Origin: Pseudomonas fulva 12-X
Lineage (GTDB): Bacteria > Pseudomonadota > Gammaproteobacteria > Pseudomonadales > Pseudomonadaceae
DNA length: 64,000 nucleotides
NCBI RefSeq assembly: GCF_000213805.1
Contig: NC_015556.1
Span: 3,983,001-4,047,000, forward strand
Reading direction: 5' to 3'
Position numbers and translations under genes: made by a program. Of this stretch, positions 1 to 64,000 are shown in pieces. Within the stretch, counting starts at the first letter, position 1. Each line of letters begins with the position of its first letter. Under the pieces are notes generated by a model. That model was not told where the DNA came from and made no database searches. It saw only the letters and a program-made list of their open reading frames with translations.

Positions 1-870
1 CACGATGATCGCCGCCGCCAGCTGGTAGTTGCCGTTCACCGCTCGGGCCATCACGAAGCTGGCCGCCGCCGTGGGGCTGGCGAAGTACAGGAAGAGGATC
101 GCCAGGTCGGCGTCGCGAAAGCCGAACGCCCAGGCGCCGAGGGTGGACAGCAGCGGCAGCCAGACCATCTTCATCAGGCTCGAACCGATGGCGATGCCGC
201 TGCTCTCGCGCAGCGAAGTCAGCGACAGGGTGCCGCCGATGCAGATCAGCGCCAGCGGCAGGGTCATCTGCGCGAAGTAGTCGCCGGAAACCATCGCCCA
301 GTGCGGCAGCGGGATCTTCCAGTAGGCGAAGGGCATGGCCAGCAGCACACCGATGATCAGCGGGTTGCTGAAGATGCTCTTGCACAGCGTCCAGGGGTCG
401 GCCTTCATGTTCGGGCTGTAGATCGCCAGCACGATGGCCGACAGCACGTTGTAGCAGAGGATCACCACGCCGCCGAGCACCGCGCCTACCGACAGGCCGT
501 AGTCGCCGTACATGCTGGTGGCCAGGGCCAGGCCGACGATACCGTTGTTGCCGCGAAACGCACCCTGGGTGTAGATGCCGCGGTCAGCCTGCGGGCAGCG
601 CCAGATCGCCCAGCTCCAGGCGATGAAGAAACACACCAGGGTGGCGAACACGAAATAGCCGATCAACGCGGGCTTGAGCGCAGTGCTCAGGTCCGCATTG
701 ATGATGCTCAGAAACAGCAGGGTCGGCATGGTGCCGCGAAACACCAGAGACGAGGCCGTATCGATGAAGGCGTCGTCGATCCAGCGCAGCCGCTTGAGCA
801 GCACGCCGAGGAACAACATGGAGAAAACGGGCGCGGTGATCGCGAGCGTTTGCTGAAGCACGGCGAGCAT
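1..870 (-). CDS. AEC-family (auxin efflux carrier) transporter, 3' end outside the window
   Basis: The reverse strand is open from an ATG at 870 to the window edge (290 residues, no stop seen). The protein is a chain of hydrophobic helices starting MLAVLQQTLAITAPVFSMLF, with polar turns such as GAFRGNNGIVGLALA and PLALICIGGTLSL. These match the AEC / malonate-transporter family of inner-membrane carriers, which are about 310 residues long, so only the last 20 or so residues should be missing. The substrate cannot be told from sequence. It lies downstream of roxRS on the same strand, but the 120-bp gap contains a strong inverted repeat, so it is probably transcribed separately. Confidence 0.85.
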   Translation of the reverse strand, partial: MLAVLQQTLAITAPVFSMLFLGVLLKRLRWIDDAFIDTASSLVFRGTMPTLLFLSIINADLSTALKPALIGYFVFATLVCFFIAWSWAIWRCPQADRGIYTQGAFRGNNGIVGLALATSMYGDYGLSVGAVLGGVVILCYNVLSAIVLAIYSPNMKADPWTLCKSIFSNPLIIGVLLAMPFAYWKIPLPHWAMVSGDYFAQMTLPLALICIGGTLSLTSLRESSGIAIGSSLMKMVWLPLLSTLGAWAFGFRDADLAILFLYFASPTAAASFVMARAVNGNYQLAAAIIV

Positions 871-908
871 GGGGATTCCGAAAGCAGGCGAAAGGCATCG
901 TGAAACGA

Positions 909-935
909 CGACGTGCCTGGGATTCAGGCACGTCG
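909..935. repeat. Perfect 11-bp inverted repeat between roxR and the AEC gene
   Basis: CGACGTGCCTG is followed by five bases and its exact reverse complement. There is no T-tract on either side. It lies 39-65 bp upstream of the AEC start and downstream of roxR, so it is either a factor-independent hairpin ending roxR transcription or an operator of the transporter gene. Confidence 0.5.
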
Positions 936-989
936 ATAGCCTGCTAATGATAGCAAAGCTTCAACCGCAAGAGCCTGCAGCGGTTCGCG

Positions 990-1550
990 TCAGCGACGAA
1001 CCGGGCGCTTCTGCAGTTTGCGTTGCAGGGTGCGGCGGTGCATGCCCAGGGCGCGGGCGGTCGCCGAGATGTTGCCCTCGTGCTCGGTCAGCACGCGCTG
1101 GATGTGTTCCCACTGCAGGCGATCCACCGACATGGGGTTTTCCGGCACCAGGGTGTCGAGGTCGGCGTGCTGGGTCAGCAGCGCGGCGAGTACGTCATCG
1201 GCATCGGCGGGCTTGCACAGGTAATTGCAGGCGCCGCGCTTGATGGCTTCCACGGCGGTGGCGATGCTCGAGTAACCGGTGAGGATCACCACGCGCATCT
1301 CGGCATCCAGCTCCAGGAGCTTGGGCAGCAGCACCAGACCGGAGTCGCCCTCCATCTTCAGGTCGAGCACGGCGTAGTCCGGCAGATCCTGGGTGGCCAG
1401 CGCCAGGCCTTCGTCGGCGCTGGCGGCGGTGGACACGCGCAGACCGCGGCTGCTCATGGCGCGGGCCATCACGCGGGTGAAGGTGGGGTCGTCGTCGACC
1501 AGCAGCAGGTGGGGCTGTTCTTCGCTTTCCAGCAGCGTTTCGTCACTCAT
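990..1550 (-). CDS. roxR: RoxR, redox-responsive response regulator (RegA/PrrA family)
   Basis: This 186-residue protein has an N-terminal receiver (LLLVDDDPTF acidic pocket, phospho-acceptor Asp in AVLDLKMEGDSG, Lys in CKPAD) and a C-terminal Fis-type helix-turn-helix (ISATARALGMHRRTLQRKLQ). This compact layout without an AAA domain is diagnostic of the RegA/PrrA/ActR/RoxR family. It ends the roxSR transcription unit 72 bp after roxS and has a strong GAGGAG ribosome site. In Pseudomonas, RoxSR is known to control respiratory genes such as the cyanide-insensitive oxidase; that role is taken from the family. Confidence 0.93.
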   Translation of the reverse strand: MSDETLLESEEQPHLLLVDDDPTFTRVMARAMSSRGLRVSTAASADEGLALATQDLPDYAVLDLKMEGDSGLVLLPKLLELDAEMRVVILTGYSSIATAVEAIKRGACNYLCKPADADDVLAALLTQHADLDTLVPENPMSVDRLQWEHIQRVLTEHEGNISATARALGMHRRTLQRKLQKRPVRR

Positions 1551-1622
1551 GGGTCACTCCTCAAAACATGCTCGCGGCCTGCCGGCTCGGCAGTACGGCG
1601 TATCGACAAACCTGCGCCGGGC

Positions 1623-2885
1623 TCACACCCGGGCGTAGGCGCGCGGCAACTTGAGCTCGGTGAGCGTGCCGCCTTCTTCATGGTTATACAGCTTCACCGT
1701 GCCGCCGGCGCGGCTGACGCTGGCCTGGCTGAGAAACAGGCCGAGGCCGAAGCCCTTGCCTTTGCCCTTGGTGGTGAAGAACGGCCGGCCCAGCTGCTCG
1801 GCGATGGCCAAGGGTACACCGGCGCCGTAGTCGCGGATGCTCAGGCGCACCCACTGATGATCCCAGTCCAGGCTGATTTCCAGATTGTCCGGGCAGGCAT
1901 CGGCGGCGTTGTTGAGCAGGTTGAGCAGCGCCTGGGTGAGGTCGGCCGGCGGCATCAACTGCGGCGACTTGCCTACGCCCAGACACTCGTAACGATAGCT
2001 GGCTTCCGGGCGCATCAGGTGCCAGCGGTTGAGGGTGGTTTCCAGCCAGCTGACGGCCGGCATTTCCACCACCGCCTGGCGACGATCTGCTTCGGCGGCG
2101 CGCACCAGATGCTGCAAGGTTTCCTTGCACAGCTTGACCTGCTCCTGCAGCAGCGCCAGATCCTCCTGCAGCAGCGGATTCTGGTGCTCGCGGCGCAGCT
2201 CCTTGATCAGCACGCTCATGGTCGCCAGCGGCGTGCCCAGCTCGTGGGCGGCGCCGGCGGCCTGGGTGGCCACGGCCAGCAGCTGCTGGTCACGCATGCC
2301 CTCCTCGCGGCGCTCGGCGCGCAGTTTTTCCTGCTGGCGCAGCTCTTCGGCCATCTTGGCGACGAAGAAGGTGATCAGCCCCGCCGCCAGGGCGAAGCTC
2401 AGCCACATGCCGTAGACCAGCAGGCTCTCGCGCGGCCCCACGGGCAATTGCAGCGGATGGGACCAGACCAGCAGCAGGGTGTAGGACGCCAGCGCCATGC
2501 CGCCCAGGATCATGGTGAACAGCCACGGCAGCGTCGCGGCGGCGATGGTCAGCGGCACCAGGTAATAGGACACGAAGGGGTTGGTCGAGCCACCCGAGTA
2601 GTACAGCAGCACGCTGTGGATGATCAGGTCGAAGCCCAGGTGAATGGCGTACTCGGCCTCGGTGACCGGCCATGGCCCGCGCAGGCGCAGCGCTGTCAGC
2701 AGGAACAGCACCAGGGACGCGCCCAGGGTGATGCTCAGCTGCAGCCAGGGCAGCGGCAACAGATCGGATTTATACGCCAGGCCAACCGAACCGGCTTGTG
2801 CGGCCAGCACCAGGAGGCGAATCAGGGTCAGCCGCCACAGGTTCTGGCGACTGGCGGACAACAACTGAACAGGGGCCAGCATCAA
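1623..2885 (-). CDS. roxS: RoxS, membrane sensor histidine kinase (RegB/PrrB family)
   Basis: The 420-residue protein starts with about six membrane helices. These contain the GGSTNPF motif, the quinone-site signature GGxxNPF of RegB/PrrB. The kinase core follows: H-box in AAHELGTPLATM, N-box in LLNNAADACP, and G-boxes in DYGAGVPL and GKGFGLGLFL. A Cys in KLCKETLQH, just after the H-box helix, sits about where the redox-active Cys of RegB lies. It is the first gene of the pair with roxR. Signal sensing through the quinone pool is inferred from the family. Confidence 0.92.
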   Translation of the reverse strand: MMLAPVQLLSASRQNLWRLTLIRLLVLAAQAGSVGLAYKSDLLPLPWLQLSITLGASLVLFLLTALRLRGPWPVTEAEYAIHLGFDLIIHSVLLYYSGGSTNPFVSYYLVPLTIAAATLPWLFTMILGGMALASYTLLLVWSHPLQLPVGPRESLLVYGMWLSFALAAGLITFFVAKMAEELRQQEKLRAERREEGMRDQQLLAVATQAAGAAHELGTPLATMSVLIKELRREHQNPLLQEDLALLQEQVKLCKETLQHLVRAAEADRRQAVVEMPAVSWLETTLNRWHLMRPEASYRYECLGVGKSPQLMPPADLTQALLNLLNNAADACPDNLEISLDWDHQWVRLSIRDYGAGVPLAIAEQLGRPFFTTKGKGKGFGLGLFLSQASVSRAGGTVKLYNHEEGGTLTELKLPRAYARV

Positions 2886-3236
2886 CTCTCCTAAAGGCTC
2901 ATGACGAGCCGGGCGAGTATAACCAAGGCCACCTGCCGGCTAATGCGGCAACGCGCCGCAGCGCCCGAGTCGGCGGGCTCCGAATGCATCATCGAGCGCG
3001 TCTCGAAGCATGAAGCGCAGAGCACCGCTCGCCACTCATCGGCACACCGCAAAATAACTGGCACTACGCCACATGTCATCGTACGACATCGCTAAATCGC
3101 GGTTTTTCGCGACAGATTCCCCGCTCATGCCACGCGAAAAAACTGACCGCCAACGACCTATCAAGTCGCCAAAAACTCAACAAACAGCGCTTAAAAAGAA
3201 TTCAGTTATAAAAAATAAATTCAATATTCACATATT

Positions 3237-3255
3237 TATGTTGTATGACAACATA
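3237..3255. promoter_or_regulatory. Palindrome of GntR/FadR-subfamily type upstream of the MFS gene
   Basis: TATGTTGT, three bases, then its exact reverse complement. The core fits the TNGTNNNACNA operator consensus of FCD-type GntR regulators. It lies about 100 bp before the MFS start in a distinctly AT-rich stretch of the 467-bp gap (2886-3352) that separates this gene from divergent roxS. No GntR gene is adjacent. Nothing else is recognisable in the gap apart from the presumed promoters. Confidence 0.5.
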
Positions 3256-3352
3256 TTTCCTGAGAGCGTATATATGTAACAAATTGTCTCAGAGCTCTCA
3301 TGCAAGCAGCCCTGAACAATCACCAGTTTCCAAGAATAATTCAGGTGAAATA

Positions 3353-4654
3353 ATGAGAATAAAAGGTATCCGGTGGTGGATGGTCAGCCTGGTCACTGCC
3401 GGCCTGGTCATCAACTACCTCGCCCGCAACACCCTGTCGGTCGCCGCACCCACGCTGATGACCGACCTCGCCATCAGCACCGAGCAATACGCCAAGATCG
3501 TCGCCGCCTGGCAGATCTGCTACGCCCTCATGCAGCCCATCGCCGGCTGGGTCATCGACTTCATCGGCACCAAACTGGGTTTCGCGGTGTTCGCCATTGG
3601 CTGGTCGATCGCCTGCGCCTCTGCCGCGCTGGCTACCGACTGGAAAAGCATGGCGTTCATGCGCGGCCTGCTCGGCATCACCGAAGCGGCTGGCCTGCCG
3701 GCTGGCGTGAAAGCCACCACCGAATGGTTCCCGGCCAAGGAGCGCTCGGTGGCCATCGGCTGGTTCAACATCGGCTCCTCCCTCGGCGCGCTGCTGGCGC
3801 CGCCCCTGGTTGTCTGGGCGATCCTGCACAGCGGCTGGCAGCTGGCGTTCCTGATCGTCGGCGGCTCGGGCCTGGTGTGGACGCTGCTGTGGGCATGGCT
3901 CTACAAGCACCCGCGTGACCAGAAGCGCCTGGGCGACGAGGAGCGCGACTACATCCTCTCCGGCCAGGAAGCCCACCTGCACAGCGAGAAGCGTGAGAAA
4001 GGCGCCTGGAAAGGCATCTTCAAGGTGCGCAACTTCTATGCGATCGCCGCCGCGCGAGTGCTGTCCGAGCCGGCCTGGCAGACCTTCAACGCCTGGATTC
4101 CGCTGTACCTGATGACCGAGCGGCACATGAATATCAAGGAAATCGCCATGTTCGCCTGGCTGCCCTTCCTCGCTGCCGACATCGGCTGCGTGCTCGGCGG
4201 CTACCTGAGCCCGTTCTTCCACCGCTACTGCAAGGTGTCGCTGTTCACCTCGCGCAAGATGGTGCTGCTGTTCGGCGCCAGCTGCATGATCGGCCCGGCC
4301 TGCATCGGCCTGGTGGAAAGCCCGTACACCGCGATTCTGTTGCTGTGCATCGGCGGTTTCGCGCACCAGACGCTGTCCGGCGCGCTTTACTCGATCACCT
4401 CCGACTCCTTCAAGAAGGATCAGGTGGCCACCGCCACCGGCCTGGGCGGCATGTGCGGCTACCTGGGCGCTGCAGCCTTCACCCTGGTGTTCGGCGTGCT
4501 GGTCACCCAGATCGGCTACAGCCCGCTGTTCGTGGTGCTGGCGATCTTCGATATCGTCGCTGCCATTCTGGTCTGGACCGTCGCCCGCGAACTGCATGAC
4601 ACCGTAGCGCCGGCGCTCGCCCCGCTGCCTGATGCCCACGCCACCCCGGCATGA
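3353..4654 (+). CDS. MFS transporter, ACS/ExuT-like (organic acid or hexuronate uptake)
   Basis: 433 residues with about 12 membrane helices. The N-terminus (WWMVSLVTAGLVINYLARNT) and the segment RGLLGITEAAGLPAGVKATTEWFPAKER are typical of the anion:cation symporter group that includes ExuT and GudP. The ATG at 3353 is preceded by AGGTG; the open frame extends 36 codons upstream, but those codons lie in AT-rich non-coding-like sequence, so the later start is used. Hexuronate is the family-level guess; other sugar acids are possible. The gene sits between roxS and the SIMPL gene, which I recall as neighbours in P. aeruginosa, so it is probably an insertion. Confidence 0.85.
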   Translation: MRIKGIRWWMVSLVTAGLVINYLARNTLSVAAPTLMTDLAISTEQYAKIVAAWQICYALMQPIAGWVIDFIGTKLGFAVFAIGWSIACASAALATDWKSMAFMRGLLGITEAAGLPAGVKATTEWFPAKERSVAIGWFNIGSSLGALLAPPLVVWAILHSGWQLAFLIVGGSGLVWTLLWAWLYKHPRDQKRLGDEERDYILSGQEAHLHSEKREKGAWKGIFKVRNFYAIAAARVLSEPAWQTFNAWIPLYLMTERHMNIKEIAMFAWLPFLAADIGCVLGGYLSPFFHRYCKVSLFTSRKMVLLFGASCMIGPACIGLVESPYTAILLLCIGGFAHQTLSGALYSITSDSFKKDQVATATGLGGMCGYLGAAAFTLVFGVLVTQIGYSPLFVVLAIFDIVAAILVWTVARELHDTVAPALAPLPDAHATPA

Positions 4655-4833
4655 CCGCCCACCGCGCCCGGCACTGGCCGGGCGTGGTTCCCCGCTGCAC
4701 TGGCCACTGCCTGAAAAGCGCTGGCTGCCCGCCCTGCAAAAAAATTTGCCGAACCTTGACCCGGTTACCCGCTGTCCTTCGTCTACCTTGATGAACGCGG
4801 CAGCCAGCCGCACGTAACCGAAAAGGAATCGCC

Positions 4834-5541
4834 ATGCTGCCACTGTCCCGCCTCGCCACCGCACTGGCCTTCACCACCGCCGGCCTGCTGAGCATCGCCG
4901 CGCACGCCGATGAGCCGCGCTACAACCAGATTTCCCTGAGCACCCAGGTCAGCCATGAAGTGGCCCACGACCTGATGCAGGTCACCCTGTTCACCGAAGC
5001 CCAGCAGAAGGACCCTGCGGCGCTAGCCGCCGAGATCACCCGCACCCTCAATGCCGGCCTGACTCAGGCCCGCGGCGTGAAGGGTGTGACCGTCTCCCAG
5101 GGCAGCCGCAACAGCTACCCGGTATACAGCGAGAAAGGCGAGGAAATCAGCGCCTGGCGCGAGCGCGCCGAAATCCGTCTGGAAAGCGCCGACTTCGCCG
5201 CCCTATCCAAGCTCACCGGCGAGATGCTGAAAACCCTGAAGATGGGCGGCATGAGCTTCAGCATCGCCGACGCCACCCGCAAGAAGGAAGAAGACGCGCT
5301 GATCAAGGACGCCGTCGCGGCCTTCAAGGAACGCGCCCAACTGACCACCGAAGCCCTGGGCGGCAAGAGCTACAAGCTGGTCAGCCTGAACCTCAATAGC
5401 GGCGGCTTCGTACGCCCGCCGATGCGCATGGAAGCCATGAAGGCCTCGGCGTTCTCCAGCGACAGCGCCACCCCGGAAGTCGAAGCCGGCACCAGCCAGG
5501 TGACGATGAATGCCGATGGGGTGATCGAGGTGCAGCTGTAA
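4834..5541 (+). CDS. Periplasmic SIMPL-domain protein (DUF541, YggE-like)
   Basis: 235 residues with a clear signal peptide (hydrophobic LATALAFTTAGLLSIAAHA, cleavage before DEP) and a SIMPL/DUF541 body: ISLSTQVSHEVAHDLMQVTL, the repeated alternating-charge strands, and the C-terminal VTMNADGVIEVQL strand. Proteins of this family are periplasmic or outer-membrane associated and are linked to oxidative-stress protection, but their molecular role is not settled. AAGGAATC before the ATG is a good ribosome site. A strong terminator follows, so it is monocistronic. Confidence 0.85.
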   Translation: MLPLSRLATALAFTTAGLLSIAAHADEPRYNQISLSTQVSHEVAHDLMQVTLFTEAQQKDPAALAAEITRTLNAGLTQARGVKGVTVSQGSRNSYPVYSEKGEEISAWRERAEIRLESADFAALSKLTGEMLKTLKMGGMSFSIADATRKKEEDALIKDAVAAFKERAQLTTEALGGKSYKLVSLNLNSGGFVRPPMRMEAMKASAFSSDSATPEVEAGTSQVTMNADGVIEVQL

Positions 5542-5561
5542 GCACCCGGTTCGACGTGATC

Positions 5562-5600
5562 AGGGGAGGTTGCGAGCAGCGTCGCAGCCTCCCCTTTTGT
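5562..5600 (+). terminator. Intrinsic terminator after the SIMPL gene
   Basis: Stem of about 13 bp (GGGGAGGTTGCGA against TCGCAGCCTCCCC, one G-T pair), six-base loop, followed by TTTTGTTTG. Confidence 0.85.
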
Positions 5601-5737
5601 TTGTCTGGCGTTTTCGGCACAGCCCGTGCATAGCCTCAAACAAGGTCTAGGCTCAAGGCAGGCTCGTCACCATCCGACACGCCCGGTTTTGTCGCAACAG
5701 ACCCCTCAGGAAAAATCACAACAGACATGAGGTAACC

Positions 5738-7336
5738 ATGCACAAGAACGCCTTTATTCAGGCTTTTGTCGTCGCCGGCCTGATAGCCAGCGCCCCCTTC
5801 GCACAGGCCGCCGGCAACCTGGTGTACTGCTCCGAAGGCAGCCCTGCAGGCTTCGACCCTGGGCTCTACACCACCGGAACCGATTTCGATGCCGCGGCGG
5901 AAACCGTCTTCAACCGCCTCTCGCAGTTCGAGCGTGGCGGCACCTCGGTGGTGCCGGGCCTGGCGGAGAAGTGGGACATCAGCGATGACGGCCTCACCTA
6001 CACCTTCCACCTGCGTAAAGGCGTGAAATTCCACACCACCGACTACTTCAAGCCGAGCCGCGAATTCAACGCCGACGACGTGCTGTTCACCTTCAACCGC
6101 ATGCTCAACAAGGACGACCCGTTCCGCAAGGCGTACCCCACCGAGTTCCCGTACTTCACCGACATGGGCATGGACAAGAACATCGCCAAGATCGAGAAGG
6201 TCGACGAGCACACGGTGCGCTTCACCCTCAACACCGTCGACGCCGCGTTCATCCAGAACATGGCCATGAGCTTCGCCTCGATCCACTCGGCCGAATACGC
6301 CGCCCAGCTGCTCAAGGCCGGCAAGGCCTCGGAAATCAACCAGAAGCCCATCGGCACCGGCCCGTTCGTGTTCAGCCGTTACCAGAAGGACGCGCAGATC
6401 CGCTACAAGGGCAACAAGGAATACTGGAACCCGGATGACGTGAAGATCGACAACCTGATCTTCGCCATCAACACCGACCCGTCGGTGCGCATGCAGAAGC
6501 TGCGTGCCGGTGAGTGCCACGTCAGCGTGTTCCCGCGCCCGGCCGACCTGGAAACCCTGAAGAAGGATCCCAAGCTGCAGATGCCCGAGCAGGCTGGCTT
6601 CAACGTCGGCTACCTGGCCTACAACACCGAGCACAAGCCGCTCGACAAGCTGGAAGTGCGCCAGGCGCTGGACATGGCCATCAACAAGCCGGCGATCATC
6701 AATGCCGTGTACCAGGGCGCCGGCCAGGTGGCGGTCAACGGCATGCCGCCGACCCAGTGGTCCTATGACGACACCATCAAGGACACGCCTTACAACCCGG
6801 AAAAGGCCAAGGAACTGCTCAAGGCTGCCGGCGTGAAGGAAGGCACCGAGATCACCCTGTGGGCCATGCCGGTGCAGCGCCCGTACAACCCCAACGCCAA
6901 GCTGATGGCCGAGATGCTGCAGGCCGACTGGGCCAAGGTCGGCATCAAGGCACGCATCGTCAGCTACGAGTGGGGCGAGTACAACAAACGCGCCAAGGCC
7001 GGCGAGCACGACACCCTGCTGATCGGCTGGACCGGCGACAACGGTGACCCCGACAACTGGCTGGGCGTGCTGTACGGCTGCGACGCCATTGGCGGCAACA
7101 ACTACAGCCGCATGTGCGACAAGGAGTTCGACGCGCTGATCAAGAAAGCCAAGGCGATCAACGACCGCGACGAGCGTACCGCGCTCTACAAGCAGGCCCA
7201 GCATCTGCTCAAGGCCGACGTGCAGAACACGCCAATCGCCCACTCCACGGTGTATCAGCCAATGAGCACCCGGGTGAAGGACTTCAAGATCAGCCCATTC
7301 GGCCTGAACTCCTTCTACGGTGTGAGCATCGAGTAG
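5738..7336 (+). CDS. dppA1: Di-/tripeptide ABC transporter periplasmic binding protein DppA1
   Basis: 532 residues, family SBP_bac_5 (DppA/OppA cluster). The signal peptide ends ...SAPFAQA before AGN. Family marks include LVYCSEGSPAGFDPGLY, the YTFHLRKGVKFHTTDYFKPSREFNADDVLFTFNRM block, and the KPIGTGPFVF and GDNGDPDNWLG loops that line the peptide pocket. GAGGT lies upstream of the ATG. It is the first of four paralogous binding proteins here that probably share the single DppBCDF membrane complex; in P. aeruginosa the paralogues differ in peptide preference. A perfect terminator follows directly, so it is a separate transcription unit. Confidence 0.93.
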   Translation: MHKNAFIQAFVVAGLIASAPFAQAAGNLVYCSEGSPAGFDPGLYTTGTDFDAAAETVFNRLSQFERGGTSVVPGLAEKWDISDDGLTYTFHLRKGVKFHTTDYFKPSREFNADDVLFTFNRMLNKDDPFRKAYPTEFPYFTDMGMDKNIAKIEKVDEHTVRFTLNTVDAAFIQNMAMSFASIHSAEYAAQLLKAGKASEINQKPIGTGPFVFSRYQKDAQIRYKGNKEYWNPDDVKIDNLIFAINTDPSVRMQKLRAGECHVSVFPRPADLETLKKDPKLQMPEQAGFNVGYLAYNTEHKPLDKLEVRQALDMAINKPAIINAVYQGAGQVAVNGMPPTQWSYDDTIKDTPYNPEKAKELLKAAGVKEGTEITLWAMPVQRPYNPNAKLMAEMLQADWAKVGIKARIVSYEWGEYNKRAKAGEHDTLLIGWTGDNGDPDNWLGVLYGCDAIGGNNYSRMCDKEFDALIKKAKAINDRDERTALYKQAQHLLKADVQNTPIAHSTVYQPMSTRVKDFKISPFGLNSFYGVSIE

Positions 7337-7353
7337 TCCCTGCCGTATGAATG

Positions 7354-7383
7354 AAAACGCCCGGCCAATTGGCCGGGCGTTTT
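7354..7383. terminator. Bidirectional intrinsic terminator after dppA1
   Basis: A perfect 30-bp palindrome: AAAA, CGCCCGGCC, AATT, then the reverse complement ending TTTT. An identical copy lies after dppA2 at 9419-9448. Confidence 0.9.
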
Positions 7384-7467
7384 CGTTTCCAGAGCCAGCT
7401 CACGATCTTGCGGAGCGACTTCGGCGCGCTGCCTGTAAAGCGGCGGGATCGGACGGTCGCGTAATCC

Positions 7468-7534
7468 GTAGGGGCTTTAGCCCCGAGTTCTTTGGTGACC
7501 TTGATAAAAAGCTCGGGGCTAAAGCCACTCCTAC
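7468..7534. repeat. REP-like extragenic palindrome
   Basis: GTAGGGGCTTTAGCCCCGAG and, about 25 bp on, CTCGGGGCTAAAGCCACTCC form an inverted pair of the REP type common between Pseudomonas genes. It occupies the middle of the 420-bp gap between dppA1 and dppA2 (7384-7802); the rest of that gap holds only the presumed dppA2 promoter. Confidence 0.7.
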
Positions 7535-7802
7535 ATTCTCACCGGCCGCTTCTGCACTGTAGCCGTCTCTTTACGTCGCCTTAAAAGATCGGCTGCCGTG
7601 ACAGCTCAGGCATTAACGCGGCAAGCACTGGCCGCCACCACGCACACGCCCCGTGAGCGCGATCCAATGCGGCATCGCATCGGCAATGTGGCAAAGGATC
7701 GCAAACGGGTTATTAGCAGCAAACCAGATGATCTTGTAGAAAAAAACCGGAGTGCGGCATGCTCCATCGACACACCGCTTCACACCTGTCGACAGGACAT
7801 TC

Positions 7803-9401
7803 ATGGACAAGACCGTATTCAAGCACTTGCTACTGACCACCGCACTGCTGGCCTGTGCGCCAATGGCCCAGGCCGCCAGCACCCTGGTGTACTGCTCCGA
7901 GGCCAGCCCGGCCGGCTTCGACCCCAGCCAGTACACCAGCGGCACGGATTTCGATGCGTCGGCGGAAACCGTGTTCAACCGCCTCACCCAGTTCAAGCGC
8001 GGCGGCACCGAGGTCGAACCGGGCCTGGCCACCGAATGGCAGGTGGCCGATGACGGGCTGAGTTACACCTTCCACCTGCGCAAGGGTGTGAAATTCCATA
8101 CCACCGACTACTTCACGCCGAGCCGAGACTTCAACGCCGACGACGTGCTGTTCACCTTCAACCGCCTGCTTGACCCCGAGCAGCCGTTTCGCAAGGCCTA
8201 TCCTTCGGAGTCGCCCTACTTCACCGACATGGGCCTGAACACCACGATCAAGAGCGTGGAAAAGCTCGGCGACTACACCGTGCGCTTCAATCTCAACAAC
8301 GTCGATGCCGCTTTCGTGCAGAACCTGGCGATGAGCTTCGCCTCGATCCAGTCGGCCGAGTACGCCGCCAAGCTGCTCAAGGAAGGCAAGGCCGGCGAGA
8401 TCAACCAGAAGCCGATCGGCACCGGGCCGTTCGTGTTCAAGCGCTACCAGAAAGATTCCAGCATCCGCTACACCGCCAACCGGCAGTACTGGAAGCCCGA
8501 AGACGTGAAGCTCGACAACCTGATCTTCTCGATCAACACCGACGCCGCCGTGCGCCTGCAGAAGCTCAGGGTCGGCGAATGCCAGGTCAGCGGCTACCCA
8601 CGCCCCGAAGACATCGAGCTGGCCGAGAAGGACCCGAACCTCAAGGTACTCAGCCAGCCGGGCTTCAACCTGGGCTTCCTGGCCTACAACGTCACCCACA
8701 AACCACTCGACCAGCTCAAGGTACGCCAGGCCCTGGACATGGCCATCGACAAGCCGGCGATCATCAAGGCCGTTTACCGCAGTGCCGGGCAAGTGGCTGA
8801 GAACGCCCTGCCGCCTGGCCAGTGGGGCTTCGACCCGAACATCAAGGACGCCCCGCACGATCCGCAAAAGGCCCGGCAACTGCTCAAGGAAGCCGGCGTC
8901 GCCCCAGGCACGCAGGTCAACCTGTGGGCCATGACCGTACAGCGCGCCTCCAACCCCAACGCCAGGCTCTCGGCGCAGATGATTCAGGCCGACTGGGACA
9001 AGATCGGCATCAAGGCCAATATCGTCAGCTACGAATGGGGCGAGTACATCAAGCGCGCCAAGGCCGGCGAGCACGACGTGATGATCTACGGCTGGACCGG
9101 CGACAACGGTGACCCGGACAACTGGCTGGGTGTGCTGTACAGCTGCGCAGCGGTCAAGGGCAGCAACTACGCCAAGTGGTGCGACCCGGCCTATGACAAG
9201 CTGGTCACCCAGGCCAAGACCACCAGCAACCGCGACGAGCGCATCAAGCTGTATCAGCAGGCCCAGCAGATCCTCAAGGCTCAGGTACCGATCACCCCGA
9301 TCGCCAATTCCCGGGTATTCCAGCCCATGCGCAAGGAAGTGCAGGATTTCCGCATCAGCCCGTTCGGCCTGACGCCCTTCTACGGCGTCAGCATCGACTG
9401 A
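7803..9401 (+). CDS. dppA2: Di-/tripeptide ABC transporter periplasmic binding protein DppA2
   Basis: 532 residues, SBP_bac_5 family, clearly a paralogue of DppA1 (same TFHLRKGVKFHTTDYF block, NQKPIGTGPFVFKRYQKD, GWTGDNGDPDNWLGVLYSC). The ATG at 7803 has AGGA upstream and gives a good signal peptide (MDKTVFKHLLLTTALLACA..AQA). The frame stays open 17 codons further upstream, but those codons do not look like coding sequence. It is convergent with mdpA, with a shared bidirectional terminator between them. Changes in the ligand-binding half against DppA1 suggest a different peptide range. Confidence 0.92.
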   Translation: MDKTVFKHLLLTTALLACAPMAQAASTLVYCSEASPAGFDPSQYTSGTDFDASAETVFNRLTQFKRGGTEVEPGLATEWQVADDGLSYTFHLRKGVKFHTTDYFTPSRDFNADDVLFTFNRLLDPEQPFRKAYPSESPYFTDMGLNTTIKSVEKLGDYTVRFNLNNVDAAFVQNLAMSFASIQSAEYAAKLLKEGKAGEINQKPIGTGPFVFKRYQKDSSIRYTANRQYWKPEDVKLDNLIFSINTDAAVRLQKLRVGECQVSGYPRPEDIELAEKDPNLKVLSQPGFNLGFLAYNVTHKPLDQLKVRQALDMAIDKPAIIKAVYRSAGQVAENALPPGQWGFDPNIKDAPHDPQKARQLLKEAGVAPGTQVNLWAMTVQRASNPNARLSAQMIQADWDKIGIKANIVSYEWGEYIKRAKAGEHDVMIYGWTGDNGDPDNWLGVLYSCAAVKGSNYAKWCDPAYDKLVTQAKTTSNRDERIKLYQQAQQILKAQVPITPIANSRVFQPMRKEVQDFRISPFGLTPFYGVSID

Positions 9402-9418
9402 ACCTATGCGGTGAATAA

Positions 9419-9448
9419 AAAACGCCCGGCCAATTGGCCGGGCGTTTT
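9419..9448. terminator. Bidirectional terminator shared by dppA2 and mdpA
   Basis: The same 30-bp perfect palindrome as at 7354-7383. It has A/T tracts on both sides and lies between two convergent genes, so it can stop transcription from either direction. Confidence 0.9.
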
Positions 9449-9463
9449 CGTTTCTACACGTGC

Positions 9464-10693
9464 TCAGGCATTCAACCCGAACGGGTCATCCACCGAGTGG
9501 CTCGGCTGGGTAAACCAGCGCGGGCCTTCGGCGGTCATGTAGAAATGATCCTCCAGACGGATGCCGAATTCGCCCGGCACGCAGATCATCGGCTCGTTGC
9601 TGAAGCACATGCCTTCGGCCAGTGGCGTGTCGTCGCCACCGACCAGGTACGGACCTTCGTGGATATCCAGGCCGATGCCGTGGCCGGTGCGGTGCGGCAG
9701 GCCCGGCAGCTTGTAGGCCGGGCCCAGGCCGGCGGCTTCCAGGCTGCGGCGGGCGGCGGCGTCGACGCTGGCACAGGGCGCACCGAGCACGGCGGCTTCG
9801 AAGGCAGCCTGTTGGGCGGCCTTCTCCTTGTTCCAGAACTCGCGCTGGCGCTCGCTCGGCGTGCCGAAGACGTAGCTGCGGGTGATGTCCGACAGGTAGC
9901 TGTGCACCTGGCAGCCGGTATCGATCAGCACCATGTCGCCGTCTTTCAGGGTCTGCGCATGCTTGACGCCATGGGGGAAGGCGCTGGCCGGGCCGAACAG
10001 CACGATGCAGAAGATCGAGCCCGGCGCGCCGACCTTGCGGTGCGCCTGGCGGATGAACTCGGCAACTTCAGTGGTGGTAATGCCTTCGTGAAGGATGCTC
10101 GCCGCGGCCTTGTGCACTTCCAGGGTCATGTCCTTGGCGCGCTGCATCAGGGCGATTTCGGCAGCCGACTTGCGCTGCCGGCACAAGGCGGTGACCGACC
10201 CGGCGTCGACGAAACAGTAACCGCTGGTCAGCTTGCGAATGCCCTCGAACATGAAAAAAGGCAAGGAAGAACAAAGACCTACCTGAGGCGGCGCACCATC
10301 GTTGGGCGTCACGCCAAGGCGACGCAGGCAGCGCAGCAGCAGCGCGTAGGGGCTTTCGTGCTCTTCCCAGGTGTTGATGGTGCCCGGCACCTCCTGGAAG
10401 TCGAGCACCGTGCCTTCTTCGAACGCCGGCGCCAGGTACTCCACCTCGCCGCTGGCCGGCAGGATGGCGCCGACCATGCGCTCGCTGGGGTTCCACTTCA
10501 CTCCGGTGAAGTACTGCAGGTTGCTGCCGGCGGCCACGAACAGCGCGTCTATGCCCTGCTCGCGCATCAGCGTCTGGGCCCTGGCGATGCGTGCCCGGTA
10601 CTCCGTTTCACCGATCGGCTGCGCGCCGGCCGTCATGTCCTGCAGGCGCGCCAAGGCCTGCTCCGGCGTGCTACCGCCCACTCCCAGTGTCAT
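9464..10693 (-). CDS. mdpA: MdpA, M24-family metallo-dipeptidase (Xaa-Pro peptidase-like)
   Basis: 409 residues with a pita-bread fold. The five metal ligands are visible: Asp and Asp in VLIDTGCQVHSYLSDITRSY, His in GLPHRTGHGIGLDIHE, Glu in CFSNEPMICVPGEF and Glu in IRLEDHFYMT. No signal peptide is seen, so it should act in the cytoplasm on imported dipeptides. I prefer the ATG at 10693, which has GAGGA seven bases upstream, over the first ATG at 10741, which has no ribosome site. It is divergent from psdR with an operator between them; in P. aeruginosa PsdR represses mdpA and dppA3. Confidence 0.9.
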   Translation of the reverse strand: MTLGVGGSTPEQALARLQDMTAGAQPIGETEYRARIARAQTLMREQGIDALFVAAGSNLQYFTGVKWNPSERMVGAILPASGEVEYLAPAFEEGTVLDFQEVPGTINTWEEHESPYALLLRCLRRLGVTPNDGAPPQVGLCSSLPFFMFEGIRKLTSGYCFVDAGSVTALCRQRKSAAEIALMQRAKDMTLEVHKAAASILHEGITTTEVAEFIRQAHRKVGAPGSIFCIVLFGPASAFPHGVKHAQTLKDGDMVLIDTGCQVHSYLSDITRSYVFGTPSERQREFWNKEKAAQQAAFEAAVLGAPCASVDAAARRSLEAAGLGPAYKLPGLPHRTGHGIGLDIHEGPYLVGGDDTPLAEGMCFSNEPMICVPGEFGIRLEDHFYMTAEGPRWFTQPSHSVDDPFGLNA

Positions 10694-10752
10694 CTGCGCA
10701 TCCTCGTCTGGCGAAGGCAGCGGAGATCGCTGCCCGGTCATTCACTGCGGCA

Positions 10753-10775
10753 AAATTTAAGTGCAACTTAAATTT
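10753..10775. promoter_or_regulatory. Probable PsdR operator between mdpA and psdR
   Basis: AAATTTAAGT, three bases (GCA), then its exact reverse complement. A second smaller palindrome, GCACT-5-AGTGC with an internal CTTAAAT, lies at 10797-10811. Related CTTAATTT half-sites occur before dppA3. Location and sharing by both regulated promoters make PsdR the natural ligand; this is inference. Confidence 0.7.
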
Positions 10776-10881
10776 CGGTCAAAGCATTTTTCAGTGGCAC
10801 TTAAATAGTGCGTAATCTGACGGCTGGAGTCCCTACGCTGGCTGGGTATACTGCGCCCACTCGAACAACGAACCTTTGCCC

Positions 10882-11448
10882 ATGACCGCAGATCGCATCG
10901 GCGAACGCCTGCGCCGCTACCGGCGGGCCGCCGGCAAGACCCTCAACCAGGTGGCCGCCGACGCCGGCCTGACCGCCAGCTTCCTGTCCCAGGCCGAACG
11001 CAACCTCACGGGCGTGTCGATCTCGTCCCTGGCGAGCATTGCCAAGTCCCTGAACGTGCCGCTCAACGCCCTGTTCGACCAACCCGTGCAGGCGCAGCCG
11101 GACTCCCACGTCAACGAACGCGTGCGCTACACGGTCGGCGGCCAGCTCCTGACCTACGAGCGGCTGTCGAGCTCGTTTCCCGGCAACTCGATCAACGCCG
11201 TGAAGATGAACATCCCGGTGGGTTACGAATCGGAGCTGATCGCCCACGAGGGCGTGGAGTTCTCCTACGTGCTCGCCGGGCATATCGTCTACACCATCGA
11301 GGGCCGCGACTATCCGCTCGGCCCTGGCGACTCGGTGCACTTCGATGCCGGCAAGCTGCACCGGCTGATCAACGCCGCCGACGAGCCCGCCGAAGTGCTC
11401 ACCATGACCACCATGGAGTTGTTCGGCGATAGCCCAGCGCAAGAGTGA
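10882..11448 (+). CDS. psdR: PsdR, XRE-cupin repressor of dipeptide genes
   Basis: 188 residues. An N-terminal XRE/Cro helix-turn-helix (GERLRRYRRAAGKTLNQVAADAGLTASFLSQAERNLTGVSISSL) is joined to a C-terminal cupin_2 barrel (EGVEFSYVLAGHIVYTIEGRDYPLGPGDSVHFDAGKLHRLIN). The ATG at 10882 is used; an in-frame TTG lies two codons upstream. The cupin presumably binds a dipeptide or metal effector. In P. aeruginosa loss of psdR derepresses dppA3 and mdpA and speeds growth on protein digests. It lies between its two targets. Confidence 0.92.
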   Translation: MTADRIGERLRRYRRAAGKTLNQVAADAGLTASFLSQAERNLTGVSISSLASIAKSLNVPLNALFDQPVQAQPDSHVNERVRYTVGGQLLTYERLSSSFPGNSINAVKMNIPVGYESELIAHEGVEFSYVLAGHIVYTIEGRDYPLGPGDSVHFDAGKLHRLINAADEPAEVLTMTTMELFGDSPAQE

Positions 11449-11482
11449 TTTTCGCCCCAATTCAGGGCAAATATGCGCAATG

Positions 11483-11535
11483 TTAGTGCCGCTTAATTTT
11501 TGTTGACAGAAATTTCAGCATGACTTAATTTCGAG
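11483..11535 (+). promoter_or_regulatory. dppA3 promoter overlapped by PsdR-like half-sites
   Basis: TTGACA at 11503-11508 is followed after 17 bp by TAATTT at 11526-11531, a good sigma-70 pair. Two CTTAATTT half-sites, at 11492-11499 and 11524-11531, are 32 bp (three turns) apart; the second covers the -10. The layout suits repression by PsdR. Confidence 0.6.
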
Positions 11536-11618
11536 CCCGACCCGGTGGGCTATCCGCTTTCACCGCATACCGAGCTCGCGCTGAACCCAGGCGCGAACAA
11601 AAAGAAAAAGAGGTTCGC

Positions 11619-13214
11619 ATGCGCATGTCTCTCCTGTGCAAGGCTCTGCTCACGGCAGGTCTGCTCTCCAGTGTTTCGCTCGCCCAGGCCAGCAATCTGG
11701 TGTATTGCTCCGAAGGCAGCCCGGGTGGTTTCGACCCCGGCCAGTACACCACCGGTACTGACTTCGACGCGGCGTCGGAAACCATCTTCAACCGCCTGGC
11801 CGAGTTCGAGCGCGGCGGCACCAAGGCTCAGCCGGGCCTGGCGACTTCCTGGGACATCAGCGATGACGGCCTGACCTACACCTTCCACCTGCGCGAAGGG
11901 GTAAAGTTCCACACCACCGACTACTTCAAGCCGAGCCGCGAATTCAACGCCGACGACGTGCTGTTCACCTTCAACCGCATGCTCGATCGCAACCACCCGT
12001 TCCGCAAGGCGTACCCCAGCGAGTTCCCTTATTTCACCGATATGGGTCTGGACAAGAACATCGCCAAGATCGAGAAGACCGATGACCACACCGTGGTCTT
12101 CACCCTCAAGGAAGTGGACGCCGCATTCGTGCAGAACCTGGCGATGAACTTCGCCGCCATCCACTCCGCCGAGTATGCCGAGCAGTTGCTCAAGGCCGGC
12201 AAGGCCGCGGAAATCAACCAGAAGCCCATCGGCACCGGCCCGTTCGTGTTCAGCCGCTATCAGAAGGACGCGGCGATTCGCTACAAGGGCAACAAGGAAT
12301 ACTGGAACCCGGATGACGTGAAGATCGACAACCTGATCTTCTCGATCAACACCGACGCTTCGGTGCGCGCCCAGAAGCTGCGCGCCGGTGAATGCCAGAT
12401 CACCCTGAACCCGCGCCCGGCCGACCTCAAGGGCCTGCAGGCGGACAAGAACCTCAATGTGCCGACCGCTCCGGGCTACAACCTGGGCTACATCGCCTAC
12501 AACGTGACCCGCGCGCCGTTCGACAAGCTCGAAGTACGCCAGGCGCTGGACATGGCGGTGAACAAGAAAGCCATCATCGACGCCGTGTACCAGGGCGCCG
12601 GCCAGCTGGCCGTCAACGGCATGCCGCCGACCCAGTGGTCCTATGACGAGTCGATCAAGGACGCCCCCTACAACCCGGAAAAAGCCAAGGAACTGCTCAA
12701 GGCCGCCGGCGTGAAGGAAGGCACCGAAATCACCCTGTGGGCCATGCCCGTGCAGCGCCCGTACAACCCCAACGCGCGCCTGATGGCCGAGATGCTGCAG
12801 GCCGACTGGGCCAAGGTCGGCGTCAAGGCACGCATCGTCAGCTACGAGTGGGGCGAGTACATCAAGCGCGCCCACGCCGGCGAGCACGACGCCATGCTGA
12901 TCGGCTGGACCGGCGACAATGGTGACCCCGACAACTGGCTCGGCACCCTGTACGGCTGCGCCTCGGTAGACGGCAACAACTTCTCCAAGTGGTGCAACAC
13001 CGAGTACGACAAGCTGGTGGTGGCTGCCAAGCGCGTGACCGACCAGAACGAGCGCAGCGAGCTGTACAAGCAGGCTCAGGTGGTGCTCAAGCGTGAAGTG
13101 CCGATCACCCCGATCGCCCACTCCACCGTCTACCAGCCGATGCGCACCAGCGTGAAGGGCTTCCAGATCAGCCCGTTCGGGCGTAATAGCTTCATCGGTG
13201 TCAGCAACGACTGA
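11619..13214 (+). CDS. dppA3: Di-/tripeptide ABC transporter periplasmic binding protein DppA3
   Basis: 531 residues, SBP_bac_5, the closest paralogue of DppA1 in this locus (shared WDISDDGLTYTFHLR, KPIGTGPFVFSRYQKDA, YKGNKEYWNPDDVKIDNLIF and QRPYNPNARLMAEMLQADWAKVG). Signal peptide MRMSLLCKALLTAGLLSSVSLAQA; GAGG before the ATG. It follows psdR by 170 bp with its own promoter and half-sites. In P. aeruginosa dppA3 is the PsdR-controlled binding protein and is followed by the porin gene opdP; no porin gene is present here. Confidence 0.93.
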   Translation: MRMSLLCKALLTAGLLSSVSLAQASNLVYCSEGSPGGFDPGQYTTGTDFDAASETIFNRLAEFERGGTKAQPGLATSWDISDDGLTYTFHLREGVKFHTTDYFKPSREFNADDVLFTFNRMLDRNHPFRKAYPSEFPYFTDMGLDKNIAKIEKTDDHTVVFTLKEVDAAFVQNLAMNFAAIHSAEYAEQLLKAGKAAEINQKPIGTGPFVFSRYQKDAAIRYKGNKEYWNPDDVKIDNLIFSINTDASVRAQKLRAGECQITLNPRPADLKGLQADKNLNVPTAPGYNLGYIAYNVTRAPFDKLEVRQALDMAVNKKAIIDAVYQGAGQLAVNGMPPTQWSYDESIKDAPYNPEKAKELLKAAGVKEGTEITLWAMPVQRPYNPNARLMAEMLQADWAKVGVKARIVSYEWGEYIKRAHAGEHDAMLIGWTGDNGDPDNWLGTLYGCASVDGNNFSKWCNTEYDKLVVAAKRVTDQNERSELYKQAQVVLKREVPITPIAHSTVYQPMRTSVKGFQISPFGRNSFIGVSND

Positions 13215-13363
13215 TTGGCGCAATGGCCGCCTCGAGGGCAACCGCGAGGCGACCAGCCAACCGACAAGCCCGAGTAGCCAGCGCGTTGAGCGCTCAGGCC
13301 TCGGGCTTGACCACTGGCCAAGCATGCCGCACGACCGATGATGCACATCTCTGAACAACGGCT

Positions 13364-13388
13364 TACGGCCTGCCCCTTGCAGGCCGTA
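13364..13388. repeat. Perfect 10-bp hairpin in the dppA4 leader
   Basis: TACGGCCTGC, five bases, then its exact reverse complement, ending 35 bp before the dppA4 start. No T-tract follows, so it is more likely an RNA-stability or processing element than a terminator. It lies in the gap where opdP would be expected. Confidence 0.5.
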
Positions 13389-13422
13389 CGTCTATGCTGA
13401 CCTCAACCGCGGGGAACATCCG

Positions 13423-15018
13423 ATGAAGACACTACCGCTACGCGCTGCCCTGGCCGCCCTGGTTCTCGGCGCCGCCGGAAATCTGGCCGCCAAACCGCTG
13501 GTGGTATGTACCGAGGCGAGCCCCGAGGGTTTCGACATCGTGCAGTACACCACTGCCGTGACCGCCGATGCCTCGGCCGAGACGGTGTTCAACCGCCTGG
13601 TCGACTTCAAGCCCGGCACCACGGACATTCAGCCGGCGCTGGCCGAAAGCTGGGACATCAGCGACGACGGCCTGACCTACACCTTTCATCTGCGCAAAGG
13701 GGTTAAATTCCACACCACCGATTACTTCACGCCGAGCCGCGAATTCAACGCCGACGACGTGCTGTGGAGCCTCAATCGCCAGCTCGACCCCAAGCACCCG
13801 TGGCACGCCAAGGCCAGCGTGGGCTACCCCTATTTCGAGAGCATGGCATTCCGCGACCTGCTCAAGTCGGTGACCAAGACCGACGACCACACCGTGGTCA
13901 TCACCCTGAACCGCCCCGAAGCGCCGTTCCTGCGTGACATGGCCATGGCCTTCACCTCGATCTACTCCGCCGAGTACGGCGACCAGCTGCTCAAGGCCGG
14001 CAAGACCGCCGAGCTCAACAGCAAGCCGATCGGCACCGGGCCGTTCATCTTCCAGCGCTACAACAAGGACGCTCAGGTTCGCTTCAAGGCCAACCCCGAT
14101 TACTTCCGCGGCAAGCCGCCGGCCGACCCGCTGATCTTCGCCATCGCCACCGACAACAACACCCGTCTGCAAAAGCTGCGCGCCAACGAGTGTCAGGTGG
14201 CGCTGTATCCCAAGCCTGACGACGTGCCGTCAATCAAGGCCGATGCCAACCTCAAGGTCGACGAGATCGAGGCCATCGTCACCGGCTATATCGCCATGAA
14301 CACCGAGCACAAATACCTGAGCGACGTGCGCGTGCGCCAGGCGATCAACCTCGCCTTCGACCGCCAGCGCCACGTCGAGCAGCTGTTCGGCAAGGGCAAC
14401 GCGCTGGTAGCGGTCAACCCGTACCCGCCGACCCTGATCGGCTACAACGACGACAATCGCAACCCGCCCCGCGACCTCGACAAGGCCCGCGCCCTGCTCA
14501 AGGAAGCCGGCGTGCCGGAAGGCACCGTGATCACCCTGTTCACCCGCAGCGGCGGCGGCCAGACCAACCCCAACCCGCGCCTGTCGGCGGAAATGCTCCA
14601 GGCCGACCTCGCCGAGATCGGCCTGAAGCTCGATATCCGGGTGATGGAATGGGGCGAGATGCTGCGCCGCGCCAAGAAGGGCGAGGCCGACCTGGTCTCC
14701 GCCGGCTGGGCCGGCGATAACGGCGACCCGGACAACTTCCTGACGCCCATGCTCAGTTGCGATGCGGCCAAAACAGGTGAGAACTATGCGCGCTGGTGCA
14801 ATCCTAAGTTCCAGGACCTGATCAGCCAGGCCCGCGGGGTGACCGACAACGATCAACGTGCCGGCCTCTACCGCCAGGCTCTGGCGATCTACGCCGAGGA
14901 TCAACCCTGGATCAACGTGGCCCACCCGAAACTGTTCACCGCCATGCGCAAGAACGTCGAGGGCTATCACATCAGCCCACTGACCAATAACAACTTCGCC
15001 ACCACCCAGGTGAAGTAG
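13423..15018 (+). CDS. dppA4: Di-/tripeptide ABC transporter periplasmic binding protein DppA4
   Basis: 531 residues, SBP_bac_5, the most divergent of the four paralogues. It keeps YTFHLRKGVKFHTTDYFTPSREFNADDVL and KPIGTGPFIFQRYNKDAQVRF but has a different N-lobe (CTEASPEGFDIVQYTTAV) and pocket region (FTRSGGGQTNPNPRLSAEMLQ). Signal peptide MKTLPLRAALAALVLGAAGNLAA. It is the binding protein immediately before dppB (70 bp) and is probably cotranscribed with dppBCDF, so it may be the core receptor of the transporter. Confidence 0.92.
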   Translation: MKTLPLRAALAALVLGAAGNLAAKPLVVCTEASPEGFDIVQYTTAVTADASAETVFNRLVDFKPGTTDIQPALAESWDISDDGLTYTFHLRKGVKFHTTDYFTPSREFNADDVLWSLNRQLDPKHPWHAKASVGYPYFESMAFRDLLKSVTKTDDHTVVITLNRPEAPFLRDMAMAFTSIYSAEYGDQLLKAGKTAELNSKPIGTGPFIFQRYNKDAQVRFKANPDYFRGKPPADPLIFAIATDNNTRLQKLRANECQVALYPKPDDVPSIKADANLKVDEIEAIVTGYIAMNTEHKYLSDVRVRQAINLAFDRQRHVEQLFGKGNALVAVNPYPPTLIGYNDDNRNPPRDLDKARALLKEAGVPEGTVITLFTRSGGGQTNPNPRLSAEMLQADLAEIGLKLDIRVMEWGEMLRRAKKGEADLVSAGWAGDNGDPDNFLTPMLSCDAAKTGENYARWCNPKFQDLISQARGVTDNDQRAGLYRQALAIYAEDQPWINVAHPKLFTAMRKNVEGYHISPLTNNNFATTQVK

Positions 15019-15087
15019 ATAAAAACACACCGCCGGCGGTACACACGCTGGCGGGCTGCCTGACCGGCCAATGAGGTACCTCCCACG

Positions 15088-16098
<1,011 letters not shown>

Positions 16099-16104
16099 GA
16101 ACCG

Positions 16105-16346
16105 GCCATGACCTGCTGCGCGTCGGCGATGCCGCGTCAAAATCCATCTCGAGATGCTCATTGGCTACAGCCAACTGCGCTCTCTCGACGAATTTTTCCT
16201 TGCCTCGCGCTAGCTCGCGAGGCCATGAACCGATTCTCCGGAGTCATGAATGGCAACTGATACCAACAACGCCGTAGGGTGGATGACGCTTTGCTCATCC
16301 ACCATGACCGCGCCGCGGTGGACGGATGAAGCGTCGTCCACCTTAC
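16105..16346. repeat. Extragenic palindromic repeats splitting dppB and dppC
   Basis: The 300-bp gap inside the operon holds two elements. 16105-16222 is a long imperfect palindrome centred on TTGGCTACAGCCAA at about 16170, with arms that pair over about 28 bases and flanks (CCTGCTGCGCGTCGGCGATG, TCGCGCTAGCTCGCGAGG) of a type I recognise between many Pseudomonas genes. 16274-16346 carries an inverted pair, GTAGGGTGGATGACGC and GCGTCGTCCACCTTAC. Neither encodes protein. They may change mRNA stability between dppB and dppC. Confidence 0.7.
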
Positions 16347-16398
16347 CAACGATCAACGCGCAGTCCGTAGCCCAATCCAATATTCATGAGGTGCGAGC

Positions 16399-17307
16399 AT
16401 GACCTCGACCACTACCCCTGCAATGGACCAGACCCTGGTCTACCCCTCGCCGCTGAAGGAATTCTGGCGCGCGTTCAGCCACAACAAGGGCGCCGTCGCC
16501 GGCCTCGGTTTCATGCTGCTGATCGTGTTCTGCGCGCTGTTCGCGCCGTGGATCGCGCCCTACTCGCCCAGCGAGCAGTTCCGTGATGCCCTGCTGACGC
16601 CGCCGGTATGGCTCGAAGGCGGGCAATGGCAGTTCATTCTCGGCACCGATGAAGTCGGCCGCGACCTGCTCTCGCGCCTGATCCATGGCGCGCGCCTGTC
16701 GCTGCTGATCGGCCTGGCCTCGGTGGTCATCTCGCTGATTCCCGGCCTGCTGCTGGGCCTGGTGGCGGGCTTCTTCCCGCGCCTGATGGGCCCCTCGATC
16801 ATGCGCCTGATGGACATCATGCTGGCCCTGCCCTCGCTGCTGCTGGCCGTGGCCATCGTCGCCATCCTCGGCCCAGGCCTGATCAACACCGTGATCGCCA
16901 TCGCCATCGTCTCGCTGCCTTCCTACGTGCGCCTGACCCGCGCCGCGGTGATGGGCGAGCTGAACCGCGACTACGTCACCGCCGCCCGCCTGGCCGGTGC
17001 CAGCCTGCCGCGGCTGATGTTCATCACCGTGCTGCCCAACTGCATGGCGCCGCTGATCGTGCAGGCGACCCTGAGCTTCTCCTCGGCGATTCTCGACGCC
17101 GCCGCCCTGGGCTTCCTCGGCCTGGGCGTGCAACCGCCTACGCCTGAGTGGGGCACCATGCTGGCCTCGGCACGTGACTACATCGAGCGCGCCTGGTGGG
17201 TGGTGACCCTGCCCGGCCTCGCCATCCTGCTCAGCGTGCTGGCGATCAACCTGATGGGCGACGGCCTGCGCGATGCGCTGGACCCGAAACTCAAGAATGC
17301 GATCTGA
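16399..17307 (+). CDS. dppC: DppC, peptide ABC transporter permease
   Basis: 302 residues. OppC_N segment (PLKEFWRAFSHNKGAVAGLGFMLL), then BPD_transp_1 with the DEVGRDLLSRLIHGARLSL motif and the EAA loop ELNRDYVTAARLAGASLPRLMFITVLPNCMAPLIVQ, which contacts the ATPases. Ends LGDGLRDALDPK-type (here MGDGLRDALDPKLKNAI). Partner of DppB; separated from it by the repeat-filled gap. Confidence 0.95.
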   Translation: MTSTTTPAMDQTLVYPSPLKEFWRAFSHNKGAVAGLGFMLLIVFCALFAPWIAPYSPSEQFRDALLTPPVWLEGGQWQFILGTDEVGRDLLSRLIHGARLSLLIGLASVVISLIPGLLLGLVAGFFPRLMGPSIMRLMDIMLALPSLLLAVAIVAILGPGLINTVIAIAIVSLPSYVRLTRAAVMGELNRDYVTAARLAGASLPRLMFITVLPNCMAPLIVQATLSFSSAILDAAALGFLGLGVQPPTPEWGTMLASARDYIERAWWVVTLPGLAILLSVLAINLMGDGLRDALDPKLKNAI

Positions 17308-17370
17308 GGAGGCCGCCATGAACCTGTTGTGCAACACGGCCGCCCCCTGCAATTCGATGGAGGCCACCCG

Positions 17371-18345
17371 ATGAGCCTGCTGGAAATCAACAACCTGAGC
17401 GTGCGCTTCGGCGACGCCAACGCCGTGCCGGTGGTCGATGGCCTCGACCTGAAAGTCGACAAAGGTGAAGTGCTGGCCATCGTCGGCGAGTCCGGCTCCG
17501 GCAAGTCGGTGACCATGATGGCGCTGATGGGCCTGATCGACGCCCCCGGCATCGTGCGGGCCGACCGCCTGACCTTCGACGGCACCGACATGCTGACCCT
17601 CAAGGGTCGCCAGCGTCGGCACATCGTCGGCAAGGATCTGTCGATGATCTTCCAGGATCCGATGACCGCCCTGAACCCCAGCTTCACCGTGGGTTTCCAG
17701 ATCGAGGAAGTGCTGCGTCAGCACCTCGGTCTCAAGGGCAAGGCTGCGCGCCAGCGTGCCCTGCAGCTGCTCGAACGCGTGGAGATTCCGGGTGCCGCCA
17801 GCCGCCTCGAGGCCTTCCCGCACCAGCTCTCCGGTGGCATGAGCCAGCGCGTGGCCATCGCCATGGCGATTGCCGCCGAGCCCAAGCTGCTGATCGCCGA
17901 CGAGCCGACCACCGCCCTGGACGTGACCATCCAGGCGCAGATCATGGAACTGCTGCTCGACCTGCAGCGCGAGCAGAACATGGGCCTGGTGCTGATCACC
18001 CACGACCTGGCCGTGGTCGCCGAGACCGCCAACCGGGTCTGCGTGATGTACGCAGGCCAGGCGGTGGAGCTGGGCCAGGTGCCGGCGCTGTTCGACGCGC
18101 CGACCCACCCCTACACCGAAGCGCTGATCAAGGCGATTCCCGAGCACAGCCTGGGCGCCACGCGCCTGTCGACCCTGCCCGGCATCGTGCCCGGTCGCTA
18201 CGACCGGCCCCACGGCTGCCTGCTGTCGCCGCGTTGCCCCTACGTGCAGGCCAAGTGCCGCGAGCAACGCCCGGCTCTGGAACCCCACGAGCGCGGCGCG
18301 GTACGCTGCTATTTCCCGCTCAATCTGAATGCTGAGGTGGCGTGA
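17371..18345 (+). CDS. dppD: DppD, peptide ABC transporter ATP-binding protein
   Basis: 324 residues. Walker [10 protein letters not shown]-loop [10 protein letters not shown], signature LSGGMSQR, Walker [14 protein letters not shown]-loop LITHDLAVV, and the C-terminal oligopeptide-transporter Cys motif ([13 protein letters not shown]) that is iron-sulfur-like in this subfamily. The ATG at 17371 has GGAGG upstream; an ATG 14 codons earlier lacks one. It overlaps dppF by 4 bp. Confidence 0.95.
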
Positions 18346-19313
18346 TGACGACCGTTCTGACCGCACGCCAACTGACGCGCCACTACTCCGTGTCCCAGGG
18401 GCTGTTCAAGCCCGCCGCCACGGTGCAGGCGCTCAATGGTGTGTCCTTCGAATTGCAGGCTGGCAAGACCCTGGCCGTGGTCGGCGAATCCGGCTGCGGC
18501 AAATCCACCCTGGCCCGCGCCCTGACCCTGATCGAGGAGCCCACCTCGGGCTCGCTGCAGATCGCCGGCCAGGAAGTCAACGGCGCCAGCGCGCAGACCC
18601 GCAAGCAACTGCGCCGCGACGTGCAGATGGTGTTCCAGAACCCCTACGCTTCGCTCAACCCGCGCCAGAAGATCGGTGACCAGCTGGCTGAACCGCTGCT
18701 GATCAACACCGGCCTGTCGCGCGCCGAGCGCCGCGAAAAGGTGCAGGCGATGATGAACCAGGTCGGCCTGCGCCCCGAGCACTACCAGCGCTACCCGCAC
18801 ATGTTCTCCGGCGGGCAGCGCCAGCGCATCGCCCTGGCCCGCGCCATGATGCTCAATCCCAAGGTGCTGGTGGCCGACGAGCCGACCTCGGCGCTGGACG
18901 TGTCGATCCAGGCCCAGGTGCTCAACCTGTTCATGGACCTGCAGCAGGAATTCCAGACCGGCTACGTGTTCATCTCCCACAACCTCTCGGTGGTGCGCCA
19001 CGTCGCCGACGACGTGCTGGTGATGTACCTCGGCCGCCCGGCGGAAATCGGCCCCAGCGAAAAGCTCTACGAGCGCCCGCTGCACCCGTACACCAAGGCG
19101 CTGCTGTCGGCCACGCCGACAATCCATCCGGACCCGAGCAAACCGAAGATCAAGATCGTCGGCGAACTGCCCAACCCGCTCAACCCGCCACCCGGCTGCC
19201 CCTTCCACAAGCGCTGCCCATACGCTACCGAGCGCTGCCAGACCGAGCTGCCGTTGCTGCGCCCGCTCGATGGCCGTGAAGTGGCCTGCCACCACGCCGA
19301 GCAGTTTCTCTGA
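18342..19313 (+). CDS. dppF: DppF, peptide ABC transporter ATP-binding protein
   Basis: 323 residues. Walker [10 protein letters not shown]-loop [10 protein letters not shown], signature FSGGQRQR, Walker [13 protein letters not shown], and a C-terminal Cys cluster [14 protein letters not shown]. The start overlaps the dppD stop (ATGA), so translation is coupled. It is the last gene of the dpp operon; a strong hairpin begins eight bases after the stop. Confidence 0.95.
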
Positions 19314-19320
19314 TCGCCCG

Positions 19321-19347
19321 CCGGGCGCAGCTGGACGCTGCGCCCGG
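19321..19347 (+). terminator. Hairpin at the end of the dpp operon
   Basis: CCGGGCGCAGC, five bases, then its exact reverse complement (11 bp). No T-tract follows, so termination may be weak or factor-assisted. The sequence to 19490 has no gene. Confidence 0.6.
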
Positions 19348-19490
19348 AGGGACAATAGCCTGTTCAAGATCGTTCTGCCGGGCTTTATCTATTTTGACGG
19401 CGACGTGATTTTTTTCGCGGGCATCGCGCGCGCCCAACCCTGATGCATTCCACCGTCATCCAGGCTTACAGCTTCAGCGGCTTAAGGCCC

Positions 19491-22016
19491 TCAATACACA
19501 TCCCGCCGATAACGCCCCTGCTCCACCAGTTCCTCGACAACGGCGTCACCCAGCACCTCACGCAATGCCTGATCCACACCCGCCGCCATGCCCTGCAAGC
19601 TGCCGCACACATAAACCGCAGCACCATCGGCAATCCACGCCCGCAGTTCATCGGCCGCCTCGCGCAGGCGATCCTGCACATAAATGCGCTGCGCCTGGTC
19701 ACGGGAAAAGGCCAGGTCCAGCCGCTGCAACTGACCATCCTGCAACCAGCCCTGCAGCTCGTCCCGGCAATAGAAATCGTGCGCGACATTGCGCTCGCCG
19801 AACAGCAGCCAGTTGCGCAAATGCCCGGCAGCGATACGCGCCTTGAGCAGGCTGCGCAAACCGGCCAGCCCCGTGCCGTTACCGATCAGGATCACTGGGC
19901 GGTCATCCTCCGGAGCATGGAAGCCACTGTTGCGTCGTACCCGCGCCAGCAACTGCTCGCCAACTGGCAGGTGCGCAGTCAGCCAGCCCGAGCCGGCACC
20001 CAGCTCGCCATTGGCCAGCTGCTGCTGACGCACGATCAGCTCCAGCACGCCGTCTTTGGGCAGCGAGGCAATCGAGTATTCGCGGCTCGGCAGCGGCACC
20101 AGAGCATCGAGCAGCGCCTGGGCGTGCAGGCCGACCAGATGACTGGCGCTGTACGGTAACTGGCGAGCAGCCAGCGCCTCACCGAGAGTGTGGCCGAGCG
20201 GCGCTATGACCATGGTTTCCAGCGCCTGCAAGCCATGCTCATGCAGCCAGCGCTGTACCTGTGCTTCGCCATTGCGCGGGAGGATTTCCAGAATGTCGCC
20301 GGCCTGCCACTGCGCACCGGCCGGCGGCTGCAGGCCGACCAGCCAGGTGCCCGCGCCCTGGCTGGTCGGGTTCAGGCAACGACGTTCACGCAGCACCCAG
20401 CCGTCGAACGGCACCTGCTGCACGGCCAGGGGCTGCACGCCAGTCAACTCGACCAGCTGGCGCTGCCAGTTCTGCAGCGCTTGCTGATCACCACCATCGA
20501 CCTCGATACGTTCGCCCAGGCGCTGCGCACCACGACTGGTCAGCCAGTCATCGAGGCGCCGGGCGAAGCCGCAGAACTGCGTGTACTGACGGTCGCCCAA
20601 AGCCAGCACCGCGTAGCGCAAGCCGGGTAGATCCAGCGCCGACGTCAGCCATTGGCGCTCGACACCACGGGCGCTGTCCGGCGCTTCACCGTCGCCAAAG
20701 GTGCTGAGCACCAGCAGCGCGCGAGGCGTGGCACTGAGCCTGGCCGCGTCGATTCGCGCCAAAGGCTGCACCTCAACCGCCATGCCGGCAGCCTGCAGTT
20801 GCCCAGCGGTCTGCCACGCCAGTTGCTCGGCAAAGCCGCTCTGGCTGGCGAAGCCCACCAGCCAGGATTCGCCGCCTTCGCCTCCAGCAAGCGCCTGACG
20901 GGCAGCCAGTGCTGCGCGCTTCTTGCGACGCCTGTCCAGGTACAGCAGCAGGCCGGTGATGAAGAACAACGGCATCAGCAGGCTGGCCACCATCATCAAC
21001 ACGCGCCCGACCATGCCGAAATACTCCCCGGTATGCAGGGCGTACACACTGGCCAGCAGCTGCGCCTTGAACGACTTGTCGGCGTAGCGCTCGACCTGCT
21101 TCGCCTCGCCGGTCAGCGGGTCGAGCTGCATCTGGTCGAAGGCACGGGTGTGCTCGGCGTCGCGCAGCATGAAGAACACCCGCGCCGACTGCCCGGCCGT
21201 ACTCGGAAGCTGCAGGCTGTAGACGCCCAGCTTGTCGCCCGCAGTGCGCTGGATGCCCTGCCACAGCTTGGCGTAATCCACCGGCGGCATCTCCTGGCCC
21301 TGGGGCGGCGGGCCACGGCGACCATGCTCTTCGCCGGCGGCACGCGGCTTGTCACTGAGCAGGCTTTCCAGCCCGCCGCGGTACCAGTCGTAGGACCAAT
21401 ACAGGCCGGTCAGCGCCGCACACAGGTACAGCGGCAGGCACCAGGTACCGACCACCGAATGCAGATCCCAATTGAAGGCGCGGCCCTTTTTGGCCCAGTC
21501 GAACGTCAGCCAGGCGCGCCAGCTCCAGACCCGGCGCGGCCAGCGCAGGTACAGGCCGGACAGGCAGAAGAACACCAGGGCGATGGTGCAGGCGCCGGTG
21601 ATCTGCCGACCGCTCTGGCCCATGGCCAGAAAACGGTGCAGCTGCAACATCAGGCCGAAGAACTGCAGACCTCGCGGCTCGCCCAGGGACTCGGCGGTGT
21701 AAGGGTCGACGAAGCGTATCCCGCCGCGCCGCTCACCAGGCGTCGGCGTCAGGAACACCCGCGTTGGCTGGCCACCCTCGGTATCCACATACAGCCCGGA
21801 AACGCTCAGGCCTTGCGCCTGCAGGCGTTCGACCAATTCGCCCGGTGGCAGCACTTCGCCCGCCTGAGCGGTCACCACCATCTGTGGATTGATCGCCAGC
21901 AGGATCTCGTCCTGAAAGCTGTACAGCGCGCCGGTCACGCCCATTAGGGCCAGCACCAGCCCGGCGGTAATGCCGAAAAACCAGTGCAGTTGGAACAAGA
22001 TTTTCTTGAACACCAC
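19491..22016 (-). CDS. PepSY membrane domain fused to flavodoxin and NADPH-flavin reductase (siderophore-iron reductase type)
   Basis: 841 residues. The N-terminal PepSY_TM region has four membrane helices ([75 protein letters not shown]). A flavodoxin-like domain ([39 protein letters not shown]) and a sulfite-reductase-like FAD/NADPH domain (SREYSIAS for [16 protein letters not shown] for NADPH, C-terminal VYVCGS) follow. The start is GTG (22016 or 22013). The family is linked to reduction of imported ferric siderophores, and the Fur-like site upstream supports iron control. It resembles the oxidoreductase near piuA in P. aeruginosa. Confidence 0.88.
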
Positions 22017-22183
22017 AATCGACTCTAGATGCCGCGAACGAGGGAACCGGCCAGAGGTTGGCGCCCGTCTCGAGCCTGACCAACAGGCATACGAAACCCC
22101 CTCATGCCTGAAACTGGCGAGCGGGGTTTAGCGGAAAAGAGACAGGCGCAGGACGACCGAGCCGGTGGGCCGCGAGTCTATTC

Positions 22184-22202
22184 GATAACGATTGTCATGC
22201 AC
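22184..22202 (-). promoter_or_regulatory. Fur-box-like sequence
   Basis: GATAACGATTGTCATGCAC agrees with 13 of 19 bases of the Fur consensus. It lies about 170 bp upstream of the PepSY-reductase start, in the gap after the preceding gene. Confidence 0.6.
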
Positions 22203-22258
22203 TAGTTGTTCGCATCTTTACCGATTCAAAAATGCGATAGCAAGGTAAGGAGCCGCGC

Positions 22259-22723
22259 TCAGCGCAACCGCCACACCTCGAACGGCCGGGCCAGCACGAA
22301 CAGATCGCGAGCGACGCTTTCCGGGTACTGGTCGAGCGGCGGCGCATCGGGCAGGTACAGCGCGGCGGCGTCGAGGGTCGACAGTGAGAACTCCAGCTCC
22401 ACGCCAGCAGCCTGGAACAGCCCGATCACCGCCTCGACTTCCGCCGCGCCGCTGCAGTTGACACGGCGCCCGGCGTAGAAGGCGTTGAGCTGTTCGCAGA
22501 CCTTTTCGGCAGCCAGGCCGGTGGCCTCGGCTTCGAGCAGCGACAGGCCGAGGTCTTCCTCGCAGGCTGCATCCAAGGTGATGGGACTGGCCGTCGGTTT
22601 GACGATGGCGGACATGCTCGCCCCCGGCACCGCGGCGCCGATTTCGATAGGGATCGGCCCCTGCACGCTCGGGTAGAAGCGAACGGCCATGGCGCCTTCG
22701 AGCATTCCTGGGATCTGTTTCAT
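22259..22723 (-). CDS. Conserved hypothetical protein, 154 residues
   Basis: I do not recognise this protein. It starts MKQIPGMLEGAMAVRFYPSVQ, has a proline/alanine-rich first third, a mixed helical middle (ACEEDLGLSLLEAEATGLAAEKVCEQLNAFYAGRR) and a C-terminus rich in hydrophobics (VARDLFVLARPFEVWRLR). There is no signal peptide or membrane helix, so it is probably cytoplasmic. Codon use looks native. It lies between gdhA and the iron reductase on the same strand, about 130 bp downstream of gdhA. Confidence 0.7.
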   Translation of the reverse strand: MKQIPGMLEGAMAVRFYPSVQGPIPIEIGAAVPGASMSAIVKPTASPITLDAACEEDLGLSLLEAEATGLAAEKVCEQLNAFYAGRRVNCSGAAEVEAVIGLFQAAGVELEFSLSTLDAAALYLPDAPPLDQYPESVARDLFVLARPFEVWRLR

Positions 22724-22857
22724 GACACCACTCTCAACACTGACTCAACGAACGCGGCGCCATCCTGCGCCGCAACGGGACAGCATTGTCGGCGCCTGAT
22801 GTTTAAGCGATGTGACAGTGGTAGCGCAGCCGGATTGCCCGGCTGCGCGTGCGGGCG

Positions 22858-24243
<1,386 letters not shown>

Positions 24244-24387
24244 CTAGCAAGAACGCCACGCCCTTAAAAAGGGCAAAATGACGCCTTTATGAAACTTTTT
24301 GGTGCTTTACTGTAAATAGACCCTCAAAAACAGGGCTTTCAACAGCCCTTATGACGCACCAAACAAGCCTCATCACGCACCATAAAG

Positions 24388-25992
24388 TCACTTCTCCCGA
24401 ATGGACTGCCAGCTCACGCCGAAGCGCGCCAGGTACTTGCGCAGGCGATCCGCGTCGTTGGGCTGGGCCTTGGCCTGGCGACTGATGTCGAACAAACGCC
24501 TGCCGGCCTCGGACAGACTACCCGCCTGCCGACAGATATCGATCACTGCCTGCAGTTGCAGACGGTCGAACAGATCGATATCACCTGCGGCCTCGCCCAA
24601 CAGAGTCGAAAGGTCATCCTCCGCCGCCGAAGCGCCCCAGGCGCGCCGCAGCCGCTCGATCTCTTCCTGTACCTGACCCTCGTCGATGCGCCCGCTGTCG
24701 GCCAGGGTCGCCATGCGCGTGATCGAGGCCGACAGCTCGCGGAAGTTGCCCTGCCAGGCGGCTTCGCCGGAGCTGGCGAAGGCCAGGTAGCGGCGCCGCG
24801 CTTCCAGGTTGAAGCGCACCATTCGCCCTTGTTCGCGCGCATGGCGCTCGAGCTCGAAATCGATGTTCGGCTCGATGTCTTCGCGGCGCCCGGCCAGGCC
24901 CGGTAGATCGAAGGTCCACAGATTGACGCGCGCATAGAGGTCTTCACGAAACAGCCCTTCGGCGACCCGTGCGCGCAAGTCGCGATGGGTGCCGGCGATG
25001 AGCAGAAAATCGCTGCTCACCTCCTTGTCCGCGCCCATGGGAAAGAAGCGCTTTTCCTCGACGGCCTTGAGCAGCATGGCCTGCTCGTCCAGGCCCAGTT
25101 CGCCGATCTCGTCGAGAAACAGCATGCCGCCATCGGCGGCGCGCAGCAGGCCATCGCGGGCATTTTGCGCACCGGTGAAGGCGCCCTTGATATGACCGAA
25201 CAACGCCGACATGGCGCCGTCGCCGCGCAGGGTCGCGCAATTGACCTCGACGAAGCGGCCATCGACCAGATGACGGCTGCGCTTGAGTTCGTAGACGCGC
25301 CGGGCCAGGAACGACTTGCCCGCTCCGGTCGGGCCGATCAGCAGCATCGGTGCCGAGGAGCGTACGGCGACCCGCTCGATCTGCTCGATGGAGCGGTTGA
25401 ATGCCGCGTTGCGCGTGGCGATGCCCGACTTGAGAAACGCCAGCCCCTCCAATCGCTCATGCTGGAAGCGTGTAGCGATACGGTCGTACCGCGACAGGTC
25501 GAGGTCGATCAGCGCATGGGTACCGGTGACCTGCGCCTGCTCATCACGCTTGCGCGCCGGCGAGGTCTGCACCAACCGCGCCGGCAGGTAGCGCGCCTCG
25601 GTGAGCAGGAACCAGCAGATCTGCGCCACGTGGGTCCCGGTGGTGATGTGTACCAGGTAGTCCTCACGCTCGGTATCGAAGGCATAGCCGCTGGTGAAGT
25701 CATGCAGCGCGCCATACACCTCTTCGAAATCCCAGGGGTTGCGCAGATGCATCGGTTGCAGGCGCACCTCGGTTTCCGGGGAGATCTGCTCGATGTCGGC
25801 GCGAATGCGCTCGGCCAGGCTGATGTCGCGCGCATCGACGCCGTGAATCAGCTCCAGGCGATCGATCAGCAAATCCGCCTGCTGACACAGCCCGATGCTC
25901 GGCCGCCATTTGTTCCAGCGATTGGCGCCCTTGCCGACCCGATCCAGGGTGGCGCCGATGAAGCCGATGGCGACGGTACGTTTGCGGGCCAT
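24388..25992 (-). CDS. rtcR: RtcR, sigma-54 activator of the RNA repair operon
   Basis: 534 residues. The N-terminal RtcR/CARF-like sensor domain (about 1-180: TVAIGFIGATLDRVGKGANRW...) is followed by an AAA+ domain with Walker A GPTGAGKS, the sigma-54-contact loop GAFTGA (in HIKGAFTGAQ), Walker B MLFLDEIGEL, and a C-terminal Fis-like helix (GSLSEAGRRLF). The ATG at 25992 has a full GGAGGA ribosome site; the open frame continues 16 codons further without one. It is divergent from the rsr-Y RNA-rtcBA operon. In E. coli the CARF domain responds to RNA ends with cyclic phosphate; the ligand here is inferred. Confidence 0.94.
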   Translation of the reverse strand: MARKRTVAIGFIGATLDRVGKGANRWNKWRPSIGLCQQADLLIDRLELIHGVDARDISLAERIRADIEQISPETEVRLQPMHLRNPWDFEEVYGALHDFTSGYAFDTEREDYLVHITTGTHVAQICWFLLTEARYLPARLVQTSPARKRDEQAQVTGTHALIDLDLSRYDRIATRFQHERLEGLAFLKSGIATRNAAFNRSIEQIERVAVRSSAPMLLIGPTGAGKSFLARRVYELKRSRHLVDGRFVEVNCATLRGDGAMSALFGHIKGAFTGAQNARDGLLRAADGGMLFLDEIGELGLDEQAMLLKAVEEKRFFPMGADKEVSSDFLLIAGTHRDLRARVAEGLFREDLYARVNLWTFDLPGLAGRREDIEPNIDFELERHAREQGRMVRFNLEARRRYLAFASSGEAAWQGNFRELSASITRMATLADSGRIDEGQVQEEIERLRRAWGASAAEDDLSTLLGEAAGDIDLFDRLQLQAVIDICRQAGSLSEAGRRLFDISRQAKAQPNDADRLRKYLARFGVSWQSIREK

Positions 25993-26020
25993 GATCAATT
26001 CCTCCTGAGCCAGCCATCTA

Positions 26021-26055
26021 TTATCCAAAAAGATAAACAACTATCTGTAAAGATA
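26021..26055. promoter_or_regulatory. Tandem inverted repeats, probable RtcR upstream activating sites
   Basis: TTATC-N6-GATAA at 26021-26036 and TATC-N6-GATA at 26042-26055. Both have the same spacing, their centres are 20 bp apart, and they lie 110-145 bp upstream of the -24 element, the usual place for bEBP sites. A third, tighter copy, TTATCCGGATAA, lies at 26143-26154. The first site lies 29 bp upstream of the rtcR start, allowing autoregulation. Confidence 0.65.
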
Positions 26056-26165
26056 TAAAAAATATAAAGCCCATCTCGATAAAAATCCGAAAGCCATCAA
26101 GATATAAAAATAAAATCATTAATAATCATATAGTTAGAAATATTATCCGGATAAGACTGAAAATC

Positions 26166-26180
26166 TGGCACAGCCACTGC
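26166..26180 (+). promoter_or_regulatory. Sigma-54 (-24/-12) promoter of the RNA repair operon
   Basis: TGGCACAGCCACTGC: the GG and GC dinucleotides are separated by exactly 10 bp. Transcription should begin near 26192, about 29 bp before rsr. Confidence 0.9.
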
Positions 26181-26220
26181 AATAGCTCTGACAACAACGG
26201 ACAACACAGCGAGAGCCAAG

Positions 26221-27771
26221 ATGGCCAACTTCAATCTGTTCAATACCCGGCAAACCCACCTGCCGGCCAGCGACACACTGAACAACCAGCAAGCGCCGGC
26301 CTATAGCTACAAGCCCAAGCACAAGCTGGCCCAGCTGGCCGTTACCGGTTGCCTGAACAACACCTACTACGCCGATGCTGAAACCCAGCTGGCCGAAGTG
26401 CTGAAGCTGGTCGCCGAACTGGACGCTCGCTACGTGGCCAAGGCTGCGGTATATGCCCGCAAGAAAGGCCACATGAAGGACATGCCGGCCCTGCTGCTTG
26501 CAGCCCTGGCGGCACAGCGCTCGAGCCTGGTGCCGGTGCTGTTCGCCGAGGTGGTGGATAACGGCAAGATGCTGCGCACCTTCGTGCAGATCCTGCGCAG
26601 CGGCGTGACCGGTCGCAAGTCGCTCGGCTCGCAGCCCAAGCGCCTGGTACAGACCTGGCTGAACAGCGCCAGCGAACGCCAGCTGCTGCAGGCCGCGGTC
26701 GGCAACCAGCCGTCACTGGCGGACGTGGTAAAGATGGTTCACCCCAAGCCGGCCGATGCGTGGCGCGAAGCGTTCTTCGCCTGGCTGATCGGTAAGCCGA
26801 CGGATGCCGCCGTCCTGCCACCGCTGACCCGTGCTCTGCTGGCGTTTCGCAGCGGCGCCAGCAGCGAACTGCCGGACGTACCCTTCCAGTTGCTCGGCAA
26901 CGAGACGCTGAGCGCGGCGCAATGGGCAGAGCTAGCCGGCCGCATGGGCTGGCAGGCACTGCGCATGAACCTGAACACGCTGCTGCGCCACGGCGCATTC
27001 GAGATCAGGGGCTGCGCGGAGATGGTCGCAGCGCGATTGGCCGACGCAGAGGCGGTAGCCAAGGCGCGGGTTTACCCGTACCAGTTGCTGTCGGCTTATC
27101 GCATGACCGGAGATGGCGTGCCGCTGGTGGTGCGTGAGGCGCTGCAGGACGCACTGGAGTTGTCGCTGGCCAACGTGCCGGCACTGAGCGGCAACGTGGT
27201 GGTGTGCCCGGACGTATCCGGCTCGATGGCAAGCCCGGTAACCGGTTACCGCCAGGGTGCGACAACGGCGGTGCGCTGCATCGATGTAGCGGCCCTGGTG
27301 GCGGCGGCAATCCTGCGCAAGCAACCACAAGCTCAGGTGCTGCCATTCGAGAACAAGGTGGTGAGGGTGACGCTCAACCCGCGTGACAGCGTGATGAGCA
27401 ACGCGCAGAAACTGGCTGCGATCGGCGGCGGAGGAACCAGTTGCTCGGCACCGCTCAAGCAACTGGCGGACGCCAAGGCGAAAGTGGATACGCTGATTCT
27501 GGTTTCCGACAACGAATCCTGGATCGACGCCCGCCGCCATGGCGCCACGGAAACGATGCGCCAGTGGGAGCGGATCAAGCACATCAACCCGCAAGCGCGG
27601 CTGATCTGTATCGACCTGCAGCCCCATGGCACCACCCAGGCGCCGGACCGCGCGGACACCCTGAATGTCGGCGGCTTCAGCGACGCGGTGTTCGACGTGG
27701 TGGCGCAGTTCGCCAGCGGCACATTCGGCGCCGGCCACTGGGTCGACGCCATCGAAAAGATGGAAATATGA
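26221..27771 (+). CDS. rsr: Ro/TROVE-domain RNA-binding protein (Rsr, Ro60 orthologue)
   Basis: 516 residues. The N-terminal TROVE region (about 1-310) is made of helical HEAT-like repeats (LKLVAELDARYVAKAAVYARKKGHMKDMPALLLAALA; VVDNGKMLRTFVQILRSGVTGRKSLG). The C-terminal von Willebrand A domain has a complete MIDAS motif (CPDVSGSMASP, DxSGS). The family forms a ring that binds Y RNAs on its outer surface and structured RNA ends in its centre, and works with exonucleases in RNA quality control. It is the first gene behind the sigma-54 promoter, directly upstream of five Y-RNA-like genes, so protein and RNA partners are produced from one transcript. Confidence 0.93.
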   Translation: MANFNLFNTRQTHLPASDTLNNQQAPAYSYKPKHKLAQLAVTGCLNNTYYADAETQLAEVLKLVAELDARYVAKAAVYARKKGHMKDMPALLLAALAAQRSSLVPVLFAEVVDNGKMLRTFVQILRSGVTGRKSLGSQPKRLVQTWLNSASERQLLQAAVGNQPSLADVVKMVHPKPADAWREAFFAWLIGKPTDAAVLPPLTRALLAFRSGASSELPDVPFQLLGNETLSAAQWAELAGRMGWQALRMNLNTLLRHGAFEIRGCAEMVAARLADAEAVAKARVYPYQLLSAYRMTGDGVPLVVREALQDALELSLANVPALSGNVVVCPDVSGSMASPVTGYRQGATTAVRCIDVAALVAAAILRKQPQAQVLPFENKVVRVTLNPRDSVMSNAQKLAAIGGGGTSCSAPLKQLADAKAKVDTLILVSDNESWIDARRHGATETMRQWERIKHINPQARLICIDLQPHGTTQAPDRADTLNVGGFSDAVFDVVAQFASGTFGAGHWVDAIEKMEI

Positions 27772-27775
27772 GAAC

Positions 27776-27801
27776 GCCCTCGACCGATTGGGGTCGAGGG
27801 C
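27776..27801 (+). other. Perfect 10-bp hairpin between rsr and the Y RNA array
   Basis: GCCCTCGACC, six bases, then its exact reverse complement, five bases after the rsr stop. No T-tract follows, so it should allow read-through; it could protect the rsr mRNA end or mark a processing site upstream of the first Y RNA. Confidence 0.6.
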
Positions 27802-27820
27802 AACCGATCAACGATTCGAG

Positions 27821-27879
27821 CGTTTTCGAATGCCGAGGGGACTACATCTGAGGCGTCTCCTCATTTCTTGTCGATAACG
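27821..27879 (+). ncRNA. Y-RNA-like element 1 (stem-loop only)
   Basis: 59 nt. Lower stem CGTTTTCGA against TCGATAACG (one mismatch), then the asymmetric internal loop shared by all five copies (ATGCC on the 5' side, eight bases ending TTG on the 3' side), then an upper stem GAGGGGAC against GTCTCCTC. The terminal loop carries the ACTACA-like stretch but no tRNA-like part. The paired CGAATG / TTGTCG signature matches the bacterial Ro-binding motif. It is the shortest member and could be a degenerate copy. Confidence 0.7.
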
Positions 27880-27886
27880 AGCGAAC

Positions 27887-27974
27887 GGCACGAATGCCAG
27901 TGGCTGTACATCGGTTATGCCGGTTTCGATACCGGCCCGTGGCAACACGGAACAGTCACTTATCTTGTCGTGCC
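27887..27974 (+). ncRNA. Y-RNA-like element 2 (T-arm plus acceptor minihelix)
   Basis: 88 nt. Lower stem GGCACGA / TCGTGCC, internal loop ATGCCA / TTATCTTG, upper stem GTGGCTG / CAGTCAC, then a T-arm-like hairpin (GCCGG, loop TTTCGATA, CCGGC) directly followed by CCGTG-GCAA-CACGG, a GNRA-capped helix at the position of the acceptor stem. The D arm present in copies 3-5 is missing. So it is an intermediate in tRNA mimicry between copy 1 and copies 3-5. Confidence 0.8.
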
Positions 27975-27990
27975 ACCTGATTCAGAGTTT

Positions 27991-28122
27991 TGCGACGAAT
28001 GCCGGTGGAACTACACCCTTCCACGGTCGAGATGCGGGTTCGAATCCCGTCGGCTCCATCACTGGGGGGCCGTAGTTCAATGGCAGAACACGAAAATACG
28101 TTTCACCACCTTTGTCGTCGCA
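27991..28122 (+). ncRNA. Y-RNA-like element 3 (YrlA type, permuted tRNA-like module)
   Basis: 132 nt, the largest copy. Lower stem TGCGACGA / TCGTCGCA, internal loop ATGCC / ACCTTTG, upper stem GGTGGAA / TTTCACC. The tRNA-like module runs T arm (GCGGG-TTCGAAT-CCCGT, 28034-28050), acceptor 3' strand CGGCTCC, linker, acceptor 5' strand GGGGCCG (7 bp with one G-T), TA, and D arm (GTTC-AATGGCA-GAAC, 28075-28089). That is a tRNA with its termini joined and the anticodon arm replaced by the Y stem. The closing stem followed by TCTTTTTC also looks like an intrinsic terminator. Confidence 0.9.
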
Positions 28123-28131
28123 TCTTTTTCA

Positions 28132-28149
28132 GGCCCACCACGGTGGGCC
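28132..28149 (+). other. Hairpin between Y RNA elements 3 and 4
   Basis: GGCCCAC, four bases (CACG), then its exact reverse complement, just after the T-rich 3' end of element 3 and directly before element 4. Possibly a processing signal. Confidence 0.45.
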
Positions 28150-28150
28150 G

Positions 28151-28256
28151 GCAGCGAATGCCTTGGGTACTACATTGTGTCGCGGGTTCGAGCCCCGTCA
28201 GCCGCAAGGCTGTAGCTCAGTCGATAGAGCAAATGTGCCCATCAACTCGTCGCTGC
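28151..28256 (+). ncRNA. Y-RNA-like element 4 (YrlA type, permuted tRNA-like module)
   Basis: 106 nt. Lower stem GCAGCGA / TCGCTGC, internal loop ATGCC(T) / TCAACTCG, upper stem TGGGTAC / GTGCCCA. tRNA-like module: T arm GCGGG-TTCGAGC-CCCGT, acceptor CAGCC-GCAA-GGCTG (5 bp closed by a GNRA tetraloop), TA, D arm GCTC-AGTCGATA-GAGC. The closed acceptor loop shows that the tRNA termini are sealed. The T-loop keeps TTCGA, as needed for pseudouridylation at the usual site. Confidence 0.88.
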
Positions 28257-28258
28257 AC

Positions 28259-28280
28259 GGAGGCCAGCCTCCACTTTTTT
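28259..28280 (+). terminator. Intrinsic-terminator-like hairpin inside the Y RNA array
   Basis: GGAGG-CCAG-CCTCC followed by ACTTTTTT, between elements 4 and 5. If active it would reduce read-through to element 5 and rtcB, letting Y RNAs 1-4 outnumber the downstream mRNA. Confidence 0.6.
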
Positions 28281-28288
28281 GATTGACC

Positions 28289-28403
28289 CGGCGAATGCCG
28301 GTGGAACTACAGGACGTGAAGGTTGCGGGTTCGACTCCCGCCCCGGCGACGGGTAGCTCAACTGGATAGAGCAACGCGCATGTTCCACCAACGATCGTCG
28401 CCG
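28289..28403 (+). ncRNA. Y-RNA-like element 5 (YrlA type, permuted tRNA-like module)
   Basis: 115 nt. Lower stem CGGCGA / TCGCCG, internal loop ATGCC / AACGATCG, long upper stem GGTGGAAC / GTTCCACC. tRNA-like module: T arm GCGGG-TTCGACT-CCCGC, acceptor CCCG-GCGA-CGGG (4 bp with GNRA loop), TA, D arm GCTC-AACTGGATA-GAGC with the GG pair of a normal D-loop. It ends 39 bp before rtcB and has no T-run, so it is probably cut out of the rtcB transcript. Confidence 0.88.
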
Positions 28404-28442
28404 CACTGCAAACGCTGGCACGGCCAGCCCGAATACGAGTGA

Positions 28443-29675
28443 ATGATGATGCAAACCAAGACCTACAACCTGCTGGAAGTCGCCAACGGCAAGCCGATCA
28501 AACTGTGGACGCAAGGCGTTCCGGTAGAGGAGGACGCCAAGCAGCAGTTGATGAACACCGCGAAGATGCCCTTCATCTTCAAGCACCTGGCCGTGATGCC
28601 GGACGTGCACCTGGGCAAGGGTTCGACCATTGGCAGCGTGATCCCCACGATCGGTGCGATCATCCCGGCAGCGGTCGGGGTGGACATCGGCTGCGGGATG
28701 ATCGCCGCGCGCACCTCGCTGACCGCCTCCGACCTGCCGGATAACCTGGCCGGTCTGCGCGCCGCCATCGAGAAGGCCGTGCCCCACGGGCGAAGCAATA
28801 CCCGTGGAGGCCGAGACCGGGGCGCCTGGGAAAACGTGCCGGAGATGGCCGACCATGCCTGGTCGGCGCTGAGCGAGCGCTTCAAGGCGATCACCGACAA
28901 GTACCCGCGGCTGGAGAAGACCAACAACCGCAAGCACCTGGGAACCCTGGGAACCGGTAACCACTTCGTCGAGGTGTGCCTGGACGAAGCGAACCGGGTC
29001 TGGTTCATGCTGCACAGCGGATCGCGCGGCGTGGGTAACGCCATCGGCAACCTGTTCATCGAACTGGCCCAGGCCGATATGCGCCAGCACATCGCCAATC
29101 TGCCGGACCGCGACCTGGCCTACTTCGAGGAAGGCAGCCAGCACTTCGCCGACTACGTGGAGGCGGTGGGCTGGGCCCAAGACTTCGCCAAGCAGAACCG
29201 CGCGCTGATGATGCACGCGGTGGTCGCGGCGGCCCGCGGGGTGATCGCCAAGCCGTTCGAGGTCGCCCTGGAAGCGGTCAACTGTCACCACAACTACGTG
29301 CAGAAGGAACGTCACTTCGGTGAAGAGGTGCTGGTGACCCGCAAAGGCGCGGTGTCGGCGAAGAAAGGCGAGCTGGGCATCATCCCCGGCTCCATGGGCG
29401 CCAAGAGTTTCATCGTGCGCGGCCTGGGCAACGAGGAAGCGTTCTGCTCGTGCAGCCACGGCGCCGGCCGCACCATGAGCCGCACCAAGGCGAAAAAGCT
29501 GTTCACCGTGGAAGACCAGATCAAGGCCACGGCCCACGTCGAATGCCGCAAGGACGCCGACGTGATCGACGAAATCCCGATGGCCTACAAGGACATCGAC
29601 CAGGTCATGGACGCCCAGCGCGAGCTGGTAGAAGTGATGCACACCTTGCGGCAGGTGGTGTGCGTAAAAGGATAA
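28443..29675 (+). CDS. rtcB: RtcB, RNA-splicing ligase (3'-phosphate/cyclic-phosphate to 5'-OH)
   Basis: 410 residues, the bacterial size. Metal and guanylate residues are present: VDIGCGMIAART (Mn-binding Cys), GTGNHFVEV, VNCHHNYVQKE, and CSCSHGAGRTMSR, which carries the His that takes GMP. It seals RNA breaks that carry 2',3'-cyclic or 3' phosphate ends, using GTP. Three consecutive ATG codons (28443, 28446, 28449) leave the exact start open and no strong ribosome site is seen, so translation may be weak or depend on processing of the upstream Y RNA. It lies 39 bp after Y RNA element 5. Confidence 0.95.
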   Translation: MMMQTKTYNLLEVANGKPIKLWTQGVPVEEDAKQQLMNTAKMPFIFKHLAVMPDVHLGKGSTIGSVIPTIGAIIPAAVGVDIGCGMIAARTSLTASDLPDNLAGLRAAIEKAVPHGRSNTRGGRDRGAWENVPEMADHAWSALSERFKAITDKYPRLEKTNNRKHLGTLGTGNHFVEVCLDEANRVWFMLHSGSRGVGNAIGNLFIELAQADMRQHIANLPDRDLAYFEEGSQHFADYVEAVGWAQDFAKQNRALMMHAVVAAARGVIAKPFEVALEAVNCHHNYVQKERHFGEEVLVTRKGAVSAKKGELGIIPGSMGAKSFIVRGLGNEEAFCSCSHGAGRTMSRTKAKKLFTVEDQIKATAHVECRKDADVIDEIPMAYKDIDQVMDAQRELVEVMHTLRQVVCVKG

Positions 29676-29684
29676 GGTGAGGCC

Positions 29685-30263
29685 ATGCTGCAACCGATGC
29701 AAAGCCAGCGACTCGACGCACTGCGCACCCGCCTGGACGAGGCGGGCTGTGTGTTCGATTTCGTGGTGACCACGCTCGACCCGACCGCCACACCTGGCGA
29801 GGCGGAGCATCGGCAGGTCCTGGAGTTGCTGTTCGAGGCCATCCAAGCACGCGCCCGGGTCTGGCAGCAGAAGCTGATCGCCCAGGATGCCCGTTACGCA
29901 AAACAGCAATGGCCGGAGTTGACGGTGGATATCGCCCAAGCCAGCCCACGGCCACTCACTGCCGATGCTATCCGTGAGCTGGCCAGCGAAGATGGCCTGC
30001 TGTGCCGCGCCTTCCGCGATCCGCCCTACGCCACCAGGTTACAGATGACGGATTTTCGCGAATGGCTGCAAATGCTGCGGTTGTATCCCGATGAAGGGCT
30101 GCAGGTGTTCGACTGGGTCGGCAATCCAGATACCGAGCCGCGGCGCAGCACCTGGAGCGACTATTTCGACGACGGCAAGGAGTGGTGGGGCATCTGGTGC
30201 CTCACGCTGTACAACCCGCGACGTCGGACATTGTCCGCGCTGGCCGCCAGCGCGACAGACTAG
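29685..30263 (+). CDS. Unknown protein of the RNA repair operon, 192 residues
   Basis: I do not recognise a family. It begins MLQPMQSQRLDALRTRLDEAGCVFDFVVTTLDP and contains a helix-rich middle (EHRQVLELLFEAIQARARVWQQKLIAQDARYAKQQWPEL). The acidic and aromatic C-terminal part, DWVGNPDTEPRRSTWSDYFDDGKEWWGIWCLTLYNP, looks like a small folded domain. No signal peptide or membrane helix is visible. It starts nine bases after rtcB and ends 16 bases before rlaP, so it is cotranscribed and probably has a role in the same RNA-repair response. Confidence 0.8.
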   Translation: MLQPMQSQRLDALRTRLDEAGCVFDFVVTTLDPTATPGEAEHRQVLELLFEAIQARARVWQQKLIAQDARYAKQQWPELTVDIAQASPRPLTADAIRELASEDGLLCRAFRDPPYATRLQMTDFREWLQMLRLYPDEGLQVFDWVGNPDTEPRRSTWSDYFDDGKEWWGIWCLTLYNPRRRTLSALAASATD

Positions 30264-30279
30264 ACAAGGATGCAAAGAC

Positions 30280-31068
30280 ATGGACATGCAACAACGCCAC
30301 CCCCTCAGCGACGCCATGCGCGCGCGGGTGCTGGCTGAACTCGAACGGGTCGAGCGCGAGCGCAACGTCAAGGTGCTGTACGCCTGCGAATCCGGCAGCC
30401 GCGCCTGGGGTTTCGCCTCGACGGACAGCGACTACGACGTGCGCTTCGTCTACGTGGAAAAACCTGACTGGTTCGTTCAGGTGGATGCTGGTCGCGACGT
30501 GATCGAGCGCCCGCTGGACGACGAGCTGGACGTCAGCGGCTGGGAGCTGCGCAAGACCTTAGGGCTGCTGCGCAAATCCAACCCGACGCTGCTGGAGTGG
30601 CTCGACTCGCCCCTGGTGTACCGCCAGGAAGATCAGGCCACGGCACGCCTGCGCGAACTGGCCGAGCATTTCTACAGCCCGCCGGCGGCGCGTAACCACT
30701 ACCTGTCGATGGCCAGAAAGAATTTTCGCGGCTACCTGCAGGACGAGACGGTGCGCCTCAAGAAGTACTTCTACGTACTGCGCCCGCTGCTCGCCGTGCT
30801 ATGGATCGACCAGGGCCGTGGCCGGCCGCCGATGACCTTCGCCGATCTGCTGCAGACGGTGGATGATGCGCCGCTTCTAGCCGAAGTGGACGAGCTGCTG
30901 GCTCTCAAGCGCAGCGCCGACGAGTCGGCCTATGGCCCGCGTCGCCCTGCCCTGCATGCCTTTATCGAGGCGCAGCTGGAGCGGCCGGTGCCGGCGCTGC
31001 CGCGTACCCAGGCGGACAGCGGCCTGCTCGACGCCTACCTGCGCGAAATAGTCAGCCGCTATGCCTGA
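30280..31068 (+). CDS. rlaP: RlaP, polymerase-beta-fold nucleotidyltransferase of RNA repair loci
   Basis: 262 residues. The nucleotidyltransferase signature is complete: SGSRAWGFASTDSDYDVRFVYV (GS followed by DxD), matching the family called RNA repair pathway DNA polymerase beta family. The helical remainder (RKTLGLLRKSNPTLLEWLDSPLVYR; MARKNFRGYLQDETVRLKKYFYVLRPLLAVLWI) is typical. The ATG at 30280 has AAGGA upstream; the frame stays open 63 codons earlier, but that part overlaps the preceding gene. Its partner genes rtcB and rtcA suggest that it adds nucleotides to damaged RNA ends; this is inferred. Confidence 0.88.
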   Translation: MDMQQRHPLSDAMRARVLAELERVERERNVKVLYACESGSRAWGFASTDSDYDVRFVYVEKPDWFVQVDAGRDVIERPLDDELDVSGWELRKTLGLLRKSNPTLLEWLDSPLVYRQEDQATARLRELAEHFYSPPAARNHYLSMARKNFRGYLQDETVRLKKYFYVLRPLLAVLWIDQGRGRPPMTFADLLQTVDDAPLLAEVDELLALKRSADESAYGPRRPALHAFIEAQLERPVPALPRTQADSGLLDAYLREIVSRYA

Positions 31069-31075
31069 CCCACGT

Positions 31076-31185
31076 TCGTAGCCCGGGTCGAGCGAAGCGA
31101 CACCCGGGGCGATCTCGGGCCACAGTCGAGAGGGACGCGGAGCGTCCTGATGGACAGTCCCACGCAGAGCGTGGGAACGATCACG
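31076..31185. repeat. Cluster of short extragenic hairpins between rlaP and rtcA
   Basis: Three inverted repeats in 110 bp: GTAGCCCGGGT with ACCCGGGGC, GGACGCGGAGCGTCC, and TCCCACGCAGAGCGTGGGA. The last is a frequent Pseudomonas intergenic repeat. They may set the relative mRNA level of rtcA. Confidence 0.6.
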
Positions 31186-31200
31186 ATCAAAGGATTCACC

Positions 31201-32226
31201 ATGAACAAGGATATTCTCGAACTCGACGGCGTCATCGGTGGCGGGCAGGTGCTGCGTACGGCGCTGAGCCTGTCGATGATCACCGGCACGCCGTTTCGTA
31301 TCGTCAACATTCGCGCCAGGCGCAGCCGCCCGGGCCTGCTGCGTCAGCACCTGACCGCCGTGCTCGCCGCTGCCGAAATCAGCAACGCCGAGGTTGAGGG
31401 CGCCGAGCTGCACGCCACCAACCTGGTGTTTCGCCCCGGCCCGATCCGTGGTGGCGAGTACCGTTTCGCCATCGGCTCGGCGGGTAGCTGCACGCTGGTG
31501 CTGCAAACCGTTCTGCCAGCCTTGCTGCAGGCCGCAGAGCCGAGCCGCGTGCAGATCAGCGGCGGCACCCACAATCCGGCCGCGCCGCCGTTCGATTTTC
31601 TCGACCAGGCCTGGCTGCCGCTGCTGCGACGTATGGGTGGCCGGGTCGAGCTGCAACTGCATCGCCATGGTTTCGTGCCCGCCGGTGGTGGCGCGCTGGA
31701 AGCGTTCATCCAGCCGTCGTCGCTGACGCCATTGCACCTGTGCGAGCGGGGCGCGGTCATCGAGCAGCGCGCCGACGTGCTGCTGGCCGGCATTCCCGGC
31801 CACGTGGGCGAGCGCGAGCTGGCGCGCGTCGGCAAACGCCTGCAATGGCCGGACGCCAACCTGCACTGCACCTGGCTGGACCAGCGGCACGGCCCGGGCA
31901 ATATCCTGATGTTGACGGTGGCCTGCGAGCAGCTCACCGAGCAGTTCTGCGCCTTCGGCCAGAACGGCGTGCGCGCCGAGGCGGTGGCCGACCGTGCCAT
32001 CGAACCGCTGCGACAGTGGCTGACCAGCGGCGCGGCGGTGGCCGAGCACCTGGCCGACCAGTTGCTGCTACCGATGGCGCTGGCCGGTAGCGGCAGCTTC
32101 ACCACCACGCACCTGAGCGAGCACCTGCAGAGCAATATCCAGGTGATCGAAGCCTTCTGCCCGGTGACCGTTCGTTGCAGGTCGGTGGGCAAGGCATTGC
32201 GGGTCGAGGTGAGTAGCCGCGCCTGA
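31201..32226 (+). CDS. rtcA: RtcA, RNA 3'-terminal phosphate cyclase
   Basis: 341 residues. The N-terminal LELDGVIGGGQVLRTALSLSMITGTPFRIVNIRARRSRPGLLRQH block and RIEL-type C-terminal region with the AMP-accepting His (SLTPLHLCERG; ADQLLLPMALAGSGSFTTTHLSEHLQSN) are as in E. coli RtcA. It converts RNA 3'-phosphate to 2',3'-cyclic phosphate through an AMP adduct. The ATG at 31201 has AAAGGA upstream. It is the last gene of the RtcR-controlled operon and meets ettA tail to tail across a terminator. Confidence 0.94.
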   Translation: MNKDILELDGVIGGGQVLRTALSLSMITGTPFRIVNIRARRSRPGLLRQHLTAVLAAAEISNAEVEGAELHATNLVFRPGPIRGGEYRFAIGSAGSCTLVLQTVLPALLQAAEPSRVQISGGTHNPAAPPFDFLDQAWLPLLRRMGGRVELQLHRHGFVPAGGGALEAFIQPSSLTPLHLCERGAVIEQRADVLLAGIPGHVGERELARVGKRLQWPDANLHCTWLDQRHGPGNILMLTVACEQLTEQFCAFGQNGVRAEAVADRAIEPLRQWLTSGAAVAEHLADQLLLPMALAGSGSFTTTHLSEHLQSNIQVIEAFCPVTVRCRSVGKALRVEVSSRA

Positions 32227-32320
32227 GACCTGATCGCGATCGTTGTGTACCAGCGAACGCGTATCTCATGGATCGGCACGAAAGGAATTCGAAAACGCCC
32301 CAAAAAACCCAGCCATAAAA

Positions 32321-32344
32321 AAACGGAGCCCTGAGGCTCCGTTT
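32321..32344. terminator. Bidirectional terminator between rtcA and ettA
   Basis: AAACGGAGCC-CTGA-GGCTCCGTTT, 10-bp stem. On the minus strand it is followed by a run of seven T residues, so it is strongest for ettA; the plus side has GTTTCGT. Confidence 0.85.
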
Positions 32345-32357
32345 CGTAAGGCAGCGC

Positions 32358-34022
<1,665 letters not shown>

Positions 34023-34332
34023 AATTCAGACCTCACTAATAAATGGCGACGATGGCGCGCACCCTATGCCAAGACGCCGCCTCACGCAAACGGATAAATG
34101 CCGCACTGGCCGGGGCGCACAGCTGCGTCGCGCAACGGCATGCACAACGCTGACCGGCTCAGGCTACAGTACGGCGATGACCGGGCATTTTCGGCGATCT
34201 GCACGCGACTAGGAAGAGCCGCCAACCCAGAACGTTCGTCGCTCGGAGTGGCACTTCGCCACATTTGTGGCATGCTAGCCGCCCAGGGAAGCGGACGTCC
34301 CTGATCACCCTTTTAATTGCAGCATTACCCGC

Positions 34333-37300
34333 TTGCCCGACCTCGCCGTTGCAGGACGTCATCACGTGTCAGCCGCCGAAACCATTCGCCCTCAACGCGA
34401 AACCGCGATCGTTCCCATGCGTCGGTCCCTCAAGGGCGCGCTGGTGGTGTTGGTGCTCGGCCTGCTGGTACTGCTGTTCTGGCAGCTGCAATTCGAATTT
34501 CGTCAGCTCAAGGACAACCAGCGTGCCCTCAGCCTGGCGGTCAGCGAACAACTGGCCAAGCAGCTGAGCCTGAACATGGCGTCGATGGCCAATGCCGGCT
34601 CCGCCGTACTGCAGGCCACCCGCGGGCCAGCCGATTCCTTTGAACAGCAACAGCGCTACCTGGACAACCTGCGCGTGGTGTTCCCCACCCTGCAGCGCCT
34701 CGTACATCTGGATGCCAGCGGCCAACCGCGTCCCGGCAGCCCCATGCCGCCGGCCGAACAGGCGCTGCTGGCCGAGCTGATCGCGCGCACCGGCCAGCAC
34801 CGCTACTACTACATCTTCGACCCCATCGACGACGGCCACCTCGACCTGATGCTGCGCGAGGCTGACGGCTACTGGGTGGTGCGGCTGCATGCCGGTGCCC
34901 TGGGCAGCTGGCTGCCCCACACCCCTCAGCAGGATGTTTCCTGGCAGTTGGAAGACATTACCCACCAACGGGTGATCGCCGATTCGCGCAGTGCCATGAG
35001 CCCCGAACGCAGCTTCCCACCGATCACGGCGGCCAACCAGGCGCAAACCATCGTGCTGCAGGACCTGCCAGGCTCCGACTGGCAATTGCGGGCCATGTAC
35101 GACGAGAATAAGGCGCAGGCCCAGGTGCTGCCGGAGATGGCCGGCAAGATCCTGCTGTTCAGCCTGTGCAGCCTGCTCACCCTGTTCGCCCTCTATCGCC
35201 TGGTGCGCGAACAGGGCCAGCTGCATGCGCTCAATGCTGCCTCCCGCCGCTCCCTGCACCAGGCCGCCAGCGCCCTGGGCGCTATCGAGGAGCGGGTGCT
35301 GGTCACTGACGTCACCGGCCGGCTGACCTACCTCAACCCCCAGGCCGAAACCATGTTCGGCGTGAGCGCCCCGGACGCCGGCCAGTGGCACCTGTTCGAA
35401 CTGCTGCCGAGCCTCAATCCGCTGCTGCTGCACGCTACCGCCTTTCGCAACGACGAAGGCCCCGACCTGGTGGAAATCCGCTTGCACAACCAGAGCCGGC
35501 TGTTCACCGTCACCCGCAGCGACCTGCGCGACGCGTCGCGCCTGCTGGGTTTCGTGTGGGTGCTGCGCGACGTGACCGAGCAGCAGCAGGCGACCCGCGT
35601 GCTGCAGGAAACCCGCCGCCGCTACCAGGACATCTTCGATGGCACCGGCACCGCGCTGTGCGTGCTGGATCTGGCTGGTCTCTACCAGTACCTGCGTGAC
35701 CAGGGCCTGAAGAGCGGCGCCGACCTGACGCCCTGGCTGGAGGCCAACCCGCAGCGTCACGGCGAGCTGCTGCAGCACATGCGCTTTACCGAGACCAACC
35801 AGATCGCCCTGCGCCTGCTTGGCGTCAGCAACACAGAGCAGGCGTGGGAGCAGCTGATCAACCGCGGCTCGGTGCGCGCTCAGGGCTTCCGCGCCCAGCT
35901 CAGCGCGGCCCTGCTCGATGGCGGCGGCCACCTGGAACTGGAAAGCCATATCGAAGGCGACAACGGCATTACCCGCCATCTGTGGCTGGTGATGCGCCTG
36001 CCGGAAAGTCCCGAGGACCTGCACGCGGTCGCCCTGAGCATCAGCGACATCAGCAGCCGCAAACGCATGGAGCTGTCGCTGGTCGAGCGCGAGCGCTTCT
36101 GGTCCGAGGTGGTGCGTGCGGTGCCGGATACCCTGTACGTCACCGACCTGACCACCCAGACGATTCTGTTCAGCAACCACGACATTGCCAGCCGCCTGGG
36201 CTACGAAGACGGCAGGCTGAGCAACCAGATCGACCAGTGGTGGAAACAGGTCATCCACCCCGATGATCATGAGCAGCTCGAACGTGCGCGCAATATGCAG
36301 CGCGTGCTTCCCAACGGCGTACCGCTCGAGTCCCAGGCCCGCGTGCGTCATCGTGATGGCTCCTGGCGCTGGTTCAGCATCAGCGAGCAAGCCCTGGCGC
36401 GCGATGCCAATGGCTGGGTCAGCCGCCTGATCAGCGTGGCCCGGGACATCAGCGGGCAGATCGCCCGCAACGAATCGCTGCGCGAGAACGAGCACCGCTA
36501 CCGCATGCTCGCCGAGAGCATCAGCGACGTGATCTTCTCCACCGACAGCCAGCTGAACCTCAACTATGTCAGCCCCTCGGTGCAGACCGTGCTGGGCTAC
36601 GCCCCCGCCTGGGTGCAGGCCCATGGCTTCGGCCGCCTGGCCACCAACCCGCAGCAACTGGCTGTCGTCTACGCCCTGCTCGACCGCATCCGCAGCGCGC
36701 TGGGCGTGCACCAGCAACTGCAGGAGCTGCGCCAGACCCTCACCCCGCAGGTGTTCATGCTCGACTTCCTGCGCGCCGACGGCCGCAAGATTCCCGTGGA
36801 GCTGCGCCTGGTGCCGATGTGGGACGACAACGGCAAGTTCGAAGGCGTGCTGGGCGTGGGCCGCGACGTGTCCCAGCAGCGCCGCGCCGAGAAAGATCTG
36901 CGCATGGCCGCCACGGTATTCGAGCACTCCTCGGCGGCGATTCTGGTCACCGACCCGGCGGGCTACATCGTGCAGGTCAACAACGCCTTCAGCCGGGTCA
37001 GCGGCTACAGCGCCGAGCAGGTGCTCGACCAGTTGCCGGGCATGCTCACCGCGGGCACGCAGCAGAGCACCCACCTGCATTACGTGCTCGCCCAACTGCG
37101 CCAGCGCGGCACCTGGGAAGGCGAAATCTGGCTCAAGCGCCGCGATGGCGAGAACTATCCGGCCTGGGTCGGCATCACCGCCGTCCATGACGAGGAAGGC
37201 GACCTGGTCAGCTACGTGTGCTTCTTCAGCGACATCAGCGAGCGCAAGGCCAGCGAGCAGCGCATCCACCGCCTGGCCTACTACGACGCTCTGACCCAGC

Positions 37301-38586
37301 TGCCCAACCGCACGCTGTTCCAGGATCGCCTGCACACCGCCCTGCAGCACGCCGAGCGGCACCGCGAGTGGGTGGTGCTGATGTTCCTCGACCTGGACCG
37401 CTTCAAACCGATCAACGATTCCCTCGGCCACGCCGCCGGCGACCGCATGCTCAAGGACGTGGCCGTGCGCCTGGCTGCCTGTGTGGGCGAAGACGACACC
37501 GTGGCGCGCATGGGTGGCGACGAATTCACCCTGCTGCTGCGCTCCAGCGCCAGTCGCGATGCGGCCCTGCACCGTGCCATCCACGTGGGCGAACAGATTC
37601 TCGCCAGCCTGGCCCAGGCCTTCGTGCTCGAAGGGCGCGAGTTCTTCGTCACCGCCAGTATCGGCATCGCCCTCGGCCCGCAGGACGGCAACGAGCCGAG
37701 CCAGCTGATGAAGAACGCCGACACCGCCATGTACCACGCCAAGGAGCGCGGCAAGAACAACTTCCAGTTCTACCAGGCGGCCATGAACGCCAGCGCCCTG
37801 GAACGCCTGGAGCTCGAAGGCGACCTGCGCCACGCGCTGGAACAGGGCGAATTCCTGCTGCACTACCAGCCGCAGTTCTCCGGCAACGGCAAGCGCCTGA
37901 CCGGTGTCGAGGCGCTGCTGCGCTGGCAGCACCCCAAGCGCGGCCTGGTGGCACCCGATGCGTTCATCCCGGTACTCGAAGAACTCGGCCTGGTGGTACA
38001 GGTCGGCGACTGGGTGCTGACCGAGGCGTGCCGCCAGCTGAACATCTGGCACCACAACAAGATCCGCGTGCCCAAGGTGTCGGTGAACCTCTCGGCACGC
38101 CAGTTCAGCGACGGCGATCTGCGCCAGCGCATCGAACGCATCCTCGTCGACAGCCGCATCCCTGCGGCGTGCCTGGAGCTGGAGCTGACCGAAAGCATCC
38201 TCATGCAGGATGTCGGCGCCGCACTGCAAACCCTCACCGACCTGAAAAACCTCGGGGTGTGCATCGCCATCGACGACTTCGGCACCGGCTACTCGTCGCT
38301 CAACTACCTCAAGCAGTTCCCCATCGACGTGCTGAAGATCGACCGCAGCTTCGTCGACGGCCTGCCCCACGGCGAGCAGGACGGGCAGATCGCACGCGCC
38401 ATCATCGCCATGGCCCACAGCCTGAACATGTCGGTGATCGCCGAGGGCGTGGAAACCCAGGAGCAGCTCGACTTCCTGCGCACCTACGACTGCGATGAAG
38501 TGCAGGGCTACCTGCTGGGCCGGCCGATGCCCGCCCACCGCTTCGAGGCGCAGTTCTGCGGGCGCAGCCTGTTCATGCTCGAGTGA
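34333..38586 (+). CDS. morA: MorA, membrane PAS-GGDEF-EAL c-di-GMP protein
   Basis: 1417 residues from the first ATG; a later in-frame ATG at 34417 (MRRSLKGALVV) would still keep both membrane helices. A membrane helix (about 33-52), a periplasmic sensor region (to about 265), a second helix (KILLFSLCSLLTLFALYRL) and several PAS domains follow. The GGDEF domain has MGGDEF intact, and the EAL domain has EALLRW, DDFGTGYSSLNYL and KIDRSFV. Both cyclase and phosphodiesterase motifs look functional. MorA controls flagellar timing and biofilm in Pseudomonas. It lies directly before glyA, as in P. aeruginosa. The 310-bp gap before it (34023-34332) shows nothing recognisable. Confidence 0.92.
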   Translation: MPDLAVAGRHHVSAAETIRPQRETAIVPMRRSLKGALVVLVLGLLVLLFWQLQFEFRQLKDNQRALSLAVSEQLAKQLSLNMASMANAGSAVLQATRGPADSFEQQQRYLDNLRVVFPTLQRLVHLDASGQPRPGSPMPPAEQALLAELIARTGQHRYYYIFDPIDDGHLDLMLREADGYWVVRLHAGALGSWLPHTPQQDVSWQLEDITHQRVIADSRSAMSPERSFPPITAANQAQTIVLQDLPGSDWQLRAMYDENKAQAQVLPEMAGKILLFSLCSLLTLFALYRLVREQGQLHALNAASRRSLHQAASALGAIEERVLVTDVTGRLTYLNPQAETMFGVSAPDAGQWHLFELLPSLNPLLLHATAFRNDEGPDLVEIRLHNQSRLFTVTRSDLRDASRLLGFVWVLRDVTEQQQATRVLQETRRRYQDIFDGTGTALCVLDLAGLYQYLRDQGLKSGADLTPWLEANPQRHGELLQHMRFTETNQIALRLLGVSNTEQAWEQLINRGSVRAQGFRAQLSAALLDGGGHLELESHIEGDNGITRHLWLVMRLPESPEDLHAVALSISDISSRKRMELSLVERERFWSEVVRAVPDTLYVTDLTTQTILFSNHDIASRLGYEDGRLSNQIDQWWKQVIHPDDHEQLERARNMQRVLPNGVPLESQARVRHRDGSWRWFSISEQALARDANGWVSRLISVARDISGQIARNESLRENEHRYRMLAESISDVIFSTDSQLNLNYVSPSVQTVLGYAPAWVQAHGFGRLATNPQQLAVVYALLDRIRSALGVHQQLQELRQTLTPQVFMLDFLRADGRKIPVELRLVPMWDDNGKFEGVLGVGRDVSQQRRAEKDLRMAATVFEHSSAAILVTDPAGYIVQVNNAFSRVSGYSAEQVLDQLPGMLTAGTQQSTHLHYVLAQLRQRGTWEGEIWLKRRDGENYPAWVGITAVHDEEGDLVSYVCFFSDISERKASEQRIHRLAYYDALTQLPNRTLFQDRLHTALQHAERHREWVVLMFLDLDRFKPINDSLGHAAGDRMLKDVAVRLAACVGEDDTVARMGGDEFTLLLRSSASRDAALHRAIHVGEQILASLAQAFVLEGREFFVTASIGIALGPQDGNEPSQLMKNADTAMYHAKERGKNNFQFYQAAMNASALERLELEGDLRHALEQGEFLLHYQPQFSGNGKRLTGVEALLRWQHPKRGLVAPDAFIPVLEELGLVVQVGDWVLTEACRQLNIWHHNKIRVPKVSVNLSARQFSDGDLRQRIERILVDSRIPAACLELELTESILMQDVGAALQTLTDLKNLGVCIAIDDFGTGYSSLNYLKQFPIDVLKIDRSFVDGLPHGEQDGQIARAIIAMAHSLNMSVIAEGVETQEQLDFLRTYDCDEVQGYLLGRPMPAHRFEAQFCGRSLFMLE

Positions 38587-38610
38587 CGGCACGGTAAGCG
38601 GCGTCGAGAA

Positions 38611-38806
38611 CCTGTTCACGATCCTTTCAGGCGACATTACAGAGGCTGCTACAAGGCAGAAGCAGCCGTCACTGATCCATTGTGGGAACGGGCCATGCCC
38701 GTGATTTTTCGCGGGCATGGCCCGCTCCCACAAGTACTCCGCCGATGTCCGCTCCCGCCACGTTGCAGTCAAAGCGCTGAAGTCGAGCCGAAAGATCGTG
38801 AACAGG
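38611..38806. repeat. Nested inverted-repeat element between morA and glyA
   Basis: Outer arms CCTGTTCACGATC (38611-38623) and GATCGTGAACAGG (38794-38806) enclose an inner REP-like pair, TGTGGGAACGGGCCATGCCC and its near reverse complement (38681-38732). The arrangement resembles a mobile REP doublet. It fills most of the 336-bp gap; the glyA promoter must lie after it. Confidence 0.7.
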
Positions 38807-38922
38807 CGCAGCGTGAGCGCCACTTGTCCCGCTCATGACCACGCTTCATATGCCTGACCAGCCCGGATGCGGTAGAATCCGCCCCCTCTTTACTCCGCCC
38901 AGCTGACTTTCAGGGGATTGCC

Positions 38923-40176
<1,254 letters not shown>

Positions 40177-40197
40177 GCCTAAGCGCTGCAAGCAAAG

Positions 40198-40223
40198 AGC
40201 CCGGCTGATGCCGGGCTTTTTTA
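40198..40223 (+). terminator. Intrinsic terminator of glyA
   Basis: AGCCCGGC-TGAT-GCCGGGCT followed by TTTTT, 22 bases after the stop. Confidence 0.92.
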
Positions 40224-40275
40224 TGCCTGCGTTTAATGAGCGTCAGGATCGAAAATGGCGGTACAAGCCCATAAC

Positions 40276-40300
40276 GAAAAAGCCGCGCAATGGCGCGGCT
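40276..40300 (-). terminator. Intrinsic terminator of the minus-strand lipoprotein gene
   Basis: AGCCGCGC-AATG-GCGCGGCT; read on the minus strand the stem is followed by TTTTTCG. Confidence 0.85.
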
Positions 40301-40336
40301 GTTTCGGCGGGTCTATCAGATGGGATCACGCGTCGC

Positions 40337-40720
40337 TCAACGCACCGCAGCGGCCGGTGCAGCGGCAGCCGTGCACGGTGACCCGGCGCCCAGGCCGGCA
40401 GTCATGCTCTCGACGTTGTTGAGCACGTTGTTGCCCTGGTTGACGCGCTGAGCCTTCTCGGCGGCGTCGACGCGCTGGGCATAGGTAGCGGAGTTGCCTT
40501 GCAGGCTCTGCTGGGTTTCCAGCACCGAGTTGGCGATGCTCAGCAGGCTACGCCCCGAGGAGATCAGGCTGTCGGAGGTGCTCGGCGTGCAGGGCGCGGC
40601 ACCATTGGCCACCTGAGAGCTGTGCAGCCCCTGGCTTTGCGTGTTCTGCGGCAGGCAGCCGGCGAGCGTCGCCAGCATCGGCACGACGAGCAGAGCCCCA
40701 ATCGTTCCGTTGATGTTCAT
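40337..40720 (-). CDS. Small secreted lipoprotein-like protein of unknown function
   Basis: 127 residues from the ATG at 40720, which has GAGGG upstream; the open frame runs on 66 codons without coding character. The N-terminus MNINGTIGALLVVPMLATLAGC is a lipoprotein signal with a lipobox-like LAGC. The mature part has a Ser/Gln-rich stretch, a helix (SLLSIANSVLETQQSLQGNSATYAQRVDAAEKAQRVNQGNNVLNNVESM) and an Ala-rich tail. Two Cys residues could form a disulfide. I do not recognise the family. Confidence 0.75.
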   Translation of the reverse strand: MNINGTIGALLVVPMLATLAGCLPQNTQSQGLHSSQVANGAAPCTPSTSDSLISSGRSLLSIANSVLETQQSLQGNSATYAQRVDAAEKAQRVNQGNNVLNNVESMTAGLGAGSPCTAAAAPAAAVR

Positions 40721-40907
40721 ATCGATTCCCTCGGTCACTGGGCTCCGGCCGGTGCCGAAGCGATGGCGGGATTCTAGGAAGCGGGTTGGCACGCCGAAAT
40801 AGCACAGGTGTGCTAGAGGCACTTTGCTCCCAGGCGCGCGCCTTGCGCAGCTACGCAGCCGCGGCCTATGGTGGCCGGATATCCGCGTTAGCACACAGGG
40901 AACCGTC

Positions 40908-42539
40908 ATGCTGGCCACTGCCTCGCCTACCTACGATGTCGAACGTGCCCAGGCCGTCGTGCGCCTGATCATCGCGCCGATCGCGATCTGCTACACGCTG
41001 CTGATGCACCTGCGCTCGGCCATCGACCCCACGCTGGCCGGCTGGATTCTGCTGCTCGAATCCCTGTTTCTGGCCGCCTCACTGGCCCTGTGGATCGACA
41101 TCCGTCGACGCCCCGGCCACTACCCGGTGCGCCGTGTGCTGACCATGCTCAGCGACTACACCTGCATCACCGTAACCATCGGTTTTGGCGGCGAACCGAT
41201 GCTGCCGGTCTACGCCATCCTGATCTGGGTAACGGTGGGTTATGGCTTGCGCTACGGCTCCAGCTACCTGCTGCTGGCGACCATCCTGGCCACCCTGTCA
41301 TTGGCGATCATCGCCAGCATCTCGGCCTACTGGCAGTCGCAACCCTACCTGATCATAACCCTGCTGCTCACCACCCTAATGGTGCCGGCCTACATGCACG
41401 CCCTGCTCAAACGTTCGCGCCTGGCCGCCGAGGCCGAGCAGGCCGCCAACCGCGCCAAGTCGCAGTTTCTCGCCCAGGCCAGCCATGACCTACGCCAGCC
41501 GATCCACTCCATCAGCCTGTTCACCGCCTGCCTGCGCGACAGCAGCCTGGACGGCGAGCAGCACCGCCTGGTGGAGAACATCGACAAGTCGCTGAACAGC
41601 GTCGCCCGGCTGTTCCGTACGATTCTGGACATGTACTCGCTGGACAGCGGCAAGGTGGTCGCCCATATGGAGCCACTGCCGCTAAGAGGCCTGCTGCGCC
41701 AGCTGATCCAGCAGAACCTTGAGGCGGCGCGCTGGGCCGGTGTGGAGATCCGCCTGCACTGCCCGGACGTGCATGTGCAGGCCGATCAGGGCCTGCTGAC
41801 CACCATGCTGCAGAACCTGCTCTCCAACGCCCTCAAGTACGCCCCCGGCCAGCCCATGCTGATCGGCTGCCGACGGCGCGGCGCGAGTCTTTCCATCGAG
41901 CTCTACGACAAGGGTCGCGGTATCGCCGAGGCGCATCTGGAAAACATCTTCGAGGAGTTCTACCGCGTGCGGCAGGCCCGCGACAGCGACGTGGAAGGCA
42001 TGGGCCTTGGGCTGACCATCGTGCGCCGCCTGGGCCGGCTGATGGATCTGCAGGTGCGCATCCGCTCCGTGGAGGGCAAAGGCACCCTGGCGGCCATCGA
42101 TGGCCTGCAGCTGGCCAGCGCACCGATTCGGCAGGCGACAGCGCAATCGAACAAACCACAGCCGCCGAGCATGCTCGATGGCCTGCGCGTGTGCCTGATC
42201 GAGGATGACCACAACGTGCTGCTGGCCACCGCCACGCTGCTGAAGAAATGGGGCTGCGTGGTCGACACCTACACCTCGCTGCCCGACGTGGCGGCGGATA
42301 TCGACCTGGTGATAACCGACTTCGACCTCGGCCTGGAGGCCTCCGGCGCCGACTGCATCGCCCACGTGCGCGCCCTCGCCGCCCGCCAGGTTCCGGCCAT
42401 CATCATGACCGGCCACGAGGTGCGCCGCGTGCAGGAAGCGGTGGGTGATGACCAGATACCGATTCTTTCCAAACCCGTGCAGCCGGCAGAACTGCGCTCG
42501 CTGCTGGTGGCCCTGAAGCTCAAGGCCCAGGCGGCCTAG
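40908..42539 (+). CDS. Hybrid sensor histidine kinase with C-terminal receiver
   Basis: 543 residues from ATG 40908. About six membrane helices (VVRLIIAPIAICYTLLM ... YLIITLLLTTLMVPAYMHALL) fill residues 20-170. The kinase core follows: H-box FLAQASHDLRQPIHSISLF, N-box LLSNALKYAPGQ, and G-boxes DKGRGI and GMGLGLTIVRRLG. A receiver domain (VCLIEDDHNVLLATA, VITDFDLGLEASG with the phospho-Asp, LSKPVQPAEL) ends it. No recognised extracellular sensor domain is seen, so the membrane part may itself sense. It probably signals to the LuxR-type regulator that ends 20 bp away on the opposite strand. Confidence 0.88.
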   Translation: MLATASPTYDVERAQAVVRLIIAPIAICYTLLMHLRSAIDPTLAGWILLLESLFLAASLALWIDIRRRPGHYPVRRVLTMLSDYTCITVTIGFGGEPMLPVYAILIWVTVGYGLRYGSSYLLLATILATLSLAIIASISAYWQSQPYLIITLLLTTLMVPAYMHALLKRSRLAAEAEQAANRAKSQFLAQASHDLRQPIHSISLFTACLRDSSLDGEQHRLVENIDKSLNSVARLFRTILDMYSLDSGKVVAHMEPLPLRGLLRQLIQQNLEAARWAGVEIRLHCPDVHVQADQGLLTTMLQNLLSNALKYAPGQPMLIGCRRRGASLSIELYDKGRGIAEAHLENIFEEFYRVRQARDSDVEGMGLGLTIVRRLGRLMDLQVRIRSVEGKGTLAAIDGLQLASAPIRQATAQSNKPQPPSMLDGLRVCLIEDDHNVLLATATLLKKWGCVVDTYTSLPDVAADIDLVITDFDLGLEASGADCIAHVRALAARQVPAIIMTGHEVRRVQEAVGDDQIPILSKPVQPAELRSLLVALKLKAQAA

Positions 42540-42558
42540 GCTCCGTACGAACAGTCGC

Positions 42559-43212
42559 CTAGCGAAGGCCGGCCTTGGCGCCCATGGCCGCTGCCGCCGC
42601 ACGGCTGCCCACATCCAGCGTGCGCATCAGTGCCGACACATGGATACGCACGGTAAAGGGCGAGATATCCAGCTCACGGGCGATTTCCTTGTTGGCCAGG
42701 CCGCGCACCAGCAGGCGCAGCACGTCCTGCTGGCGTGGCGTGAGTTGCTCCAGCAGATGACGCGCCTCGGCGAAGGCCGGCACTCCGGCCGGCCCCAGGG
42801 TCAGTACGAACTCACCGTCACGCACCGCCTGCAGGGCCTCGGCGATCTCCTCGGGCGGCGTCGCCTTGCCGATAAAGCCATCGGCACCGGCCGCCATCAC
42901 CTCGTCGATCAACTCGCGATTGTCGACCATCGACACGATCACAATGGAGCTACGCGTGAAGCGCTGGCGCAACGCGCCAATGGCCTCTGGCGACTGCCCG
43001 GGGAACAGCAGGTCGAGCATGAACAGGCTGGGCGGCGCGCCGGCCGCGGCCTGGGCCAGCACTTCGTCCATATCGCCGGCTTCGAGAATGCAGGCATGGG
43101 GAAACACCCGTTGCACGATGCGGCTCAGCCCCTCACGGAAAACCGGATGGTCATCGGCCACGATGATGCGCTCTTGGGGCGGGCGTTCGAGGATGGGGGA
43201 AGTGTCGGTCAT
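42559..43212 (-). CDS. NarL/LuxR-family response regulator
   Basis: 217 residues. Receiver ([17 protein letters not shown], phospho-Asp in [12 protein letters not shown], Lys in [11 protein letters not shown]) and a C-terminal LuxR helix-turn-helix ([48 protein letters not shown]). It is convergent with the hybrid kinase gene, with 19 bp between them; the two are likely partners by proximity. Target genes are unknown. Confidence 0.9.
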
Positions 43213-43354
43213 GGGCTCAGCCTAAGGTCATCTATCCTGCGGGCGCCAGTACGGGTTCACAGACAGGAGCGATGACGCGATGGGCTGTCAGTGCCAACAA
43301 CACGAGCGGGCGAACCACGACAGCAAAGGCATGGCTCGCCCGATTGCCGCTGCC

Positions 43355-43954
43355 TTACCAGCCCATATTGAAATGGATGCCTGGGCTGAAGCCGAAGCGC
43401 GGATCGGCGACGATCAGCTCGTCCTTACCCTTCTCCCTGGCAACACGCACCTTCAAAGATTGCGGCTCGACGAGCTTATCCAGCGACGCCCGACTTGCTG
43501 CCTTGAGGACCTCCGGGTTCTTCACCCATTCATCGACGCTGGCCGGGGCCACGGTGAAGCTAACGGTCCAGGCGCCAGAGAGGGCTGGCGGCAGGTCGCG
43601 CTCGGCCTCTTCGTCAATGACTTTGATATCGCTGATCTTGTAGCTGTCCGTGTAGCAGAAGCCGGAGCGCTCGGCATCGTATTCGGCCTGGCCCTTCTCG
43701 GTCAGCTGGTAGCCATCGGCGCTCTGGGCGATGAAGCCGATGTCTTCGAAAGGCCGAGTGATGGCGCTGTTCTTGCTGGCCATGTCGTTCGGAATCGGAA
43801 AGCTCTTGAACAGCGTCGAGGTGGCGCAGCCTTTGCTGGAAATGCTGTCGGCCAGCGTTTTGGAAATTTCCGACTCCGACGGCGCGCTTTGCCCACAGGC
43901 GGAAATCAGGGCAGACAGAGTGACGAGGGTTAGCAAGCGTTGCAAAGTGGGCAT
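43355..43954 (-). CDS. Putative lipoprotein of unknown function
   Basis: 199 residues. The N-terminus MPTLQRLLTLVTLSALISACGQS has a type II signal with lipobox ISAC. The mature protein has paired Cys residues (KGCATS, SGFCYT) and an acidic segment, IKVIDEEAERDLPPAL. It contains no membrane helix after the signal. It should be anchored to the inner or outer membrane on the periplasmic side. I do not recognise the family. It stands alone, with a 129-bp gap to egtD. Confidence 0.75.
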   Translation of the reverse strand: MPTLQRLLTLVTLSALISACGQSAPSESEISKTLADSISSKGCATSTLFKSFPIPNDMASKNSAITRPFEDIGFIAQSADGYQLTEKGQAEYDAERSGFCYTDSYKISDIKVIDEEAERDLPPALSGAWTVSFTVAPASVDEWVKNPEVLKAASRASLDKLVEPQSLKVRVAREKGKDELIVADPRFGFSPGIHFNMGW

Positions 43955-44083
43955 CCTTTTCGAGGGTGTATGCAGTCGGCGCGCACCTGAGGAGACTCAG
44001 GTCTGCCGCGCCGATGCTACAGACAGCATCGCACTGCAATTGTTACCAAGATTTGCTGCGGGCCTTTGGCCGCGCGCGCGCCC

Positions 44084-45046
44084 TCACTCGCGCCGCAGGA
44101 AATGCACGCTGAACAACTGCGCCGGATCGCGCCACATGGCCACCGACACGAAGCCGCATTCGCCAGCCAATGCACGGAAGGCGCCTGGCGTGTACTTGTA
44201 GGAATTCTCGGTGTGCAGGGTTTCGCCGGCGGCGAAGTCGAACACCCGATCCTCGATGCGTACCTGCTGCTTATGGCGGCTGACCAGGTGCATCTCGATA
44301 CGCGAGGCCTGCTCGTTATAGAAGGCGCGGTGCTCGAAGCGCTGCGGGTCGATGTCGCTGTCCAGTTCGGTGCGGATGCGCTCGAGCAGGTTGAGATTGA
44401 ACAGCGCGGTGACCCCGGCGGCATCGTTGTAGGCACGCTCCAGCACCTGGCGGTCCTTGACCAGATCCACGCCGATCAGCAAACCGCTGCCGGCCGGCAG
44501 CGCCTGGTGCAGGTTACGCAGAAAGGCTCGCGCTTCATGGGGGTCGAAATTGCCGATGCTCGAGCCTGGGAAGAACGCCAGCGGCCGCTGCCCCAATGCC
44601 TCGGCGGGCAGTTTCAGCGGCTGGCTGAAATCGGCGCACAGCGCGTGCACGTCCAGCCAGCGATAGTCGGCCGCCAGGCGGCGCGTGCAGATATCCAGAA
44701 ACTCGCGGGAGATATCGATGCCCAGATAGCGCGCCGGGCGCAGGGCTTCGAGCAGCAGACGAATCTTGCGGCTGGCACCGCTGCCCAGCTCCACCAGGCT
44801 GGCGTTGCGCCCGGCCAGTTCGGCGATGGCGTCCGCCGCCAGGCGCAGGATGGTTTCCTCGGTGCGCGTCGGGTAGTACTCCGGCTGCTGGCAGATCAGC
44901 TCGAACAGCTGAGAGCCGCGGTGATCGTAGAAGAACTTCGGCGACATCGCCTTCGGACTGGCCGAGAAGCCGCGCAAGGCTTCGTCGCGCAGCGCCTGCT
45001 GCTCAGAGTTCTGGGGTTGTTCGTGGGTACGGATTGCCAATGCCAT
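44084..45046 (-). CDS. egtD: EgtD, histidine N-alpha-methyltransferase (ergothioneine pathway)
   Basis: 320 residues. DUF2260/EgtD type: SPKFFYDHRGSQLFELICQQPEYYPTRTEE, the SAM site LVELGSGASRKIRLLLEAL, and FFPGSSIGNFDPHEARAFL. It trimethylates histidine to hercynine. The ATG at 45046 starts right after the egtB stop, with AAGGAG inside the end of egtB, so the two are coupled; an ATG 14 codons earlier would overlap egtB. Confidence 0.92.
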   Translation of the reverse strand: MALAIRTHEQPQNSEQQALRDEALRGFSASPKAMSPKFFYDHRGSQLFELICQQPEYYPTRTEETILRLAADAIAELAGRNASLVELGSGASRKIRLLLEALRPARYLGIDISREFLDICTRRLAADYRWLDVHALCADFSQPLKLPAEALGQRPLAFFPGSSIGNFDPHEARAFLRNLHQALPAGSGLLIGVDLVKDRQVLERAYNDAAGVTALFNLNLLERIRTELDSDIDPQRFEHRAFYNEQASRIEMHLVSRHKQQVRIEDRVFDFAAGETLHTENSYKYTPGAFRALAGECGFVSVAMWRDPAQLFSVHFLRRE

Positions 45047-45048
45047 GC

Positions 45049-46341
45049 TCAGAGCTCCTTGGCCAGGCGCAGGCCGGAGAACTGCCAACGCATGGTGGGG
45101 TAGAAGAAGTTGCGGTAGGTGGGGCGCACGTGGTCTTCCGGCGTGGCGCAGCAGCCGCCGCGCAACACCATCTGCCCCGACATGAACTTGCCGTTGTACT
45201 CACCCAGGCTGCCGCCCAGGGGGCGAAAGCCGGGGTACGGCCGATAGGCGCTGGCGGTCCACTCCCACACATCGCCATACAGCTGCTGCAGGCCATCGCC
45301 CTGCCCTGCCGCCACCGGTTGCAGGTGATCGCTCTCGACGAAGTTGCCCCACACAGGCTCGTCCTGGGCGGCGATTTCCCACTCTTCCTCCCGTGGCAAG
45401 CGCGCCTGGGCCCAGGTGGCGAAGGCCTCGGCCTCGAAGTAGCTCAGGTGGCACACCGGCGCAGCCAGATCCAGCTCACGCGGCCCGCCGAGGGTCAGCT
45501 CCAGCCAGTCATCGCCCTCGCGCTCCCAGTACAGCGGCGCCTGCCAGCCGGCGCGCTGGATATGGTCCCAACCGTCCGCCAGCCACAGCGCCGTGCTGCG
45601 ATAACCACCATCGCGGATGAACTGCAGATACTCGCCATTGCTCACCGGCCGGCTGGCCAGCTGAAAGGCCTCGACGAACACCCGGTGCTGCGGCCGCTCG
45701 CAATCGAAGGCAAAGCCCTCACCGCTAAAACCGACCTGGCGCAGCCCGGCGGGAAACTCGATCCAGCGCAGCTCGCTCGCCTGACCGCCGCCGGGCTTGA
45801 GGTCATGCCGGTAAACCGGCCGCAGCGGGTTCTGCGCCAGGATATGCTTGATATCCATCAACAGCAGCTCCTGATGCTGCTGCTCGTGCTCCAGCCCCAG
45901 CTCGATGCGCTGCAAAACCTCGTCGGGCAACTCAGCGCCGCGCTGGCCGAACAGCTGCTCCATGGCCAGATCGACATGGCTGCGATAGGCGTATACCTCG
46001 CTCACCGTCGGCCGCGACAACAATCCCCGCCGCGCCCGCTCGAAGGGCGTGCCGTGGGTCTTGTAATAGGAGTTGAAAAGATGGTCGTAGCGCTCGTCCA
46101 GCGGGCGATAGCCCGGTAGAAAAGGCTGCAGCACGAAGGCCTCGAAGAACCAGGTGACATGAGCCAGATGCCACTTCGGCGGGCTCACGTCCGGCATGCT
46201 CTGGATCACATAATCCTCGGCCTCCAGCGGCTCGCAAAGCCGCTCGCTGGCAGCGCGTACACGCTGGTAACGCTGCCAGAGCTGTTCGACGTGCAACGGT
46301 GAAACGGCGATCCTGCTGGTGCGGTCTCGCATAACACGCAT
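45049..46341 (-). CDS. egtB: EgtB, non-haem iron sulfoxide synthase (ergothioneine pathway)
   Basis: 430 residues. An N-terminal DinB_2 domain supplies iron ligands (KWHLAHVTWFFEAF and ELGLEHEQQHQELLLMDIKH, the HxxxE-type and HQ-H pairs). A C-terminal FGE-sulfatase domain contains PVSNGEYLQFIRDGGYR, RLPREEEWEIAAQD, GDVWEWTASAYRPYPGF and VLRGGCCATPEDHVRPTYRNFF. It joins hercynine with a thiol (gamma-Glu-Cys or Cys) using oxygen. No egtA, egtC or egtE is adjacent. An ATG three codons later (46332) is an alternative start. Confidence 0.92.
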   Translation of the reverse strand: MRVMRDRTSRIAVSPLHVEQLWQRYQRVRAASERLCEPLEAEDYVIQSMPDVSPPKWHLAHVTWFFEAFVLQPFLPGYRPLDERYDHLFNSYYKTHGTPFERARRGLLSRPTVSEVYAYRSHVDLAMEQLFGQRGAELPDEVLQRIELGLEHEQQHQELLLMDIKHILAQNPLRPVYRHDLKPGGGQASELRWIEFPAGLRQVGFSGEGFAFDCERPQHRVFVEAFQLASRPVSNGEYLQFIRDGGYRSTALWLADGWDHIQRAGWQAPLYWEREGDDWLELTLGGPRELDLAAPVCHLSYFEAEAFATWAQARLPREEEWEIAAQDEPVWGNFVESDHLQPVAAGQGDGLQQLYGDVWEWTASAYRPYPGFRPLGGSLGEYNGKFMSGQMVLRGGCCATPEDHVRPTYRNFFYPTMRWQFSGLRLAKEL

Positions 46342-46900
46342 CCTGTGCCGGCGCCGCGAAACGCGACGGTTCTAGAGCCGACTGGATGGGGGTGGGAAAG
46401 GTTCAGGGAAAGTGGCTTACTCAATTACGCGCGCCAAAACAGTTGGCAGGCTGCATATGTTTTTTGCTGGCTACGATAAGTTCGACGCAGGCGGGCTGAG
46501 CGCGTTTTGGGCTAAAGTCCCATGGCCTTGGGTTGAATGATGCCGGCATCTCCGGATGCGAGAAGCGCCAAAACGCCCGGTACATAACCGACCCGCTAAG
46601 CACCTCAACCGCATCCAGTTGCCCGCTGGCCAGTTGGAAATTCACCAGCTGCAACTTATAGGCATCTATCAAATGACAGAACCGCTCCGGTGGCGGTGGC
46701 CCAACCGCGCGAACTCATGGGCGCAGCCCCATTGCTAGCGGTCGATCATCCCCCGCAATAGGCGACGATGGTGCATCAGGATGGGCGGGGTATAGGGTTC
46801 GTCCATAAAGCCCGCAGCGAACAAGCCAAAAGATCTGAAACCAGATAACTGAAAATTAGATATACCGTATCTGTTCTCTCAACGGGCGGAGGCACCACCT
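46342..46900. other. 559-bp gap without a supported gene
   Basis: The stretch becomes AT-richer to the right. A minus-strand frame of 83 codons at 46421-46672 has no recognisable content and no good ribosome site, so I do not call it. Probable edge of the acquired islet that continues to about 50.1 kb. Confidence 0.4.
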
Positions 46901-47175
46901 ATGGAAAAGTCGGTTTATCGAGACAAAAACCTCGTTTTCTTAAAGTTGCTCAAACGGTAAAGGATCAAGTCAGGGTTGACTGAGCGTGACTACGCCAAAG
47001 CGCTTGGCCGCCCACAGTCGTTTGTCAGCGACATCGAGCGTGGGCTGCCCGACTGAATCTGATACAGCTGCTGGATATTTGTCAGGCGCAGGGCATCAGC
47101 TTGAGCAGCTTTGTGCAGCGTTTTGAGGATGAGTTGGCTGGCAATGGTGAAGGGGACAATAAAGCCTTTGATTGA
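46901..47175 (+). pseudogene. Broken XRE-family regulator
   Basis: An ATG with GGAGG upstream opens MEKSVYRDKNLVFLKLLKR and meets TAA at 46958. In the same frame the protein goes on RIKSGLTERDYAKALGRPQSFVSDIERGLPD to TGA at 47054. A frame change near 47045-47050 restores RLNLIQLLDICQAQGISLSSFVQRFEDEL to a stop at 47175. Together these form a typical HTH_3 repressor of about 90 residues with one nonsense codon and one frameshift. It may be the lost partner of the PIN-protein gene. Confidence 0.8.
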
Positions 47176-47309
47176 GCGCAAGGGCATCGGGTTACTGGCA
47201 CATCCAGAACGGCGCACCACAATGCCCCCTTTTTCCGCAGTCCCCTTTTTCCGTTGTGCCTGCCTTACAACTAGGCTAATCAGTTAATGTAATATTATCT
47301 ATTTGATGG

Positions 47310-49187
47310 TCAGAGTATTTGTTTAGGTTCAAAGGCTCTGTTGTCCGGCATCCATAGTTTACGGTCACTAACGATTGGCGGTAAGGTCTCGATTTCGAGT
47401 GCCCATCTAGGGATTGCTAGCTCTTCTGAGATTCGTTCCCGGATGCGATTAATATATAGAGTTCGTGTAGTAGCCAGGCGCCCCCACGGACTGACCTCTT
47501 GCGGCTCCTCTACATCCTTCATTAGCTCCACCCCGTCTAGGGTGATTGAATTCAATTCACTGACTTCTTCGCTTTCCGCTTCTTCGGCGCGCTTGACTGG
47601 TGTTGAGGTAATGACTAAATGTTTGCGTGCGATATCGCCCGGCAAAAATTTCAACCTATCTGTGAATTGCTCCAATTTTGACAGCATAAACGCAACGACA
47701 TCTGAATACTCTTGCCTCGTCACCAATGACAACGGCTTATCTGCATAACTAAATTTTAGCACCTCACGAAACTGGCCGCGCGCATCAAAATATATCTCGA
47801 ACAATATTCCTGCCAGTATGTGCTTTGCGGTTTCCTCAGAGAAACTAGCAAGCCTGGACTCAAGACTTGCCATGAACTCCATGGCCTTCTGAGAGTTGCC
47901 ACATGCTGCTTGATAAACATTCCTTCCTAATACGAACCACGATGAAGGAGGAAATGTCTCATCACGGATAGAAGAGATTTTTAGTATGGCCGGATTTTGG
48001 GTGTACCAGTTATGAGATTTTAATTCATCTATTATTTTATTAATAGCTGAAGGAGGATCTACTTGATACAAAGCGTCTGCAATGGCTTCTTGACTGTACT
48101 GAAGGCGTTGCTCGACTTCTTTAATTGCTGGTACCTCATCGACAACGGCCGCATTGGCCTCAAGAATTGGAGGCTCGTCCTCAGGAGCTACATCGGCATC
48201 ATTCTCTACCTCATTGATGATGGCGGTATCTACTAACAACTCCTGCGTATTCACCTGGATTGCAGCCGCTAGTTGAGAGAACTCAGTACCGTTGCTCCGT
48301 GACAAACCCTCGATTAGAGTGGCTAAGGTGCAGATGGTGATATCGGGATGTCCTGTTTCTCGCCTAAATTCCGAGACTAGACGAGGATCGATAATTTTAA
48401 TTTCCGGAGCGGAGTTCCCGACTGATTTTCTTACATCTCTGACTATCTGAGATCTCATCTTAGGGGCATAGACCCAATCAGACTTTTCATCGTTGGTTAC
48501 AAAGAGAACCTTGGGAAATTTAGCAGAGGCAGCATTAGATTTTTCGATTATCTCATACCAAATTATAAGATCCCCGTAAGGATTTTCGTCTTTATTACCG
48601 TCTTTGAAGCCCGGGGGCATTCGGTGTTCGAACCGGGCAGCCCCCTCATGAGCTGCTCTGGAGCAAAGTGAAGACAGATCAGAGTCAAGGATGCAGGAGG
48701 ATAAGTGGTCTATTATCTGCTGGTGAATAGTTCCAGCATCGAATTGATGCTTAAATACACACAGATGTTTTTCTAGCTCTTCGATAGCTGCTCGAAACCC
48801 ATTTATATAAGCTATGCGATCTCCCTGAAATGACGTTCTACGTAAAATGTCGTCATCCACAAACAATGCAGCTGTTTGATGAAGGTTTTCTAGGGCTTTT
48901 TTAATCTGAGTAGGCTCTTTGCTTTTAGGTGTGTACGACTCAAGGTTTTTCCCAGTGACTCGAGAGAGATATTCACTTGCCGCCCAAGCAGGTATTGCGA
49001 GGCGTTCACTCAAAACGGCAGCATCTGACCAAGCAAAGAACTCTTGCCGGGCTGCCTCATGTAGTTTGTACAGGTAGGCTATTATATTGGTGTCAAGGAT
49101 AATTAATGTCTGTGAAGAAAGAGCAAGATCCGCAATTTCACGAATATGCTCATCCATTGTCTTTTCAATATGGTGATAACCAAACAC
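47310..49187 (-). CDS. Large PIN-like-domain protein (DUF4935 type)
   Basis: 625 residues from GTG 49187, which has AAGGAG eight bases before it (a TTG two codons earlier and an ATG at 49157 are alternatives). The first third is a PIN-like nuclease: LIILDTNIIAYLYKL (first Asp), IPAWAASEYLSRV (Glu), PYGDLIIWYEIIEKS (Asp), KVLFVTNDEKSDW (Asp). The remaining 400 residues, acidic in the middle (NEVENDADVAPEDEPP), match nothing I know. The gene is visibly AT-richer than its neighbours and lies beside a broken regulator and a NERD protein, so it is probably acquired. RNA cleavage in defence is a hypothesis. Confidence 0.78.
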   Translation of the reverse strand: MFGYHHIEKTMDEHIREIADLALSSQTLIILDTNIIAYLYKLHEAARQEFFAWSDAAVLSERLAIPAWAASEYLSRVTGKNLESYTPKSKEPTQIKKALENLHQTAALFVDDDILRRTSFQGDRIAYINGFRAAIEELEKHLCVFKHQFDAGTIHQQIIDHLSSCILDSDLSSLCSRAAHEGAARFEHRMPPGFKDGNKDENPYGDLIIWYEIIEKSNAASAKFPKVLFVTNDEKSDWVYAPKMRSQIVRDVRKSVGNSAPEIKIIDPRLVSEFRRETGHPDITICTLATLIEGLSRSNGTEFSQLAAAIQVNTQELLVDTAIINEVENDADVAPEDEPPILEANAAVVDEVPAIKEVEQRLQYSQEAIADALYQVDPPSAINKIIDELKSHNWYTQNPAILKISSIRDETFPPSSWFVLGRNVYQAACGNSQKAMEFMASLESRLASFSEETAKHILAGILFEIYFDARGQFREVLKFSYADKPLSLVTRQEYSDVVAFMLSKLEQFTDRLKFLPGDIARKHLVITSTPVKRAEEAESEEVSELNSITLDGVELMKDVEEPQEVSPWGRLATTRTLYINRIRERISEELAIPRWALEIETLPPIVSDRKLWMPDNRAFEPKQIL

Positions 49188-49261
49188 GCACAATGCTCCT
49201 TAAGTACAATAAAGGGGCCGAATATTTTCGAGCGCCCCATGATTATTCCTAGCGTTATATC

Positions 49262-50032
49262 TCAAATAATCTTAATCGTTCGGCACTTCGGAAACGCCGA
49301 GCATCCCCAAAACTGCTGCCCTGCTTTCACCCCTGATTTCACGGTGCGAATAACCAGGGCACTACCGCATTTCGAGCATTGCCGCGCGACAGTCGGATCG
49401 TTACGGCGCTTGAGGTTCTGCACATGCTCTCGGTGCGTAGCGAGCGTCGGGGCACGGCGGCCGGATTGCAGTGCGTGCAGCATGGCGTCGACTTCAGCCT
49501 TGCTGAATACCGTCTGCTGAAATGACTGGATATAGCGGATAAAGCCGATGCCCTGGGTGACGTTGGCCGGCACTTCGGTTTTGAAGGTGCTGCCGCCAAC
49601 AAAGGTGATGACCGAGTGCAGATGTTCGGAGCTTACGCCGAGGGTGGCTTCCAGGGCTTTGAGGTGTTTGTAGTTCTGCCGCAGCGGGTTCTGGAATTTG
49701 AACGTGCGTTTATAGAGCTTCTGCGTCCACTGCGCCTGCCTCTCGCCGCCGAAAATCCAGCCGCTCATGTTCTTCGTTTCCAGCACGAAAATGCCGTAGA
49801 TCGACAGAAAGACGTGATCAATCTGCGTGGTGCCATCCGGCGTATTCAGGGTGACGTTGTGCAGGCGGCGGTAGGTGCGCTCATCCAGTTGCCGGTGCGC
49901 GAAGAAGCGCACCAGCAGCTCGCCGATATGGCCTTTGGCCCATGGTGATTTGAGCAGGCCGATCAGCAGGGCCGCGGGGATGAACCAGGCCAGCATGCCC
50001 CAGACCTGGCCGATAATCGGGCTGTAATCCAT
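49262..50032 (-). CDS. NERD-domain protein with topoisomerase-type zinc finger
   Basis: 256 residues from ATG 50032 (AAGGAAG upstream); the frame continues 36 codons further without coding character. A membrane helix (VWGMLAWFIPAALLIGLL) is followed by the NERD domain (GHIGELLVRFF, TLNTPDGTTQIDHVFLSIYGIFVLETKNMSGWIFGGERQAQWTQ, keeping the D-ExK nuclease core) and a C-terminal zinc ribbon, CSKCGSALVIRTV(18)CSAFPKC. NERD proteins are thought to process DNA; the exact role is unknown. It is the last gene of the AT-rich islet, upstream of the PIN protein and on the same strand. Confidence 0.85.
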   Translation of the reverse strand: MDYSPIIGQVWGMLAWFIPAALLIGLLKSPWAKGHIGELLVRFFAHRQLDERTYRRLHNVTLNTPDGTTQIDHVFLSIYGIFVLETKNMSGWIFGGERQAQWTQKLYKRTFKFQNPLRQNYKHLKALEATLGVSSEHLHSVITFVGGSTFKTEVPANVTQGIGFIRYIQSFQQTVFSKAEVDAMLHALQSGRRAPTLATHREHVQNLKRRNDPTVARQCSKCGSALVIRTVKSGVKAGQQFWGCSAFPKCRTIKII

Positions 50033-50215
50033 TTTCTTCCTTGAGCCGAGCGACTTGCAGAGCGCCCGGTTGCAGGGCGTGCAGGTGTGCCGAAATCCAA
50101 TAGCCTGGCACTGGCCTGGATAATGGCTAATTGCCGCCAATGACTCAAGAGGGTGCGACCATAGTTCTAGGGCAAACGGCTCCGGCTCTATCGCAGCGTG
50201 AGCCGACTAGGCGTG

Positions 50216-50244
50216 TTATTCGGCTCATCTGGTGAGCCGAATAA
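50216..50244. repeat. Perfect 12-bp inverted repeat
   Basis: TTATTCGGCTCA, five bases, then its exact reverse complement, in the gap 50033-50831. No T-tract follows. The remainder of that gap before 50630 shows no gene; a 64-codon plus-strand frame at 50350 has no recognisable content. Confidence 0.5.
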
Positions 50245-50636
50245 GCCAGCGCCTGCAGCAACAGCGAGGGGTGTCAGCGGCTGTGCCATGTCAGCACGGC
50301 CTGGTCCAAGCGTGCGCTCGGTCAATCGCCAGGCCGCCTCCGATCACTGATGATCCTGCAGCGTGAATCAGCCATCGGGTCGTTCTTCACGTTGGCAAAC
50401 GGCGATGCCGTCTCAAGAGATACATTTGGAAACACGCGGCAGAAAAAACGCGCCGATGTTGTGCAGAAGATTGTGTCGACTCTACACAGACACCCCTTTC
50501 CAGAGCAGGCGGGAAGTCCTTTGATCCGCAGAAAACAAGGCTAATCATTTACTTACAAACGTTGGCCGGCTAATTGCTTGATCGAAAAGCCGCTTCTCGC
50601 GGTATTCGTTTCCCCCTTCCAGTGCGAGGGGTGGCC

Positions 50637-50705
50637 CAGCCTCAACGACGCGGCTGGCGCCTTCAAGTGAAGCGACTCATACATCCAGCCGACAGCGCCG
50701 TCGGC
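50637..50705 (+). promoter_or_regulatory. Candidate two-hairpin ANTAR (AmiR) target in the amide operon leader
   Basis: Hairpin 1 (50637-50656): CAGCC / GGCTG with a closing C-G and hexaloop AACGAC. Hairpin 2 (50688-50705): GCCGAC / GTCGGC with hexaloop AGCGCC. Both loops have A at position 1 and G at position 4, the known ANTAR recognition pattern. A weak CCGG-CCGG hairpin followed by the T-rich CATTTCTTTT (to 50744) could be the attenuator. The operon starts at 50832 and encodes its own ANTAR protein. Confidence 0.6.
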
Positions 50706-50831
50706 CTCTGAAATCCGGTCTCCCTTCTCACCGGCATTTCTTTTCAGACCTCCGCCCCTTTTGCCGCCCCGTCCTGGTACTGGCTACCGGACTGTGGCCG
50801 TCGTGCAGGTCTGTTTTCAGGAGTATCCCAA

Positions 50832-52070
50832 ATGGCTATGAATCGTCGTGCTTTCCTGCGTACGTCCGCGATTTCCGCTGCTGCGTTTTCCACCTTGAGC
50901 CTGAAAAGTTTCTCGGCGTTCGCCGCTGAAGACGCGATCAATATCGCCTCGCTCTACGACAACTCCGGTGGCCTGGACATCTATGGAAAACCCATCGTCG
51001 ACGCCCTCACCTTCGCTGTCGAAGAGCTCAACGGCGCCGGCGGCCTGCTTGGTCGCCCGCTGAACCTGATCAAGTACGACACCCAGTCGAACATGCAGCT
51101 CTACGCGCAGTACGCCCAGCAGGCCGCGCTCAAGGACCGCGCAGCGGTGGTACATGCCGGTATCACTTCGGCCTCGCGTGAGGTGGTACGCCCGGTACTC
51201 GGTCGCTACAAGACCCTGTACTTCTACAACAACCAGTACGAGGGTGGCGTGTGTGACCGCAACGTGTTCGCCACCGGCGTCACACCGGGCCAGACCGTGG
51301 AAAAGCTGGTGTCGCACGTCACCAAGAAATGGGGCAAGAAGGTCTACATCGTCGCGGCCGACTACAACTACGGGCAGATCGTCACGGCCTGGGTGAAGAA
51401 GTATGTGGAACAGGCCGGCGGCGAAAGCGTGGGCATCGAGTTCTTCCCGCTGGATGTCACCAATTTCGGCGCGACCATCTCGAAGATCCAGGAAGCCAAG
51501 CCGGACTTCGTCTGGTCGGCCCTGGTGGGTGGCGCCCATATGTCGTTCTACCGTCAATGGAAAGCCGCCGGCATGACCGGCAAGTTGCCGATCGCCTCGA
51601 CCACCTTCGCCGGTGGCAACGAGCACATCGTGCTCTCCCCCGAGGAGTGCAACGGCATCCTCATCTGCCAGAACTACGTGCAGGAACTGGCCACCCCGCA
51701 GAACCAGGCCTTCGTCGAGCGTTTCCACAAGCGCTTCGGTGCCGATTACCCCTACATCACCGAGCTGGCGATGGGTGCCTACCAGGGCATGATGCTATGG
51801 GCCGAAGGCGTGCGGCAGGCCGGCTCGGTCGAACGCATGGCGGTGACAGAGGCTCTGGAAAAAGGCATCAGCCTGGAGCTGCCCAGCGGCAAGGTCAGCG
51901 TCGATCCGGCCACCCATCACTGCGTGCTCGACGTGCACATCGCCGAGGTGCGCGACCGCCGCCTGGAAGTGGTGGAAAGCTTCGCCCAGCAAGCACCGTC
52001 GGACACCGCCGCCGTGTGTGACCTGGTGAAGAACCCGCGCGACGCCAAACAATACAGCATCGTGCAGTAA
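50832..52070 (+). CDS. Urea/short-chain-amide ABC transporter binding protein (UrtA/FmdD-like), Tat-exported
   Basis: 412 residues, Peripla_BP_5 family. The signal MNRRAFLRTSAISAAAFSTLSLKSFSAFA has the twin-arginine pattern RRAFL, so it is likely exported folded. Mature marks are IASLYDNSGGLDIYGKPIVDALTFAVEELN, HAGITSASREVVRPV and YLYFYNNQYEGG-like LYFYNNQYEGG. AGGAG eight bases before the ATG. It is the first gene of an eight-gene operon with two permeases, two ATPases, an amidase, AmiC and AmiR, so the ligand is probably an amide or urea compound. Confidence 0.88.
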   Translation: MAMNRRAFLRTSAISAAAFSTLSLKSFSAFAAEDAINIASLYDNSGGLDIYGKPIVDALTFAVEELNGAGGLLGRPLNLIKYDTQSNMQLYAQYAQQAALKDRAAVVHAGITSASREVVRPVLGRYKTLYFYNNQYEGGVCDRNVFATGVTPGQTVEKLVSHVTKKWGKKVYIVAADYNYGQIVTAWVKKYVEQAGGESVGIEFFPLDVTNFGATISKIQEAKPDFVWSALVGGAHMSFYRQWKAAGMTGKLPIASTTFAGGNEHIVLSPEECNGILICQNYVQELATPQNQAFVERFHKRFGADYPYITELAMGAYQGMMLWAEGVRQAGSVERMAVTEALEKGISLELPSGKVSVDPATHHCVLDVHIAEVRDRRLEVVESFAQQAPSDTAAVCDLVKNPRDAKQYSIVQ

Positions 52071-52080
52071 GGGGGCCGTC

Positions 52081-52950
52081 ATGGATTGGGCAGCCATTTT
52101 TTCCCTGCAAATCGTGGGCGCCATCGCCACGCTGGTGCTCCTGAGCATCGGCCTAGCGGTGGTGTTCGGGATGATGAAGATCATCAACCTGGCCCACGGT
52201 GAATTCATGATGCTCGGCGGTTACGTCGCCGTGCTCGCCACTCACCATCTGCATGTGCCGATCTGGATCTCGATTCTGGTATTGGCGCCACTGAGCGTAG
52301 GCGTGTTCGGCATGCTGGTGGAGCGCCTGCTGGTGCGTCACCTGTATGGCCGAATGATCGACACCATGCTCGCCACCTGGGGCCTGAGCCTGGCCCTGAC
52401 CGGCGCAGCCACCATGCTGTTCGGCAACACGACGGTGGGAATCAGCTCGCCGTTGCCGGGCATCAGCATCGGGGCTTATCAAACCAGTGGCTACGGCCTG
52501 TTCGTGATTGCCGTGGCAGTGGCCGTGTTGCTGGGTATGTGGGCCTTGCTGCGCTTCACTCACTTCGGTCTGTGCGCCCGCGCCACCATGCAAAACGCCA
52601 AGATGGCGGCAGCGCTGGGCGCCAATCCGGGGCGCATCTACAGCCTGACGTTCGGTCTGGGCGCGGCGCTGGCCGGCCTGGGCGGCGCTGTTCTGGCCCC
52701 GCTCACCGGGGTGATTCCCACACTCGGCGCCAGCTACATCGCCAAGGCCTTCATTACCGTGATCGGCGGCGGCAGTGCGGTCATTACCGGCACCCTCAGC
52801 GCCGCAGGCGGCTTTGGCGTGATCAGCCAGGTGGTGACCTTCTTCAGCACGCCGGTATTCGGTGAAGTGGCGCTGCTGTTGGCGGCCATCGTGTTGATCC
52901 GCGTATTGCCCCAGGGCATTACCGGTCGTTTCTTTCGGAGGGCGTTCTGA
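52081..52950 (+). CDS. ABC transporter permease, UrtB/LivH type
   Basis: 289 residues, BPD_transp_2 family, about eight membrane helices. Starts LQIVGAIATLVLLSIGLAVVFGMMKIINLAHGEFMMLGGY, typical of LivH/UrtB, and has the MAAALGANPGRIYSLTFGLGAALAGLGG coupling region and GGGSAVITGTLSAAGGFG. It begins 10 bases after the binding-protein gene and overlaps the next permease gene by one base. Confidence 0.9.
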   Translation: MDWAAIFSLQIVGAIATLVLLSIGLAVVFGMMKIINLAHGEFMMLGGYVAVLATHHLHVPIWISILVLAPLSVGVFGMLVERLLVRHLYGRMIDTMLATWGLSLALTGAATMLFGNTTVGISSPLPGISIGAYQTSGYGLFVIAVAVAVLLGMWALLRFTHFGLCARATMQNAKMAAALGANPGRIYSLTFGLGAALAGLGGAVLAPLTGVIPTLGASYIAKAFITVIGGGSAVITGTLSAAGGFGVISQVVTFFSTPVFGEVALLLAAIVLIRVLPQGITGRFFRRAF

Positions 52951-53975
52951 TGCCTGTTGATATCCGTACCCTGCTGCCCGTACTCGGCTGCGTCCTGGCC
53001 GCCGTGCTGGTGGCGATCCTGCCGCAGTGGCTGGACCTGTTCACCCTGCTGTCCCTGACCATCTACCTGGTGATGGCGCTGTTGGCCTTGAGCCTGGCCT
53101 TCATCTGGGGCTTTGGCGGCATTCTGTGCTTCGGCCAGGCGGCGTTTTTCGGCCTCGGGGCCTACGCCTATGCCATCGGCGTGATCAACCTGGGCGACAG
53201 CACCTGGCCGGTAGTGCTGGCCATCGCGGTGCCGGCGCTGGTCGCGGCGGCCATGGGCTACTTCATGTTCTATGGCGGCATCAGCGATGTCTATCTAGGT
53301 GTGATTACCCTGGCGTTCACCCTGATTCTGTTCAACGTGATGAACTCCACGTCCGGTTCCGAGTACCACATCGGCAGCGCACTGCTCGGTGGTTTCAACG
53401 GCATCCCGGCGATTCCCACCCTCAACGTTCCGTTCGCCCCCGAGCGAGTGCTGGAGCCGGAAACCCTGTTCCAGGTGATCGGCGGTGCTTTGATCCTCTG
53501 TTATCTGGGGCTGCGCGTACTGCTTGCCAGCCGCTTCGGCAAGGTGGTGGTGGCGATCCGCGAGAATGAACAACGCGCCGGGCTGCTGGGCTATGACACG
53601 CGGCTGCACAAGCTCATCGTGTTCAGCCTCGGCGGAGGTATCGCCGGGCTGGCGGGCTGCCTGTTTGCCAACTGGGGAGCCTTCGTCAGCCCCGGCGTAT
53701 TCGGGCTGGCCCAGTCGGCGCAGATCATCATCTGGGTAATCGTCGGCGGGCGCGGCACCTTGTTCGGCCCCATCCTGGCGTGCATCGGCATCCAGGCCCT
53801 GATGGCCCAGCTGGGTGAGCAACAGCACGTGGACTCGGGCTTCGTGCTGGGCCTGATCCTGCTGGCCTTCGTCATGCTGCTGCCGCGCGGTTTGATGCCG
53901 ACCTTGAGCAGCGCCGTAGCGCGCGCTTTCCAACGTCGCCCACGACCGGCCACCACTCAGGAGCGCGCACTATGA
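52950..53975 (+). CDS. ABC transporter permease, UrtC/LivM type
   Basis: 341 residues, BPD_transp_2 family with about nine membrane helices: LALSLAFIWGFGGILCFGQAAFFGLGAYAYAIG, MFYGGISDVYLGVITLAFTLIL and the coupling segment IRENEQRAGLLGYDTRLHKLIVFSLGGGIAGLAGCLFA, as in UrtC/LivM. It pairs with the upstream permease. The start overlaps the previous stop (TGATG) and the stop overlaps the ATPase start (ATGA). Confidence 0.9.
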   Translation: MPVDIRTLLPVLGCVLAAVLVAILPQWLDLFTLLSLTIYLVMALLALSLAFIWGFGGILCFGQAAFFGLGAYAYAIGVINLGDSTWPVVLAIAVPALVAAAMGYFMFYGGISDVYLGVITLAFTLILFNVMNSTSGSEYHIGSALLGGFNGIPAIPTLNVPFAPERVLEPETLFQVIGGALILCYLGLRVLLASRFGKVVVAIRENEQRAGLLGYDTRLHKLIVFSLGGGIAGLAGCLFANWGAFVSPGVFGLAQSAQIIIWVIVGGRGTLFGPILACIGIQALMAQLGEQQHVDSGFVLGLILLAFVMLLPRGLMPTLSSAVARAFQRRPRPATTQERAL

Positions 53976-54694
53976 ACCTGCTGCAAACCCAAGGCCTGGG
54001 CGTCAGCTTCGGCGGCGTGCACGCGGTGAAAGAGGTGGACTTCACACTGGAGCGCGGCGAACTGCGCTGCCTGATCGGCCCCAACGGCGCCGGCAAAAGT
54101 ACCTTTTTCAAGATGCTCAGCGGCCAACTCAAACCCACCCGTGGCGTGTGCCACTTCAAGGGCCAGCGTATTTCCGGGCTGGCACCACACAAGGTTGCCC
54201 AGTTGGGAATCGGCATCAAGACCCAGGCTCCCAGTGTGTTCGACGGCCTGGACGTGCTGGAAAACCTTCGCCTGGCCGCCAGCCGCAAACAATCCCCGAG
54301 CGCCGCCCGCGACACCGCCGAGGAAACCTTGCAGCGCATCGGCCTCAGCGAACTGCGCACGAGCCTGGTAGGCAACCTGGCCCATGGCCAACGCCAATGG
54401 GTAGAGCTGGGGATGATTCTCGCCTCACGCCCGGAACTGGTCCTGCTGGACGAACCCGCCGCCGGCATGACGTACCAGGAGGTGCGCAAGACCGCTGCGC
54501 TGATCAAGGAAATCAACCTCCACAGCACCGTGGTGGTGGTCGAGCACGACATGGAGTTCATCCGCCTGATCGCCGGCACCGTCACCGTGTTCAACCAGGG
54601 CGCAATCCTGGCCCAGGGCAGTTTCGCCGAGGTGACCCAAGACCCGGCCGTTCGCGAAGCGTATTTGGGCAAGCAGGAGATCAAACATGCTTGA
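53972..54694 (+). CDS. ABC transporter ATP-binding protein, UrtD/LivG type
   Basis: 240 residues. Walker A GPNGAGKST, Q-loop IKTQAPSVFDGLDVLENLRL, the UrtD-style signature LAHGQRQWVELGM in place of LSGGQ, Walker B LVLLDEPAAGM, and an H-loop VVVEHDMEFI. The C-terminus (QGSFAEVTQDPAVREAYLGKQ) is standard. It overlaps both neighbours by a few bases. Confidence 0.92.
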   Translation: MNLLQTQGLGVSFGGVHAVKEVDFTLERGELRCLIGPNGAGKSTFFKMLSGQLKPTRGVCHFKGQRISGLAPHKVAQLGIGIKTQAPSVFDGLDVLENLRLAASRKQSPSAARDTAEETLQRIGLSELRTSLVGNLAHGQRQWVELGMILASRPELVLLDEPAAGMTYQEVRKTAALIKEINLHSTVVVVEHDMEFIRLIAGTVTVFNQGAILAQGSFAEVTQDPAVREAYLGKQEIKHA

Positions 54695-55391
54695 AGTGAT
54701 CGGTTTATCCTCCGGCTACGGCCGTATTCCCGTACTGCGCGACATTCGCCTGAGCTGCGCCGCCAACACCTGCGTGGGCGTGCTGGGCCGCAATGGCATG
54801 GGCAAGACCACCCTGCTGCGCGCGCTGATGGGCGAATTGCCTGCGATGGCCGGAACCCTGCATTTCGCCGGTGAAGACTTGAGCAGCGCCGCCGCCCATC
54901 AGCGTGCCCGTGCCGGTATCGGCTACGTGCCGCAGGGCCGGCAGATCTTTCCGTTCCTGAGCGTGCGGGAAAACCTGCGCATGGGCTGCGTGAAGGACTT
55001 CGCCAAGGCAGACGCCACCATCGAGCGCATCCTCGCGTACTTCCCACGCCTGCACCGCCTGCTCGACCAACCGGGCGGCGCGCTATCCGGCGGTGAGCAA
55101 CAATTGCTGGCCCTGGCCCGCTGCCTGTGCGGCGAGCCAAAAATCATTCTGCTGGACGAACCCACCGAAGGCATCCAGCCGTCGATCTGCGACGAAATAA
55201 TCGAAACCCTGCAGCGCCTGCGGGTGGAACAGAACCTGGCGGTGATCCTGGTGGAACAGGACATCGAATTTCTCAGCGCCCTGTCCGACCGCATCCTGAT
55301 CATCGAGAACGGCAAGCTGGTGGACGAGGTCGACCCGGCCCACACCAGCGCCGAGGCCATCGCTGAGCGCTTCATGGGCTTTCACGCATAA
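54687..55391 (+). CDS. ABC transporter ATP-binding protein, UrtE/LivF type
   Basis: 234 residues. Walker A GRNGMGKTT, GIGYVPQGRQIFPFLSVRENL, signature LSGGEQQ, Walker B IILLDEPTEGIQPSI (UrtE-style) and H-loop VILVEQDIEFL. It completes a five-part transporter of the urea/branched-chain type. It starts inside the end of the UrtD-type gene and ends 10 bases before the amidase. Confidence 0.92.
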   Translation: MLEVIGLSSGYGRIPVLRDIRLSCAANTCVGVLGRNGMGKTTLLRALMGELPAMAGTLHFAGEDLSSAAAHQRARAGIGYVPQGRQIFPFLSVRENLRMGCVKDFAKADATIERILAYFPRLHRLLDQPGGALSGGEQQLLALARCLCGEPKIILLDEPTEGIQPSICDEIIETLQRLRVEQNLAVILVEQDIEFLSALSDRILIIENGKLVDEVDPAHTSAEAIAERFMGFHA

Positions 55392-55401
55392 GGAACCTGT
55401 C

Positions 55402-56916
55402 ATGTCTATTCAACGCCCTACCCTGGCCGACCTCACCGAAGTCGGCCATAGCCTTGGCCTGCAAATGAGCGAGCCGCTGCTTACCGAATACGCGCACATC
55501 CTCGAAGCCGTGTGGCAGGACTACGACCGCCTCGACGCCATCTCCACACCGCCCGCGCCGCCGCGTTACCCGCGCGGCCCTGGCCAGGTACCCGCAGACA
55601 ACCGCTACAACGCCTGGTACGTGCGCACCGAAATCCAGGGCGCCGCAACCGGCAAACTGGCCGGCAAGCGTGTGGCACTCAAGGACAATATCTGCCTGGC
55701 CGGCGTGCCGATGATGAACGGCGCCTCGACCCTGCACGGCTACGTGCCGGATATCGACGCCACCGTCGCCACCCGCGTGCTGGACGCGGGCGGACAGATC
55801 CTCGGCAAGGCTCACTGCGAGTTCTTCTGCGTATCGGGCAGCAGCCACACCAATGCCACCGGCGCGGTGCACAACCCACGTAACCCGGGCCACTCCACCG
55901 GCGGTTCATCGTCGGGCTGTGCGGCGCTGATCGCAGCGGGCGAAGTGGACCTGGGCATCGGCACCGACCAGGGCGGCTCCGTGCGTATCCCAGCGGCCTA
56001 CTCCGGCATCTATGGCATGAAGCCGACCCACGGCCTGATCCCGTACACCGGCATCATGCCCATCGAAATGACCCTGGACCATGCCGGCGTCATGAGCGCC
56101 AACCTGGCTGACAATGCGCTGCTGCTGGAGGTATTGGCCGGCGCCGATGGCCTCGATCCGCGTCAGGATCGCGTCGTGCCCACCGAGGCCTACACCCAGG
56201 CCCTGGGCAAAGGCTGCAAAGGCCTGCGCATCGCGGTGGTACGCGAAGGCTTCGGCCATGCCAACTCCGAAGCCGATGTGGACGCCGCGGTGCGTCGTGC
56301 GGCGGCACTCTTCGAGGGCCTGGGAGCGCAGGTGGAAGAAGTCTCGATCCCGCTGCACGCTCTGGGCCACGCGATCTGGACGCCAATTGCGGTGGAGGGC
56401 ACCACCCAGTTGCTGCAAGGCTACAACTACGGCTCGAACTGGAAGGGCCTCTACGTACAGAGCCTGATGAACGCGCAGCAGAACTGGCAAAACGAGTCCG
56501 GGCAATTTCCCCACGACTTGAAAACCTGCCTGTTGGCCGGTGAATACGCCTACAAGCGCTTTGGCGGCCAGTACTATGCCAAGGCCCAGAATGCTGCGCG
56601 GCAATTGCGCGCGGCCTACGACCAACACCTGCAGGATTTCGACGTGCTGCTGATGCCCACGGTACCGCTCAAGGCGCCCAAGCTACCCAGCGCCGATGCC
56701 TCGGCCAGCGAGTTGGTGCAGCGAGCCCTGGAAATGAACGCCAATACCGCGCCGTTCGATGTTACCGGCCATCCAGCCCTGTCGATCCCTTGCGGGCTCG
56801 CCAGTGACCTGCCGGTGGGCATGATGCTGGTGGCGCGCGATTACGCCGAAGCCACGCTATACCAGGTTGCGCACGCGTTCGAACAACATATCGACTGGGA
56901 AAGCCTGACGTCATGA
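55402..56916 (+). CDS. Amidase-signature family amidase
   Basis: 504 residues. The Ser-cisSer-Lys triad is visible: Lys94 in VALKDNICLAG, cis-Ser about 170 in HSTGGSSSGCAAL, and nucleophile Ser193 in GTDQGGSVRIPAAYSG. The long N-terminal extension and the length resemble amidases found with nitrile hydratases. It hydrolyses an amide to acid and ammonia in the cytoplasm. The nitrilase-type AmiE that AmiC/AmiR serve in P. aeruginosa is replaced here by this unrelated hydrolase. Overlaps amiC by 4 bp. Confidence 0.9.
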   Translation: MSIQRPTLADLTEVGHSLGLQMSEPLLTEYAHILEAVWQDYDRLDAISTPPAPPRYPRGPGQVPADNRYNAWYVRTEIQGAATGKLAGKRVALKDNICLAGVPMMNGASTLHGYVPDIDATVATRVLDAGGQILGKAHCEFFCVSGSSHTNATGAVHNPRNPGHSTGGSSSGCAALIAAGEVDLGIGTDQGGSVRIPAAYSGIYGMKPTHGLIPYTGIMPIEMTLDHAGVMSANLADNALLLEVLAGADGLDPRQDRVVPTEAYTQALGKGCKGLRIAVVREGFGHANSEADVDAAVRRAAALFEGLGAQVEEVSIPLHALGHAIWTPIAVEGTTQLLQGYNYGSNWKGLYVQSLMNAQQNWQNESGQFPHDLKTCLLAGEYAYKRFGGQYYAKAQNAARQLRAAYDQHLQDFDVLLMPTVPLKAPKLPSADASASELVQRALEMNANTAPFDVTGHPALSIPCGLASDLPVGMMLVARDYAEATLYQVAHAFEQHIDWESLTS

Positions 56917-58037
56917 GCCCCCCCGACTTCAAAGTCGGCCTGCTGTTTTCCGAGTGCAGCCTTACCGCTGCCTCGGAGATCACCCAGGCCAATGCCACCC
57001 ATCTGGCCATCGCCGAGGTCAACGATGCTGGCGGCATCCACGGCCGGCGCCTGGTGCCCGTGGACGGCCGTCCCGGTGCCGAGCCGGCCGACTACCGCGA
57101 CAGCGCCGTGCGTCTGTGTGACGAGCACCAGGTGCAGGTGCTGTTCGGCACGCACATGTCCAGCACCCGCAAGACCGTGCTACCGGTGGTGGAAAGCCGT
57201 CGCCGCCTGCTGTTCTACCCGACGCTGTACGAAGGCTTCGAGTACTCGCCGTGGTGCTATTACACCGGCTCGGCCCCGAACCAGAACTCGGTGCAACTGG
57301 CTCGCTACGTACTGGAACACTTCGGCAACCGCGTGCTGTTCGTCGGTGGCTCGTATGTGTACCCGTTCGAATCCAACCGCATCATGCGCGAGCTGTTCGA
57401 GCAGGCCGGCGGCGAGGTGGTGGACGAAATCTACCTGCCATTCCACGCCACGCCCGAAGACTTTCAACGGGTCATGCATCAGGCCCGCGCCACTGCGCCG
57501 GATGCGATCTACTCGACCATCGTCGGCAGCGATATTCCGGCCCTGCACCGTGCCTATCGCCAGGCCGGTTTCGACCCGGCACGCATGCCGATCGTCAGCC
57601 TGGCCACCAACGAGGTCGACGTACTGCGCATGAGCGCCGAGGAGGCTGAGGGGCATGTGTCCGCAGCGCCGTGGTTCTCAACCCTGCAAACGCCTGCCAG
57701 CCAGGCATTCGTAACCCGCTACCGGGCGCGCTTCGGCGACGAAGCGCCACTCACGGCGGGCGCCGAGGCGGCGTACTTCCAGGTGCACCTGTTCGCCGAA
57801 GCGGCGCGTCGGGCGCAGGATCCATCCATCGAAGCGCTGCGCCAGGCCTTGGCCGGGGCACAGTTCGACGCCCCCCAGGGCCGCGTGCAGATCGACGCAG
57901 ATACTCAACACACCTGGCTATGGCCGCGCATCGCCCGCCTCGATCATCAGCGCCGTTTCGAGCTGATGGTGCAGAGCGAGCAACCGGTCAAACCAAGCCC
58001 CTACATGGTCGACTACCAACTGGACGGGCAGCCATGA
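56913..58037 (+). CDS. amiC: AmiC-like amide sensor and negative regulator of AmiR
   Basis: 374 residues, Peripla_BP_5 fold without signal peptide, so it stays in the cytoplasm. It follows AmiC of P. aeruginosa closely: GLLFSECSLTAASE, FGTHMSSTRKTVLPVVESRRRLLFYPTLYEGFEYSP, APNQNSVQLARYVLEHFG, YVYPFESNRIMRELFEQAGG and ISLATNEVDVLRMS-like SLATNEVDVLRMS. AmiC binds amide and then releases AmiR. It overlaps the amidase gene by 4 bp and precedes amiR by 16 bp. Confidence 0.9.
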   Translation: MSPPDFKVGLLFSECSLTAASEITQANATHLAIAEVNDAGGIHGRRLVPVDGRPGAEPADYRDSAVRLCDEHQVQVLFGTHMSSTRKTVLPVVESRRRLLFYPTLYEGFEYSPWCYYTGSAPNQNSVQLARYVLEHFGNRVLFVGGSYVYPFESNRIMRELFEQAGGEVVDEIYLPFHATPEDFQRVMHQARATAPDAIYSTIVGSDIPALHRAYRQAGFDPARMPIVSLATNEVDVLRMSAEEAEGHVSAAPWFSTLQTPASQAFVTRYRARFGDEAPLTAGAEAAYFQVHLFAEAARRAQDPSIEALRQALAGAQFDAPQGRVQIDADTQHTWLWPRIARLDHQRRFELMVQSEQPVKPSPYMVDYQLDGQP

Positions 58038-58053
58038 GCGGCGGGAGGGCGAG

Positions 58054-58656
58054 ATGAGCAGCGCACCTTCGCTGTTACGGGAACTCAAGGGCCTGCGTGT
58101 TCTGGTGATCCATCCGGTGGATGCCGAGGCGCGCGTGGTGCTCGACCAGTTGCAGCGCATCGGCTGCATCGTCGAACAATGTTGGCCGGTGCCCGAACGC
58201 TTGCCGGAGGATACCGACGTAGTGCTGCTCGCCGTGGAACTCAGCCAGCGCCTGAACACCCAGTCGCTGGTGGAAGGGCTGAGCGAACAGGCGCCGCCGA
58301 TCATCGCCGTGGTGGGCTACGAGAACCCCTCGATGCTGCAACTGGTGCTGGAAACCCAGCCAGCAGCGGTCATCGAGCGCCCACTGCGGCCATTCGGCCT
58401 GTTGACCCAGTTGTTGATGGCCCGCGCTGCCTGGCGTGCGCGCATCGACATGCTGGCGCAACTGCGCAAACTGCAAACCCGGCAACCGGCTGTTTCCAAG
58501 ATATCCATGGCCAAGGCCCTGCTCATGGCCCGCCATCGCATCGGCGAAAACGACGCTCATCGTCGTCTGCAGCGAGATGCCATGGCCAGCCGCAGCAGCA
58601 TGGAAGCGGTGGCTCAGAGCATTATCGATGCCGGCCTGCCACCCACATCGGAGTAA
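58054..58656 (+). CDS. amiR: AmiR-like ANTAR-domain transcription antiterminator
   Basis: 200 residues. The N-terminal pseudo-receiver (LRVLVIHPVDAEARVVLDQLQRIGCIVEQCWPVP, lacking the usual acidic pocket and phospho-Asp) and a coiled-coil linker are followed by the ANTAR domain, KISMAKALLMARHRIGENDAHRRLQRDAMASRSSMEAVAQSII, with the conserved AK-LM-R, E-A and AM positions. It is expected to bind the leader hairpins upstream of the operon and prevent early termination when AmiC has bound amide. Confidence 0.92.
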   Translation: MSSAPSLLRELKGLRVLVIHPVDAEARVVLDQLQRIGCIVEQCWPVPERLPEDTDVVLLAVELSQRLNTQSLVEGLSEQAPPIIAVVGYENPSMLQLVLETQPAAVIERPLRPFGLLTQLLMARAAWRARIDMLAQLRKLQTRQPAVSKISMAKALLMARHRIGENDAHRRLQRDAMASRSSMEAVAQSIIDAGLPPTSE

Positions 58657-58945
58657 GCAGAGGGTGCACGCAAGCCGTTGATTTCAGTACCACCGCCCAC
58701 TGCGGTATGCACTTATTCGGCTTAGGTCAAGAGTTCAACGGGGCATTAACGCTGTCTGGGCTTTCAGAGCGCCAAGGAAAAGAGAAACTACCTGCCGTAT
58801 GCGCGATGCCCCGAAGCGCTCCGCACAAGTGACCAATTTGCCTGGCAGGGACAACCGCGAACTTTTGAATGCCCTGGAGCGACTTGTAAATCAAGGTAAA
58901 CAATAACTGCGACTGGCCAAGAGAAGCCTCTTGATGAGCAGGATG

Positions 58946-58972
58946 TAGGCTCATCTTGAATAGATGAGCCTA
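58946..58972. repeat. 10-bp inverted repeat in the gap after amiR
   Basis: TAGGCTCATC, seven bases, then its exact reverse complement. The 387-bp gap 58657-59043 contains no supported gene. Confidence 0.45.
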
Positions 58973-59043
58973 AGTATCGCTAACCGACAGGCAGCTTTCG
59001 GTCAAAGTTGCTTGAAGCGATCAGTGCCTAGTCGCGCGTTCTT

Positions 59044-59076
59044 AAGTTGGGGAGCAGTGAACCTGCTCCCCAACTT
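59044..59076 (-). terminator. Strong hairpin ending the aminotransferase gene
   Basis: AAGTTGGGGAGCAG, five bases, then its exact reverse complement (14 bp), directly after the stop codon. No T-run on the minus side, but position and stem strength suit termination. Confidence 0.7.
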
Positions 59077-59078
59077 GG

Positions 59079-60404
59079 TTATGCATTGGCTCGAATGCAT
59101 TTACGCAGAGCTTCAACCAGTGCTTCGAGCTCCTCAGCGGTGGAGTCGAAAGGTGGTGCGAACACTGCTTGATCACCTGACCAACGAAGGTAATAGCCGG
59201 CTTCGTAGAGTGCGTCAGTTATGCGATGGCCGCGAATGCCAGGCTGGCCAGCAATAGGGGCAAACTCAACACTGCCGGCAAACCCTACGTTGCGTATATC
59301 AATAACGTTTGGCTCGCCTTTAAGAGAATGGATCAGTTCTTGAAACAGATGCTCTTTTTCCTTCACCTTGTCCGCGACGCCTTCGGACGAGAATACTTCC
59401 AAGGCTGCAAGGCCCGCTGCCACTGCGACCGGGTGCGCTGAGTAGGTGTAGCCATGGAAGACGCTGTTGGTAAACTCAGGCTGATCCATGAAGGTTTTAT
59501 AGATTTCGCTGGTCATGATCACCCCGCCGAGAGGCTGCATGCCGTTGGTGACGGTCTTGGCAAAGGTAATCATGTCAGGGACTACACCAAAACGTTGCGC
59601 GGCAAAATTGGCGCCCATGCGGCCGAAACCACAGATCACTTCATCAAAGATCAGCAGAATACCGTGCTTGGTGCAACTTTCTCGCAAGCGCTGCAAGTAG
59701 CCAACTGGTGGTACAAGCACACCGGTGGAGCCGGCCATTGGCTCAACGATTACTGCGGCAATATTGGAGGCGTCATGGAGAGCAACCAGACGCTCAAGGT
59801 CATCGGCCAGATGGCCTCCCCAAGTCGGCTGATCTTTAGAGAATGCCATTTGCTGGATATCGAAAGTATGTGGCAGATGATCGACACCTGGCAAAGTCAA
59901 GGTAGAGAACATCTTGCGGTTGGCAACCATGCCTCCGACTGAAATGCCTCCAAACCCTACACCGTGATAGCCACGCTCGCGGCCGATCATGCGCGTACGC
60001 CCTGCATTACCTTTAAGCCGGTGATATCCCAGTGCCAATTTCAGAGCGCTGTCTACCGCGTCTGATCCGCCGGTGCTGTAAAAAACATGGTTCAGCGGGT
60101 CGGGAGCTAACGATGCAATTTTCTCGGTCAGAGAGAACGCGCCAGGGTGGCTCATATAGAACGCTGAAACGTAGTCCAACGTTTCCACTTGCTTCTGAAT
60201 GGCTTCAGCAATTTTCGGGTGTCCATGGCCCATACCGGAGCACCAAAGACCAGAGAAACCGTCGAACACCTTTTTTCCTTCAGCGGTGTGCAAGTAGCTG
60301 CCCTTTGCGCTGGTGATGATGCGCGGCTTGCGCTTGAACAGTGGGTTGGGCGTAAAACCGATGAAGTAAGAGTCCATTTGGGCAGGTGTCAATTCAGTGC
60401 TCAT
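59079..60404 (-). CDS. Class III omega-aminotransferase, BauA-like (beta-alanine/amine:pyruvate)
   Basis: 441 residues from ATG 60404 (the frame continues 32 codons upstream without coding character). GLWCSGMGHGHPKIAEAI, GRERGYHGVGFGGISVGGM, HDASNIAAVIVEPMAGSTGVLVPPVGYLQRLRESC and ILLIFDEVICGFGRMG agree almost word for word with Pseudomonas beta-alanine:pyruvate aminotransferase. The PLP Lys is in ITFAKTVTNGMQPLGGV. It moves the amino group of an omega-amino acid or amine to pyruvate. It is divergent from a semialdehyde dehydrogenase, which would oxidise the product. The codon use is less GC-rich than in the first 58 kb. Confidence 0.9.
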   Translation of the reverse strand: MSTELTPAQMDSYFIGFTPNPLFKRKPRIITSAKGSYLHTAEGKKVFDGFSGLWCSGMGHGHPKIAEAIQKQVETLDYVSAFYMSHPGAFSLTEKIASLAPDPLNHVFYSTGGSDAVDSALKLALGYHRLKGNAGRTRMIGRERGYHGVGFGGISVGGMVANRKMFSTLTLPGVDHLPHTFDIQQMAFSKDQPTWGGHLADDLERLVALHDASNIAAVIVEPMAGSTGVLVPPVGYLQRLRESCTKHGILLIFDEVICGFGRMGANFAAQRFGVVPDMITFAKTVTNGMQPLGGVIMTSEIYKTFMDQPEFTNSVFHGYTYSAHPVAVAAGLAALEVFSSEGVADKVKEKEHLFQELIHSLKGEPNVIDIRNVGFAGSVEFAPIAGQPGIRGHRITDALYEAGYYLRWSGDQAVFAPPFDSTAEELEALVEALRKCIRANA

Positions 60405-60664
60405 GCGATGTCTCCGTATCCCTTGTAGTTGAACGTGCCCAACCCTATCGAGAGGCAATGCTTCGGCATAGGGCCACTTTTTCTGCCTCCATAGGTCCAC
60501 GTTCTGCTATTCCCACCCTGCTATCCAGCTTGAGCTATCGGGCCTTGGCTGGCATTTACCTCACGCCCAATTGGCCTTAATCCGCTTATGAAAGTGGCTA
60601 TATCACCCAGGCCCCGATGGCTCTTATCGTCGAGTCCAGAAATTCAAAAAACCGAGGCAACGGC

Positions 60665-62125
60665 ATGACTATCGCGGAAGAGCTCTCCAGCATTTTCAGA
60701 AATCGAGCGCTGATCGGGGGGGAATGGGTTGCGGCGCGAAGCGGGGCTACCTATGCCGTGCTCAACCCAGCAACTGGCGCCGTCATCAGCGAAGTGCCGG
60801 ACATGTCGGAGCAGGATGCGACAGAGGCCGTTGTAGCTGCCAAGGCAGCAGGCAAGGCCTGGGCAGCTTTTTCAGCCAAGCAAAGAGCGCGTGTTCTGCG
60901 GGACTGGCATGATCTTATACTCGCCAATCAAGAGGAGCTGGCTCTGCTCATCACGTCGGAACAGGGCAAACCCCTGGAAGAGGCTCGAGCGGAGATTGCC
61001 TACGGAGCGGCATACGTTGAGTGGTATGCCGAAGAAGCCAAGCGGATAAACGGAGAAGTTATACCCCCACCAGCAGGCGATCGCCGAATCATTGTCATAA
61101 AACAGCCCATAGGCGTGGTATCGGCTATTACGCCTTGGAATTTTCCAATGGCAATGATCACTCGCAAGGTAGCCCCGGCATTGGCGGCTGGTTGCACTAT
61201 TGTCGTAAAACCCGCTGAAGATACTCCACTCGTTGCGCTTGCGTTGGCTGAATTGGCTTGCCAAGCGGGTGTCATTCCAGGCGCCATCAACGTAGTTACC
61301 GCCTCACGTGGCCATGAAGTAGGCCACGTTCTTACCACCCATCCAGATGTTCGCAAAGTTTCATTCACCGGCTCGACTCAAGTAGGCCGTATCCTGCTTC
61401 GTCAGAGCGCTGACACCATTAAAAAAGTTTCTCTAGAACTCGGTGGCAATGCGCCCTTCGTTGTCTTTGACGATGCAGATCTGGATGCCGCTGTCAGCGG
61501 GGCCATCGCCTGTAAGTTTCGCAATGGCGGCCAGGCCTGTATCAGTGCGAACCGCATTTACGTGCAAAGCGGGATTCATGACACCTTCGCCGCCCGTCTA
61601 AGCAGTGCAGTGCGTGAGCTCAAGGTCGGTGCCGGTGATCAGGCTGGCGTCGTACTCGGCCCGATGATAAACAGCAAGGCTGTTGAGAAGATCGAGTCAC
61701 ACGTGATGGACGCATGTAACGGCGGGGCAAAAGTTCTGGTGGGCGGCAAGCGACATGACTTGGGTGGGAACTTCTATGATCCGACGGTGCTGGTCAACGT
61801 TGATCCCTCCATGTTGCTCAATCGAGAAGAAACATTCGGCCCAGTGGCACCTATCATTTCATTTGAAACCGAGCAGCAAGTGGTCGAATTGGCAAATGAT
61901 ACCGAATATGGCCTTGCTGCCTATTTCTATACGAAAGATCACTCTCGCGCTTGGCGGGTCGCTGAAGAACTCGAGTCAGGCATGGTCGGTATTAACACCG
62001 GTCTTATCTCGAATGAAATGGCGCCTTTCGGAGGCATTAAACAGTCAGGGTTGGGCCGTGAAGGCTCGTCTTACGGTATCGAGGATTACCTAGAAGTAAA
62101 ATATATCTGCGTCGGAGGAATTTGA
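60665..62125 (+). CDS. NAD(P)-dependent succinate-semialdehyde dehydrogenase-like (GabD family)
   Basis: 486 residues from ATG 60665. Catalytic Cys in FRNGGQACISANRIYVQ, catalytic Glu in VSLELGGNAPFVVF, cofactor site FTGSTQVGRILL and the GabD-type N-terminus ALIGGEWVAARSGATYAVLNPATGAVISEVPDM. It oxidises succinate semialdehyde or a similar omega-oxo acid. Divergent from the aminotransferase across 260 bp (60405-60664) that must hold both promoters. More AT-rich than the core genes. Confidence 0.9.
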   Translation: MTIAEELSSIFRNRALIGGEWVAARSGATYAVLNPATGAVISEVPDMSEQDATEAVVAAKAAGKAWAAFSAKQRARVLRDWHDLILANQEELALLITSEQGKPLEEARAEIAYGAAYVEWYAEEAKRINGEVIPPPAGDRRIIVIKQPIGVVSAITPWNFPMAMITRKVAPALAAGCTIVVKPAEDTPLVALALAELACQAGVIPGAINVVTASRGHEVGHVLTTHPDVRKVSFTGSTQVGRILLRQSADTIKKVSLELGGNAPFVVFDDADLDAAVSGAIACKFRNGGQACISANRIYVQSGIHDTFAARLSSAVRELKVGAGDQAGVVLGPMINSKAVEKIESHVMDACNGGAKVLVGGKRHDLGGNFYDPTVLVNVDPSMLLNREETFGPVAPIISFETEQQVVELANDTEYGLAAYFYTKDHSRAWRVAEELESGMVGINTGLISNEMAPFGGIKQSGLGREGSSYGIEDYLEVKYICVGGI

Positions 62126-62742
62126 CGCGGGCGTGAAACGTAAATGCTGTTGTGTGAACTAAAGAGCTTGGGGTGTTCTTCGGCCCAGTAATCGCAGCGG
62201 GTTGCATGGCGCACGCTCCAGTGCTAAGGAACCTGCTGCGAGCGTATGTTACGTTCGCACGGGCCACCCCAGGTTACGTTGACGTGATTTCTATTTTTGT
62301 CAGCTCCTACTTATTGGAGTTGAAATCAATAGATTTGCGGCGACCACCCTGTCATTAACCATTGATACAGCTGCTTTTAGTGCGGAAATATGGCGATCTG
62401 CATTGTCAGGTTTTTTTCAAATGAGCAGCGAGAAGCGGCGCAAGCTTGCGCAATGATACCTTGAGTACCTTTTCGAAGAATAATGTCTCCTCAGGTAGTA
62501 ATCAGCAGCCTTCCTCACCTCGTGAGTGAGATGTCTTTTTTGATAAAGGCAAGCCCGGCTGTGGCGGTCATTGGAGCCGTTGACCTAACTCGTGTCACTA
62601 ATCGTATACCTTCTTGACGTACGAACCACTCCCTCCCATTTTGGCGGCTGCCGTACTTTAACGCTGGTAATTGGCAGCTTACTCAAGATTCCGTCACTGA
62701 CTGAAGCTAAAGCCAATCGCTTGGCGATGCATGGAGAGCACC
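62126..62742. other. 617-bp gap without a supported gene
   Basis: The sequence is AT-richer than average. Frames such as FFGPVIAAGCMAHAPVLRN at about 62173 are short and lack a ribosome site. Together with the broken ABC genes that follow, this looks like decayed coding DNA. Confidence 0.4.
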
Positions 62743-63000
62743 ATGAACGAATGGCTGATCGTATGGGAGTCCAGAGATGGTTTTATAAAAGGGCTGGATG
62801 ATACAGCCCCTCTGTTCGCACTCTCATTTGTAGGTGCATTTGTAGTTGGCTGATATTCGCACTAAAACAGCTATGGTATTTCAGAGTTTCAATTGCTGGG
62901 CTCACCTTACGGTCCTCCAAAATGTCATGGAGGCTCCCATAAGGGTCAAAGGTATCGCGCGTTCTCAGGCCCTTCAACATGCTAATGAACTACTCGCTAA
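62743..63000 (+). pseudogene. Remnants of a polar-amino-acid ABC transporter (permease start and ATPase fragment)
   Basis: An ATG at 62743 opens MNEWLIVWESRDGFIKGL...LFALSFVGAF, the N-terminus of HisQ/HisM-type permeases, but stops at 62851 after 36 codons. From 62846 another frame reads ADIRTKTAMVFQSFNCWAHLTVLQNVMEAPIRVKGIARSQA, the Q-loop region of HisP/ArgT-type ATPases; its Walker A is missing upstream and the signature and Walker B are missing downstream. The two genes have been fused and eroded by deletion. Probably once took up the substrate of the neighbouring aminotransferase pathway. Confidence 0.8.
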
Positions 63001-63099
63001 AGTAGCATGGCAGATAAGGCTAGGGGGCATGAAACTTCTCTGCCCAAGCACTCGAGTAGAGTATGCTTGCGCTGATAGCGCTAGAACATGAGGTTGAAC

Positions 63100-64000
63100 A
63101 TGCTGCCGTCTTTAATCGGTGAGCGAATTCAGGATCAGCTGGATAGGAGCTCAGCGATATCGCTGCAACAGCAGCTGTATCGCCTGTTACGATCATTAAT
63201 TGAGGACGGCACGCTAAGGCCTTCATCGCGCCTTCCTTCGACGCGAAGTCTTGCCAGCCAAATTGGTGTGTCGAGAATTACCGCGGTGGCTGCCTTTGAC
63301 ATGCTGACAGCTGATGGTTATCTGGTAGGCAACATCGGTAGTGGGACTTTCGTGGTGGAGCGTCCGCCTACGCGTTCTGCAGTGTCGGCCGCTCTGGTAA
63401 TTGCCCCAGATGAAATTTCATTAAGGGGCCGATTAATAATGTCTGGCGCGTCCGGCCTGCAAGAGCGTGAGGGGGCATTTCTGCCAGGAGTGCCCGATGT
63501 AGCCGAGTTCCCATACTCTACATGGCAACGATTACAGACTCAGTACCTTGGGAAATATCTATCCCAACTAAGTGGATACGCAAATGGAGGTGGGTATCTG
63601 CCTCTGCGCCGATCGCTTGCGGACTATTTAAGAGTCGCGCGTGGTGTCAGGTGCACACCTGATCAGGTACTGATAACTATGGGCACACAGCAATCTCTGG
63701 ATCTGATCCTGAGGCTGCTAACTGACTTTAACGATCAGGTCTGTATTGAGAATCCCTCACACTGGGCAAGTGCGCTGATGCTTAAGTCGCTCGGTGTGCG
63801 ATCTATCGCGGTGCCTGTAGATCATGAAGGTATAGCGATGTCCGATGAACACTTCGCCATGAATCCTAAACTCGTGTTCGTAACGCCCTCCCATCAGTTT
63901 CCTATGGGAAGCATACTTTCAACTGCTCGTCGCGAGCGCCTCTTGCAGGAAGCGGAGAGGCGTAATTTCTGGATTGTCGAGGATGATTACGACAGTGAGC
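63100..64000 (+). CDS. MocR-family (GntR-aminotransferase) regulator, 3' end outside the window
   Basis: 300 residues are visible. The N-terminal GntR wHTH (SLQQQLYRLLRSLIEDGTLRPSSRLPSTRSLASQIGVSRITAVAAFDMLTADGYLVGNIGSGTFV) is followed by an aminotransferase-class-I-like domain (LPLRRSLADYLRVARGVRCTPDQVLITMGTQQSLDLILRLL, VFVTPSHQFPMGSILSTARR, WIVEDDYDSE) cut before its PLP Lys. Start 63100 has GAGG upstream; an in-frame ATG at 63088 is an alternative. MocR/GabR proteins control amino-acid or GABA catabolism, and the nearby aminotransferase and GabD-like gene are likely targets. Confidence 0.9.
   Translation, partial: MLPSLIGERIQDQLDRSSAISLQQQLYRLLRSLIEDGTLRPSSRLPSTRSLASQIGVSRITAVAAFDMLTADGYLVGNIGSGTFVVERPPTRSAVSAALVIAPDEISLRGRLIMSGASGLQEREGAFLPGVPDVAEFPYSTWQRLQTQYLGKYLSQLSGYANGGGYLPLRRSLADYLRVARGVRCTPDQVLITMGTQQSLDLILRLLTDFNDQVCIENPSHWASALMLKSLGVRSIAVPVDHEGIAMSDEHFAMNPKLVFVTPSHQFPMGSILSTARRERLLQEAERRNFWIVEDDYDSE

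Follow-up and report, generated by a model that had tools for sequence, protein, structure and literature searches.

What do the five Y-RNA-like elements between rsr and rtcB of Pseudomonas fulva 12-X display, and what could such a set of RNAs contribute to an RNA repair operon? Bacterial Y RNAs have a lower stem ending in CGA, a GAAUGC internal loop, a 3' strand with TTG- or CG-TCG, and an upper stem. The question was addressed in a stretch of 64,000 nucleotides (64 kb), called the window below, to which all positions refer.

The RNA repair operon and its Y array

The locus runs from a divergent rtcR over a sigma-54-like site at 26166 to rsr, the five Y elements, rtcB, an ORF of 192 amino acids, rlaP, and rtcA (Table 1). 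Pfam and pattern searches found the features by which an RNA repair operon is recognized, namely a divergent rtcR, a sigma-54-like site, and rtcB and rtcA in the same direction. The operon context described in an earlier note on this DNA (rtcR, rsr, rtcB, and rtcA, with Y-RNA-like genes behind rsr) was borne out by the Pfam matches. The translation of 24391-25989 scored 284.5 bits with the Pfam family RtcR and 162.7 bits with Sigma54_activat, and the 192-aa ORF between rtcB and rlaP was without match in the Pfam search. The pattern TGGCAC-N5-CTGC, which we take to represent the sigma-54 (-24/-12) consensus, has a single match in the window, within the rtcR-rsr gap, where 0.71 matches per window are expected by chance. 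From the sequence we infer that this site acts as a promoter and that RtcR controls the operon.

The rsr product is 90-95% identical to Rsr of Pseudomonas sp. URMO17WK12:I2, P. alcaliphila, P. guguanensis, P. chengduensis, P. khazarica, and P. flavescens, among others. The Y array adjoins rsr, which ends at 27771, and starts at 27821; complementary arms of the hairpin behind the rsr stop codon were seen by eye at the same place in all 7 arrays compared. The rsr-yrlBA-rtcBA operon of Salmonella likewise has a divergent rtcR followed by rsr, Y RNAs, rtcB, and rtcA (excerpts of PMC7790460 and PMC9879122). However, the present locus has five Y RNAs rather than two, and rlaP and the 192-aa ORF lie between rtcB and rtcA.

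Table 1. Features of the locus, with positions in the window
Feature	Position	Strand	Basis or remark
rtcR, sigma-54 activator with RtcR (CARF-type) domain	24388..25989	-	Divergent from rsr; start approximate
Candidate sigma-54 (-24/-12)-like promoter, TGGCAC-N5-CTGC	26166..26180	+	Ahead of rsr
rsr (bacterial Ro60)	26221..27771	+	Pfam vWA_Ro60 77.3 bits, TROVE 40.3 bits
10-bp hairpin directly 3' of the rsr stop codon	27776..27801	+	-23.3 kcal/mol; equally stable shuffles 0/200
Y1, short Y RNA without tRNA-like module	27821..27879	+	R1 match 27824-27876; no YrlA/YrlB match
Y2, T-arm-like and acceptor-like hairpins, D arm absent	27887..27974	+	R1
Y3, Y RNA with predicted complete circularly permuted tRNA cloverleaf	27991..28122	+	R1, cloverleaf parse, compensatory changes
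Y3 anticodon arm, ACC-CUUCCAC-GGU hairpin plus CG 28028-28029	28015..28029	+	Strict tRNA geometry
Y3 T arm, 5 bp, loop UUCGAAU	28034..28050	+	Cloverleaf parse
Y3 acceptor-like stem, 7 bp, 8-nt closing loop, no free CCA end	28051..28072	+	Parse, compensatory changes
Y3 D arm, GUUC-AAUGGCA-GAAC	28075..28089	+	Parse, compensatory changes
Spacer hairpin GGCCCACC/GGUGGGCC between Y3 and Y4	28132..28149	+	By eye
Y4, YrlA-type: T, short closed acceptor, and D arms; no anticodon loop	28151..28256	+	RF02553, R1
Terminator-like hairpin and U run between Y4 and Y5	28259..28280	+	Terminator scan
Y5, YrlA-type: T, short closed acceptor, and D arms; no anticodon loop	28289..28403	+	RF02553, R1
Small hairpin GCUGGC/GCCAGC between Y5 and rtcB	28414..28428	+	By eye
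rtcB, RNA ligase	28443..29675	+	Pfam RtcB 438.4 bits
rlaP, RNA-repair nucleotidyltransferase family	30247..31068	+	Pfam RlaP 323 bits
rtcA, RNA 3'-phosphate cyclase	31150..32226	+	Pfam RTC 262.6 bits

The five elements that had been placed between rsr and rtcB at 27821-28403 are all present. A stem-plus-motif detector, which asks for a CGAATG core, an upper stem, and a lower stem that TCG closes, was designed after the elements had been read and gave five matches in 27772-28442. In 2000 dinucleotide shuffles of this region, 1880 gave no match, 117 gave one, and 3 gave two. The detector alone is unspecific, since it has seven scattered and mostly weaker matches in the remainder of the window (+ strand, 3; - strand, 4). 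The covariance model R1, built on 27 long Y RNAs from related loci with the Y3 of the window among them, returned exactly five matches at E <= 0.001 in the 64-kb window, namely Y1 to Y5. The scores were 36.4 bits for Y1 (E 2.3e-8), 31.9 bits for Y2 (E 6.6e-7), 61.8 bits for Y4, 81.3 bits for Y5, and 132.3 bits for Y3, itself a row of the model. The CGAATG/TCG frame of bacterial Y RNAs, to which the elements had been assigned, was recovered in 5/5 by the detector and by R1 at E <= 6.6e-7.

Models of known Y RNAs, named in the earlier note as the check to be made, divided the array. Rfam YrlA (RF02553, gathering score 69) recognized Y5 (95.6 bits) and Y4 (70.0 bits), left Y3 (56.3 bits) and Y2 (27.0 bits) below its cut-off, and did not match Y1. 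Y1-Y3 are not classed as YrlA because the gathering score was not reached, although the outline of Y3 is still YrlA-like. With YrlB (RF02565, gathering score 97) the cut-off was not reached, Y2 scoring 18.5 bits and the other elements being unlisted; Y1 resembles YrlB in place, first behind rsr in the Salmonella record, but gave no match to it. The proposed co-variation of the stems among the copies was upheld, with lower stems UCGA, GGCACGA, UGCGACGA, GCAGCGA, and CGGCGA, each accompanied by its complement. By eye, the lower stem of Y1 consists of 4 contiguous pairs, a U-U mismatch, and 4 more pairs, which corrects the earlier description. In sum, what the earlier note had observed is confirmed, and its interpretation is partly supported.

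All five elements have the GAAUGCC and TTG- or CG-TCG frame in common and differ in their heads. They are not interchangeable copies, a point overlooked at first: Y3, Y4, and Y5 carry tRNA-like modules and align over the whole RF02553 model (permuted T arm, closed acceptor stem, D arm), while by eye Y2 is without the D arm and Y1 without the module. The single-sequence fold of Y2 had a z score of -5.15. The hairpin in the Y3-Y4 spacer was seen by eye in the window and in loci L009, L010, and L041 and is missing from L004, L005, and L007. The stem and T run between Y4 and Y5 were seen by eye in all 7 arrays compared, with an imperfect stem in L007; the terminator scan found 2 in the region versus 2.9 in shuffles, which is not significant alone. 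Two Y RNAs of other loci, one of 124 nt in a Burkholderiales MAG (L050) and one of 126 nt in Undibacterium pigrum (L081), seemed to contain a 23S rRNA-like piece. This was set aside, a 12-13-base match being near chance level over so many Y RNAs.

Five Y RNAs had been held to be an unusual expansion, a view that the relatives do not bear out. Five is the commonest count by R1 among 42 Pseudomonas rsr loci (18/42), followed by three elements in 15, two in 5, and four in 4. The other 39 loci have 0 to 10 elements, the ten being found in Andreprevotia lacus (L077). Over the rsr-rtcB gaps of all 81 loci, R1 counted three elements in 28, five in 19, four in 14, two in 11, one in 7, ten in 1, and none in 1. 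R1 can overlook short members, and the Pseudomonas counts after addition of detector matches are five in 19, three in 17, four in 3, and two in 3. In the window and 80 rsr loci R1 gave 274 matches at E <= 0.001, none of them outside the rsr-rtcB gap or, at L042, L044, and L048, in which no rtcB was detected, a segment following rsr of at most 1.8 kb that was substituted for it.

Searched over whole genomes at E <= 0.001, R1 had some match in 397 of 398 Pseudomonas genomes. In the own genome a 33.1-bit match overlaps two tRNA genes (the sole case checked), and only matches above 50 bits were counted genome-wide; they occur in 36/398 Pseudomonas genomes, as counted from the listing. The distribution of the arrays within Pseudomonas is patchy. 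Among 274 genomes of the class, 4 had a match at E <= 1e-12, the own genome being one of them. A viral scan with a single Rsr protein found no relative, and one with an Rsr alignment found 16 loci.

The predicted cloverleaf of Y3 and its anticodon arm

For Y3 the prediction is a full tRNA cloverleaf, circularly permuted, that includes an anticodon arm. In the order of a tRNA, its parts are an acceptor stem of 7 bp, U8 and A9, a D stem of 4 bp, A26, an anticodon stem of 5 bp with a 7-nt loop, a 4-nt variable loop, and a T arm of 5 bp. The anticodon stem is split 2+3. Specifically, the CG at 28091-28092 behind the D arm pairs with 28028-28029, the hairpin 28015-28027 provides three pairs, and the Y stem enters between the two parts. 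The loop CUUCCAC places the anticodon UCC at 28020-28022, and the arm has the 5-bp stem, 7-nt loop, U33, purine 37, and distance from the D and T arms that are found in tRNA. Twelve bases of the arm form a 12-nt insertion in the Rfam YrlA alignment. ARAGORN reported no tRNA in the 64-kb window; the acceptor ends of Y3 are joined by a loop rather than running 5' to 3' with a free CCA.

The GAAUGC and TTGTCG stem and the permuted module of T arm, closed acceptor, and D arm are common to Y3 and YrlA (RF02553; crystal structure 6CU1; excerpts of PMC8394870), and YrlA can be superposed on a circularly permuted tRNA (excerpt of PMC11472068). The arms of YrlA named in the excerpts of a review are D, T, and acceptor (PMC8394870), to which Y3 adds an anticodon arm and the full 7-bp acceptor stem. 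Hence the permuted tRNA domain of YrlA was known already, and the anticodon arm of Y3 apparently goes beyond the three arms described there. An anticodon arm in a Y RNA was found in none of the open-access titles, abstracts, and passages searched, which does not establish priority.

When un-permuted Y3 was compared with the 38 tRNAs of the genome, the nearest was tRNA-Gly(UCC), with 54/72 aligned positions. This tRNA was still nearest with the loop masked, by a small margin (0.67 versus 0.64). Y3 differs from it by the permuted order, the joined acceptor ends, the lack of a CCA end, and another anticodon stem. Un-permuted joins of Y3 were called as tRNA-Gly(tcc) by ARAGORN in 25/38 called joins, which serve as an illustration only because fewer, mixed joins are also called for many armless modules. 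The idea that Y3-type RNAs are copies of one tRNA was rejected: it holds for the Gly(UCC) type of the window only, and across types the body is no reliable guide to the anticodon. When 22 unique types were ranked against the tRNAs of the window genome (38 in all), the top tRNA was the same isoacceptor in 3, each of them a Gly UCC type from Pseudomonas, and had the same amino acid in 6; five loops spell anticodons found in none of these tRNAs.

Anticodon arms were counted in tests that were conceived after the pattern had been noticed, that used single-base shuffles, and that drew on related and hence not independent sequences; in these, 28 of 64 unique cloverleaves carried a 5-bp/7-nt arm against 1.52 expected by shuffling, and 24 carried one with U33 and purine 37 against 0.18 expected. 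The cloverleaves (78 in full, 64 of them unique) were parsed from the 274 R1 matches of the 81 rsr loci, of which 30 have the arm with U33 and purine 37. On 65 previously parsed cloverleaves (51 unique), strict arm geometry was present in 22 unique cases versus 0.34 expected from shuffles of the segment that precedes the T arm; a first, loose arm test (45/65) admitted other hairpins and was superseded by the strict one (22/51 unique). Three genomes from other families of the class, outside R1 and with one locus each, had the arm in 4/7 cloverleaves (0.25 expected), three of the four with U33. Viral contigs had it in 4/10 (0.30 expected), three of the four with U33 and purine 37. The sequences of both groups had been viewed before their arm test was run. 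Salmonella and Rhizobium records jointly gave an arm in 1/3 (0.06 expected), the Rhizobium loop being UCGUUAA, without U33. Real tRNAs permuted in silico passed the same test in 30/38 cases. Four stem splits were allowed in the 81-locus test and two in the other-family, viral, and tRNA test.

Under looser criteria that need no cloverleaf, a loop with U33 and purine 37 was found in 23/195 unique bacterial segments (2.06 expected) and in 6/22 unique viral segments (0.36 expected); the Salmonella record had a 7-nt arm in 0/3 Y RNAs. Eight P. protegens-like loci were without the arm in the strict test, and by eye another hairpin stands there instead. The best matches of 20 Pseudomonas genomes comprised 18 cloverleaves, 8 with the arm and 10 without; the 8 include the window's own and some that are identical to previously counted loci, and the 8 loci of these genomes tested first, before the best match of all 20 was taken, had no arm.

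In A3, the Y3 alignment (18 distinct rows), 17/37 pairs were changed on both sides, the shuffled mean being 6.4, and in a second alignment, A4, 16/34 pairs were so changed; these counts arise partly by construction because the rows were chosen by a detector requiring these stems. Two-sided change affected one anticodon-stem pair in A3 and four of five in A4. Run on each alignment with no imposed structure, RNAalifold recovered the arm's three inner pairs but not its two outer ones. Single-sequence folding favored alternative structures by 4.9-11.8 kcal/mol (19 rows of A3); for the Y3 of the window the cloverleaf was at -43.5 versus an MFE of -51.2.

Evolution of the anticodon letters

The loops of the arms include CUUCCAC (anticodon UCC), CUUUUAA (UUU), CUACGAA (ACG), CUGUUAA (GUU), CUGUCAC (GUC), CUUCUAA (UCU), and UUUGCAA (UGC). 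On the rsr tree, sites 34, 35, and 36 had 4, 3, and 4 changes in A3 (17 rows) and 5, 3, and 3 changes in A4 (10 rows), a mean of 3.67 per alignment versus 1.28 (A3) and 1.26 (A4) at other unpaired sites. Random site triplets reached this level in 86/20000 draws for A3 and 40/20000 for A4. Sites 32, 33, and 37 had no change in A3 and 1, 1, and 2 changes, respectively, in A4. Some of the other unpaired sites were equally fast or faster, namely columns 123, 125, 76, and 42 of A3 (5-6 changes) and column 135 of A4 (5 changes). As judged from these alignments, U33 and A37 are largely kept, and the rate of change at 34-36 is roughly threefold that of the average unpaired site. The 131-nt Y3 RNAs of P. 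otitidis (L031) and P. alcaligenes MRY13-0052 (L032) differ at 34 and 36 only, and their rsr genes differ at 92/1548 sites.

Possible functions of Y3

The inducers of the Salmonella operon are tRNA fragments that arise from cuts in the anticodon loop, and the 5' tRNA fragments bound by RtcR end in a cyclic phosphate; on the role of a Y RNA in the repair operon the authors offered possibilities only, one of them that YrlA is a competitive inhibitor of a nuclease, and no YrlA fragments were detected while tRNAs were cut (excerpts of PMC7790460). Y3 fits the role of a competitor or bait better than YrlA because it is predicted to display a true anticodon loop, and the absence of cut Salmonella YrlA weighs less since none of the three Y RNAs of the Salmonella record has a 7-nt arm. 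Phage tRNAs are predicted to resist host anticodon nucleases through changes in the anticodon loop (excerpt of PMC10264068). Such a change is common to both, but the RNAs considered here are permuted Y RNAs without a free CCA end.

Our preferred reading, which is possible rather than probable, is that the array encodes five predicted Y RNAs with a common Rsr-type stem and different heads and that the cloverleaf of Y3 may be a bait or decoy, held by Rsr, for enzymes that recognize tRNA, above all anticodon nucleases. RtcR would sense cut tRNAs and activate transcription from the sigma-54 promoter, and the polycistronic RNA would be processed into separate Y RNAs whose common stem is bound by Rsr. 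Y4 and Y5 may be PNPase-type tRNA mimics by analogy with what is reported for YrlA. Y3 would occupy the nucleases, or be cut by them, in place of cellular tRNA, and the RtcB and RtcA encoded nearby could reseal the cut ends. An arms race with nucleases that read the loop would be expected to produce the pattern seen here, in which 34-36 change fast and U33 and A37 mostly persist.

It is a serious if somewhat doubtful possibility that Y3 only tethers PNPase to Rsr (RYPER), as Y4 and Y5 would, its arm completing the tRNA-like shape and its loop being read by no nuclease. The tRNA-like domain of YrlA is reported to bind PNPase (excerpt of PMC8394870), Y4 and Y5 of the same array are without the arm, and U33 and A37 could be kept for the fold alone. 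Nevertheless, a tether does not predict that 34-36 change at about three times the average rate while 33 and 37 largely stay, nor does it predict a viral Y RNA (L165, 3163-3247) that by eye has an anticodon-like loop and no T or D arm. A role for Y3 as a sensor appears unlikely. Cleavage of its loop would leave a 2',3'-cyclic phosphate as input to RtcR, and the operon would report nuclease action on its own RNA, in keeping with the binding of cyclic-phosphate 5' tRNA fragments by RtcR (excerpt of PMC7790460) and with the place of Y3 in an operon of the RtcR type. However, the 5' piece of a cut Y3 would be the Y stem and not a D-arm-bearing 5' tRNA half, because of the permutation, and YrlA of Salmonella was uncut in the same excerpts.

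The arm could also be the relic of a captured tRNA gene that drifts neutrally as a hairpin, and indeed Y arrays swap modules, the first and fourth members of L004 being different ones, and many Pseudomonas arrays lack the arm. Yet the 7-nt loop, U33, and A37 are found in betaproteobacteria and viruses as well as in Pseudomonas, and the stem changes are compensated, so we consider a relic quite improbable. A reading of the arms as hairpins that arose by chance and were over-interpreted in related sequences would draw on the late conception of the tests, the relatedness of the sequences, and the single-base shuffles. The counts of 24/64 versus 0.18 and, in genomes outside R1, of 4/7 versus 0.25, together with the unprompted drawing of the inner arm by RNAalifold, make this highly improbable.

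The bait or decoy reading of Y3 may extend to a distinct class of bacterial and phage Y RNAs in which a permuted tRNA scaffold, bound to Rsr, presents a genuine anticodon loop, the fast evolution of their anticodons reflecting an arms race with anticodon nucleases for which the tRNA-repair operon supplies sacrificial or competing baits; we regard this wider proposal as rather doubtful. Loops that change letter by letter among close relatives would link Y RNAs directly to the anticodon cleavage that induces the operon. With Y3-type RNAs, the tRNA mimicry known from the three arms of YrlA would grow into a complete cloverleaf, and Y arrays emerge as modular sets with one common handle and several heads.

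Predicted Y RNAs in other rsr loci

The entry OR851267.1 is a short record labelled as Salmonella phage, and its content reads like Salmonella chromosome. In this one record, YrlB (105.5 bits) and YrlA (70.9 bits) are followed by a third Y-RNA-like element at 925-1033 and then by rtcB. The third element scored 41.2 bits (E 1.2e-11) with R1, the covariance model built from 27 related Y RNAs including Y3 of the window, and on inspection by eye has a T arm and an acceptor-like hairpin. No Rfam family matched it at gathering level. In the literature consulted on the operon, no Y RNA besides yrlB and yrlA is named.

Ten Y RNA matches (7858-9905) were detected in the 3-kb gap between rsr and rtcB of Andreprevotia lacus, two of which appear by eye to have a tRNA-Leu-like D arm. 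Arrays were also found on two viral contigs (see table). One Y RNA of contig L165 (3163-3247) has the anticodon-like loop CUGAUAA; neither a T arm nor a D arm was seen in it by eye.

Array features in the window and elsewhere
Feature	Location	Context
Y RNA array, six matches	L165 3095-3837	Viral contig, adjoining viral rsr gene
Y RNA array, six matches	L154 6008-7816	Viral contig, adjoining viral rsr gene
Terminator-like hairpin and U run	Window 28259-28280	Y4/Y5 spacer; also in six relatives

Variation among Y RNA modules

The relative with the Rsr most similar to that of the window (L004) has different Y RNAs at the first and fourth places of its array (7605-7717 and 7971-8075), a sign of module exchange. 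The 124-nt Y RNA of a Burkholderiales metagenome-assembled genome and the 126-nt Y RNA of Undibacterium pigrum have AACGGTCCTAAG in common, which resembles a piece of 23S rRNA and may be a chance match.

Organization of the window array

A Pfam search with the 192-residue ORF between rtcB and rlaP (29685-30263) gave no match. The hairpin between Y4 and Y5 could uncouple expression of Y5 and rtcB from that of rsr and Y1-Y4. Taken jointly, the Y3 D arm and the Y4 T arm (28066-28206) scored 27.8 bits as an ordinary tRNA, against a cut-off of 29. Such a combination of arms is a possible cause of false tRNA annotation in arrays of this kind.
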